Assembly: GCA_921293015.1 (NCBI GenBank) | Contig: OV121096.1 | Location: forward strand, 26,547,729-26,611,728 | Origin: Phorcus lineatus | Taxonomy: Eukaryota; Mollusca; Gastropoda; Trochida; Trochidae | Reading direction: 5' to 3' | DNA length: 64,000 bases | In this document: positions 1-64,000 of the stretch, piece after piece | Numbering within the stretch: the stretch's first letter is position 1 | How the letters are laid out: the number at the start of each line of letters is the position of its first letter | Made by a program: the position numbers and the translations under genes | Notes under the pieces: model-generated | The model's input: only the letters and a program-made list of their open reading frames with translations | Told to the model about the DNA's origin: nothing | Database searches by the model: none

Positions 1-21
1 TCTGAAAAAAATATTATTCAG

Positions 22-275
22 GAAAGTCTTCTTTGTGCTTTCATCCTCTACAATATGATGCAATTGGACGCCAAAGTGTGTGCTCTAAAGGAAACGCTGT
101 GTACTTTGATAACATATTTTCCTTTGAATATTGGACAGAACAACTAAATCATACCCTATATGTAATTCATATTTCGCTACAACATTTAAACATTCAGGAT
201 GAATGTGACAAGATCATTGATACAAATAAGTCATTGTTGATAGATATTTAAAATTCGATTTTTTAATTCCCTAAA
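22..275. repeat. Dispersed repeat, copy A
   Basis: This stretch is clearly related to 15672-15995. Shared blocks in the same order include TGTGCTTTCATCCTC, an AATATTGGACAG block, a TATATGTAAT block, a TTTCGCTAC block and an AATTCGA block near the end. The copies differ by substitutions and small indels, as old interspersed copies do. The short frame at 33-251 is not conserved in the other copy, so I do not call it a gene. I do not recognise the family. Confidence 0.6.
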
Positions 276-3200
276 ACAAATAGCCTTTGATTTCGCACAA
301 CTGGTTAACTCATAGTTCTATATAACTATATCGAATTCATATGATCTTGATGATCATTTTTAAAAAGGGACAGCAAAAACCCTACTTCAGTTTTTATATT
401 ATTGAAGAATGGCACATTGCGCCCGATCTTTTACTTATAAGTGTAGCCTTAGTCATCAAAAATCTATTCAGTTCTTTGAAAAAGATATTTTTTAAAAACC
501 TGTTGTCTCACTTTTGCCTAAAGAATATGCTTCTGAATCGCCATTATTTTAAATACACAATAAACTTAATTGGTCAATCCTATTTTGAAAACTAAATCGT
601 GGTTTTCTGGGAATATCATTATAGATTTATGAGACTGAATACTACACATATAACAATTGCTTATCATTTACAATGTTAGTGAATAATACACCAAATTCAA
701 AATTTTTGAAAATATGATGAAAATATGGAGGTTCTGAATTCTTACCCGAAAATAACTATTGTCCTCTGAGAAAAACTACACAGCAAACTTAAGAATAATT
801 TTTATTGAAAACAACATTTTTATACAAGTTGACATCTACACACCAGATATAAAACTTGCGAGTCCTTTTTTTTTTGGAGTTGAATCATCGGGACAAATTA
901 TTACATAAAACTGTATTTGATCCACAATAATAAATTTAGCATTCGAATCACCGAAGGAAACTGAGAATGTAACTCAAAGAAATGTTTTCAGGGGTATATG
1001 ACCATCTATTTGCAAAAAAGCCTAGTCGTTAACCCGACGATTTTTTTATATTGTATTAAAACTGTACTATCATTTTGACATATCAAGATACGAAGTATCA
1101 TTTCCAAACCAAAGATCTTTCAAAGCCTTCAACCTCACACATCGCCAGTGTTGATAAGGATATATTGAATTGAAAATTATGTACCCGATTGGGTACAGCA
1201 TTTTGCTAGTATCTTAGTTTAAGTAGTACATAGAAGCGTAGCTATTTTCAAACTGAAATCTATATAAATGTAGCTACAACAATAAATATGAGGTTACAAA
1301 AGTTGAAATTCTTAATAAATCGTTTGTTTAGATTTGTTTGATATGTTAGTTTCAATTATGGTTTTACAAACACATGAAGCACAGATCATTCATCAACTAA
1401 TACCATGTACCTCGTCCATCAATTTCCATAAGAAATCTACAACATAATGGTTGATGACATTATCGTAAATTACTCAGGACACTTATATTCTTAAGGGGAT
1501 CAATATGATACAATAATGTTAACCTCACCCGCCATCAAAAGGTCACATAACACTGTTGTTTGGAGCTGTAATGAGTTTGACATTGTGTCTGATATAACTG
1601 CTGTTTATCTGAAAAACATAGTTTTATTATATAGTTCTTGCTTTAGAGAATCTACGAAACATAATTAGTATTCATTTAGGTTTAGGTCAAATATATGTGA
1701 GTTTAACAAAATGCATTGATTTGATATCATTTACAAAACTGAATGACTGTGCCTATTGATGATTTGAAGAACATAAAAACTATAATCTGTACCTACAGTT
1801 AAGGTCATCAAATGTTTTAGCACATAATTTTATCTTTGTCAATTTATGAAAGTTTTAAGAAAAAGTATATTTACATTTTGTAATTCCTTTCTTTAATTTT
1901 GTAATATCCATAGTATTAAACAAATACCACAGCTCTTATTTTTGCGACCCTTCTCATATGGTTATGATGAATAAACACATGGTTTGATCATACAAAACTA
2001 ATCTAGTTTCATATATCGCGAATCGTTATGATTGCTAACATGATCACAAGAGAAGTATTTGTATTTTTAAGACTGTACCTTCAACTTATTTAGACAGATA
2101 ATAAACCAGCTAATGCTAGACATTGATGCAAATTTATAAATTATTGTTTATCATTGCCAACTCCTGACAAAGAACAATTCTATTTACAATACAATTAGAA
2201 ACCAAATAATCAGTAACATAATGCGATCAACAAAGATGCAAAGAGACGAAATGATTGCTTAAGAAATCATTATAACAGAAGTTTGGCAAAGATATTTTAA
2301 TCAATATTTCTGGAATAATTTTGTTCAGTATTCATTTGTTTACACTGATCTTATAACACAATTTAAACCAAATTTATAAACAGAGTTTGGGATGGTTTTC
2401 CTCTAATTATTGAGTGGGATGTTTGAAACGAAGAGAACTTCAACCATTTCTCCTTTTAGCAAAGTGCTGTCCCTCATGATTTTAACCATGACACATGAAG
2501 CCAACGTGCCTGTAATTGTTTCGAAAAACAGGAAAATTTTGGTGTCATAAACAATTCAAGATATTGTGTTTTGCCATTTCACATTAGGTTTCGGTGTGAC
2601 ACAATTTGATGGAGATGCCCTTTTTCACTGCATTTATCATGTACATGTTATACAGTACAGTGCATGTCACAGACTTCAATATCATTAACTACATTTAGTG
2701 GTTGTTTCAAATCTACAAATTTGTTTTATTATTATATTTGATTATCTAATCAAAGAAATACCAAGTTGAATCAGCTTTTATGACAAAGATTGATCCTTCA
2801 ATATTTGGTCGTTTTCATTTCAAATGATAAAAGTTGAAGATAAAGTTTTAATCATGCTTAAAGCGACGGAAAACATTTAAATTTCTATGAACATAAGTTT
2901 TCTAAGTCTTCACCATTTAAACAAAATTTCATTTTACATTCGGATATGTTGGAAATATTTATATTGTATGAATTTAAAGAATGTAAGGAATATAAAGATC
3001 TGATGTAATGAGACAAAAATAAGCTTTTATCAAAGATCAAAAAAAAATTGAAGTTTGAGAAAGTGATAAAAGAAATAAGAAATTACTTTCTTATCAAGAT
3101 CAATCAAAACAAATATATTAGAATTTCTTAAATATTTTTTGAAAATCATTGCAAATTGTTAAAGACATACCCAGAAAAGAAACATGATCAATTGTCTTAA

Positions 3201-6200
3201 TTGTCGGAATAGCCATCACTCTTTGAAAGAATTAGACAGTAATGCATTAAGTGTATTATGTATTGCCAATTGTGATAACAAGCATTCCCATGACGATTAT
3301 AGATAATGAATAAGGTCATTCCTTCATGTCAACTCTTTGAAAGGATAAATTTCGCTCGTATCTTCCTCTGATTACCAGGATCTTATAATAAACAGTAATT
3401 TATTTATTGTATTATTTAATTTTGTGTGCAAATTTTTAACGCTTTTGTTTAAACCATTTACGGAGAAATGAATGTAAGAATGATTGGATTGGCAGAAGAT
3501 ATGAGAAGATAACATACAGCTGCATACCGAAAGTGTGTTCACTTACCACTGAATCATAGTGCAAATATCATATAATTTGGGTTTCGTTTCAACGTCAATA
3601 GAATAACTTCAGCAAGATTGACAATGGATCACCCACTGTCCATGTGTGAAATAGCCATTCTTGAACTCATTTTGGCATTTTCTGGTCACTCGTGCAAAAA
3701 TTCGAATTTTATCATAATATTATAGACAGAAGGGGTCACATTTTCGAAATTTCGATTTCGTTAAATGTCGAATAAAATGTTTTGTATGGACTCTCTGAGA
3801 TTATAACCAACATCATCACATTGATTTTGTGCTAAGAAAGAAACGTGACTAATGTTTAAAGAAGTTGATAACTTATAAAGGATTTAATGGAGAAAAATAA
3901 AAATTAGTGTTTTCGGAATTTTGACCCCTGGTCGCTTCAATGATCTGCCAAAACTGTTACAGTCAATTGTGGGGTACAATAAACCTTTACCTTAAAGAAG
4001 AATGGATCTGCATTTGTGTATTGAAAATTCAATATTATACGTTTATTTTTCGCAACACTGCGATACCTCAAAGGTATCTTAAATTACATGATATTTGCAC
4101 TAATATAATCAGGTATGTGAACAAACTTTTGGCATGCAGCTGCAGAAAAGTAGAGAGATGTTAGTGTTAATCGTTGGCCTGAAAATTTATATTCATGAAA
4201 TAGATCAACGACTATGTGTTTGCCAACCTATCACCTAAAGATAACAAGTTAAATTTTTAGAACAGTTTTTCTACTCTTCAATTGAGTACCAAGAGTCAAA
4301 ATGTCTATGTCGTTCAACAAAACATTTATAATAATAATAACATTATAACACAGTTTCAATTTAAATTCTGCTGGTTGTCACATGACCTATTAATTTTTAT
4401 CAATCGCATGCTAATAAAAACACCTTAAAAATGTGTTTGAAAGATAAGCCATGCATTCTAATTATGGATCACTATTATCCAATCAAATTCAGCTTTGTTT
4501 CTCCCTGTATGGTTCATAGGTCATAGTTTTCAGCACGTAACGGTTAGCCGGGTTACATCCAAGGGTATATGCGTGGAGAGAGAGTGTATGTGTTTTATCC
4601 TGAGACATGATGTCAATATACAGAACAGTATCTCATTCATACCATTTTTTGAATGCCATGTATGCCGCCATGAATGCAATGTTCAGCTATGAAATAGGTG
4701 GCGTTGTTTCTTCCTTTTTCCTTCCTTTAATCAGCAAAAAAGTGAATAATAACATAATGATAACACTGTTAGATGTAGCTCTAGCACATTGCCTGATTGT
4801 GCCAAAGAAATTGATATCATATGAAGGAGCTACCTCTGGTGGGAGACTGTGGAGAGTTGAATGAAATTGTTCGTTTTTGTGCAAGGTCGCATAATGTTTT
4901 TTCTTAATATGAAGTGATTTGCAACAGAGAAAGTAATTTAATTTCAGATTTAGAAATTAATAATATTTGTACTTTGAACACATTATGAAGTTGTAAATTG
5001 TTTCTGTTCAAGCGTCTAATACAAACTATTTACACGACGATTTTATCACCTATGTCATTATTCAACTGAATTAGTGTTGTATCCGAAGAGTCATTCCTCT
5101 CAACATAGAGGTTCATGTAGCTTTCTTCATATCTTCCAAGTTTAAGCAATGTTTTAATTCGAGCTCTTTCCGGGCTAGAAATGAAGAGGCCTGATTGGAA
5201 TCAATCAAAGTTAGTTGTGTAATCAGTGACGCCGTTTCCAAAGTAACTTTCCAAAGAGTCACGGTTATATCTGTACCCTTCGGGTAAAATACAATTTATT
5301 CGACTGTGTACTATGCACACGAGTCTTGTTGTAAGTCTTAGTGACTGAATGATGGCATATGCCTTGGAGAAAACTTTACACGGAGGGATTGTTTTCATTG
5401 ACTGACATTTTGCAGATGGTTTATATTTTCATAAACTGATTTGAACTGATAAATAAAATCAGCCTCAATGTATAAAATGTTTTGATATACCTATTTGATA
5501 CACCGGTAATAATCTACACTTGATTATCTTCTTTTTTTCGATAAAAATGAATGGATAAACGGTCATGCATCTCAATATTTAAAGCCATAATATCTACTGA
5601 ACTTTTGAAAGGGGCAACATGGCACACATTTGCTTTTTACAAAAGCCTTGGTTTGGTAAATTTTGTAAATTTATTGAAAATTAAGTCTGAAGAATGTGTA
5701 ATTAAAACCCAAAACAAAATTGAGATGTCATAATTTTTATGATATAAGATATGATATTTTGGTCTAAACCGAAATAACCCTATTTTCGTACGGTGCACTG
5801 AACCGAAAGTAGAGTACCGCTATTCAAATTCAATCATAGCAGTTATGAACTGTTTCACCTAAAATTAAAGGCAAAACAAACATTTGCTGCAAATAGGCAC
5901 CATATTGTAGTAATTCAAATAATCAAAGTTAATATCTATGATAATATGTTTATAAATGTCTTTCATCTTAGCAATCATACTTTTTCGATTTCATTTACAT
6001 GTATTTGATTTAGCCATAAAAAACTAAACGTGTCTTTAAAACGCATCAACTTACTCCATGCCTAGGTTAAGTCATTTTACCATTCTTTCCATCAACATTT
6101 GTCATCCGATTATTTCCAGAATACATCGTAGGGCTGCCCCTCCTGTTGAAGAGATGTTTCAGTGATCCCAGTTTTCAAAACGTACTGCCTTGAAGTTGCA

Positions 6201-8914
6201 GCAGTTCTGAGGCGGTAATTTTGATAACAGGAAACCGGATGTCTGGTTAGCTATGTATCATGATTAGTATCTCATATCAGTTTTGAATTATTCAGGTTTA
6301 ATGCTGACAATACTTACACATTACACATATATACAATGTTTCTGTCTACAGGCCTTGGTGTCGACTTTTCATAGATTTTTATTCAATGGGAAGTTACTGA
6401 GTTCATCCTTTGAATGTTAAACTTATATTACATGAGGTAATTATGTTGTGGTCTACTAAATTCCTTCTTTACAGATTGCGATGTATTACATGTATATCTT
6501 TCACAGGGATGACACTGCATTTGGATTTGCATAGTTCATGGTTTGTTGTAATATGTTAGATTATCTACTAAGACATACCATTTCTATAAAAATGTGTAGA
6601 AATGTATGACTGCCTTAACCTATGGGTTTCATATAGACTACATTTACTTTGATGACCGTTTATTATCACATTATATATCTTTACAACATCCAAAAGAACA
6701 TCAACTGTATTTTGTTTGACATACTTGATTAATACTCATGAAAAGAAAAACAAAAACAACCTATTGTGACTAATGAAAACCTAGAAACAATTTCCCCAAG
6801 TAAGTCTCTGGGCTTGCACCCTGATCCCCAAATCGAAATTATTAATTCGGGATCACTAACAAGATTAGGTGTGATTGGTTCAATTTCACGAATCAGAAGA
6901 GAGATGAAGAGTTTAACACTTTCGAATCACTGTATTGCAATAACAAACGAGTAATTGTTTTAAATCTTCTCATATGTATCTTTGACCAAGACAGGTGTGT
7001 CGTATGACTGTAAAAAAGTAAGTTAGAATTTTGCATTATCCAAAAAGAAGCAAGCATTAACCATAAGTTTTAAGTAAGTGATATTACAATTTTTATAATT
7101 CTTTTCTATTTTTTTAAAAAGCGATCTCATTTTCTTTCATTATTATAACCATGTCAGCTGTTTTCGGCATGTAACTGCTCTTATCAGTTACACCGCGACC
7201 AATTGTTTATGCGATCACAGATGATACAACCAGAGCTTAGGATAAGACGTTGACTGTAAGGCGAAAGTGATATTTAACATGTTTTTAAATGTTGAATTTG
7301 ACATCCGTGTTTGCCAATGTCTGAGCCAGCTTTCTTTCTTTATTAGCTGTATGTTAATCATATTTTCATTTTTTCCTCGAGGCTTCCAATGGTTGCATTG
7401 ATTGAACTCCTTTCAATCTTGAATCAATGTTCAAATACCATTAATAAGGTTCATTAAAATTTATGCATGTTGTTGGGGATGTGTTTAATATAGTAATCAC
7501 TCCATACTAACTTTCAAACAATGTTGTATAAAAATGCACTTTCATTTCATGCATTCGAATCATGGAATACCTCTTTGAACCCTTATTACAACCCTAAAAA
7601 CTTTAACTGAGATTATTTTGTTCACAATTAATTCAAATATTTTATCCTAACGCCATTGACCTCAAAGAATTATACAGTTTCTCCTAAAACCAACTATGTG
7701 GGCACATTGCTATCTTTATTGTGAAAGTTATATCTGATGAACAAATTCAAGTTGATATTCCTGTTTACGAATTTTACAATTACATTACAGGCATTATAGA
7801 GCAATCTAATGATTTTGGCATTCTATACAACCCTGATTTTATCACACGTTAAATAAATTTTAATAAGTATAAGCATTCATTCTATCATTTTAATTAATGT
7901 AATAACAAAGAAACAGTGCTTAAAATGGCATAAACTGGGATGCATTATTTAAAGTTGTTTGTGCATAAAACAAATACTGAGTTCGTGATATCAGTTTTGT
8001 TTAATGATTCACCAAATGAAAATTCAACAAACATCTGAAAAACTCGTTTATCAATAAAAAGCATTTATTTTGTTTCGCATAAAACCTGATATGGTAAAAT
8101 CTTTGACATAATCATAACTTTCTCAAGACATTTATGTTTTACGAGATCAATTATATAACAATAGGGTTTACCTCACTTGCTATAAAAATGGTTTTATTTC
8201 CAAGTTGCTGTAGTCAGTTCGACTCTGCATCTTGCAATAAAACAGGTGATCTGAATGTCTTTTCATTGTTTTAAATATGGAAAGGTTTCAATAAAGAAAA
8301 TATGAAAATGCTTATTTATGGTAATGCAAATTTCGGAAACGAGTGACTTTAAGAGATTTTTTCTTCTTTTTTTTCAATTTTCAACATATTTCTTGAAGAA
8401 TACGAAGACATTAATTGAAAGATTTTGTAATTTGATAAAAACTTCTAAAACGCCTAGGGACACTAAGTTACTGACTATTTGCCTCTACAAGAAGAAATTA
8501 TAAATCATCTGTCGTATTTCAAAGTGTTCAACCTACATGAGATAATGCTCCCCTCTCTGTTCAACACAAATTCCAGGTGTTGACCAATCACATCAAAATT
8601 AAAGCCACTTGAAACATGTACAAATGAGAGTCACTTATGGTTTATGTTAGAATAGCCAAAACTCTTGGCGCAATACATGGTAAACTGGTATCAAATCCCT
8701 TTTGTATGAAGTTAATCTCGGACATGAATGGGAATTCCCAAATATATATGTATTGAAAATGTTTGCAATTTAGCTAAGCTCTTATTGATACATATGTTCA
8801 AAATTAGAAAACTAGTCTAGAGTCTAATGGTAAATTATTCATTTTCAATAATATTACAATAAACTTTGCCAATGAAAAATATCTTGACCATATTAATAGT
8901 TATCAACAAAGATA
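276..8914. other. AT-rich non-coding stretch, no gene seen
   Basis: I read this on both strands and found no frame with recognisable protein similarity, no tRNA-like fold and no clear terminal inverted repeat. The open frames are all under about 90 codons and look like chance. A 65-codon minus-strand frame at 5201-5398 has somewhat protein-like composition but has no splice context I can defend and matches nothing I know. Confidence 0.5.
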
Positions 8915-9198
8915 AAAGTCGGTAGAAATGGTAATTTATCAAGTGAAGACCGAAAGTGTGAATACTGTAAATGCTTTGGTCATAAAGTTACTGAAAATGA
9001 GTGCCATTTTATGTTAATCTGCCCAAACTATTTACAGTTATATGAATTTAACAATACTTTTGGGTTAGAACCTAGTATATATAAATTTGTGTCTCTTTTA
9101 AAGATTCAAATACATCAACGATGTTAAAAGTAGGTCAATATATAAAGTTATCAAATGAGATAAGATTTAAATCGCAATACAAAGTCCACCTTCTGTAA
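8915..9198 (+). pseudogene. LINE reverse transcriptase C-terminal fragment (frameshifted)
   Basis: The frame from 8915 reads KVGRNGNLSSEDRKCEYCKC, then ENECHFMLICPNY and IYKFVSLLK. It has the C-x2-C, then H-x5-C-P pattern found after the polymerase domain in many animal non-LTR retrotransposons. The usual form there is 'R..REERxCxxC....EDEFHFLLxCPxY', followed by a KF..LL block. After a frameshift near 9105 the similarity continues as TMLKVGQYIKLSNEIRFK and ends at a stop at 9196-9198. Downstream lies an AATAAA near 9268 and a TTCTTCTTCTT tail, which fits a LINE 3' end. Nothing of the polymerase or endonuclease remains upstream, so this is a 5'-truncated dead copy. The clade is not determined. 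Confidence 0.65.
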
Positions 9199-12100
9199 TT
9201 CAAATATTGAAAGTGTTGTCAGGTTCATGACTGTACATAATTGGAAACGAATCTCTATCCAAGTTCAAATAAAATTATTTTCTTCTTCTTAAAACCATTA
9301 CCATATCTGTTTGTTAAATCTTCAAAATCTTAAATCAATGTAAGTTTAAAGAAGATCATTTACGTTGTTTTTTTAATAATGTATATTCTTAGACATAAAC
9401 TTTTATTTTAGAAAGTGGTTTACTCTGTCTTCTATTTTAGAAACATATGGTAGCTCTATATAATGTTTATTGAAAAATAGGAATTTCTCATAATTCATTG
9501 TAACATTTTTGCAAATTTTTTCACAAGCTCCTTGATGATTTGATCAATATTTTGTATTTAAAAAGCAGCTATATCAACACAATAAAACTAGAAGTTGTTT
9601 TGGACCGTAACACAAAATGAATTTGCAAATCGCAAAATATCCAGGATTTCCATAAGATTATAACTGATAAAAAAAAAACTTTTCAACCCAGTTAAAGGGA
9701 GGGACGTTCACATTATCTTAACACTGCTTTATGTTTGTATATATTAAGGTGACAATGATTTGTTAGTGTACCAACTTTTACACAGAGTTTCACACAGGGT
9801 TGACCAAGGTTTTCAACAATGAAACACTTCAACTCAATTTTGTTTCCCGTGCATCTTCAACAACTGGCAAACCATGACCACAATAACAGCAAAACAATCA
9901 TATTATTTGTATACTTTTTTGATAAAAAGTTACGTATTTAAATTCAGATTCAGAGCTGCTGATCTTAACTAAAACACTGTGTTCTGTAAAAACACTTAAC
10001 GAGAAGAGACATTACCATTCCACTGCCCTAAACAGATGGTCAGTCTATCAAAACACTTGCAAAGCAGTTTTTGGGCACTTTTAAATATAGAAAGAAGTAA
10101 AAATGTTATAAATCTACACCGGCCTTGATATGGCCAGATTTACAGCTTTAATCAATAACCCATTTTCTGCAATAAATCATAAGAGGTTCCTTTTGAGAGT
10201 GACTTTATCAAATAATCGACAGTTGGAACCAGACTTTACGACAGTGAGGTGTTAAACGATTGACATTACGTGCTGTGGCTTTCTTAATGTTCCTCTTCAC
10301 ACGACTGACAGTAAAACACTTGACAGTCTCCAGAATACAGTTTGAGATTGGATTCAGTACATTTGAGTCCATATAAACCTCTTTTGATATAGTTCCTTTA
10401 GCGCTGTGTAGCGTCTTAAATCGTTCTGACTTTCAAAAACATTATTTAATGAAGATTCGCTTTTAACCGAAGACTTTAGAAAAGAACTTATATCTATCAC
10501 ATTATTAATGGGACACATCTCATTCAAATCGAAGAACACAATTAAAAAAAATCTACTTCAAAGCCTAGGCGGATATCCGCCGTTAATGCATTTGGAATGC
10601 AACGACATAGGCAAACACTGATTGCAAACTTTGTTTATCACATGACGTCACATTTTCACAAATATAAACCCCAATTAGGTATTAAAATATGGATGCTTAG
10701 ACTGTTACATAATGACAAAAACAAAGTACAAATATTTCTGCTAACAAAATTTTATTTAAATGAATCAATATGTGGAAACTCTTTTCAAATATTATCTATG
10801 ACACATCTTCTTTTATCTATAACATTTAAGGAAATTTGCAAACTTAGTACAGACATAAAGGTTGCCAAAGACTTGAATAAACATTCTACAAAATATCGGA
10901 AAAGATCCTGAAGAAATAATTTCGAAGTCAGTGCTATAACTTGTAAGTAATTGGAGAAGAATTATGAAACTATAAACAACGAAGCATAGCCAAAATTTCC
11001 CCTTTTAAATTTTTTTTAGACTTTTTAGTATTTGCTACAGTTATAATGATTTGTTATCATGATGTGTTATGCTGAAATAAGAAGAGTTAAACAAAACCAT
11101 TTGTACATACACTGAATTCTAACGGCAATCCGAGGTAAAATTAAACTAATGTATGTTCATCAAGATACAGTTGTAGCGTATTGAGATAATGACTTTGTAA
11201 ATAAAAGGTTTCTATTACTATGTAAATAACATTTAAAAGTACCAAAAAGTCGCTTTATTATATTTCTTGCTCAGGCATTGCCATAACATAGCTTTGTTTT
11301 GACACAACTTCTTTTATTGAATGATATCTTGGTTTTTAAATGATTTCCTTGTTTAAATAAAGATAAAAAAATTCTAAATATTTGATTTATTAAACTGATT
11401 TGTTTTTGAAAGATATAAATATGAATTTTAAGATGATAATAGATTTTAAATATAAGAATAAAGTTCATCACAGTGACTTAGTTTTATTGAACATTAAGCA
11501 TTCGTTTGATATGACATTGTTTCATAGTTTCAGAAAGTTTGAAAGAGGATTACCTAATATGTCTCATATTCAGGGAGTGTGGGTGGCTGCATTTCAACAA
11601 ATCTGTTTGTGTAGAATCATGCCCTTCCCAGAATACACTGCTATTGATTCCAAGAGACAGACTGTCTGACGAAAATGTATTTCAATCAAATAAGTCATCA
11701 CTAAATAATTCCATCTCGTAGATAATGCCTTCTGTTTGTAAACAGTTTGATTTTGCGTCTCAAACAATTTGAGCCTCGATTTCGTTCACAACGAGCCTCG
11801 ATTTCGATTGAAGATAAATAGAATTCCGGTTAGTCATCGATCCTGCCGGGAAGGAGAACGAAAAATAACAGGTTTCAACGTTGAGTATTGCTTTATGTTT
11901 TCTATAAATATTAGGCTATACTTTCATCATTATGAAAAGTAACGCTGAAGTCTCGCATGTGCGTGACTTGACGTTGTTTGGTATGCGGATGATAAATATC
12001 GGCTTAATCTTAGATGAATTTGGATAGTTCTTGTCTAACGTTGTGCATGATTTTCTCTCAAAAGTGAGATAAGTGCATCTCGAAAGTTCAACATTTAAGT

Positions 12101-13138
12101 TTATTTCATCGAAACAGGAAATTAGACTCCGCGGGAATAGCTGTGCTTATGGAAAGAATGTTTTCCTGTTTTGAAAAGGATCCATAGCTTGTACTATGCA
12201 CGAACTGACTCAGTAAAAAGACAAAACTGCATGCGTACATAAAATTTCTATTGACCTAATATATAAGATTAAAATGTATCATTTGATTAGTAATAATTGC
12301 TTTTACCCATTTAAATCTTTTTATATTTATGTTCAACTCTTCTGACTGTCAAATACGTAGCTGTTATTATGTAAGTTGCATAGAATTTCTTTAAGTGGGG
12401 CAAGCGTGAGGGGTATGTAACATTAAGGCAAGTATAAGTGATTATAGAATACGACATTGGCATGATGTGGCAATGTACTTTTTTCCAATTTCGTCAACAT
12501 ATTTTCAAACATCAGTAGGAAAGGGCGACCCAAAATCGTTGAAAATGAAAGACTAGAAAAGAGTTATAGAAAAGCGTAAGGTCACAGATTTTTTCTTAAA
12601 TTACCATTTTATGACAATTTCAAACTGAAACTTAAGGATAATGTTTTTGAATTGTTCTATTCATTGTCACTTACGACCACCAAATAAACGAATAAAACGG
12701 CCTAATAAAACACACACAACCACACACAAAATACACGCACTTTCAAGACACAAGTATACACTGAACATCAGCACAAACATCAATGATTACACATAATCCA
12801 TGTGTCCACCATAAAACTGAAACACGTGCATCCACAATAGATATCGGATCTTTGAATTCCTTGACCACTACATTCAAGTGTCATTTAGTAGCTCTGTCGG
12901 TCAAGTTGGCCAAGTGCACTAACTTCTTGGTCAAAGACAGCTTTGATGAATGTCTTGGCTCCAGTGAAATGGTCAAGATCTTTGACGAAGATAACTACGC
13001 TTTCAAAATGTCGATACGAAACGATGGATAGGATGAACAACACTCACGAGATAACGTCGCGAACATACTACCATATGCTTGGATGTGAATGTATGACTAC
13101 TTCCGAACTTTACTCACAAATGCATTTAACTAAATGGT
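9199..13138. other. AT-rich non-coding stretch, no gene seen
   Basis: No convincing gene. The longest frame (10597-10911, 104 codons) has no recognisable motif. A perfect 14-bp palindrome, GGCGGATATCCGCC, lies at 10568-10581, a GC-rich island in AT-rich DNA. One TGACGTCA lies at 10643-10650. A short CA-rich microsatellite-like tract lies around 12705-12742. Confidence 0.45.
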
Positions 13139-13616
13139 CTTAAAGAGCCACTCCGTGATTTTCATAACATATTATTTATCTTTGTTACGAACCTAAATGT
13201 CATATGTTGTGATATAAAATCAAAACATCTTAACTTTTCGTGTCCAAAAGACATAGATATGACAAATACTGGTTTTCCATGAAAATCTGAAGACAACCTT
13301 ATAAATGAACAGAGTTGTAGATATCACGTCAATATACATGGATACTAGTTATATAACCAAACAAACACTATCAACTCCTAACTGCCCTCCTTGTTTTTTT
13401 AGATAAGTCTCGAAAATTACGATTGACTATTTGACGCTCGCCACTGTCCTGTTGTCGATCATAATTGCGACGTTCTACCTTCATATTGTCACTGTACAAA
13501 ACAAATTAGCTTTCAAATGTTTCATTTTTGTAACAGTCCAAACTTCGCGATCAAATGACACCATTGATTAAGTTTGGCATATATGACTCCAACATCTCAC
13601 GGAGTAGCTCTTAAAG
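13139..13616. mobile_element. MITE-like element, 480-bp TIR family, member 1
   Basis: The left end CTTAAAGAGCCACTCCGTGA is mirrored at the right end, whose reverse complement reads CTTTAAGAGCTACTCCGTGA. The 478 bp between have no coding capacity. Read from the right end inward, the sequence (ACTCCGTGAGATGTTGG, then ATGGTGTCATTTGATCG) matches the start of the elements at 24273 and 43611. This is therefore a short non-autonomous inverted-repeat family. I could not identify a target-site duplication, so the superfamily is open. Confidence 0.6.
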
Positions 13617-14986
13617 ATGAATTGGCAATTGATATTTATTATCTTAGATTGGGTTACATGTTTTGAAATTGTTATAAATCATAATGACTACTGATAATTA
13701 TTGAAGGAATAAACAAGAATAAATATTCTGTTCCAGATGTATGTGTCGATCTGTGTCTAGAATTTGAAAATTGTTGAATTTTTAAAACATAAAGCGTGAG
13801 TCAGACGCTCTCGGTAAGTACATCCGGTTGACTATAATAGTGACGTGACCGCTTCATCATGGATTGAACTATATGTATAATCCCTGGTAGAAAATAAGGC
13901 CAGACCATTTACATTGGTAAATGAATATTTCTTATAATAAAAGTACAATTTCACAATATGCCCAACCATGTGTAAACAAGCATTCCCAAGGAAGACAAGG
14001 AGACAAGATCGTTAGTTTGCTACTTCTTCAACTATTTTGCAGGATAAATACATCATTATTGGAAACTCATTATTTTACATCCCTTAAAGAAAATAGCTTT
14101 TTCGTTAGCTCATTTAAATTTGACTTTATATTAGGAAATATAGATTAGCATAACGTTGGATTGGGACTTTTTGTGTGGGATGTAATAGAATTGTGAAGAC
14201 ACTAAACGTATCATGAGCATTTGACGTCAATGTATCTTCAAATATCACCCATCATGATGTCATGTATTTGATGATTCTCGTTCTTTTGCTGTTTTGAACA
14301 ACAAACAGTATATTTATCTATTTCATTATTTGAATTTTAAGATCAATAAAAAACACTTTCACAAAATGTTTTTCTTTCTTCTGTTTATTTGCTTCATAGT
14401 TCATTGTTTCGTTTTTCAGATAAAATCCTTTTAATTTAGCATTGTATTATGATGGGAAGAACTAATTTGGCTTCTTTATTTTTACTTTCTTCAACAGGAT
14501 CTTTTTAAGGGTATACAAATACATTTTGAAAATTTCTTTCATTACTTTCATTAAATCCTTGCCAAACTTCTATTATGAATATTTCAAATAAAATTATCAA
14601 TTTCAAGAAAAACTATCTTTGCAATCATTTTTAGGATGATGTTTCTGAAAGTCGGAAATTGAATTAAAGTATAAATATGATAAAGTTATTACGTTTCACC
14701 GCATGTTAAGTTAAAAAGGTTAATGAAGAGGTTACAAAATTGAAATAGACGCCAATGTTCCCATAACATTATGTTGTTAAGTCTAAACTATGATTTAATA
14801 GTGACATCTAATCAATATTACATCTCAAAAGCATAAGTTTTTAGAGGTCGGGGATCAATATTACTGGTTTAGCAATAGCGGTTAGTTTACCCTTTATTAG
14901 CATATTGCAATGGCCGGACGTCAGCATCAGAGAAGTTATTTACATGTGCAATGTGGTTCTATTTTCCAATATATTCCATTGACGAT
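13617..14986. other. Non-coding stretch, no gene seen
   Basis: AT-rich sequence without recognisable genes or clear repeats. One TGACGTCA site lies at 14222-14229. The 75-codon frame at 13921-14148 has no motif. Confidence 0.45.
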
Positions 14987-15440
14987 CTTAAAGAGACATG
15001 CCACCAGTTGGTGGTCACTTATGCCGAAGTTCATGAAAAGTGTCGTTATGTGGAGAAGTATTGATTCTTTCAGAAATTTATCATTTAAATTGTAATCGGT
15101 TAGCAAAGTGGCCATGTATAGTTATAAAGTCGCAATTCTAATTGTAAATCGAACGATGACGTAAACGTGTGTTAGTAAGACAAACGTTATTAGGAAAGAA
15201 AACGCTCAAGGAGGTAGAGGATTAAATTGGAGTTGATAACGTTCGAAATGTTAAATTACCAGGCTCCATGTAAATGGGACATATGGTTTCGGTCTATCAC
15301 AATCATAAGAATGTTTGTCGATTTTCATCAAAAACTAATGATTGTCACGTCCTTATCATTTTTTATGAATGATTTTGTAAAAGCATCATCATACCTTGGG
15401 TTGTAACAGCTAACTAAAATCACGTAGTGTCTCTTTAAGG
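14987..15440. mobile_element. MITE-like element, 480-bp TIR family, member 2 (diverged)
   Basis: The left end CTTAAAGAGACATGCCACC pairs with a right end whose reverse complement is CTTAAAGAGACACTACGTGA. The right end is very close to the terminal sequence of the element at 13139 (CTTAAAGAGCCACTCCGTGA). At 454 bp its length is close to that of the other members. There is no coding potential. The left terminus is more diverged than the right, so the call is moderate. Confidence 0.45.
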
Positions 15441-15671
15441 CTACATATACATCAATATAGCTTTTATTTACCAATCGATGAATATCACGAATATACGCCG
15501 ATGTATTACTTAACATTTTGATTGTATTTCTCTCTTTAACATATCAAAAGTGTATTATTATTCCATTCTCGCATGTTAATATTTCTTTTAAAAAATCTAT
15601 TAAGACCTGAGTTATTTCCAATGCCCTGTAACTAAAACTACAGTAGGGAAGGGTGCTTTCCTAAGAAAAAG

Positions 15672-15995
15672 AAATTCTTGGTAAAAGTCTTGTTTGTGCT
15701 TTCATCCTCAACACTATGTTGCATTTAGACGTCATAGTGTGTATTTTGATAGGAATTGTGCACTAAATGGAACGGCGTGGATTTTCATTACATAGATTTA
15801 CCTTTAAATATTGGACAGGACAACTAAGGCATATTATATATGTAATTTATGTTTCGCTACCACATCGATCAACACAAGATATTTGATACGAAAAAGATAT
15901 TCTAGAACTATTTTACAAGAAGGAAAGAAAACACAAATATCAGATAAATAATTGAAATTCGACATTTTACTTCCCTTAAAATAAATAGCTTCTAC
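15672..15995. repeat. Dispersed repeat, copy B
   Basis: This is the second copy of the repeat at 22-275, in the same orientation and longer by several insertions. Matching blocks include TTTGTGCTTTCATCCTC, AAATATTGGACAG, TATATGTAATTTATGTTTCG and AAATTCGA. It has no coding capacity and the family is unknown. Confidence 0.6.
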
Positions 15996-17524
15996 GTGTT
16001 TTAGTTTAAAAACTCTATTAACAATTGATTGCATTGTGACTTTGGATTCAACTACCGTATGCAAAGTTAAAGGGAGGTAACTCTAGCTAATCGTGCAATT
16101 GGCGGGATAAAAGAAAACTACCGAATCAAGAAACAAGATAGCGAAATTATATTTGTCACCTAATATAATTTCAAATATCCTTTTTCAGCCCATCTAGATA
16201 TTGCAGGAAATTTCAATAGAGTGCTATTGATTAGGAATTATAAATTCAGAAGAATTCTTTAACTCGTTTTGAAGTGTTCCAGAGATGAGAGTAACAGCGT
16301 TAATTCATATGGTTTACTATATCGTGACTTTCTTTTTTTTACATTTTTCTGTCACAAGAAGTATTTGGCGAAAACCTACACCCTACTTTCAAATGCGAGG
16401 AGCATGTCTATCGCTTGTATACAGAAAACTATACGTTAGAAATTATCACACTTGCAAATAATGCAAAATTATGATAAAAGTGAAGATATAACGCGATCAT
16501 GATATTGGCAACAAAAGATATCGGAATAAAATAAATTTGTCTCAATAGCATGATATATACGTATAATGTTCAGTAGTTATTTACAGATGTATTATAAACT
16601 GCAGTGAACAGTAACGACGGCTAGAAAAGGAATATTTTACGGCACCAAGTTGACGAAGGCAAATACTATAGCAGCTCGAAAGTCACCAAAGTGTACAGAG
16701 TTTTCCCCCTTTGTTCTACAGTAACTGATTTGAGAATTGGTAAAATAAGCTAAGAAAATATACATACCAATAGTTAACTTATTTAATTTTGATGGAAACC
16801 TGAAAAAAAAATGGATTACAACCGAAATTTTTTTTTTAAAGTAGATTCACATTGACAGATTTTAAACTTTTTAAATATTTGATTAACAGCAAAACATGTA
16901 TTTAACCATCATATTATTAACGATATTCGGAAAAAATCCGTTTTCGTTGTTTTTTGGAATTAATCAAAATCATGTACCTTTTTATAATTACATGTCATAA
17001 TTTTAATATTTAATTTTTATTTTGATATTAGGTAATCGAACATATGATATATACATCGTATATTGTAGACATCATATCGTTTACTCACAAGTTAGTTAAT
17101 TCTTAATATCGTTATCATTTGATATTCATGATAATAAACGTGATTCTCTTAAAAAGCGATTGTGGCCTCCTGTATGGAGGCAAAGGATGTCACTATATTG
17201 TTTTGATTTAAATTTGTTACAACCTTTTTAAATCAAAAAAGAATAATGATTTTCAAAAATCAAAAAAAGATATTTCTGCTAGTGCTTATCTTTCAACCTT
17301 CCGTGAAGTTTATACATCTCGGTGTTATGACGGAAAGTAATCTAGTCAAAACTCGATATTTGTCATACTTCTCGAAGTCCCCATTTTTTGCATTATGGCT
17401 AGTTTTAACTAGTATGAGTTAAAGATGTAACATACGAAAGGCTCTTTTTCACAATTTAAACTTTAAAACGAATAGTCAATTTAAACCTCTTAAATAAAAA
17501 GAATAAAAAAAAGTAAAGAAGGGG
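15996..17524. other. Non-coding stretch, no gene seen
   Basis: No gene-like frame. A small perfect stem-loop (GCCTCC, loop TGTAT, GGAGGC) lies at 17164-17180. The rest is AT-rich with short homopolymers. Confidence 0.45.
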
Positions 17525-17624
17525 CCATTTTCTCCCCACAGAGGTAGATGTAACTCAAGTCAAAAAATCCTCAACGCAGGATTTTTTAACTTGAGCTACC
17601 TCTTTGTGGAGAGAATAATAATGG
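17525..17624. repeat. Foldback (hairpin) element
   Basis: The left arm (17531-17571), containing CTCCCCACAGAGGTAG and ACTCAAGTCAAAAAATCCT, is the near-perfect reverse complement of 17578-17613. The loop is about 6 nt and there is one roughly 6-nt bulge (around ATGTAA) in the left arm. Weaker pairing extends to the flanking CCATT blocks. The stem of about 36 bp is far beyond chance. It could be a tiny MITE or a structured transcript; no target duplication was seen. Confidence 0.6.
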
Positions 17625-20600
17625 TGTAAGATACATAAATTAGATTTGACAACTAGATAAATGAGAGCGCACACTCGGTCAAATAAAACAAAAATGCGAA
17701 GTGAAGCGATTAATCGGCGCTACGAGCGTGAAAATACTACTGCTACGACTATACAAGGCATTGTTGTTTACTCTTATCATAAATCATGAGTAGATGTGTA
17801 GATATTCTTTCCATTCATATAATTCATTTTTATAATATTTTAAAATTAGTAAAAGTATAGAGCTTTTTTGTCATTTTCCCTCAAAAGAACATGGCGGACC
17901 GTAACCGATAGACCAGTCTCTATAAATAATAACGCCAACAATGGTTAAGAACGACCATGTTTAATACTGGTGAGTTGAATAACCTTCTGAATCTGTATAC
18001 TCCATCAGGGCAGTTATAGATAAATATAAGGGCTGTCAACGAGGATGTTTACTGACGTGATTGGTAGCTCCATCTTGTGGACATTTGTTCAGCGTCGTTG
18101 GCAGCTTTATGACATGAGATACGATGTTGTTATTCTAAAACTGGTTCCATGTGTCACTCGTGTCATTTTGACCATGCACTACTTTCTTGTTTTGTTTGGA
18201 AAGATGCTACATTCTTGAAAATGTGAATGAGAATGTATTTATTTTGAATTGAAATGAACAATGTTTTATTTGTATTTGTTAAAATGATCGATAAATTCTG
18301 TATGGAATCAATCAACTGAAATTCAATCTAGATTAAATAACTGAATCACTGTCGGAAATCAACTTATCTGTATAGGATTGAACTGTCGTTGAACTCCACG
18401 GAAAATTCAATTCCAAATCATCGAGCTAAATATATTTAAAAATTGATAGATTAGATTTATTTAAATATGATTTTATTAAATTCGTTTTTTATTTGATTTG
18501 AATTAGCTTTTAGTAAATTTCCTTTCACTGATTATCTTTACAAACATATTGTATTAAACTAGGATCTAATTTAAGTGAATTAAACCAAAGTGATTTTAAT
18601 TAAAGGAATTGCTTGTAATCCAATTGAATTAAATCAATCCTTACCATTCTTACATAAGACGTTTATTTTCAGAATGAGGCGTTGTGCTTCCTGTTTGTCA
18701 AGTCTGTCAATATAAAAGACTTTGAGAACAAATTTAGATTGAAGGTCAATAACTGATTTCATGTAGAACGAAATTAAGTTGATTGAACTTAATTGAGGTT
18801 CTTTAATTAAGGGGTATTTTAAAAAATGTTTTTAAGATATGAAATAAAACATTTCAACTAGATTTGATTTGCTTAAGGGATAAAGAAGTTCCCCGGAAAC
18901 AATTATTTACATTTAAAAACATGAATATCTACTTGAACTTAAAAAGCATAATATTATTATATATGATAGTAAGTATCGTTTTCATCGTCCCGTATGTGTA
19001 CAATTTGTTTGCTTGTTGTAGATAATCGTCATAGATAAAAAAAAATACAAAACAAATCTGAAAGTAACAACAGGTTAGACAGCTAATCACAAATGTATTC
19101 TCTGGGCTGAAATGTAATAAACACGCCGGCAGTGCTATCTATTGCATGAATTAACATGCAGTTTCAACTTACAGTTCCCTTTGTGTATATCTATCAAAGT
19201 TTCCATGATAAAGATCGGTTCCAGCATAATTGTCACTTGTGAACGCTGTGTTAGTCGGCGGTGCACTTCCAAATAAGAGGTATAGAAAGATAGATTGAAT
19301 TACAGTGGTTTCTTTGAGGGTTTGTCTTGTTTCAAGAGTATATCCTTTATTTGTACGTCCACTTTATGGTGACTGCTACAGTGACCCTGTTATGTCTTTG
19401 TTGTCCTGTTTATTCTATGCTCAAAAGTGAAGTACTAATATTGTAAAATGTGACGTCAGACAAAATTCGACAAAAGACAATAAAAGTAAAAAGAAAGATA
19501 AGTAAGAGACATTTCTAATCTCATATTTCATTCGGTCTTTAAATTTTCTGCCACTTTGTATTATGGCCCATTATTCATTCTAGGTGCGTTGACATAACAA
19601 TCAACCATTTCACCCCTACTTCATCAGACTATAAACACTTATGCTCCCCAAGCAATCCTGATCCTCAATTTCCCTTCCATCCCACTTTGACCGGTGTCCA
19701 GCCCGCACACAATAGACTTTGAGGGTTTTGCAGTGTTATACAATGGACTAACCATTGGTCAAATTACAATTCGCAATTAACTTTTCCCTTCTCTCCCTCC
19801 AAACGCTTGGACTGTGAGGAAGTTGCTTTTAATCCTATCTCCTTTCAGGAAAATGCCCCGCTACTCTGTGGAAATAGTATGGCAATCAAACGTTCATAGT
19901 CAAGGTAAACACGTCTACATTAAGTCAAGGGTCAGTCAAACAATTCATTGCAATTATTCCTATCCTTGGTTTAGTTCTATATGCGGGGGACTTTATTTTT
20001 GTTTTCATCTTTCTTGCTAGCTGATCTCTGTGAAGTAGATTGTTGACGAAAATGAGTATGCGTAATACTTGATTGCCAATGTTTTTTCGGTTATCTCCCA
20101 TTTCTTAGAGTGTCACCCGGCACCAACTCCATAAGTCCATCAATAGAAACTTAATTTTGTTGTCAGAAACCCTAAAATATACGTTATAAATAAATCAATC
20201 TGCCCTAGATTTTTATCATTTATACCTTTTCTGTAAAATATTTTCAATACTTATTTATATGGAGCTACATTCCACCTCCTTTTTCAGCGGAAGTACTTGA
20301 CAATTCCACTACCTTGTTTTATCATTTTGATATCACTTTATTATAATCTTATATCAATGTTGGTATAAACTTCCTAGCAAATAATAAAATCGTCAATCGA
20401 TGTTTCAAAGTTACCCCAATATGTTGTTCCAATCATCATTCAATGCCTTTTCAGCATGAAGGTTCTGGTTCTATAATTTGTGCTTTCAATTATTATGATA
20501 TATATATAATCAATCCGACATTAGGATACTGTAACAGTCCTTATAATTTCACTTGAATTGCATCAAAGAGATTGTCATTCTTTTCTTTCTGCATCTGTAA

Positions 20601-21527
20601 GTGTTTAATACCCTTTAACAGCACTTTAGCATTAAGGTAAGACGATGCTGTGTTACAAATGAAAACCCCAAATGGCAATTTAGACCTAACAAAGATGAAT
20701 TTGTCGCAAACAAAATTAACGTCTCGTTGGTTTTCCATGCCAAATTTCATCGCAAGGCATTATAGTGCTGAGAGAAATAAGAATATGATATGTGCGTACG
20801 TCTGTCCATTCCAGTGTGTGTTTAAGGCAAAACCTGAAAATCTTCATTGTATCATTTTAAATGTTCATTAATCAAGCTGTGCCTCATTACATTTTCACAT
20901 TTTTTATTAAATAAGTTTCTGTGTTTCCGTGGATACGACTTAACGAGATATGAAGATGGACAAAGCACAGGGAGGAATCCGTTATTGGAATGGAACTCGT
21001 GGCCAACGATATCTTTTAGTACAGTTGTTTTCGATTATTTATGCATAGAGATGCATTATTACATAATTGTGTTTTATAACTATCATTAATGAAACTAATT
21101 TCTTTATATTCAGAGCGCAGAAAATGATGACACTTTAACATGTCTGTAGTCAAAATTTTCCAAAATAAAACTGGCTTGGTTATCATGAAAGTTAGCGGGG
21201 TGAAGAAAAACACACGAAGGATGCATCATAGGCCCAATTAACAAATTCGGAAATATTTATGAGCAAGTTTTGAATTTAGCAACAAGTTTCGGGAATCTAC
21301 TGAAAGAATTTTGTTTTGTTTTAACCATTCACATATTTTCGAAAATATAACTAAATCCTAATAAATGAAATCAAATGTATCCTTGGATACACCAGTAGGC
21401 ACACATACTTTCTGGATGCAGCTGTATTCATTTTAAAAACGTTTATGTGTTTATTTTGATTTACACCCTGATATTAAATATTTATTTCTTTTTAATGGAT
21501 TGTCTCCACTGTTTAATAGATAAATTC
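17625..21527. other. Non-coding stretch, no gene seen
   Basis: No recognisable gene. About 19,590-19,810 is unusually pyrimidine-rich and slightly more GC-rich than its surroundings, but carries no supported frame. One TGACGTCA lies at 19451-19458. Confidence 0.45.
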
Positions 21528-21727
21528 AACACCAAAAGAAATGTTAGATATTTTTAAAGTTTAGTATCGTAAAAGTTATGTCCTCAGAGAAATTTGGTTT
21601 CTTATGTTTTAACATCCCATAAGGTTATTCTTTCGTGCGAAAATAACAACTAACTTGAGAATTTATTCATAATGATGTATGATCGCCATGTTTTCAAGGG
21701 TGGGGTCAATTGTCTTATTTTGATCAT
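21528..21727 (+). repeat. Left terminal inverted repeat of the Tc1-like element
   Basis: Matches the reverse complement of 23454-23632 over most of its length. The best-conserved inner core is GGGTGGGGTCAATTGT. The outer AACACCAAA is followed by extra bases compared with the right arm. Confidence 0.7.
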
Positions 21728-21950
21728 AGAAAAACGAAAGGGCAAATTCTAAAACAATATAAGAAAGTGAGCGAGAATGGTATTGTCCAATTGATAATGC
21801 ATGCAAATTTGCTAAAATGTTTTGGATAAGATTTATTTTATTTTCATTAAACAGTGACCAAATACTGAGAGTTGTGATTTTCTCTTCTATTCACAATTCC
21901 ACAGTTCTATATAAGATGAACGTTTCGTCCAAATGTATTTCAACGTTTTA

Positions 21951-22438
21951 AGGAAGCTTTGAAACATGTTTACCGCCTTTAGAAATGTCCTTATCTTCCT
22001 AATGAAAATGTTACAATTTGAGTTTTCATCTGAGGAATCTTGTCCCCAAGCGTAGGTGAAGACAGTTGGAAACGGGTATAAAAGGCCCCTGTATTCATCA
22101 TTTCATATCATGATTTGATTACAATTCCGAGACTAATAGCATAAGATAGGGAAATAGCCTTTAGTATGCTGCAGACTCGGTCGACTGATGGTTTTAGGAA
22201 GCTTTGAAACATGTTAACCGACTTCAACAATGTCCTAATCCTACTAATGAAAATGTTACACATTTGAGTTTTCAACTGATGAATCTTGTCCCCACAGCGT
22301 AGCATGAAATGCAGGTGAAAACAGTTTGAAACGGGTATAAAAGGCTCCTGTTTTCATCATGTCATACCATGATTTGATTACAATTCCTAGATCAACAGCA
22401 GAAGAGCGGAAAAAGCTGCAGACTCGGTCGACTGACGG
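21951..22438 (+). repeat. Tandem duplication of the transposon 5' region
   Basis: 21951-22191 and 22195-22438 are two diverged copies of one unit. Each begins AGGAAGCTTTGAAACATGTT, contains ACGGGTATAAAAGGC and CATGATTTGATTACAATTCC, and ends GCTGCAGACTCGGTCGACTGA. Each unit covers the putative promoter and the first codons of the transposase, so the element carries a doubled 5' region. Whether this happened in this copy or is inherited by the family cannot be told here. Confidence 0.75.
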
Positions 22439-23226
22439 ATATATCGCTGCTACATTCGGATGTCATCGTTGCATGATCTTAAGGCTGCTTAGACCTTTAC
22501 AGCAGACTTTAATTACACAAGACCGACCCCAAATGAAGACCGGTATTTTCGTCAGCCTCACCTCAGGAATAGGTTTCAAACAGCAACAGTGTCGGCTAAT
22601 AAAGCACATGGATGCGAATTAGTCCCCAGTCCCCAGCCGGTGTAAAAGTATGGCCATACCGGCCGATGCAAGCATTTTTTCCGATGAAAGTCGGCTCCAG
22701 CTGCAAAGAGCGGACAGGAGAAGGAGGGTCTACCGAGAGTGAGAGGGGAGCATGTTGCTGCGAACAGCAGGTTATCCCTTTCGGTTGAGGCAGTATTATG
22801 GTCTGAAGCGGTATACAACGCGACACAACCACAAACCTTGTAGTGATAGACGACAATCTCACCCCACAGAGTTAAATTGAGAGGGTCCTACAGCCAGTAG
22901 TCCAAATCATGCAACAGAATCCAAACACGCTTTTCCAACAGGACAACGCTCAACCTCATGCGGCAAGACAGACGTTACAGTTCCTCAACGTCAACAACGT
23001 TCACGTTTTGCCTTGGCCTGCCAGATCGTCGGATATGAATCCTGTTGACCACCACTGGGATTGCATTGACCTAAGAAGCAGCAACCACATACACGTCAAC
23101 AACTTCTTGCTGCATTGATGGACGAATTGTGACAGATACCACCTGCTTTCATCATATGGATGACGTTGTTTTGTGAGGAGAAGCGTTCAAGCATGTTTGA
23201 ATGCAAAAGGCGGGCATACCATATAC
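22359..23226 (+). pseudogene. Degenerate Tc1-type DDE transposase
   Basis: Translation in shifting frames recovers the parts of a Tc1 transposase in order. There is an N-terminal helix-turn-helix piece (DGYIAATFGCHR, about 22430-22475), a first catalytic motif FSDESRLQLQ (near 22675) and RRRRVYRE followed by an in-frame stop. The second catalytic region is TLFQQDNAQPHAARQTLQFL (about 22930-22990), then VHVLPWPARSSDMNPVDHHW. The C-terminus is RRSVQACLNAKGGHTIY (ends about 23226). At the third catalytic position, where the family usually has E in NPIEHLWD, this copy reads D (NPVDHHWD). Several frameshifts and stops make it non-functional. The frame 22909-23118 is the longest intact piece. Confidence 0.8.
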
Positions 23227-23453
23227 TATTCTTAAAAACTTGAAATCTTTATTTCGGTACTGAAGAGGCCTCAGGCTTATAGTACATATACTGAAGTAGT
23301 TGGGATTTACATAAGTTAACACTTTAGTGATATGGCATATGTTCTGTACTTCATTGCATTGTAGAGGTACATAGCCAGATTTAGTAAAACTATTCAATAC
23401 TATTCAAAGACAGTATGACAGTAGATTTTTCTATGCCTTCGTTGTTTTTATTG

Positions 23454-23632
23454 ATGATCGAAAATATCACAATTGACCCCACCCATGAAAATTTGGCGAT
23501 AACATTATTTTCAGTAAATTTTCTAGACTATCATTTCAGCACAAGAGACTAAACCTACAGGATGTTAAAAACAACAAACCAAGTTTCTCTGAGCAAATAA
23601 CTTTTTATGATATTCCAATTCAATTTGGTGTT
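23454..23632 (-). repeat. Right terminal inverted repeat of the Tc1-like element
   Basis: The reverse complement matches the left arm at 21528-21727, including GGGTGGGGTCAATTGT and CTCAGAGAAACTTGG. It is slightly shorter than the left arm. Confidence 0.7.
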
Positions 23633-23874
23633 CATGGGCATTATAACCGTCACCATATAAAATACGGGATATTCCAATCCATGAGTGAAACAGAGTTACG
23701 ATATGTCTACAGAAACCAACTACAATACATTATAAATTTTCAAACAATAGCAGTTTCTGAAAAAATCGCCGTTAAGAATAAAGTTAAATATGATATTTAA
23801 AAACATATGTGACAGAATTAACATATATATATATATATCGTTGAGATAGTAAACACCGCCATTTCTTACCTCGA

Positions 23875-23965
23875 CTGTCAAAGCCTGGTGGGCGAGTCGG
23901 TTTGCTGTTTGTCCTGTAAGTGATGTTGCCTGACTCTTAGAATGGCGGTTCGAATCAATTCAAAG
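23875..23965 (+). repeat. tRNA-derived SINE-like head
   Basis: A TGGTGGGCGAGTCGG block resembling a pol III A box is followed about 55 nt later by GGCGGTTCGAATC, which fits a B box. The acceptor ends do not pair, so it is not a working tRNA gene. The spacing and boxes suggest a decayed tRNA-headed SINE. The 3' end is not defined. Confidence 0.4.
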
Positions 23966-24272
23966 AAAGAAATACAACAATGTTACTTCAGTATCAAACT
24001 AGGTTTAAAAAACTTAAATTCAACCTGTCAATCTTACCTCATTTCATTTTACAGAAGTGGACTTTTTGAGAGATTTGAATTACAATAAAGCTTTCACAAA
24101 ACTTTTGATAATTAAGGAAACCGTCGTCCGGATCGATGGTACACCGTTAGTTTACCTCGAAGTTGCATTATTAATATAGTTATAAAGTTTAGCTTGCCTG
24201 GACTATCTCTTTTTAAAATAGCATTGACATAAATATCTGTCATCATATGTTATCGTTATAGGTTTGGGTACA

Positions 24273-24802
24273 CTTAAAGCGTCACAGAGTATGATGTTGG
24301 GGTCAACTATGGCAAAATTTATTAAGTGGTTATTCCATCGACAAGTAGTGCTTGTTTCTGAAAATTTACATATCTATTCCAATCAGTTAGAAAAACAGGA
24401 GATTTATGATGGCGCGCGCCGTTGACTGAAACGTAATATCTGAAACTTATATGTAGCAGACGCAACGAGGAATATTGGTTAACATTGCTAGGTATGTCAT
24501 TTAACTAGTACACGTGTAAATGAGACGCTGAATTTCGACTTCTTGACATTTTTATGGCCGTTTTTAATTTACAATCCAAAACGAGAAAATTCATAATTTT
24601 GGCATTCAAGAGATTAAGGTGGAACTTTAGACTGGCGATTTGAACTTAACTCAGGTCGTATGGTATTTTGGCTCATGTTGAACAATGAATGGTGCTTTTC
24701 CGTGTACTTGTGCAAATAAAATTGTAGCTGAATCATAAAAAGAGCAATTATGTTCAAAAATAGACATTTTTTCTTTGATTTAGATTGAGTTACACCTTTA
24801 GG
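24273..24802 (+). mobile_element. MITE-like element, 480-bp TIR family, member 3
   Basis: The left end CTTAAAGCGTCACAGAGTATG and following GATGTTGGGGTCA match the right arm of the element at 13139. The reverse complement of the right end (about CTAAAGGTGTAACTCAATC) is a diverged terminal repeat. Internally it shares GTTTCTGAAAATT, a GGCGCGCG core, ACGTAAT and GAAACTTAT blocks with 43611-44093. No coding capacity. Confidence 0.6.
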
Positions 24803-25317
24803 TCATTTGCACCTGAACGGAATATAGTTAAGTTCCACCTTGACAGGTAGCACGCTAACATCAAAGAAACTTTACCCAAGCGTAATTATTCCGGGTCAAA
24901 ACGGAAGGTGTTATATCTCGGAGATCACCGGTGGAGATAACAGCGGCCAATCGCAGGATTGTTTTCCCTTTTCTGCGGCCCTGCTTCCGGTGTTTATGAT
25001 GAACCCGAAGATAGGTACTGCTGACAGAGATTTAGGAAGTTATCTTTCTAACTACAAAGCTGTTGTGAGATTGATGTGGTTATTTAGTAGCTTCAGTAAA
25101 CACAATCTTGTGTATCAATAATAGAATAATGAAATTTCCTTCCCGGTTCAAAATGGAATGAGAATGTTTATTTTTCCATGATTTTTATTATCGTCACATT
25201 TATTTCAATGTCGTGATAGTGAAACGTATTATCTGAAACTTGAATCATGCAACGAATTGTGTATGGGATATCATTATGAAACAGGATAAATATTAGCGCT
25301 GTATCATAGGTATCATA

Positions 25318-25500
25318 AGTGAGGTGAGGTGATATGGGATTAAACGCCGCTCTCAAGAGTAATTCACTTATATCATGGATTCATGGCTGCTAGTATTATT
25401 GCAGGCAGAAAGCTAGCAACACCATTCTGGCTATGCATTGCGGTAAACCCTGCGAGAATCGGCTGGAACTAGCGCACCATGGATGGTACTGCGTTGGCAT
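25318..25500 (+). repeat. SINE-like repeat of the molluscan 'ACGCCGC' type, degenerate
   Basis: GTGAGGTGAGGTGATATGGG followed by ATTAAACGCCGCTCTCAAG and TTCACTTATATCATGG resembles, from memory, an abundant molluscan repeat with GTGAGTGAG, TTTTACGCCGCTTT and ATATCACGG blocks. The neighbouring sequence up to about 25500 is more GC-rich than the surroundings. The assignment rests on memory of the consensus, and boundaries are approximate. Confidence 0.4.
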
Positions 25501-26209
25501 TCAGTGTGTAGCATTGCATCCAAACATTACTGCTTGTTGAATAATTTTCTCCTGCAGACAGAGTTGCCAAGGCTATTACGGGACAAGTGAACTTGTGCAA
25601 ATATATCTTTTTTTAGAAGCGTATTCCAACACTGCTACATTTGACGGAGAACCTTAAAAGCTTTGAGCATTAATCAAATCCAAACTAATTGGAAAAATAG
25701 AGGTTAATTCACTAAAAGTTGTTAAGTACAAAGTAGTAATCAATATCTAAACTCTGCTCACATATATGTAATCTCAACTTTAACCCTGAAGTCGCTTTCA
25801 AAATTTGATCGTGTTACAATTTCTATGTATTAATATATGCAGAGTAGAAAACTGTGAAATTAAAGCCAGACGTGCGGACAAGCAACTGGAATTAACCACC
25901 AGTCCAACTAAATACTTATCTCTCAAGTTATGATATGTAATAAGTGACGGAATTCAGTTTTCTGAATAAATGGCTGCGAATTGTATTACACCTTTCAAAC
26001 ATGTGCCTGTTCCGTCTTTTCCTCAATCAAGCATTCTACAGGGACCATGTCCGAATGAAGTAATGAAAATCTCAGTGTCAAATGTAGCTAATGCAGAGTT
26101 TTGTACTGATTGGCAGTTTTGGCTAATCAGTTTCTTTCCTCGATATTTTGACAGAGTTGTCATAGGAGAGCAGTTTACATTATCAAATCAAACCCCGCAA
26201 CATGAGCCT

Positions 26210-26536
26210 ATTTATATCTTTGTAGCTCCTTCGATTACCCTGATATCCTTTGGGCCAAAAGCCTGGTATCACTGACAACTGGTAAGTCTACGCTATTATA
26301 ACCTGTAATATATCAGCCAAAGTAAACACATTATTTTTAACTCGACGCACCGTTGTCTAGCATGGCCAAGTGGTATAGAACATTGCAACTTTACGATTAA
26401 TTAGAATTCGCATCTCTCATCCGGATAGTGCCGCTATGGTTGGATGCGTATTAATTCATTAGACGGATAAGTGTAGCGATACCAGGCTTTTGATCCGAAG
26501 GATATCTGGGTATTTGAAGAAGCTACGCGGATAAAT
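26210..26536. mobile_element. Foldback MITE with about 67-bp arms and a tRNA-like loop
   Basis: The left arm (26210-26277), containing GATATCCTTTGGGCCAAAAG and CCTGGTATC, matches the reverse complement of the right arm (26469-26536) with few mismatches. The loop of about 190 bp includes TAGCATGGCCAAGTGG, a good match to a pol III A box, but no clear B box or tRNA fold. The element has no coding capacity; frames crossing it (25970-26275) are by-products. Confidence 0.6.
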
Positions 26537-26539
26537 AAA

Positions 26540-28552
26540 ACGCTGATTGAGCAGGATAGAAATTCAAGTATAATTACATATTGCCTTGGCAATATGAACA
26601 TCCCATGTAGCTCTACAAGTTTTCAAGCTCTGCAAATTGACAAATTGACAGCCTTGGAGACTTCACAACACGTCATTGTCGTAATTAATTTTCTGAAGAT
26701 GATATTTGACAAAGAAGGTATGTTCTCCTTCCTTTCTGAGAAACTGCCATCTTTGCAATCCTCTGTAGTGATGTTGTAAAGTCCCGAACTTGAACCTGAG
26801 AAATTCATCTGATTTGGCGATGAATCATGACTTAATCTGCAACGTAAAATGTGTTTGCGTACGTTTCCCAATCGGGTTAATAAACATTGAGTCATTCGAC
26901 AAGTCAACAGATTCGATTCGGACAGTGTGATGATGTTAAAAGGCGATATCTATCTTACAAACAGCTCGTCTAGTGGTGAGTAAGGGAAATATGATATCAA
27001 ATCGGTATGTCAACAACGTAATGTTCATCCGGTTATGGACCGACAGAAGAAGTTGTTCAACCATGATAACGCTTATTCACTTACAGAACGCGTCATGGTC
27101 CTTAATCTTCAAACTCTTACATCAAAACTTTCAATGGCCCATGAAAAAAAACAATTCAAAACCACAATTGAAAACTCTAATGGATTAACTCCGTCATCGT
27201 ATACGTCAACGTCTCAGAAACTTTCAATATTGAAGTTTTCAAAAGAGACTTCAAGTTATCTAGTCATTGCTTCAATGATGCAAGGCAAATATCTATGTAA
27301 ATGGTAGTCATACAAAGTACTGGCTTCAACGCAGCCTTCAGGACTAAAGAAATGAAAATTATATCTAAAACATTTTCGTATTAAGTAAGTTTTTTTCTAT
27401 TGACATGTGAATTCTAACATAAATACCGTATAAGTTTTTGATAGAAAGACAGAATAAGTTTATTTATTTTAAGAGAATGCATTAAATACTTTACAAAATG
27501 GTTATCACGTTTCTTCGGCAAGTTTATCTAGGAAGATACATGGCTAGAAATTTTTCTGTTCGGAACCAATGGGTTACATTAGGAATCCATAAATTTAATC
27601 CAAAGCATTTTTCATGACGGACTCATCAGCAGGATTTTCACAAACATCTTGAGAGATTCAAAGACTCAGCACGACTGTGTTGGTTTTAATACCAATTTGG
27701 AGGTATTTTCGTCTTTACATTAATGCTTTGATTGATCATAATAACAGCTAAAGCAATATTTACTTTTTTAAAGTAAGGAAAGCATTTAGATTAGATGATT
27801 GCAAATATGAAACATTAAATACTTCAACATTGAATATTTGAAGACCATGTACTTTCTTTGAAATTGATTTTTATTCACCCACATATACACTAGTGGAAAA
27901 TTACACCGCGTGATTGTGAAGTATTGATGTTTCAAATGTCATGCTAGTGATGGTTCTATACCTTAAGACAAACAAACATGTCACGTAGAGTTTAAAGGTT
28001 GTGGCAGCTTACTCGTATACTAATCATTCAAAATGGTTAATCAATGTGTTGTTTTCAACGAAGATGTGTGGGGTCGTAATGTCTTTAGGTTATTGATAAA
28101 TCTAAACCCGAATTCAAATATCCATTTCATTTGAATAAGAATAGTATAATTGTAATTTATAATGTAATGTCTGTCAACGTCATGAAGAATTTCAAACATA
28201 TTGGTGAATAAAATATTCCTTTCTTTCTTGACCTGATAAATGCCGGTTCAAAGATACTTTGACTTCAACCTTAGTGAAACATTCGACGATTTTTTATCTC
28301 AAGATTTTAAAGATACATCGAAAAACAATAAACAACAGATAGTTTTGACATTTTGCAATGCAATTGTCATCAGGTGTATGTCAGTTTTAGAGTGCATAAT
28401 AAGTCTAGTGAAATAGATCAGATTTTTTTTCAAAGTATAAATGTCAGGTCTATTCAAGACGGTTCTTCATGTGGAGAGCTAGATATATGCTAATGTTTTT
28501 TGTAAACAGAGCACATTACAAAAAGCTGCAAAACATTATGAAAATATCATAT
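26540..28552. other. Non-coding stretch, no gene seen
   Basis: AT-rich DNA downstream of the neuropeptide gene. The frames at 26594-26907 and 26973-27307 are short and match nothing I know. Confidence 0.45.
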
Positions 28553-28558
28553 TTTATT
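28553..28558 (-). terminator. Candidate distal polyadenylation signal AATAAA
   Basis: On the minus strand an AATAAA lies about 295 nt past the stop codon of the myomodulin-type gene, a plausible distance for its poly(A) site. A nearer one is at 28749-28754. Confidence 0.35.
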
Positions 28559-28748
28559 CACAATAATATTAACGTCTTATTCCGAAATTCTTTTTAAGAA
28601 ATGGAAAGTCGTCATTTTGTAGATAACTTTACCGAGACAGACATGGAAGGAACCGGTTGAAGCGTGGTCTCTGTCCCGTGAAGATTTGTGAGGAGGTTGT
28701 ACATTATCAGGAATGAGAAGAGGTCTTACGTACGCTGTCAATGTTCAA

Positions 28749-28754
28749 TTTATT
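28749..28754 (-). terminator. Candidate proximal polyadenylation signal AATAAA
   Basis: The minus strand reads AAAAATAAATTG about 100 nt past the stop codon at 28853-28855. It is the first canonical hexamer after the gene. Transcript data would decide between this site and 28553-28558. Confidence 0.4.
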
Positions 28755-28852
28755 TTTAAATATCGATATGGTATCGTAGTGATATAGTGAATTGTCAGTC
28801 TTACATTAAGACAGAAGAAGAAACGGAACATCTCATTCATTACCGAACGTCT

Positions 28853-29385
28853 TTACAACATTCGTCCGATTCTTGGAATTGGCACTGCTCTTTCATTCGA
28901 AAACCGTCCAATTCTAGGAAGAGCAACCGCTCTGGCTTCTTTCTGAATCTCCTTCAGCTTCTCGGAGAGTCTCGTGAACTGCGAGAGGCTAGAACGCCGG
29001 AAGCGTCCTCCTCTTGGTGCTGGGCGCAGATGCGGAAATGCACCTTCCTCGGATCGACGATATATTTTCTCAGTGTTATCTTCCCCCAAGCTCTTCTCGT
29101 ATGCTGTCTGATAATCTAAGTCTTTACCGTATCTCGGCAACGGAATTTGACGGCTTGATAACGTTTTAGACTCGTCCGCCAAGGTTGCAAGAAGGTATCG
29201 CTGCTCTTCCGGTGTCAGCTCACTCTCCATCCGGCCCAGACGCATCATGGGAAATCCTCTCTTTCCCAACCGCAGCATTTGCAGGCCACGACCTAACCGG
29301 AACATGCTCCAACCGCTACGTCGTACACGCGCATGATCTGAATCAGCCTCGCTTTCGTCTTGAGTTTCAGCGGCGATGCAGCTTC
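28853..29385 (-). CDS. Myomodulin-type neuropeptide precursor (MMG2-like), exon 2
   Basis: This exon encodes residues 18-194 of a secreted precursor cut into small amidated peptides for neuromuscular and central signalling. It starts after a TTATTTTACAG acceptor, in phase 1, matching exon 1. After an acidic spacer and RR (39-40) come SGWSMFRLGR, GLQMLRLGKR and GFPMMRLGR. These give the FRL, LRL and MRL amides typical of myomodulin; Aplysia myomodulin has the same MLRL-amide ending. Then QIPLPRYGK (97-105) predicts a PRY amide. AVALPRIGR (170-178) and AVPIPRIGR (184-192) predict two PRI amides. Spacers include an acidic stretch and a helix-like basic stretch (149-169). The stop follows MRLs and PRIs with MetLeu. 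Cleavage is at RR, KR and single R, with G as amide donor. Base composition is clearly richer in GC than the flanks. Family assignment is firm; the MMG2 subfamily label is inference. Confidence 0.92.
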
Positions 29386-31363
29386 CTGTAAAATAATGTT
29401 AGTTATTGAATATACAGATATGATCTAAAGGATGATATAGAAGAGAATGATATCAGTTGTTATTCTCTAAACATCATCTTTACTTCTATATACATTTCTT
29501 CCACCCACTGTTGGGCATTTATGTTAGTCAACGTATAAAAACACAGAAATCTATGAGATAGTTTTGTAGTAAATGTACACAAAGGGCTATCACCATTTTG
29601 AGGTTACCTGTGTATCTCGTGAAAGGTGAAACTGATATGCTAGTTCTAACAAAATTGACATATTAAAAACATATAGTAGTAAAATACACGAAAAATAAGA
29701 CTGATTATTGTTGTTTTGCCACGCTCGTTTAAAATAACTCATTACTGTGAATAAATTGACTCCTCTTTTTTAAATACAAAACAACAAATATGAGATGATA
29801 ATCGATAGGCATTTTGGTTCACGAAATCTTTGTTTTAATCGTGCGTATATCAGTCCGTATGTTACGTTCTGAGTAGAAAAAAATCCTGTTGTTATCATAG
29901 GTATTAATTAGTTTTGAATTTCATGTAATTTGGTATACATCACAAAGAGACAAAAGAGTACATATATTTGGACTTTCATGTGTTCAAGTGGGTTTTCAGA
30001 ATATAGGAAGAATTGATGTTGCGATTCTTTGTCCAAAGTGTATAATCACATAAAAACAGGACTAATACGTGAAACTTACACTTAATAAACATTGCGGTCA
30101 CGTATCATTTTACATTTATTCAATAATTTGTTTAATTGAATGTACAAAAATACATTTCTGCCCAAATATAGTATAGCATCATTGAGCTATTTACGTTTTG
30201 GTGTTTCTAACCATGAAAGATAACGTAGATGATTGATTATATACTTTATAAACCATATCAAGACAAAACCCTAAACGTGAAATAAACATACAATAAGCCT
30301 GATTGGAGTAAACGTAAGATAATTCAGATTGATCAATGTTTTTGTATTACACTAACCTCATTTTGACCAGTGAAGTGGTCTTTTCAAGAAGATTAAGTAC
30401 AACTATTTATTTTGTAAAAGAAAACCATGTTATAATGCGATAAATGCCTATAGAAAAAGCATGCGAATCAACCATTTCATTCATGAGTATGGAACACAAG
30501 ATCAAATCGATAGAATCTTAAAGATGTTTTTACACATCATCCTCAGATTTATCATCACGACAGCAGCATTCCTAAACATTCCATTTTCTCCAACTTTCAC
30601 ATCTTAGCGCAAATAACATGTAATAAGTGATGTCTACGAGGCACTATAGCATAGAGACAACGAAGCAGATAAAAGTAAGTTTTCATTTCACAATTGATGA
30701 TTGAAGTTTTGGCAGTGCGTTAAATTGACAAAAGGTAAGGATTTTGTACAACTATGTTATTAATTCTTATTTTTGAAATATCTAATACGTGATTGCATTA
30801 TATAAGTGATAAGTTATATACTACACATGAATTTTCTTTCTCGTTAAGTCGATAGGGAAAATGTTAATTAAATTCAAGTAAATGAGAATTATAAGAAATG
30901 AAATAATATAGATAATGTAGTAATTATCTACTAGTAGTATATGAAATATGAGAATACAATATCAATACTTCTATTAAATATTGCAAATTGACCTGGAAAT
31001 CCCGTTATAAATTTGAGAAAGATTTTTTACTTTGGTGATTTCTTTGATAAATTCCCTCTGTTGGCGTTGAAACGAAACCCTAATTCCATGATAGTTGTAC
31101 CAGAGGATGAACAAACTTTCGGGATGCAACTCCCAGTATATCATTCAAGTTCAGTAAGGTGGTTCATTTATTTTCATTTAGCTACATTACCATTAATAAT
31201 AAGGTTACCTGTTAGTTGAAATATGAAATCATTCACGAAAACTCTCTATACAAATTATTATCGTTGCAAATACTTCCATTTTAGTGTTCAAGTCATTGAT
31301 AACCGGCTCATAAGCCTGCGGATCGAAGCATGGCATGGAATTGGATTCGATTGATTTGAATAA

Positions 31364-31720
31364 TCACAAACGACCAGCATTGACTTGAAATGGCCAGGAA
31401 TTAGGCGCAGGACTGTAAGCCCATTTCACGACATGTATCCCATGGATTTCCGCCTGTTTAGTTAATAAAGCGAGCTCGTTGATCCAATATGTACCCTTTG
31501 TAACGCGGCATTTAACGGCCTGTCGAAAAATTGACTTAGTAATGTCACCAATTACGACCAAAGCTTGAGCGATGAGACTAGAATCGATCTTAACTTGCAA
31601 TATCGGGTTACTAAGTAACATATAAAGCATGTTGCTTAAATGACACATGGCAAAATCAGGAAGAAATAAGTGGATTCCAAATCTGGATAATAAACTCTTG
31701 AGATTATCTAAAATTAACAT
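31364..31720 (-). other. Unidentified 118-codon open frame inside intron 1
   Basis: The frame begins MLILDNLKSLLSRFGIHLF and ends HVVKWAYSPAPNSWPFQVNA plus three residues before its stop. It has a protein-like composition with Trp, Pro and Cys, more so than other frames of similar length here. An AG acceptor-like site (TTAATTTTAG) lies just inside the start, and no good donor is visible at the end. It could be a fragment of an old transposable element, a nested gene exon, or chance in AT-rich DNA. It is not needed to join exons 1 and 2, which already match in phase. I do not recognise the family. Confidence 0.25.
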
Positions 31721-32398
31721 GTTTCTAATAAAGACACATTCTAGCCTCCCATATCATTTTACTAAGTAACCTTGAGCACATGCTAAGATAAGAGAGCAGC
31801 AACTATGTGAAGTATGGATTTGGAATATCAACTCATAAGATTATCTAATGATAACGGTCTCTGGTTGAATTTGAGGGAAGGCAACACCACAGATTTGAAG
31901 TTACCATATTGTTATTTAATGAAATATATTTCTCATGAAAGTTAAGGAATGTACAATGAGAATATCAATCAATCCTGCTCGATCAGCATATTTGAATTCG
32001 CAGAGCTCCTCCCAAAACCCTGGTCCCCTTTAGGCAAATGCCATGTGTTCAATGAAGTTATTCAATGGTTTCATTGTCTCAAGGCCATTTGACCAATAAT
32101 ACAAAACGATGAATATATATCATACTTGCAAATAAACACACACGCGTATTAAACGATTTCTCCTCGTACACGAAACACGTCATATAAGAATTGTCCAATC
32201 ATGACAACATAACCATTAGATACCATTGATACTAAAGACCATTAAATTGTTCTTGTGCCTCATTTTGCTATGTCTATAACCAGCCATTGAAACAACTTCC
32301 ATCTAGCAAAGGCGGTAAACCTGAATTCAAGCTTCAACCTTTTTGCATAACGGAAGAGATATAGATTCGTTTTCATGTCTAATGAAGAAGATTATTAT

Positions 32399-32425
32399 AC
32401 GAGGGTTGTCCCATAAATAGGTCGC
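32399..32425 (+). repeat. Solo mariner-type terminal repeat (candidate)
   Basis: TA followed by CGAGGGTTGTCCCATAAATA resembles the terminal inverted repeats of mariner elements, which insert at TA. I found no matching opposite end nearby, so it would be a remnant. Similarity is from memory. Confidence 0.35.
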
Positions 32426-34404
32426 CTCAAGTAGAAAATGCAGGTGTTAAATATATAATTTTGCTCGTAGCATCGTGAAACCTTTAGGAGATTGGTTCTG
32501 TTATATGTCAGTAGCATGATCTCTATTTTTGACCTATTATAGTGATACCATCAAAAAATAAATATGTAACAATGTTTTTGCAACATACTATTCTAGTAAG
32601 TAATAAAGCTAATGATATTGGTAGTTCACTGAAATGCATTGCAGACGTTGATGCACATTTGCCCGAGATAAAACTACATCCACCTATTACCCCTTAATAT
32701 CTACTTCAACAGCTCCTTGGCGAGATACTTACTATCAAGTTAACATAAATGTATCAAAAGGTCTATCCTTATTGTATTGTTTCACTTTATGAAACACGAT
32801 GGCAAAGGTTCATATTCAATACTGAATATCTCAAAGATGGAAAGGAGGTGATACTTATCATTTTATGTTAAATTTTACAGATACCACTGAAAGACTACCG
32901 TATCCATGAGCATACAAACCAGATGTAAAACTGTGTGCCGTAACTCTGCTAAAGATTACTTTAAATGATATGAAAACTTGAACAAAGAGAACGTAATCAG
33001 GCTGACTTCTTATAAGACACCTTTCAGACAATAATTCTTTGTTCGGAGACAAGACAAATAAATATTAAAATAATCCAAGAAACTGCTGATTAGAAAATAA
33101 AAAGAATTATTGCTGACCCTTATCATATCCCCGTTAAAAAAATTAAACCATTAGATAGACATTGTCTTTAAAAGAAAATGTCACATAGAATGTCGAAAAC
33201 AGATGCTGGAAACGGGGACTTACTGTTTATCTTATGTAAGAATTGTCAATCTACTAGTTTCGACACGTTCATAACGCCAAACTTGACCTGAGGGATTCCT
33301 TTGTTAAATATTTGTATTATAACAGTAATTAACTTCATGCAGAATTTTGAAGTTTATGAATAGATAATACCAAACACATGTCGGAAAATTATGGTTTAAT
33401 ATATCTGATAACAACACACTCTATCATTTTCACGTTCAAATAATCATATGGTAAAATAACATAAAGGAATTTGCACACAGTGTGTCAGATCAACACGATT
33501 TCAATATTTCCTATTATATAACACTTCATTCTATGTTTCACTGTACATTGACAAAGCTAAATCTCATGAGGCCATTTAGTTCATAGCACGCAAGGACAAA
33601 TGATTTAACACTTCCAGGGGGAAATGAAGAAGATAATCCCGTAATACCATAACACTGAATGGCTGTAACGATTTGTTGGGGAAACGTTAATGTTCCCGTG
33701 TTGGTAAATGAGGCATTGTCGTTTTTCAGGATGTCTAGATGGAAATGTTACATTTACAGTTTGTTAATGATCTCTTTGGGAAATTTATAGGAGTAAAGCC
33801 TGTAAATAGTTTATAGAAGTCGTGTCCATAACTACGTATACATATCCTTGCAGGGTTTTTTCGTTTTGGATGCTAGTAAGAAATATTTTACATGCCAGGT
33901 TTAGTCATGTGATGAATTAGGATTGAAAAGCCTTCGTTTATAGGAACATATAATTGGAATACATATGCTATTATGATAAAGATAGACATATGTTTGTGTA
34001 ATTTAAAAATATGATTTTTATCAGAAGATGTTCATGTTTACAGAACATAATATGCTACAAATATCATGATTAAACCAACCATACTGCATATGATATATAG
34101 TATATATCTTATATTGATTGTAATGAAAGCTTTCTATTCATAAGATAAGATTTGAAGAAAACTTTTTCATACATTCTTGTAATGAATGAATACCATACGA
34201 CCGTAAGGCAAACTACTCTATCATTCAACGTTTTTGTTCCTGCGGTTAGGTAATACTTCGAATTCCAAGGTAATATTTTTATGTTCAAGGAAAATCAATT
34301 TTGAATTATTCTAGATATGCATTGTTCTCAAACCAAGAAATTATGTCAAATATGTTACCTACACCAATTTTTTTCATTAAATAAATGTATGTATATGTTC
34401 ATAC

Positions 34405-34585
34405 TAAAATTACTGACCGGGGATGAGACTCAGTTGGTTCGATTCCTATTCGAATCATACCAACAGACGTTAAACGATTGGAGTTGATGCTTCCTTGCTT
34501 GGCACTCAGCATTATAAGGATAGGACATCTCTTTAACTCGCGCTGCAGTATGGCTGCCGGTTGCCCAGAGCAAAAAATCAAATAT
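34405..34585 (+). repeat. SINE-like repeat with GGTTCGATTCC box
   Basis: GATGAGACTCAGTTGGTTCG and ATTCC contain a pol III B-box-like GGTTCGATTCC. These are followed by GACGTTAAACGATTGGAG, a TTCCTTGCTTGGCACTCAGC block and CTGCAGTATGGCTGCCGG. This block order resembles, from memory, a repeat common in marine invertebrate genomes. It is far less AT-rich than its surroundings. Frame 34399-34581 on the other strand is a by-product. Confidence 0.45.
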
Positions 34586-37500
34586 CCTAATTACGATGTC
34601 ACTAGGCTATCAAAGGGTTATTATTTATCAATATGAAGCATCGCTTGATTTAGCAATAGCATAGACGATATCATAAAATAATTTTATAACATATCGGAAA
34701 TGGCATATTATGTGCAAGACACTGGCGCTACTAAGTTGTGTTTTCCCGAGTGAAAGTGATTTGTACATAAAAGCATTTTTATGACTTTCTTTTTAGGTGT
34801 TAATAACGTATCCATTGTGCTTGTGTAAAAGTGTTTAATAAAATACCACATTAAGTATTTAATCTCACGTGTTTTTTCAAATTATTATAACGAAACTTTC
34901 GATTAAAGTTTCACTACTGACAGTGTTTCACATTTGGAATCCTAATTAGAATCAAATAAATTCGATATAACTTTTTGTAAATGTGTGTTTTGTATTTTTT
35001 TACTATCTCATGTCTTGATATTGAGTACAAGTAGCTATCATGAAATCATATCCTTTAACATTGATAAGGTTAACCTACTATGATATCAACAAGACATGAC
35101 TTAAGTCTCCTGATATCAATTTGGTCAGTGTCTGCATTTTTTGGCAAAACATTCACATTAACACAAGCAAAAGGGCTGGGGCGCAATTATTTAGAATACA
35201 TGTTAAATACATGTCATTCGTCCAGTCTTCGTTAATCCAATTTCATTAAATTTGATGCATTTATACTGAATGATTGAAAGGAGCAATGACGACAGCTTAA
35301 CGAAATGGACACGACTGAAGCATTATTGCAGAGACCTTTCTGCTATTCAATTAACAACACTTTTCGTGCATTAAAATCGCTCTCAGAGACTTGCTATTTC
35401 TGATATTGCCGGACATCTCAATGATGGACAATCTGGCAGTTACCGACATCGGCGTCAGGGTTCTTAAGAAGAAATCCAAGAATCTGATTCCGGATGTGAC
35501 GTCATTGTCTGACCTTTACCTTTACACATAAATATATCCATAAAAAGTTTTTTTCATTTAAAACTTAGTCCTACTTACCAATTGCTTCTAATATTTTGTT
35601 TTGTTTCACCAAATGGATTTGTTTTCATATTGTCAAATAAATAAGATAAGCATACAATTTTTTTTTCCAAACCCATCGACATAGAGATAATGATATTCCA
35701 TTGACCATAACACTCATAAAACTGCAACTTTATTCAGTAGCGCTCGATTGATAAAGGACCTCCAATTTGAAGTAAATAGTCCATAAGCAACTTAACTTAG
35801 CAACCATTGCAACATTCAAGAGCAGGCTATTTAATATCATTGACTCCATTTACCAGCCCTCCTCCTCCGCCCCAATAACTGTGATGCGTCAATGAGCACC
35901 TTTGAGATGGATGATAGACACTATAGAAATTAATTATTACCATTATTAACATAGATATTCATTTATCATTGATTAAAGAATAGAGAACATTATAACGAAT
36001 TTGAAATTATTATTTACGAAAATGATTATATTATCGTATCCAAACATCCATAAAATGTTTTTGTTTATGTTTAACAAAATAAAAAGCATGTTACGATAGA
36101 TAACTTAATAAATGATTTGATGATAAAAAAAATCTATAGCTTATATACATGTACATAATAATAAGCAATATATGCACCTGTTTTGCTCCAGGCGTTTGGT
36201 GATTGACAATCCAAGCTTTAAATCAACTTTTAAAAACAGCTTAACTTCTGGTTAAAGAAAGTAATCGCTTTTTGAACTGCTATGAAGAAAGATGACTAAT
36301 GACGATGATGACAGTAACATCGCACTCGAAATTATTTTTGTCGATGTTCAAGCACCAATCTTGTAGAAACAAGAATATTATGCTACTTCTGCAAAGTCAC
36401 GTGCGACATAGATAAACACTTACAAACCTCTAAAACTTACGCGTCAAAAGCCTGACCATTCACTGAAAATCGAGGGGGTGAATCCATGGAAGATTCTTGG
36501 AAAGAATCGACTTACTTTCTGCGTTTTAATTGGCAATTTATCTTTAAAATACAGCAAACGGAAACATTGCACAAGACGAGAAAATTATATTAAGCTATTT
36601 TAGAAAATGTATCTTATTTCGTAATTTAATCTTACGAAATTCCAACTCACTTTTAGGGTATGTGTATAATTTTAGAAAAGTAAACGACAATAAATTACAA
36701 AGTTACTGAAATGGATTCTCTTCGATCTTGAAAAACGTGTTACCAAAATATTCATTTAATATTTGTTGATTGAAATATAATCAGTAATGAACAACATTCA
36801 TATTTTTCACGATAGTTTTAGACCAATTTCTCAAACTTAACAAATTAGATCCAAAATCGTTGCAAACTGTTCAGTTGAACATTCCCTTAATCGAATGAAA
36901 CCAATTGGCAACGTCTGGCGTCAAATTAACGTCATCGTAATGGAGTTGTTAATGTTGAAAACATTATATCCTTATTGCCTAACATCTTTTCTTATCATAT
37001 TAAGATTATTCTTGTACCTCCTGGAAATTGATTGGTTCAATGACGACTGAAAACCTAATTAGGACCGTAAACTGACACTTACAGTTTGTATAACGTTGAT
37101 AATTTCTCTCAAGTATTCAAGGTAATGACATATGTGATCCATACCACTCTCTGAGTATGACATAGAAGATCTTTTTAGATATTTTTTGTTTATTTGGTTG
37201 AAAGGTGGGCTTAGTACTATGAATGTCATACATGTCATTCCTATTTGATAACCTTATTCCCTTATTCTTATTGCCTTCTCATGATAAAACCTTTCTTAAT
37301 TCTTCTTATTTCGAACATTTTGTAAATTACCCCGAATCAAATTTTCCTCAAACTTTTATTTACATGGTTCCATTATTCAATTTCATTTTTATCATTATAT
37401 TTTTTTATTCATTAGTCGTTTATTATTTTTCTTCACAAAACAAAACGTTTTATTCTTCTTATTCCGAATTATGTCTCATTATCACTATCATCTTTTCACT

Positions 37501-39592
37501 TCAACTTTAATTTATTGATTCTTTCTCCCACTTTATTTTTTGTATCATTTATGCATGAATCCCTTTTATTTTAAAATGTAAGTTTATTACACTTAATCGC
37601 TTTATTCCATAGCACAACCGTATTACTTTACCATTATCAAGTCTTCTCTTGAATAAATATGTTTAAATCAAATCAAGTCATCAGTAGTGACAGACACAAG
37701 GGTAATACTTATGGGATACAGTCTCTCTTATAATGTTTCAATCACAACAGTGAGTGCATTTAGATAGACATAAACATAAACCAACTGAAATATCATTATG
37801 ATAGAACTAAAGAAAATAATCCCTTATCAGAGAGCTTCCTATAATAAAACCTGAGAAAAGAAAATGTGAGTATTGATAGAATATCAACCTTTACAAATAC
37901 GCTGGAATGAATGACTTTGATTCAATGTTTAAGTTTTTGAAAGAATGACCGTTAATCCTTGTCAAATTGTGTAACTAAAAGCAACCAAATATCATCCATA
38001 TCTAGTCGATAATCCAATAATAATGTATTCATGACATATAACTATATGACAATGCCGATCCAACTCTTTCAGTACGTATTTGAACGACAACCTGCATGGA
38101 AGTTTCATAACAAGGATTACCAGCAACGAAACGAAATGAATGCTGTCAATTAACTGTGAATTTGTCATCTACAGAAACCACTAAACATATAAAAGGTTGA
38201 TAACACGTTTAGTTCATAGATATGGTAATTGCAATGTGCATTTAAGTATTGTTGTTAATAGAATATTAATCATTATCACATGCAGTATTACATAGAGTGA
38301 TGTAGGTCATAATTATCTGTTAAATAGGTAACAGTGTATGAAATAATCGAAGCATTGACAGTAGGATAAATTATTTACTATTAGTTTATAACAGTTTTAT
38401 ACAGCTTAAAAAAGTTTTATGAATCACCCGTACGGCCACTGTAGCACGTTGTAAACAGGAAAATAAAGTAAATAATATCAACTAAAGAAAAACAAATGTA
38501 ATCAATCAATAAAGGGAGTTCTTAAAGGAGTCATTCTCATTATTTTAAAATATAAGTTTTCAGATATATTACGGTAATGTATGTGCAATTAGTGAGTGTT
38601 CACTGTAAGTCTAAACAAAATGTGAGAAGTTGGACGTGAACGAAAAAGTGAAATAAAAAATTGTTACTCCTTTAAAGGGGAAGTAGCGTGTTCTTTGAAA
38701 GATTTATTTTTCCCAAATAAACAGTATTTTATTCCTAACGTATTACCTTCAGAAGGTCAAACATCTCATTCCTCAACCCTAAAATCCGTAATCCGTAAAG
38801 GTAACCAATCATTACGCAAAAAGCCACTGGCGGCCATTTTTGTGTAAATCATTTGTTGTAGTGAATTGGATTCGGATCGTTAAACCATCATGGTTTAAGT
38901 TTTAAAACTGCTTCTTTTTATTGTAAGCATTGCCTTTCAATAGAAAACATTTTTTCGTGAGATAACCATATTCATTAAAAAAATCGTGTTAATGCCTCTT
39001 ATATATTCATAGTTTAAGTAGTCACAACAATCCTTATAAAATAAAAATTATATCATTCAATTCCAAAATTGTAAATTGGTACGTACATAAACCTCTCAAT
39101 AGCACAATTTGAAAAATGAGTGCCCTCGGAAAGTTCAGACATTTTTAATGTGATTGTAAACGGAGTTACTCTAACGGTCTGAGAAATCAAAAAACAAACA
39201 TTTGTTCAACAGATTAGGTTTTACTATATTACCCATATGGGAAGATGGACACAGGGTAATATTTTTCCTGTAAGTCACACGGGAGTTACACATTTTCTTG
39301 GCATTTGATTGGTTGTTGTGAACCAATGAAAAGGAACGTAGTGCCGGGACTATTTCATTCATCTTTCAAACTTGTCCCGACTGGTAATTTGTTTACCCTT
39401 AGACAGAATTTTAACAATGTTTATTTATTCCAAATAGTTGCCAGTCGTCATTTCTCAGATGTGGCGCCACAAACAACACGAAATAAGCCTGCCCCATTGC
39501 ACAAAATCATAGAAATTAGCGATTATTGAATAAGTTCTTCATCACGTTAAACTAACAGTCGCTAAGAAGCGCCTGGTCCCGTTCTATCGTAG

Positions 39593-39644
39593 TGACGTCA
39601 TAGACACGAGCGGCTATGACGTCACAGTGTCATCAGTTACGTCA
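39593..39644. promoter_or_regulatory. Cluster of three CRE-like sites in the neuropeptide intron
   Basis: Perfect TGACGTCA palindromes lie at 39593-39600 and 39617-39624, with TTACGTCA at 39637-39644. The site spacing is 24 and 20 bp, about two helical turns each. TGACGTCA is the binding site of CREB/ATF proteins, which act on many neuropeptide genes. The location, about 2.4 kb into intron 1 of the myomodulin-type gene, would suit an intronic enhancer. Function is inferred from the motif only; a repeat origin is possible, because a cluster of TGACGTA-type sites also lies in the element at 54634. Confidence 0.4.
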
Positions 39645-39957
39645 CAAGTTCAGCCGTCTTGTAGTATAACCATAGGGCGTCGCTGACCTCTTCAAATTAA
39701 CACAAAACTGTTAAATGTAACTAGTTTGATTGACGGTTATGAAAACAGGATTAAACGTTCGACAACAACTACATTTAGCTATTATTTTTAAAAAAAAATT
39801 CACAAATTACAATTTAGCCGTGCGTAGGTAAGTGTCAAGCAAAACCACAGCACTCGCGTATGAATTTGGAAATTCGCAACCCTAATCCTATATAGAAGAA
39901 CGATTATTTCTATCATATTCGAGTTTTGACATTTTAAAAAACATATAGGTAATATAA

Positions 39958-40106
39958 ACAATAACCAACTCGTGACGGGAATGACAGATTATCTTTCCCT
40001 CGTTATATTAATTGTGTAATTCTCTCGCCAAGGCTCGAGAATTACGAAATTAATATAACTCGGGAAAGATAATCTGTCATTCCCCGTCACTCGTTAATTA
40101 TTGTCT
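39958..40106. mobile_element. Foldback element with about 65-bp arms
   Basis: The left arm, from ACAATAACCAACTCGTGACG through GAATGACAGATTATCTTTCC to GTAATTCTC, is matched almost base for base by the reverse complement of the right arm. That arm ends TCACTCGTTAATTATTGT. The central spacer is about 10 nt around TCGCCAAGGCTCGA. The high arm identity suggests a fairly young palindromic MITE or maintained structure. No coding capacity. Confidence 0.7.
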
Positions 40107-40913
40107 ATTTAACACTTATCAAAATTTAAATCTAATGAATGTATGAATGAAAAAATGTTAAACAGTACATTTGTGGGAAATGAGTATTTGGCAACGTGTG
40201 CAAATAGAGTGCTTCCTGTTGATCGGGAAACGTTGTCCATATGACGATCAACATGGATGATTAGTCATTTACTGTCGAAGAAATAAAATCATTCCACTCA
40301 CTATTCAAAAATCGATTGTGTTGACCTTAAAGTAAGATCCTGTTTTAAAAATGCCTATACCCTTTCTTTCACAATTATTTATCAAATTGTCGCGTCATCT
40401 CAATGTTATAAATTGGTGCCAGGTGCTCTTGGTAGGCCTTGATCAGTTGCCCACGTGTGTGAATCATAATCGGTGAAAAATCTCAATTACTGAATTGAGA
40501 AAACTTAAACGTCACTTAAGAAAGTACTTAACTCATTCATTTCATTAAATTTTAAGTCATGAGTTGGATTATCATGTATAATTCAATTATTTGTTTAACT
40601 TTATTTCCAAATTTTGAAAGTATACGTAAAGGCCATGAATCACTAAGATTACACATCAAGCTTCACAGGTAAAGCTTATCATAAGAGAATTGTATCTGAG
40701 GGTTTTTGTATTCAGTAACGTGCACGGGATGTATACATATGTAGATTCAATATGTTTATCATTGTTTATATAGTCATGCCAATTGCTTGTTCCATGCTTA
40801 AAACAAAACCTACAAGGAAAATGTTGTTCAGTTTTCAAAGGTATTAATTTTCGTTTATCATGATAATTATAAATCCTCATAATGTCGCAACAATCCATAA
40901 CTGTTTTAAGCTT

Positions 40914-41325
40914 CTAGGAATGGAATTTTTCATACATAATCGCTAAAAGGCTTTTTTCAAAACGATGATTTTATTTAGCGCTTTACAGAAAACAGCATTA
41001 GTTTAAGCAAACTCTAATCGCATACCAATACAGAAGTAAAACCATGTTACAAGTTACTTGCATGTTATAGAATGTTGTAATTGTTTGTAATTAATTATAT
41101 AACGTACTTGCAAATTCCCTCTTAAGAAATCCTTTTAGGTATTGAATTATTCATACATAATCACTAAAAGGCTGTTTTTCAAAACGATGATTTTATTTAC
41201 ATATATGCATTTAGTTCAAGTAAACTGTAATCGCATACCAATATGGACGTAAAACCATGTTACTGGCATGTAATAGAACATGTGTGTAATTAATTATATA
41301 ACATACGTGCAAATTCCTCTTAAGG
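40914..41325. repeat. Tandem duplication, period about 221 bp
   Basis: Two successive copies begin with CATACATAATC, continue with CTAAAAGGC and TTCAAAACGATGATTTTATT, then TCGCATACCAATA and GTAAAACCATGTTAC, and end with GCAAATTCC and CTCTTAAG. The second copy has a deletion of about 30 bp. Non-coding; lies within intron 1 about 0.7 kb downstream of exon 1. Confidence 0.7.
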
Positions 41326-41796
41326 GTAGTTCCGAGGGAATCGGTCCATGCTTTTTAGAATAACATGTATTTGGTTATGAAACCGCCGTGTTCAAACGAA
41401 CAAAATAACTATACGTTCGACCAATATTAACAAGTCTCTTTCTCAAGTCAGCGTAGTGATATCATTCCGAAAGATCATAAAGCAAATTAAGGCTGAAATG
41501 GTTTCAACCTTTTACTGTTTTTACCGGGGTAAAACTGTAATAGATAGTTAAGACGTTATTCAGTAAATACTTGTCAATACATTACTTAAACATTCAACCC
41601 TGAATAGAGGCTGCGTGTACTTGTGTAGGATACTTTATGGAAACTCGAAAACTACTCAATCATTTTAACAAATACCCTTATGGGAAAAGTTATGTTAGCT
41701 AATGGAAAATAATTTAAGCTGTGAAAACGTCTTTCTCCTATTAAAAACTAATATCTATTTCAGAATGTCTACGATTTAACAATGTACTTGAACAGT

Positions 41797-42027
41797 CACT
41801 GACCACATACCTGCATATAGAATAACTATAAGTCCAAACTAAAACCAATGATTCAAGAATATCAAATCTTCAAGTTATGTTTCTTAACGGTACCTGACCA
41901 TATAACTGCATACAGAATTATTAAAGTCCAAGCTAAAACAAATAAATGAAGAATATAAAATCTTCAACGCAAGATTGCTATCAATAACTGACCACATACC
42001 TGCGTATAGAATAACTATAAGTCCAAG
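41797..42027 (-). repeat. Tandem triplication of the exon 1 3' end and splice donor
   Basis: The last 28 nt of exon 1 (42000-42027) and the following donor are repeated at 41906-41932 and 41811-41838, with a period of 94-95 bp. The 41811 copy reads TTGGACTTATAGTTATTC and then TATATGCAG|GTATGTGGTC on the minus strand, keeping a perfect donor. The 41906 copy has lost it (GCAGTTATATGG). Both copies are preceded by a pyrimidine-rich TTTTAG that could act as an acceptor. If the 28-nt unit were spliced in between exons 1 and 2 it would shift the frame; the 27-nt unit would not, but its donor is weak. They may be relics or cassette exons. Confidence 0.7.
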
Positions 42028-42051
42028 CCAATAGTGATGGTCAAGCTGCAT
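42000..42051 (-). CDS. Myomodulin-type neuropeptide precursor, exon 1 (signal peptide)
   Basis: Codes MQLDHHYWLGLIVILYA plus one base of codon 18. The hydrophobic run from Trp8 to Ala17 and the following GSCIAA from exon 2 form a normal secretory signal peptide, with cleavage likely near residues 20-23. The start ATG at 42051-42049 has A at -3 (AGAACCATG). The same frame is open upstream to a GTG, but a eukaryotic start favours this ATG. The donor CAG|GTATGT is consensus and phase 1, exactly what exon 2 (29385) requires, and gives an uninterrupted 194-residue frame. The link between the two exons is inference from phase, strand, signal peptide and absence of any competitor; no transcript is available here. 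Confidence 0.8.
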
Positions 42052-42155
42052 GGTTCTGGTTGGACTTCTTGACTTTGTCCCCGCTGCTAGCCAAATGGAC
42101 GAAACTTGTGACCGTCCACTTTTAAACGTTCCTTCCTCGTCCACCGACTCAACCC

Positions 42156-42248
42156 TCAGAGTTGTTGCCTCCCGAGTTGCAGGAATATTAATACGCCCTC
42201 AATAACTCTTGGCTTCCGGTCGCAAGCTTTGGCGCGCAACCCACGCAT
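42156..42248 (-). other. Possible upstream open reading frame in the 5' leader
   Basis: An ATG at 42248-42246 opens a 30-codon frame (MRGLRAKACDRKPR at its start) that ends at TGA 105 nt before the precursor start. If transcription starts upstream of it, it could reduce translation of the precursor. Its reality depends on the true transcription start. Confidence 0.3.
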
Positions 42249-42430
42249 AAAACTAGTGATGTAAACAGCGTCAAATAGAAGGTCCTTATTATTTCACAAA
42301 GCGTAAAATAACGATTATTGGACTAGCCCCGACCCGAAATCAACGCCACAAGGGGTGATGCCGTAGAGAAATACAAGCAAATGAAACTCGTCGACCAGAC
42401 CCAATCAGGGGAAGGCTCCTTCTAAAGCAA

Positions 42431-42438
42431 GATTTATA
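42431..42438 (-). promoter_or_regulatory. Candidate TATA box for the myomodulin-type gene
   Basis: The minus strand reads GTTATAAATC about 380 nt upstream of the start codon, in a region (42100-42420) clearly richer in GC and CpG than the rest of the window. A start site near 42405 would follow. Only the motif and its position support it; an upstream non-coding exon is equally possible. Confidence 0.25.
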
Positions 42439-42449
42439 ACAATTGATCA

Positions 42450-43432
42450 CTGCAACTGAACTTTTCTTCCACGTTGTAGAAGAGGGGACAGACTCACTGT
42501 AAAGAGAGAAAGGTATATGGCGTAATGAAGGATTTACTGAGGCCAGACAATTTCCTTAAGCGATGGGAACGTGCTCAAACTAATTTTTCTTTCTTGATCC
42601 GAACCATAAGTAGTGATTTTGACATATACGTGGTACTTCTGTACGTATTCATGTGGTTTAATTAAAAAGTTTGCTTTGATTTTATCTTTCCAAATAATCA
42701 TACTTGCCTTTTTTACATGAAATATTTTATATTTTTCGTACCGGTCAGGTTTTTTGATAAAACCGTTAAGAATGATATAATACTTTTATTCTGTCAGGGC
42801 AAAACTGCAATGATATGACTTGCTTTTTTCTTTGTTTCGAAATAATTTTTTTTTTATCTATTACTTACGTTTCATTTACAATAACGTTTTTGAAACTCAC
42901 AAGTTGACCTTTCACAACAGAATTTTTTTTATAAGAGGTATTTTCATAACTCCATATTATTGAAAATAATGTTGATTTCAGTGTTGATTTTAAGTGCCTA
43001 GTTGTAGATATTTGCTAAGATAACCACTTTCTATTTCTATTTCTACAGATAATTTCTTTAAATACTAAATGTCACATTATCAATAATTTTAGGAAATGAA
43101 AAGATGATTACTGAAGACTGAATATAATGCTTACAAGCTGCTGAGAAGAGATTCCAATTTATGAAAAAGACAAATGACTAGTGTTGTGCTGCCTGGGTGA
43201 TATATAATCTAATTTTTGTAACTGATCTTTTCAATTATGAATAACATATATCCAATGCTAATCCACAATTTAATTTTTCTTAATATCATACTGATATGTT
43301 AACTACTAAAAAGGTTTGATAAAATCGTCTATAAAATATTTGTAGTTTGTGCTTACAAATATTTCGATACGTGTTTGCAATATACATATCCTAAACCATT
43401 TAAATAGTAACGTCTTATGATAATTGACTGTG
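42450..43432. other. Upstream flank of the neuropeptide gene, no gene seen
   Basis: AT-rich DNA with no supported frame or repeat. It probably includes distal promoter sequence of the minus-strand gene, but I recognise no specific site. Confidence 0.4.
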
Positions 43433-43578
43433 ACGATACGATACGATACGATACGTGGCGATGAATGTGTTTCGAATATGATATAAGACAATATAATAAT
43501 TACGATATGATATGATTATATGTACGATATAATACAAACCATACGATACGATACAATACAATACAATGTGATATGATA
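43433..43578. repeat. CGATA-type microsatellite, interrupted
   Basis: Four to five copies of ACGAT / CGATA at 43433-43455, decayed ATATGATATGAT-like units, then ACGATACGATACAATACAAT at about 43541-43566. It is a degenerate pentanucleotide array immediately before the element at 43611. Confidence 0.7.
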
Positions 43579-43610
43579 AACCATTAAGGATTAATTGACC
43601 ATCAATATTA

Positions 43611-44093
43611 TTTTAAAGGGGCACAGAATATGTAATATGCGTCAAATATGTCAAACTCCGTACATGGTGTTATTTGATCGAACAGTAGTGGTTGTTTCTG
43701 AAAATTAACATCTCAATGATTGTCAGTTCAGTATGGTGACAACAAACAGGTAAAGGTTGAGATTTGTAATCGAAGACCGGTAGGTGGCGCGCGTGGATAT
43801 CTCAAGCGTAATTTTTGAAACTTATTTAAAGCAAACACAACGAAAAATATAGGTTGGTAGTGCTTGATGGGTCATTAAACCAAAATACATGTATATGGGA
43901 CGCAGATTCTCGAATACTTAACACTTATAAGGCGGTTTTTCTATTACAGTTGAAAACAAGGGAATATCTTAATGTTGGCATTTAAGAGATAAAGATGCAG
44001 ATTTTAAAAGTCGATTTGAACTTAATTAAGATAACATGGTATTATCTTATCTGAGCCACATACAAATTTATGAAACATACTCTGTGTAACTTG
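43611..44093 (+). mobile_element. MITE-like element, 480-bp TIR family, member 4
   Basis: The left end TTTAAAGGGGCACAGAATATG is mirrored by the reverse complement of the right end (CAAGTTACACAGAGTATG). At 483 bp it matches the length of the 13139 element. It shares GGTGTTATTTGATCG with the 13139 copy, and GTTTCTGAAAATTAACAT, GGCGCGCG, GCGTAAT and GAAACTTAT blocks with 24273. It has no coding capacity; the open frame that follows (44143-44484) is outside it. Confidence 0.65.
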
Positions 44094-47000
44094 AAACAGA
44101 ATCACAGCAAAAGCTTACTTTGTCCTGCCTATCTATTTCATTTTGACTGACAATTCTATTTCAAAAGGACTAAATTTTATCAATTCGAATTCAATTATTC
44201 TCATCAAAATAAATGCCCTGACCATTACAGATAACGTTTTATATTCATTTTTTCATGACACGTGCATCAACATGTGCCTCTGGTTCTATCGTTCAGAGTG
44301 TAATGAAGAATCGTTGATAATTCGTGAGCAAGAAGTTCTATTCAAAATATCAACATCTTCAGTTTGTGTTCGTGTAATTATGCTTAATGGCGTATCTTTT
44401 GGGCTGAATCATATAAGGCAGAAGACACGATACATTTTATTGCGGATAAAACAAGTAGTTGGGCATTTAACTTTCCCTATTTAAATACACGAAATGTTCC
44501 ATGCTCGTATTATCTACAAAACGAAACACGATTTCTCCTTGTTGTATCTCAATGTCATGGATGGATAACGTTTTGGCTTGTTAGTTCTGTCCCGTGCTAG
44601 ACTAGATAATACATCAATAAAATGTAAAGAAAGGTTAATTTGCAAATTAATGATAACTGCTAACCTATTCTTAAAGAAAAAGAACTATCAATATTGACAG
44701 ATACACTGCTGAGGGCATTGAGTTTAATTAATTAGTTATGCCAAATGCTTTTCGTTTCTCATAGGCGTCAATTGAATCTAGGGCAATGTATCTATTAAAA
44801 CATTCTTCATACCTCAAAATACCATTTGATTGGGAAATCCGTGCTCCATCATCTGAATTGCCATTATGGCCTGACTATATCATTCGCATATAACAATAAA
44901 ACCACAAATTCTGATTTGCCACATAAATTAAATTATTATAACTGATAGAAAATTTTTAGAATTAATAAATGAAATTATTTTCGTTAACATTTTTTAAATT
45001 TACCGCGAAATTATAAAGTTCAAATTGTGATAAATTTGGCAAAGAATACAATATTTGACGCCCTCTCCCTATAAGCGCCCCTAACCATATTTTAACTAAT
45101 GAAAATATTACCATATAAGCAGTTCTTCTAAAACGTACCTACGAAAGTAATTTATTTTGCCGTTTGTACAGAAATATGTTCGTTTCCAGAGCAGAAGTAA
45201 AATTCTTTATTCTATTTCATTAAGACTCTTCAAGTGATTGCCAACGTACAAAAGTATATTGATATTTGATATTCTAGATTTCTGAAAAATTTATTTTTGC
45301 AATTGAATATGATATAATTGAACGACGTATTTGAACTTTTCTCTTCTTTTGTAACATTCATCATGCCTGAATATTTAAATATCATTATCAGAGATTCGTC
45401 ATTAAATGCATATTCTTTTAGAACGTTTTTCTCTCATATTTGTATTTGACATTACGATATCGTATTTACAATCAAGGTGTGTCATGATTATAATTGGTCA
45501 GTCAGATGCGGATCGCAAGTTTTCACTATCTGTCTGCTACTCTGTCATTAACTGTCAATAAAAGCATAACAAGATCGTTAACACATTATGACGCCATCAC
45601 CCACTTAGCTGACAATTATACGCCTTACAACTGGAATCACGCCTACTGAATGAAAGTACAGAAAGTATTAACTATATTGGGTGAAGACACAAGTATTCTT
45701 AGCAATTTGATTTCACTAGGAAATTATGTCATCTATAAGTATATTTAATTCTGTAATAAAGAGAATTCACATGTCTCAGATCCACATGTAATTCAGGTTT
45801 TTCATGTTGACGTAAATGTATCTTATGTATGATTAAACTTGCAAATGTCTATATCATATGCTTAAATTGTTCCTTTTGTTCCTATACACCTTTTGCTTTT
45901 TTGTGTTTTTTTCGCGATATTACATAAAGAATCATATTTGTAACTTAAATATCAATTTAATTTTTTTTTAAGGTTGCACGTTGGTTTGCAACTGATGTCA
46001 GTGATTGTCATTTTATTTATGAAAGAAATACCTATATGAATTATAATTAATTGTATATCGTGCAGTTATAATATGTTAAAGTCTTCATCATAATCTTGTA
46101 TACCAAATTTTAAAGTAGATGTGGAACAAGAATCTTGCACCCTTCAACTAAGCAGAGTTTTGAATAACAAAAACGAGCAAATTTAAGACTGTGCCTTTAA
46201 TTCCGAATTTAGCTGTACATTTATTTAGGGTAATTTGTATCCAACCTCCTTAAAAATGAGTGTTTTTGTCATACATTGATACATCAAAGATTCTTTTGAT
46301 TTTCATTTTTTTTCCTTAGTCTACAAACACCTTTGAACTTGTAAACTTCAGTTTGTAATTTCTTTTAAACATAGAATATTTTACTAAAAAAGTAGAATTG
46401 TGTGTTTTAAAAGCTTGTCATTTGTTCACAGTCTCTCTCTGAAAACTAAACCTTGATATTTTGAATAACCCAAGTAATAAGTTATTTAAAGGGAACAAGC
46501 TCATTTGTATTTTCGAATCTCTTAGCTGAAGAAAATGGAGGTCCTGTGTTCTAAATAAAAGAAGTCATCTGATCCATAAAAAATAATATTCTTTATTTCC
46601 CGATGCCTTTGACTTTACGACAATACCTAATTTGTTTTTTGCTGTTTTTAGGATTTTTGTTTTTGTTTTACCACTGACGAAAACGTTCCGCATGATGTTT
46701 TTGTACATCGGAACATAAATCAGGTTTATCTAAGGAAATGCATGACCTTGTGATAATATAACAACTTTGTAAACCAAATTGTTTTTCACTGAACATTTTA
46801 CATCCATTGTCGTGATAGTGTTTTTACGTTAAGAACCACATGCTTTTGTCATTTAGAAACTTTGTAACATGTAAAAATGACAAAATAATTTCTTTGAAAT
46901 GACCTTCTGTTTAATTGCCAACAATTTTTCTGGGTCAGTGTCGTGCACTCTACACCGTGGGTCGGGGCATCATTAATGAATCTGAAGCATTATATTGTAA

Positions 47001-47110
47001 CTTGCTCTGTATTGGTTTTACACTAAACAAGAAAGTGATGTCAACAGCAAAGCATAGTTATCAAATACACTTTGTTCTTCAACTTTAAACGTTTAAATTT
47101 CCTTATTACA
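44094..47110. other. Non-coding stretch, no gene seen
   Basis: The 113-codon frame at 44143-44484 shows no motif and its composition follows the AT-rich background. The rest has only short frames. No repeats recognised. Confidence 0.45.
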
Positions 47111-47112
47111 TA

Positions 47113-48168
47113 CGATGGGTGATTGATAAGTAGTGAGTCCCAATCGGAAGACCGTGCAACAAAAGCAACACGCTTGGAAAGTTCACCATCACATTCCTCA
47201 AGGCTTTTCACATACCCTTCAATCGTCTTTCACCCGAAAGCGTTTAGTTATGACAGGACTTTTCAATTAAGTAAGGTCAGTTTTTATAAGAAGAGACACT
47301 AAAACGAATTGAATTGTGATTCTATATCATAAAAAGGGTGAAACACCAGAAGCCATACGGACGACACGGTTGAGAGGTTATGGCATGCTGCTTCTTGATA
47401 TGTCGCAATCTTATGTCAGTCAGCTGAAGTTAAGCCTTGCCGGGACGCCAGGGAAGACGAGCCATGATCTACACGACCAAAAACGTTGAGATCATCGAGA
47501 TGACACCAAACATGAAATGTGATGAAGGTGTTACCAAACGATTCTCGAGGAGTTGGCATTAGTCAGGATCGAGTTCATCTAACGTGTACTAGAAACTTTT
47601 GAAACGACAAAGCTTTCAGCACGAGTGACGACATCATATCATAAGAGACTCTATGTCCTTACTTACTTTCAGCAAGAGACAGTCGAAGCATTGGAAGCGC
47701 AAGACTTCACCGCCCTCAAAGAAGGCAAAGACTTACCGTCAGGAGGAAGATGGAGACCTAAGTATTCCCGGATTCAGAGGATGTTCTCGTGATTCATTCT
47801 TTCAAAAAGGGTCAATCAATAATCAACGATGCATACTATGTATCTGCGATCAGACAATTAAGGTAAGAAAATAAGATGAAGACGATCAAAAGTGACCACA
47901 AGTGTGGTTATCTTCTAGGACCAGAAGCCACTGCACACTCCAGCCGTTATTTGATAGTCATATCGAAATTCCATGTCTGTGGGTTTCTATCCACCGTGGA
48001 TTAGTTTCCACACACCAAAATGACACTTCTACAGAACTGGTATATAGGCGCTGCAACACAGATGATAGAAATATATCGCATTGAGACAATTTTGAATTTC
48101 GTAATGCATCTAATTTTAATTCCCTTTTTCTTTCTGTGCTAAACTCACTACTTATCAATCCCCCCTCG
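47113..48168 (+). mobile_element. Mariner-type DNA transposon, inactive, with TA target duplication
   Basis: The left end is CGATGGGTGATTGATAAGTA followed by GTGAGT. The reverse complement of the right end is CGAGGGGGGATTGATAAGTA followed by GTGAGT. The two differ at only two positions in this core. TA flanks both ends (47111-47112 and 48169-48170), the hallmark of mariner insertion. The 1056-bp length is shorter than the roughly 1.3 kb of intact mariners, so internal deletion is likely. The inside encodes a broken mariner transposase. Confidence 0.85.
47270..48085 (+). pseudogene. Degenerate mariner transposase
   Basis: Pieces in several frames appear in mariner order. They are GISQDRVH-like (near 47555), SKHWKRKTSPPSKKAK (about 47682-47725), and VFPDSEDVLVIHSFKKGSI with INNDAYYVSAIRQL (about 47760-47860). 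Then come DQKPLHTPAV, corresponding to the second catalytic region usually read as QDNAPxHT (about 47920), and HFYRTGI plus ALQHR near 48025-48055, the usual C-terminal block. Stops and frameshifts interrupt every part, so no protein can be made. The frame at 47653-47874 is the longest open remnant. Confidence 0.75.
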
Positions 48169-48939
48169 TAAATATAAGCTAATTCGCCTTTCACATTCTG
48201 ACAATATTAATTGATTGTGACCAACTATTGAGGACAATTTTTTGTTTTGATGACGTTAGTGCTTTATGTTGAAGTCATGATTTATTTGAATTTGCTTTGC
48301 ATTCAGCCAAATGTGGTACAAAATCGTGTGTTTATTTACGCAGGAAGAGTTGAATATACCACGGTTCAATTCTGGTATCTTAAACCGCTTTTCTGTGCTA
48401 GCCACTTTAGGAATCCGCTGGATAGCCCTGGTGGTGAGGGTAAGCCTACCCATGTTAAATAGAAACTCAAATCCAAAAGCCTATTTAGAATAATGTTTGA
48501 TTAGAGAAAATTACACAACACTTAATGAGGATAAACGATATAGTCGCATTGTTTTTTGCTGCTTTTTAAATAGTCTAACATTCTCCAAATCACTTTTGAG
48601 TTTCTTTATATGAAGATTTTCATATTTTCGTGTTGAAACTTGGGTTAGTCATTTACTGTGTCACATGACGGTGTGGATAAAGAAAACATCCTTTGTATTT
48701 GAAAGCTTTATATGGAAACAGAAATAAGTCATTTCGTATGATATAATAACAATGTTTTATGACTCTGTGCAGCAGTAATTCATATAGATTATCATTCGTG
48801 TTGAAGTATTTAGTTATTTGCGTGAAACACGTAGATTACGTTTGTTGTTATCTTTTTGCTTCCCTTTTCGTAAGAATATTTCCCCTTAAGTTATAACATT
48901 TGGAAATTTTTGAAAACTTAAAAAAAAGTTTAAAATTCC

Positions 48940-49290
48940 AAAAATTTACATATTAAAGTCATGATTTTTCATCGAAAACCCTACGATGTACCTATAAAGC
49001 GCGCGCTAATTAGTCAAACGTGATATTAGAAAGTTATCTAAAGTAAACAGAATGATAGATTTAAGTTGATAATGTAAATTAGTTATGCAATTAGAGTGAT
49101 TTCAGCTTTAGTACATACATAAAAATATTTTAAGAATTATTAAGAACACCCTTAATTGTTATATAATCCAAATTTCAGGCTAACTTTAAGTCGATTGAGG
49201 TGATTTAAAATCAGTATATATGGTAACGAAGCCAAAAAGTATGTAATGAAACAAACTGTTTGTCAATTTGATAATATTAAGAAATAAACT
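48940..49290 (+). repeat. Probable partial member of the 480-bp TIR family
   Basis: The core GCGCGCGCTAATTAGTCAAA followed by CGTGATATTAGAAAGTTATC and TAAAGTAAACAGAATGA parallels GGCGCGCG, TCAAGCGTAATTTTTGAAAC and TTAAAGCAAACACAACGA in 43611-44093. Similarity continues weakly to a TTTAAGTCGATT block near 49190. The ends are not defined. Confidence 0.45.
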
Positions 49291-50154
49291 TATCAAGCCT
49301 AGACATCGTCACCATAGAAGTGAGCTTTGAGCTTCGGTTTTCAGCAAGATTGTCACTGAAAATATTTGACTAATTCATGAATTTTCGTTTAAAGACTCAA
49401 TATCATATTTTTCTTAATTTTTCTTAATTTTTTTTTTGTATCATACAAAGATTTGATTAAATTATTTTGATCAAAATATGTTACGAATATATTTACTGGG
49501 AATGTGTTTTCCTCATCGTTAAATTGATAATTACAGACTGAACGTCAATAAATATCCTTGCCTTCATGTTTGTGATACCTTTGTTCTCTAAGGTCTGGTT
49601 TCCTGTGAAAAACAAACTTGTACTATTATGTGTTAAATCATTAATGATGTACATATAATTAAACACATGTATTATTCATTGTAACCGATCCCATGTAATA
49701 GCAAAGGTAAGTAGGAAATAGGAAACTAAACGAATCACACCTTTTGTCGTTTTTCACAGAGTTGGTCAAAGGTATCCTACGTTTCGATGGTGTGTAGAAT
49801 TCTCAGATGGTAAAATATCCCGATTAAGGAGCCTTCCGCAGTTATACTGTGACAACTTAGGCATGATTGTGTCAAGAGTGGATTTTGACATTTCTTTACT
49901 TTTGAACATTTCTTGAAATGGTTTAGTTTAAAATTCAAAAGTGTATGAAGGAGTACAAACAGACAAACTCCTGTTTTGGATGCATAGTTACACGTATTCA
50001 ATTTCTTTAAATATACAGGCAAGATCTTAAGAATTATCGAACCATATGAGTACATTTTTTACAATTTTATTTAATTTTGATAAAATGGAAATCCACAAAC
50101 CAACATCTATAATCCTTCATTTCTTCAACCGTTATTCCCTCGTTATTTCATCTT

Positions 50155-50290
50155 AAACTCATAAACTATCACTTGGTAAAACCAATATACCATAAACTTC
50201 CATTCCATAAACTATCATTCAAAAAAACATTACTCAATAATCCATAATTCTTTAAACCATCAAATCATCATTCCATAAACTATTTCTTGA
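50155..50290. repeat. Degenerate tandem repeat of CCATAAACTATC-like units
   Basis: Units such as CATAAACTATC, CCATAAACTTCC, TTCCATAAACTATCATTC and ATTCCATAAACTATTTC recur at irregular spacing on the + strand. The tract is A/C/T-rich and nearly G-free. It looks like a decayed minisatellite. Confidence 0.5.
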
Positions 50291-50299
50291 ACGTCGAAC

Positions 50300-53200
50300 A
50301 CACTTAACATTATCGAAACGTCAAACCAACATAGGATAAAAAATCGGGAGAAAATGAAGATTTATTATGCCAGTCCATATTGCCACCAAGCTGGGGTTAA
50401 GCACGTTATCTGGCCTTGTAAACAATCCCCATATATCTCCCTATGATTCCGTCAATGAAGAAAGGGTAAGTCTCTGACTAACATAGACACTCTAAACCCA
50501 TCAATACCGCCTTCTGGCTTTATTTGTAGAGTGGGACAGGGAACCATCGGCGAAATTCTCACGTTGTCAGTATTTGATGTGTTACTCGTAAACTGCAATG
50601 CAATTTGCCATTTTACGCCCTGGAATGCTTTTTATAGGGTTTGATCGAAAGGATGAGGGAAAAGACCGAAAGAAAGGCATAGTGAGAGATGCGAGCCCCC
50701 CATCCCCTTTTAAACATGCCTGGATCCTATTATTTCGTGTCTCTGTTGATACAATGAAACCTTACCTTTGTGTTTATACATATAAAATAAAGGCAATTTC
50801 AGTTGGCTTCAACATAGTTTTTAAATTCTGTCTGAAATCAAAACTGACACTCTCAATGCATGTTTTTGTTTATTCCTTATTTTCTTTCTAAAAAATCATG
50901 TTGATAGTTCACCAGTAACAACATACCACGACCTTTGCTAAGTAGAACCGCTCGTTTGCAAGCCTGCTGAACTAAGTGACAAAGAAGATAGAAATCAGTC
51001 CTGAAATCAAATAACAGGAAGGCCATCGACATCCACGGAACGATTAAGGTTATAAAACAACATTAAAACGTTAAATGATCATAACGGACCCCTTTGGCTC
51101 ACTTTCAAAGTGACGCATATTCTGACGTCAACGTGCATTTGCAACATTGTCACGTGATATTTTCCAACTGTCCGTTGGTCGGACAAGCCTTGTAGTAAAT
51201 CACAGATTCAAGAGACATAAACAGTATCGATAAGGCGGTGGTAATGACCTAAATGTGGGATCGCACAACCAATTATAGCCATTATAGTTTAAGAGTGGTT
51301 GGCTTGTATTCTGAATGACATTTGATATGGCAATCTTTCCGTTTATGTTTTGACACTTATTTTTTTAACCAGTCAATCTCTTTAGGGTATGTATTGCGAC
51401 AGCTGTTCAAGTATTAAAAACTATGAAATATCATTTTAGTCTGTTTTCCGTTATACCTAAAACATTTATGTATTTCACTTTCCCTTCGGAAACAAAAAAT
51501 AGGTTTTACATATTTGTATTACAAAAACTAACATACGCCTTTGAGTAATGTATTCATATACTGTCGTTTGATACAAATATCCAATTCTATTTTCTAAACT
51601 ACAATGTTTCATATTTAATTGATGTGATGTAATGGTATCCTTACATAAATGTGAACGTAATGCAAAAATGTTCACCTACAAATTTACATTTAACAATTGC
51701 GTTGTCCACACGTCAGAAAAAGATATAACGATACACTTTTGAACTGAACCAAAATTTGAGGTGAGGTGCGCAATTATGTTTAAGTAAAACTCAGACGAAT
51801 TCATTGAGTTTATGACGAACATTCAAATTAAAACGTTAAAACGGATATAGCCTCTTGAATTTAGTTTCTACCAGAGAAGCATCGGTCATATGGGCAGTTT
51901 GACTTCTAGAAGGTATGCTATTCTTTTTGGTTTTAAAGCGCATGACTTGAGTTGATTTTAATAGACCCTATATAGCAAGTATAATATAGAAAATCTGTAA
52001 TGATAAAATGTCCGTACATGTTTAATATGTAATTACAGTCTGTTCTACACTGCCTTGTCGTACCGAAGCAAGGTTTTCCACACTCACTATTCTTTCTCAC
52101 ATTTTCAAATCTAATGCAACTAAAATGTTTCCTAGGTAATATGTTTAAAATAGATTTTATAATGATGATGTATAATCAATGTATATAAAAACATGAACTT
52201 CCATATGTTGTTCGTTTTCCCCAAAATAAATATCGTAAAAACGAGACACTTAAAACTTATAGACATTATCATGAGCGTCATGTGATCGAAAAGATAAACA
52301 ACAGTATCATTGTAAATCAGTTCAGAAATGAGACTTTATGAAGGTTTACAATCTCGAATTTGTATCCAAAACCGGACAATACAATCCGGCTACACGTTAG
52401 ACAAATTAAAAACGACAGGAGAACCAGAGAGAAGTTGATAGAGTTTAAAAGTTCAAAAAGTATCAATTGTCATTCACTTGCAGTTGGTTGAGTATTTGAG
52501 ATATTTTGAATTTATATGTATATGTATGTTATTTGCTACATGACAAAGTCACCTTCATTGCCTCGGAAAATAATGGAGTGCCTATAAATAAGACGGTCAA
52601 ATCGGTGTAATACTACGCTCCTGTTTAAAGGTCAACATGACTGTCCACTGGATTTGCGTGTCCCATCATTGGTCAATAACTAAATAATGGTGTATATGAC
52701 ACGTCTTATGACATTTCTAGTATCAGCAACTACATCGATATGAACGCAGAAAATAGCAAATAACTTGTCACTAGGCTAAATGTGCATGTTATTTCTAGGA
52801 GTCGATATGTCAATTTCATATCCAGAACCGATAAAGGTTTGGCCAGCAAATAATGAGCGGATTATTGTTAAATGCAAGTCATTTTCCGCACACCTTTGTC
52901 CTTTTCAGGAAATGGATTGAATGTCGGTAATAATATGCAATTAATTGATTGTCTTAATTGCTCGGGAAAGTTCGTGTTCACAGAGCAATCTGGTTTATTC
53001 CATCCAAGTTGTCGATTTTAGATATGATTATAATGGGTATCAAGAGTTACCCGATTGGAGGGACAATAATTATTTCTGCTTAGGTGAATTGAGGCATGAT
53101 AATGGATGCATTTCTTTGGTAAAATAGACCAATTACCATTATCATTCTTTACAAGTAGATAATAACATATATTTTGTAAGGTAACATGTAAAGCATTATT

Positions 53201-54633
53201 CTTGTATTAATTAATATTGTATTCAACCGTTACTTATTAGTTGATAATGTGTGATTTGTATAAGGATTTTCAAAATTAAAAATCGTCTGATGACATAAGA
53301 ACGATAATAATTTCTTCTGCCGTAGACAAAGCCTGCAGATCTACTTGAGTCGGTGTGGTTCTGTATCTTTTGTTTTAATATCGATCCAGTGAAACGTTAT
53401 ACTACTTTCTTTGCTATATATGTCGTGCGAAATGCCAAAGCTGAAATTCTTTAGCGAACACTTATTTTGTATAGCTGACATAGACGTATTCACTTTTAAA
53501 ATTTAGAATCTAGGTCATCTTCATTTTAGGTATCTTACTTTTTTAGCATTTTTTCAACATTTAAAAGAATGTAACCTCTCTTCGTTGTAAGACGGCAGAA
53601 GGAAATATGGGAAACTTTCAATCAATGGTCAGTCCAAATGATATTTCACCCTCTTACTGGCTTGCCATATCCTTTCGTTGATTTAAGCCAGACGGGTTCT
53701 ATATTTCGGAAAGTCGTCGCCAGAAAGTTCGACCCTGGAATTTTGTCTACGTGATGAAAGAACCATTCAGTTAATGTGGCAGTATCCATGGCCACCAGAC
53801 GTGCCTTGTCCAGAGAATTGGAACCATTTCTTGAATGGATGGTAAGGAAGAAACCTCAGGTTTCAGCACCACTTCATTGATGCAGACCGAAACCCCCGAC
53901 TCATTCATACCTTGCGTGGGCGAGAGATTATGTTCTATTTTTAATGAAGTTAATAAAAGTTTAAAGCAAGAAATGAAAAAAGTAAGCAATATGGTAAATT
54001 GAAATTTGGCAAAGGAGATTCTGGAAAGAGAATATGGGGAGTGTTTCTAGTTTCTTGTTCTAAGGTCTAGTCACACTGTTCAAAACTCATTCAGTTTGAT
54101 ATATATTACATTGCATGTTTATCTGCATAAATGGGAGTACCCTTTCAACTTTGTTTTTCTTGAAGATCCTTCGTTTTGAATAACGATTGTTACGGTGCAG
54201 TACATATATTAGAATAATTAAGAAGAGTTTTTCAGTAAAGCAAAAAAACTTTTAAAAAGCAATAATAGAAGAAGTTTTGCTTAAAAGAAGAACACTAATT
54301 AATATTTGTTAAAGTTTCGATTGCAGCTGTACTGTTGGTGTTAATGGCGATGTCACATAGATTTTTCCTTTGTCGACACCATCTCTCAGTTTTCTTCATA
54401 TTCAATTATCACATCTATTATGTTTGTATTTTCGAGACGATTCGCTGTATTTGCTGGCATGGCCCATTGAACATTCCTTTGCCGTAAGATTGCAATTAAG
54501 GATACTAAACGACCTATTTCCATTTTTACTTTTCTTTAAACCAGTGAATGACTTAGAATGAGATAGTTTTATACTAAAACATTCATGGGTTTAACAAGAA
54601 GTATAAATGGAAGAATGTTTGGAATTCTGTTTA
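50300..54633. other. Non-coding stretch, no gene seen
   Basis: Only short frames. The area around 50,340-50,560 and 53,620-53,850 is somewhat richer in GC and could hide short exons, but I see no defensible splice frame. One TGACGTCA lies at 51123-51130. Confidence 0.4.
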
Positions 54634-54899
54634 TAACCCGCCGTCACAAAGCAACCATAATTAACGACAGCTGAAATTTGCTCCATTGCTACTAACTCAC
54701 TATTATGAAGTCATTTGCAGCGGTATTACACTAATTAAACTTCACAAAGGCGGGTATTAACGATATTTCTTAACTACGAGGGCAATCATATTGGGGTTCA
54801 AAATATCCCTTTTTTCATTGTGACGTTACGTCATAAACAATGCTTTGACGTAACAGTTCGACTATGACGTAGCAATTGAAATGTGACGACGGCGGGTAA
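54634..54899. mobile_element. Small inverted-repeat element rich in TGACGT motifs
   Basis: The left end TAACCCGCCGTCACA is mirrored by the right end, whose reverse complement is TTACCCGCCGTCGTCACA. The 266 bp between have no coding role. The right half holds a run of CRE half-sites (GTGACGTTACGTCA, TTGACGTAA, ATGACGTAG). A GGCGGGTATTAA block occurs internally. It may be a MITE; the target duplication was not identified. Confidence 0.5.
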
Positions 54900-55363
54900 T
54901 CCGCTTATGCCGGGAGGTTTGGCTTTGATTTTGATTATTTTCTTCGCTAAATAACTCAGGTGATAAACAGAATATCATATCCGTGTCCGCTTTCGCTCGG
55001 GAAATACTTATGTTTAGGCACTCGTGTCGAAAACATAGAATGTCATGGACGCTCATATAATATCCTTTATGTAAGAAGTTCTCACGTGCAATGAATTTAA
55101 ACTTGCTCAATGAGTTCGCTTCGTGGTGTGGATAAAATAAATGAGTTTTACAATTTAATTGATCTACAAAAAACCGCTGGCACATTGGCGTTTGCTCAAA
55201 CGCAGGCGAAATAGTCAATGTAAACCTTCAATATTCCAGCAAAGTTTAGTCACGATGGTGTGCATCATTTAAGCTGATACTGACATATATAAATTTTATA
55301 GAGATTGTCACGTGTCATGTGTCACACTCCCTAATGATATCGTAGAATATCTTTATTACCGAT

Positions 55364-55364
<1 letters not shown>

Positions 55365-55395
<31 letters not shown>
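55365..55395 (+). repeat. Homopolymer of 31 C
   Basis: An uninterrupted run of 31 C residues in an AT-rich genome. Long poly-C can be genuine, but its exact length is prone to sequencing or assembly error. Confidence 0.95.
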
Positions 55396-55396
<1 letters not shown>

Positions 55397-57345
55397 TTTG
55401 AATCGTATGACAATATCTAGAAATGACCTGCTTCCCTTGTAACAGCCCGTAACCGTGATGTCACGAATAATTATTTCTTGACGTCAGAGACTCTAACAAT
55501 CGTTGATAGACGAACGTGATTGGTGAACATGTGCTCATATTAAAAATAAGACACTACGTACGTCTCACCCCATAGGTAATAATTGTTTAAAATATTATTA
55601 CTTTATCAGTAACTTAATCAAGCTAAATATTCGTTGAAATATCACACAAAATATTTTTCATAAAAACTGTTTACTACCATACCATCATTGATCGAATCAT
55701 ATCTCTCTAAAATAACGATGAAAGATTTTCATATCAGGAAATACTATTTTTTATTTCAACTCAACTCATCATCCTTGTACTAAGGTAAATTATTACATCC
55801 ATTTATGGCTTTATTGATAATAGGATATTCCCGTAGGTAGAAAATATTCTTGGTATAAAAATGTGTTGTTTGTAACAATCGTTTTGTCCATAGTTAACTG
55901 AGCAAATGAACTTAACGATGTTGGCCGTTTGCTTGTAAGAGAGGTTTGTATTTCAAAAATCAATATATGTTTTTCTGTTTGACCGTTATATGAAAATTTG
56001 CAATTCCCAGGTGTAATCTAATACATATTACCATTCATCAAAAATGAAGTGAAGAAAACAATTATCGTTTCACAGCAAATTTTATCCTTGAATAAGACAT
56101 ATTCAAAAAATAAGAAAAAAGGAATATAAGATGTTTAAGCTTTCACACCAAGGACGTAGAATGACGTCGCTTCAATTATTGTTATCATTTTTGTTTCTTA
56201 TATGAAGCTAGTATTGTCGAAACATTCCAATGCGTGTGTTCTTTACATTCAGCCCCGGGAAGATAATATTAGATACAAGTGAAGAAGAAAAATAAACCTT
56301 CAAATAAAACTTTTATAGATTTTAATGCTTATATATCATAACATTATTTTCATTTTGTCCAAGCAAAAACAAAACTTCCCTATTGTATTGATTTGGTTTT
56401 CATTGGCTTCAAACTTTCAAAATGTATCATTTCAGCTACATGTCTCAACTGATTGTCGACTAATACCGGTTTTTCCTTTAGAAAATCTTATAAAGAGGAC
56501 TGATATTGATTTAAAGCAGTTTTTCAAACTTCTGTATGTCAAGGTGTTTAAGACTGTCGAGAGCTTTTATCCTTTAGCCGTTGGCAATAATTGAATTACT
56601 TAAGATAAAGTTGACAAAGAAAATTTTCTGTAAGAAATACATGTAACATTCTTTATGTCGAATTACATTTTGAAGAAAACTGACGATCAAAAGAAAGGTG
56701 AACCAACATTGTTTTGATTTAAGGATAAAAAAAGTTACTTCTTTTAGATAAATCAATCATTGTTTCAAACATCGAAGCACTTAAAACTGACAAATGTTGA
56801 ACTTTGACAATCCAAAGTCAGCATGGTCAATTGGTGACAAACCTTAAGACGTGTACAATCATTATAAAGCTTTAAAATTGGTGGACGTTGTCACCATCCA
56901 CTGCCTTCGGAGCATGCAATTTTTGCAGCCATTTGGGGCAATAAGTTTATGCACCACACTCATCCATACTAGGTACCCATTCACAGCTGGGTGAACTGGG
57001 AAAATAGTCACATCATGGTGTTCAAATATAGTATACTGCAAGTTGCTATACATGCAACACGTTAGATTGTGGCCGCCAAAGGAATCGGAGGGGTTTTTTT
57101 TCGTACATAGGTTTGTGTACTGTATACTAACGGTTGCTACAACACTGGAAGAGTCTGCACACAAACAGGACTCCGCGGCGGCCTCTGTACTTCTGCATAC
57201 AGTGCATTTTGCCTACAGTCTAATCAAAATACTTTTATCCATCAGTGGGATTTGCTAACTAAGTGTAGGGAACGTGACACTTAATTGACAGTAGATAAAA
57301 TACACTGTAAGTAGAAGTAGACCATAACCGACTCCAAATCTTTTA
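55396..57345. other. Non-coding stretch, no gene seen
   Basis: No gene recognised; frames at 56325-56594 and 56862-57258 have no motif. One TGACGTCA lies at 55479-55486. Confidence 0.4.
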
Positions 57346-57435
57346 CATCCGGTAACAGGTGGGTTCGAACCCGGAACGTCACGTTCGCTTGAACACTGGC
57401 CAGACGCCTTTATCTGCTCGGCAACCACACACCGT
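57346..57435 (-). repeat. tRNA-derived SINE head (minus strand)
   Basis: On the minus strand GTGTGGTTGCCGAGCAG, then AAAGGCGTCTGGCC, then a perfect B box within CCGGGTTCGAACCCAC, the layout of a class II (Leu/Ser-like) tRNA. The acceptor arms pair only partly, so it is not a functional tRNA gene. The 3' flank contains CCGGATGTAAAAG, echoed in the next SINE as CCGGATGTAGAA. Confidence 0.55.
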
Positions 57436-57894
57436 TGAAATTGGTTTGTACAGCCACCAAATTAAAAGAATTTATTATCTACAATGGTCACAATTGTTTT
57501 TCAAAAGCACAAAATTACTTTATTGCATTAACAACAGCTTAGAATATCCTCCTTACACATAAAACAACCGTCTCATCTGATTTGAATGTTATTAACGGTT
57601 ACCGTACAAAACGTTCGAATACTTCTAACTTATAATATAGCTTCTGGTAAGTAACATTGTGACACGAAAACTGACCGAAGCTAAATTTAGACGTTAGCTT
57701 AAGTTAAGGAGGAAGAAGAATGAACTATTTTTGCATTGTGATGATACTTATGAATTATGTCCATAGGCATACAAGCTCGATAGTAAGCCAGCGCCCTATA
57801 TCCAACACTTTGATATATAACTGCTATAATCATGGGGGTTATTACTTAAAACCCTTATATTTAGAGTAAATATGGTGTTGAAATAGCACAGGCC

Positions 57895-58091
57895 TATTTA
57901 TGAAGCTTGATTACAAGAGGTGAAAGCTTTCGGGCACCATCGGATATTCTACATCCGGTAGATGATGATAAAGATACCTTTGCAGGTGTATTGTGGATTG
58001 CAGATCTATTGAAAAGGGCGAACGGGTTGTGATTATGATGCGGCCGGGAATCGAACCCAGGCCTGAGCCACATCCGCGCTGTTGAAACACC
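57895..58091 (-). repeat. tRNA-derived SINE with shortened head (minus strand)
   Basis: On the minus strand GCGCGGATGTGGCTCAGG is followed closely by CCTGGGTTCGATTCCCGG, that is, A and B boxes with the anticodon region deleted. The body runs through ACCGGATGTAGAATATCC down to about 57895. It directly abuts the LINE tail at 58101. The short frames on the minus strand here are by-products. Confidence 0.55.
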
Positions 58092-58100
58092 AAAAATCTG

Positions 58101-58550
58101 TTGTTCAAGAACGTTGGTAAAAAAACATTCAACTTGAATCAGCATATAACACATCTGAATATTTTCATCTCTGACTTAGATATTTTATTCTGTAACAGTT
58201 CAGCTAGCCTTCTGGTATCTCATATCATACTAATTGCTAAAAAGTATATACATATATCAAGTATTAAGAGAAACAAACTATCTATTGAGTGTTTTATAAG
58301 TGTTGTCAAGGATGTTTTTAATGTTGAAAAAATTATTGCACGTAAAAATAATGCATTACCATCTTTCAACATTAAATGGAGAGCCTTAAATAATGTTTTA
58401 CATTAGTTACCTTTATCTATATTTTATGATTGCTTTATCATTTTCCAAACTAGTGTTTGATATTTAATGTCTATGTATGCTATCAGATGTACACCCACCG
58501 AACTGAAATGAATAAAAAGATTTGAAAAAAACCCAAAAAAAACATTCAAC
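58101..58550 (+). pseudogene. LINE reverse transcriptase C-terminus and 3' tail
   Basis: The frame at 58101-58406 contains HIILIAKKYIHISSIKRNKL, then SIECFISVVKDVFNVEKIIA, then a KNNALPSFNIKW block. In molluscan and other LINEs a similar 'ILLxAKxYIyxxRxxxxxPSxxxFlxxLkxxxxxEKxIAxKNNKxxxFxxKW' pattern closes the reverse transcriptase (recalled, not searched). After the stop come about 100 nt, then AATAAAAAG near 58510 and an A-rich tail (AAAAAAACCC, AAAAAAAAC), the expected 3' end of a retrotransposon. The polymerase and endonuclease are missing, so this is a 5'-truncated insertion. The frame itself is unbroken, suggesting relative youth. Confidence 0.65.
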
Positions 58551-59994
58551 TCATGACATAGTGTTCAAATCATTGATGCAACGTTGCATTAAATACTTCC
58601 GGTCTTTAAGAAGCAATGCTTTACCCTGAATACGTACATATTTTTGAAAGAACTCACTAGGTAGATTATCTGAGTGCGGGTCGTTAGTATTATCTAGAAC
58701 TATGCATTATCTGTACATTCGTTGTATATACGAAATATTGGTTTGCAATTGTGCCTTTAAAGTGCAAATAATTTGATACATATGTGCAAATTACAGAATG
58801 AAGTATAAACTCTTTTTGCATTTCTATATTTGCTTTGTTTTGCCTATAAGTTTCCAATTGTTTACTAAGGCCAGACAAGCTGCACGAGGCTTCCATTAGT
58901 GAATTAACGTATTTTGTCGGATCGTCCTTCCTGACACTACAAGAATTGAAACCGTTTGGCTCCTTTTGGTCTCCAACCTGTACATTCAGAGCAAAAAAAT
59001 AGTTGATTGCAATTAAACTATCTAGTTAGTCTTACCGTTAAGGTTTATCCTGACTTGTGCCCAGTCACGTCAATTATTGCTTATATGCACACAGATATGA
59101 CAGACACGAAGGATTTAACCATTAACAAATCAGTCCCGATAGACTAACGTAAAAACACTTATGCTTGTATAAAGACTAATTTATATTTGTGTATAAAAGG
59201 TTTGTTTGTCCAAGTGAAATTGTTTGTTTAATGCAAAAAAACATGGGAAATTATTTTTATACAAAAGATTTTTTTTATTTGTTTCCGTAGTTAAGTACAA
59301 AAGTATACGAAACTCGCTTTAGCTCGATCAAATACCGCAGCAAGATCACTCGTTTCGTTAGACCCCGTGTGGTAGTCATTATATGTATTAATCTAACACT
59401 TCAAAGATTTAAAACGGTATTGTTAACGACAATTAGATATTAATCGTATTTCGTTTTGTATTTTTATGTTATCGCAACTTGTTATCTATTCACATTTTTA
59501 TTTCTTTTTATCTTGATGCATTGTTGATCTCAAAACTTTTATCAGAGCATGACATCTACCAGACGAGGTTTGGTAAAATTGTTCTAATAGTTCAATATAT
59601 ACGATCTTTTATTAATCATTCCCAATAAGTTTGATAAAAGACATACCCAATGTTGTATCAGACTAGAATTTGCTTTACAAGTAAAATTAATGATATGCTC
59701 AAAGAAGATAGGATGATAATTACGCCCATTACGTATGAACATTTAGTATTCTCAGCCATACCAACTAATGAAAGGTATGTACGTCTGTTAGCCCAATAGT
59801 GACGCACGCCAGTCACCCGGGGGCATTTACGTCAAAATCAATCAAAAGCAGGCTCAATTAACGTGTAAATATTTCTGAATACCTCATTGTTCAAACCTTC
59901 CCTCCCTTTCGGGGGACTAATGGCTTTAAGTGAGGCATGAACTCAAATCTTTTTCCTTTCTCCAAATAATTACGGCCTAATCTCCCCGTTTCAG
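58551..59994. other. Non-coding stretch, no gene seen
   Basis: No supported gene. Composition becomes more GC-rich from about 59,780 towards the candidate exon that follows. Confidence 0.4.
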
Positions 59995-60222
59995 CCCCTT
60001 GACGCGCCCCAAGTGGAACAAGCGTTAACGTCGTCCCAACGTCGTCATCTCGAGTCGATTAGCCCATGCAGAGAATCGGATATTGCTGGTTCAAAATGTC
60101 GCCAGTTGGAAAAAGGAAATAATCCCAGTGCCTCCTCACAGTTCCCTGTTTACGTGAAGAGCTTATGGAGATTGGCAAATGAATCGAATCTTTCACCTTC
60201 CAAATTGACGATTTCCACTTGA
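59995..60222 (+). other. Candidate terminal exon or chance frame, unrecognised
   Basis: After a good acceptor context (CTCCCCGTTTCAG at 59994) the frame runs 75 codons to TGA at 60222. It starts PLDAPQVEQALTSSQRRHLE and ends VKSLWRLANESNLSPSKLTI plus two residues. It is hydrophilic and GC-richer than its neighbours, and phase 0 is consistent. There is no ATG in this frame in the opening part, so it would be an internal or last exon. No upstream exon or family match was found. Confidence 0.2.
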
Positions 60223-60655
60223 TCTCCGGTATATGTATATTTAGAACATTCCTCAGCGCTCAAAGAAGCAATTTGGATTATGTCACGATATAGACGAACA
60301 GCAAGAGCTGAAGGCTTGACATTTAGCAAAGATAAAAAGCGTTATTTTCTTAACAACATGGTTATGTGGTATTTGAGTTAAGTAAACTAACCATTGATTT
60401 GATAATTAAGAGACCCGATGAAAAGGGGTTACATGGTGTAAATAATGTACGGAGGAAAATTCAGGCATTAGAAGAACAATTTGTATAGTTCTACCAAAAC
60501 CGTGTTTTATCGTTATTATCTAGTATAAGTACTATTCATCTTATTTGTGATTCATCAAATATAATACATGAAAGATAGCATATTTTCGGTTCGAAATTTG
60601 CCATGAATATATTTTAAAATCTAAAATAAGAGTTGAATTATCATAAATAGAATCT

Positions 60656-60792
60656 TCAACAATATCATTATCTTCACCATCTTCGTCATCACCACCGCCA
60701 TGATCATCAGCTGTTATCTGCTGTTATCAGTCCATCATCGTTGACGTCGTCTTCATCATCATCAGCAGTATCATCATCCTTGTTATTGTCAT
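60656..60792. repeat. Degenerate ATC/CATCAT trinucleotide tract
   Basis: Repeated ATCATC, TCATCA, CTTCATC and ATCAGC units, interrupted but clearly trinucleotide-biased. A GCTGTTATCTGCTGTTATC doublet lies inside. It is a decayed microsatellite. Confidence 0.7.
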
Positions 60793-60799
60793 GGTCGAC

Positions 60800-61942
60800 A
60801 TCGTAATAATTTTAATATTCCTTCATATAATTATCATAATTATGATAATAATTTTTAACAAAATATAAAGAAAATGTGAACATATAATAACATAACCTAC
60901 TTGTAAGACTTGTAGACTAAAGAGAACATAGGAACTCAAAATATTTACCTATAACTATTCAGCCACTGGTTTCTAACAGTAACTGAATTCACTAAAACAG
61001 GGAAATCTGTTTCAAAATAAGAAACTTGAAACAGAGAAAGTTATTTGCAGATTGCCGACTTACAAAAATTGAAATTACATACGAGTATATTTGAGTTTTT
61101 TAATCAAAGGATAGATTTAAAAAAAGAAAAATGATTTTAAGTTTTGTACAGTTCCTAATTCCTATTACCCTAGTTTTTAATCAACTGATCGAGTTAGCTT
61201 TTTGTAGCTTTTGTTACAATGAATTCTACCAAGCCTCAAAGTACTTTGAGTAACAAATTGACTATATTCAGTATAAACTAACTTACCAAATGTCTGCTGC
61301 ACGCCTGACCTCTTGTGTACTTACTTGCTCCTAATAAATAGGAAGGTAGTATAATGCTTATATTGAAATAAAGATTTTGTTTAAAGAATCGATAGGAATT
61401 CAGAATCAATTAGCATTTTCAAATTTTGGTAACAACTAAATATTTATTGTTATCGTCCTTCTCTATAGAATTCCTCAACCCTTTAAACATGTTGAAAGTA
61501 TGAAACTTCCTTAAAGATTATGTCTACCTGTGACCCAATTAACAAACCTGAAGTTTTGTAACATTTTGAAAATTGTTCTTTTGCAGTCACATGACAAAAC
61601 AATTTAAGATTTACTTCTAAGATATCGATTTTTTGTGTAAATTCAAGACAAAACTATCTTAAGAAGTCGACATTCTGTGCAAAATAATTCGTTGATATTT
61701 GATTTTTAACGAAAAAGTCTACGGCAGCATATAAACAATCCTCTTAACTACACGTTAGTACAGTAATTAATGGACTATAGACATTTCATTTGAAAGTATA
61801 TCTAAGCTTAGCTACATCGATTTAAATGCGTCACGATGGTTTTTGATAATCCAATGAACACAACGGTAGTGAACGAAACAATTTTGCACAACCTTTAAAC
61901 AAACATATCACCAACTCAAACGACATTACACAGTTACCAGTG
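60800..61942. other. Non-coding stretch, no gene seen
   Basis: AT-rich with no gene-like frame. A short palindrome-like ATAATTATCATAATTATGAT lies near 60828-60847. Confidence 0.4.
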
Positions 61943-62090
61943 ATGGATCCAGGAATTTTGAAAGGAGGGAGGGGGGTTTTCACCTTCTGAGCAGAGGTGA
62001 AGGGAACCCATGGGGGGGAGGGGAGGGGGGCGGGCACAAAATTTACGGTCGATTTAACTAACTCGAAAAACAACAAGGGGGGAGGGGGTT
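61943..62090 (+). repeat. G-rich repeat with G-quadruplex potential
   Basis: TGATGGATCCAGGAATTTTG is followed by three clusters of G runs: 61963-61976, 62012-62034 and 62077-62088. The middle one has four runs separated by single bases (GGGGGGGAGGGGAGGGGGGC then GGG), a canonical quadruplex pattern. The leading TGGATCCAGGAATTTT block resembles a repeat seen in invertebrate genomes (recalled). The minus-strand frame at 61831-62076 only reflects poly-proline from this G-rich tract. Confidence 0.6.
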
Positions 62091-63116
62091 CCGAATTATA
62101 TTTGAATATAAAAATGATTACAAACAGTTTTGTATATTCAAATATTTAAGAGCAGGTAAGTTACAACTTAACGACAGTCCACATATGGTTATGAAAGGCA
62201 AATATATGATGAAAAACCCTGAATCAATGCTTGAAAATCAATATTCTAGAAATGTGTGACTGGATCGTCTGTGCCCCTCGTCATTGTGAGATAAACAGGA
62301 AATCTCCGCTGTTGGAATTAAACCAATATTGCCCTGGGGTCAAGGGCTCTGACACATATTAGACATGCAATTTTAGCATCAACTCTCTTTTTTAAAACAA
62401 ACTTTTTTATAAGTCGGTAGGAATGGCGTGATACAGGCGCTTATTCTTTGAATGTCACATGTGATAATCATAACTATGAAAGAAAAGTTCCATAAATATG
62501 CTTAATCAAATCGAAGGACATCTTGATGAAATGGGCATTTGAACCAAATTTAGTCATTGAGAAAGGCGTGATGATACCAGAATATAAATCGAATTATTTT
62601 TTAGGAGTTCAAAACAGACAAATGTAAAATTCTGAATCTACAGTTGTCTACATATGCTGTTTAAGGTTATGAACTTTATCTGCTTGGCAATGCTTTGAAG
62701 GGGAGGATTTATCGGGGGAAATGTATGGAAACGAACTTACGAGGGGACATTTTGTTTATATACAAATAATAGTTCGTGGTTATGACATACTCCAGTTCCA
62801 ACATTTGACTGACTATAATAATGCTGCCACTCCCTGATTAAAACCTGGTATAGTAAAAAGCAATGATTCTTATACAGTTCCATTATCACTTTTGTAACTG
62901 AATTGATGTGGGACAAGTAAAATGTGAATAGGCCAAGAAAGGAATCGCACAGTAATTCAAAAAGAGAAAGAAGACATAAAGATACTAAAGGACACTGCGA
63001 GACAAGAAAGCCTTGAAGAACAAGGAATGTGTTGACCATTCGTATATTTGGTTATTTGATTAATTGTTGTTAGGTACCATTAAATGTTAATATAGTTTAT
63101 TATTCATGGGTGAGCA
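62091..63116. other. Non-coding stretch, no gene seen
   Basis: No supported gene. The minus-strand frame 62737-63039 (100 codons) begins in a plausible hydrophobic run but matches nothing known and I leave it uncalled. Confidence 0.4.
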
Positions 63117-63392
63117 ATGAACAAAACATACAGCGTTTTTATTTTTATCTTTGTGCCATTCCAAGTAATTCAAGAGAATGGCAGTTTCCAGTGGAAGCCG
63201 GTGAGAGAGCAAGGATACTTAACATTGACGATCGATCCAGGGGGATCAGGGGTCATAATTCCCCTCTACGACCATCTGCCCATAATGTTTCAAGAAAAAT
63301 TGTTAGCCAGGTACTTCCAGCCTACAGAACCCACGCGGCTAACAAAGGACACTACCATTAAAGCCTCCTACACCATTTTTCCTCAGTTTTAA
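63117..63392 (+). CDS. Unrecognised small secreted-like protein or terminal exon
   Basis: A 91-codon frame from ATG 63117 starts MNKTYSVFIFIFVPFQVIQE, which has the shape of a signal peptide (Lys3, hydrophobic run 7-15). The remainder (NGSFQWKPVREQGYLTLTID, then GGSGVIIPLYDHLPIMFQEK, ending SYTIFPQF) has balanced, protein-like codon use and higher GC than its flanks. A second reading is possible. The TTTTTATTTTTATCTTTGTG and CCATTCCAAG tract is also a good splice acceptor, so the true coding part may start at 63167 as the last exon of a gene lying to the left. No cysteines are present and I recognise no family. The nearest AATAAA downstream is near 63775. Confidence 0.35.
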   Translation: MNKTYSVFIFIFVPFQVIQENGSFQWKPVREQGYLTLTIDPGGSGVIIPLYDHLPIMFQEKLLARYFQPTEPTRLTKDTTIKASYTIFPQF

Positions 63393-64000
63393 AACTTATC
63401 GAACAGTCTTAACCTATCTCCTTACCACTTTTTTTATAGGTTTTTAGACCCAGTATTTTGTCTGTCAAGCTCAGCTCATTTTTTCTTAAACCCCTCCTGC
63501 ACTTAGTGAGGTCGCTGTTTTTAATTTCAATTGTTTGAATTTTATCAACCCCAACTTTTAAATTATAGAAATATTGTGATAAAACATTTTTTAAACGTTT
63601 TACAAAATGACATGATGATAGACATCTTGATTATGTCATATGAAATGATTATGATTTAATTAGAATATCGATAAAAAAAAATACCGATTGTGCCTAGCTT
63701 GGTTACGTTATATAAGAGATTAAGAAAATACCATATTCTAAAGGCATAAACCTTGTTGTTCTAAATAATAACATAAATAAAGAGAGAATGGTAATGGTAA
63801 TGAGATAAAATACTTTATTTACAATAAAATACATCTGCCACGATAAAAATACCGATTGTGCTAACAAAATTGTGTTTTGTTTTCGTTGTTTGCATAGGTG
63901 GAACATTCCACTTTGCTAATAGGGTGAAGGTTGTTTAACATAAAGCCACTGAAGATGGATTGATAAGACTGTAGGCATGCTTCCTTGTAGTTATTTGTAA
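63393..64000. other. Non-coding tail of the window
   Basis: AT-rich sequence. A short direct repeat, AATACCGATTGTGC, occurs near 63680 and 63849, preceded in both cases by GATAAAAA. No gene seen. Confidence 0.4.

What the first reader, a model, noticed from the sequence alone, without database searches (positions are those of the whole stretch)
28853..42051. Two-exon myomodulin-type precursor gene split by a 12.6 kb intron
Single-exon reading shows only a 150-codon frame beginning at an internal Met. Joining it to a tiny 52-nt exon more than 12 kb away gives an exact phase-1 match, consensus splice sites and a proper signal peptide, for a 194-residue precursor. Automatic annotation could easily miss exon 1 and call the gene incomplete.
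Basis: partly seen in the sequence, partly recalled or inferred. Interest (0 to 1): 0.8.

Follow-up and report, generated by a model that had tools for sequence, protein, structure and literature searches.

The report
Snail myomodulin-2 gene, long first intron
This is an ordinary sea-snail gene for a packet of nerve-signalling peptides (myomodulin 2) whose tiny first coding piece lies 12.6 thousand bases from the rest, and its sister gene on the same contig is built the same way.

Summary
Exon 1 (42000-42051, -) plus exon 2 (28853-29385, -) give an uninterrupted 194-residue precursor across a 12,614-nt phase-1 intron. Its best relative among 70 hits is Haliotis cracherodii "myomodulin neuropeptides 2-like" (E 5.2e-84, 73% identity, 98% coverage). 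That protein's N-terminus finds exon 1 as the best place in six frames of the window (score 63, next 34).

More precisely, it is myomodulin gene 2 (Aplysia MMG2 type), with 3 RLamide and 4 PRXamide units.

The long intron is not special. A myomodulin 1 paralogue lies about 214 kb away on the same contig and strand, with a 61-nt coding first exon and a 33,598-nt phase-1 intron, also in a Gly codon.

(ii) MM1 here and in Haliotis encodes one PRXamide, against a published generalisation.

A new member of a known kind. No RNA evidence was available.

The parts
42000..42051 (-). Coding exon 1 of myomodulin 2: residues 1-17 and the first base of the Gly codon; most of the signal peptide
   Evidence: Open frame and donor CAG|GTATGT; best place for the Haliotis N-terminus, 12 of 18 residues identical
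29386..41999 (-). Phase-1 intron, 12,614 nt
   Evidence: GT donor and TTTTACAG acceptor
28853..29385 (-). Coding exon 2: end of the signal peptide and the whole peptide cargo, stop codon included
28749..28754 (-). AATAAA, candidate polyadenylation signal about 100 nt after the stop
   Evidence: Motif scan; function inferred
41791..42028 (-). Imperfect 94-nt tandem array (2.5 copies) spanning the exon-1 end and the intron start
41811..41838 (-). 28-nt copy of the exon-1 end with TTTTAG before it and GTATGT after it; its inclusion gives a stop after 32 residues
   Evidence: one search had tested the stretch shifted by one base

Best explanation
This is the myomodulin 2 (MMG2-type) neuropeptide precursor gene of a vetigastropod-like sea snail. 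A 52-nt coding exon 1 supplies most of the signal peptide. A 12.6-kb phase-1 intron is removed. One large exon then encodes the end of the signal peptide and the whole peptide cargo. After entry into the secretory pathway, prohormone convertases would cut at mono- and dibasic sites and the C-terminal Gly would be turned into an amide. That would release three myomodulin-type RLamides and four PRXamides, expected to act on two different receptor classes (myomodulin receptor and NmU/PRXamide receptor). Shown here: coding model, orthology by sequence, structure of the paralogue. Inferred: transcription, processing, receptor targets, taxon (from the best hits).
For: Open spliced frame with GT-AG sites. 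Haliotis cracherodii MM2 match at E 5.2e-84 that includes the exon-1 part. One of 232 phase-1 ATG-GT combinations fits both donor and hydrophobicity. The linked MM1 paralogue has a 61-nt coding exon 1, a phase-1 intron that also splits a Gly codon at the end of the hydrophobic stretch, and a single cargo exon. Two Patella caerulea models share their last 183 residues exactly, starting at the equivalent Gly, and differ before it. AVALPRIa equals Aplysia MMG2-DPd, and the Deroceras NmU receptors were deorphanised with QPPLPRYa, QPPVPRYa and AVPRPRIa from two myomodulin genes (PMC7749107, passages).
Against: No transcript was seen, so 5' non-coding exons, alternative first exons and the transcription start are unknown. 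No signal-peptide predictor was run; only hydrophobicity and homology were used. Exon 1 is short, and one of ten simulated windows gave a probe score of 43, against 63 for exon 1. A copy of the exon-1 end with a good donor lies about 190 nt into the intron and could cause mis-splicing, although its use breaks the frame. Pfam gives no family above its cut-off for exon 2.
Confidence: 0.96

Rival explanations
1. Exon 2 is real, but the true first coding exon lies elsewhere and the 52-nt stretch is a chance match.
For: No RNA evidence; exon 1 is only 52 nt long.
Against: The Haliotis N-terminus scores 63 there, 34 at the next place and at most 43 in ten simulated windows; only this combination fits donor and hydrophobicity.
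Confidence: 0.03
2. A dead or retro-copied gene without function.
For: Repeats lie at the exon-1 boundary.
Against: The frame is open over 194 residues with the cleavage and amidation sites present, 73% identical to Haliotis, and the intron is retained, unlike in a retrocopy.
Confidence: 0.01
3. A myomodulin 1 gene rather than myomodulin 2.
For: It shares the GLQMLRLGKR core with MM1.
Against: Three RLamides against 13 in the own MM1, four PRXamides against one; 299 bits to Haliotis MM2 against 65 bits to Haliotis MM1.
Confidence: 0.01
4. The tandem copy of the exon-1 end is a regulated microexon that switches the peptide output off.
For: Acceptor-like TTTTAG and donor GTATGT flank 28 nt, and inclusion gives a stop after 32 residues.
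Against: The middle copy has lost the GTATGT donor and there is no sign of use or of conservation. Nothing about it was tested in relatives.
Confidence: 0.05

Closest known systems
Haliotis cracherodii 'myomodulin neuropeptides 2-like' (P0001)
   Same: 73% identity over 98% of the query; same order of units (3 RLamide, 4 PRXamide); N-terminus equivalent to exon 1
   Different: Annotated start one Met earlier and six residues longer; its gene structure was not seen
Aplysia MMG2 and Deroceras myomodulin 2
   Same: Myomodulin-type RLamides followed by QxPLPRYa, RPAPRGa (Deroceras) and AVxxPRIa peptides; AVALPRIa identical to Aplysia MMG2-DPd (PMC7749107 passages)
   Different: Three RLamides here, two units in Deroceras; the last peptide is AVPIPRIa instead of AVPRPRIa
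Myomodulin 1 of the same genome (G000:C37:26327856-26362311, -)
   Same: Short signal-peptide exon, large phase-1 intron in a Gly codon, single cargo exon, GLQMLRLGKRG core
   Different: 33.6-kb intron; 13 RLamides and one PRXamide (AVALPRFa)
Single bivalve myomodulin precursor (e.g. Solemya velum P0003)
   Same: Front part aligns with MM2 (RL triplet, PRYa, PAPRPa, PRIa)
   Different: Has a further tail of RLamides after the last PRXamide, as did 11 of 11 named bivalve proteins examined

Membership tests
Molluscan myomodulin 2 (MMG2) precursor | Full-length homology to an annotated myomodulin 2 | tested here: met
   P0001, E 5.2e-84, 98% of the query covered
Molluscan myomodulin 2 (MMG2) precursor | GLQMLRLGKR core and further RLamide units bounded by basic sites | tested here: met
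   GLQMLRLGKR invariant in the 14 aligned sequences; 3 RLamide-type units
Molluscan myomodulin 2 (MMG2) precursor | PRXamide units in the same precursor | tested here: met
   4 units: IPLPRYG, RPAPRGG, VALPRIG, VPIPRIG
Molluscan myomodulin 2 (MMG2) precursor | N-terminal signal peptide | tested here: met
   Hydrophobic 9-mer mean 2.74 and homology to the Haliotis N-terminus; no dedicated predictor was run
Molluscan myomodulin 2 (MMG2) precursor | Expression in ganglia and amidated mature peptides | not testable with these tools
   No RNA or peptide data
Gastropod myomodulin 1 | Long array of near-identical MLRLamide repeats | tested here: not met
   3 RLamides in the window gene, 13 in the own MM1

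The most novel reading that the evidence does not exclude
The gastropod MM1/MM2 pair arose by tandem duplication of one composite precursor like that still found in bivalves, already carrying the phase-1 signal-peptide intron. The copies then decayed in complementary ways: MM2 dropped the RLamide tail, while MM1 dropped the PRYa and PAPRGa units and expanded the tail. Vetigastropods preserve an intermediate state in which MM1 still carries one PRXamide (AVALPR[F/I]a). This would have separated two co-packaged transmitters with different receptors into independently regulated genes.
Probability: 0.5. Interest if true: 0.45.

Novelty: new member of a known kind. Interest (0 to 1): 0.25.

Why it matters
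It is a well-supported gene model for a conserved neuropeptide precursor, and it shows why such genes get called truncated: the signal peptide sits in a tiny far exon, here (12.6 kb) and in MM1 (33.6 kb). The linked MM1 and MM2, the shared intron and the leftover PRXamide in vetigastropod MM1 make a tidy case for studying how a precursor for two kinds of transmitter was split into two genes.

Tried and rejected
Tandem 28-nt copy of the exon-1 end as a microexon: one search tested 41812-41839, which is one base off; one search repeated it with 41811-41838. Both shift the frame and give an early stop, so it was rejected as a productive exon. Reading exon 1 on into the intron runs to a stop at 41884.

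Other genes in the window: Pfam on ten stop-to-stop frames (10 of the 18 listed) gave nothing at E 0.01. Rfam gave no match at gathering score and ARAGORN no tRNA. Pfam on exon 2 gave only matches below cut-off. No structure prediction was made.

Literature: searches. In their listings and in the passages I read of seven papers I saw nothing on the exon-intron structure of a myomodulin 2 gene; most subscription journals are not held. Proekt 2005 (Aplysia MMG2) and Kellett 1996, whose title speaks of the structure of the Lymnaea myomodulin gene, were seen only as references; neither is held.

Rows dropped: of the 104 hits only 18 with organism names were examined for MM1 units (14 gastropod proteins that I class as MM1, some of which bear no myomodulin name, and 4 others); unnamed rows were left out. 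The 11 bivalve proteins are named rows.

Full report
What was checked. The single-exon frame of 150 codons at 28853-29305 (-) starts at an internal Met. The stop-to-stop stretch of the same frame reaches back to 29398, just across a splice acceptor. Joining 42000-42051 to 28853-29385 gives 585 nt, no internal stop, and a 194-residue protein. The donor is CAG|GTATGT and the acceptor TTTTACAG|GAAG. The intron is 12,614 nt and splits a Gly codon after its first base. An AATAAA starts at 28754 (-), about 100 nt after the stop.

Is it more than chance? On the minus strand upstream of exon 2 the window has 800 ATGs and 232 open phase-1 ATG-to-GT combinations of 25-199 nt. Two have a donor with at least 8 of 9 consensus letters, and one of those, the named exon, has a hydrophobic 9-mer of at least 2.74. 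An independent test used residues 2-19 of the annotated Haliotis cracherodii protein as a probe on all six frames. The best place is 42051 (-) with score 63, 12 of 18 residues identical. The second (34) is a decayed tandem copy of the exon-1 end. Ten Markov-1 simulated windows gave best scores of 25 to 43.

What it is. Of 70 database relatives (E up to 10), the best is Haliotis cracherodii 'myomodulin neuropeptides 2-like' (E 5.2e-84, 73% identity, 98% coverage). Hits named myomodulin 2 or 2-like come from Gigantopelta, Patella vulgata, Physella, Littorina, Deroceras and Biomphalaria, and there are bivalve precursors. An alignment of 14 sequences keeps GLQMLRLGKR invariant and the PRYG and PRGG units nearly so. 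The precursor holds three RLamide-type and four PRXamide-type units. AVALPRIa is identical to a peptide of Aplysia MMG2. In the slug Deroceras the NmU receptors were deorphanised with QPPLPRYa, QPPVPRYa and AVPRPRIa from two myomodulin genes (PMC7749107, passages read). A later review of spiralian peptides treats myomodulins, with RLamide/RMamide and PRXamide ends, as orthologues of insect myosuppressin (PMC8557429, passages read).

Genome context. The window is G000:C37:26547729-26611728 of a 958-Mb assembly in 74 contigs. The exon-2 protein matches two places in it: itself and C37:26328468 (-). The second place is a myomodulin 1 cargo exon. I fetched 9,901 plus 20 x 10,000 bases around and upstream of it and scanned them and the window with the Haliotis MM1 N-terminus. 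That gave one strong place, 26362311 (-), score 82, next 37. The MM1 model has a 61-nt coding exon 1, donor CAAG|GTACGT, a 33,598-nt phase-1 intron, exon 2 from 26328652, and 285 residues. Its junction again lies in a Gly codon at the end of the hydrophobic stretch. MM1 and MM2 are in the same orientation, and 214,270 bases separate the MM1 start from the MM2 stop; 12,728 of these were not fetched. A long intron after a tiny signal-peptide exon is therefore shared by both genes and is not a peculiarity of this one.

Annotation. Of the 70 relatives, 13 begin at the equivalent internal Met (P0002, P0014, P0017, P0040, P0045, P0049, P0054, P0056, P0059, P0060, P0062, P0065, P0069). Eleven of the 13 are unnamed rows from the sources labelled lgn or ena, P0002 is an unnamed ncbi row, and P0014 is an annotated Pinctada imbricata protein. 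Lottia P0041 and Patella caerulea MM1 P0094 also lack a convincing signal peptide. Two Patella caerulea models, P0018 and P0023, share their last 183 residues, beginning at the Gly equivalent to the junction, and differ before it. This fits an intron at the same place, with P0023 reading through the acceptor (inference).

Evolutionary reading. All 11 named bivalve proteins that I examined carry PRXamides and, after the last of them, 4 to 8 further RLamide units in one protein. The own MM2 aligns with the front and the own MM1 with the tail, and all share the first RL units. MM1 and MM2 proteins are listed on contigs of the same length in Patella vulgata (75,114,587), Patella caerulea (64,263,413, adjacent locus numbers SNE40_006827 and 006828) and Bradybaena (73,183,519; locus numbers 18564 and 18763/18764). 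Against this, in Haliotis cracherodii they are listed on contigs of different length (61,478,412 and 36,859,700), and Patella caerulea has another MM2 protein on a third contig length. De Oliveira et al. 2019 (PMC6425005, passages read) name gastropod myomodulin-1 as an exception in lacking PRXamides. Here the own MM1 has AVALPRFa and H. cracherodii MM1 has AVALPRIa, while the other 13 of the 14 named gastropod MM1-like proteins that I examined have none. Several of those 14 start late or are partial. The same paper places two myomodulin precursors in the protostome stem, which speaks against a gastropod-level duplication, and I built no tree. I therefore give the split-precursor reading even odds.

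Tandem copies of the exon-1 end. An imperfect 94-nt array (2.5 copies, 41791-42028) repeats the last 28 nt of exon 1 with the adjacent intron. The third copy keeps the donor and has TTTTAG before it, so it looks like a microexon. Including it gives a stop after 32 residues. It is probably a harmless duplication, and whether it is ever spliced is unknown. Its copy number in the genome could not be tested because the search did not complete.

Verdict. The observation and the interpretation hold. The gene is a new member of a well-known family with an ordinary layout. Interest is low to moderate, lifted slightly by the linked paralogue pair and the residual PRXamide in vetigastropod MM1.

Noticed in passing
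G000:C37:26327856-26362311 (-), L002/L003 and L006: Linked myomodulin 1 gene with a 33.6-kb phase-1 intron; it encodes one PRXamide (AVALPRFa), against the published statement that gastropod myomodulin 1 is an exception in lacking them.
   Followed up: yes
window 41791-42028: Imperfect 94-nt tandem array duplicating the exon-1 end and donor; copy 3 forms an acceptor, 28 nt, donor unit that would break the frame.
   Followed up: partly
window 39977-40084: Inverted repeat of 53-nt arms, 89% complementary, 2 nt apart, inside the intron; possibly a small transposon remnant (the reading is a guess).
   Followed up: no
window 40911-41317: Direct duplication at a spacing of about 199-222 nt inside the intron, seen as four repeat families 85-100% alike.
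   Followed up: no
G000:C37 near 26526510 (+) and 26490981 (-): Between the two myomodulin genes: a frame with a THAP domain (E 2.4e-15) and one with a QRICH1 domain (E 3e-11).
   Followed up: no
P0018 and P0023 (Patella caerulea): Two myomodulin 2 proteins with the last 183 residues identical, on contigs of different length: a recent copy, a haplotype or an assembly effect.
   Followed up: partly
window 55365-55395: Run of 31 C.
   Followed up: no
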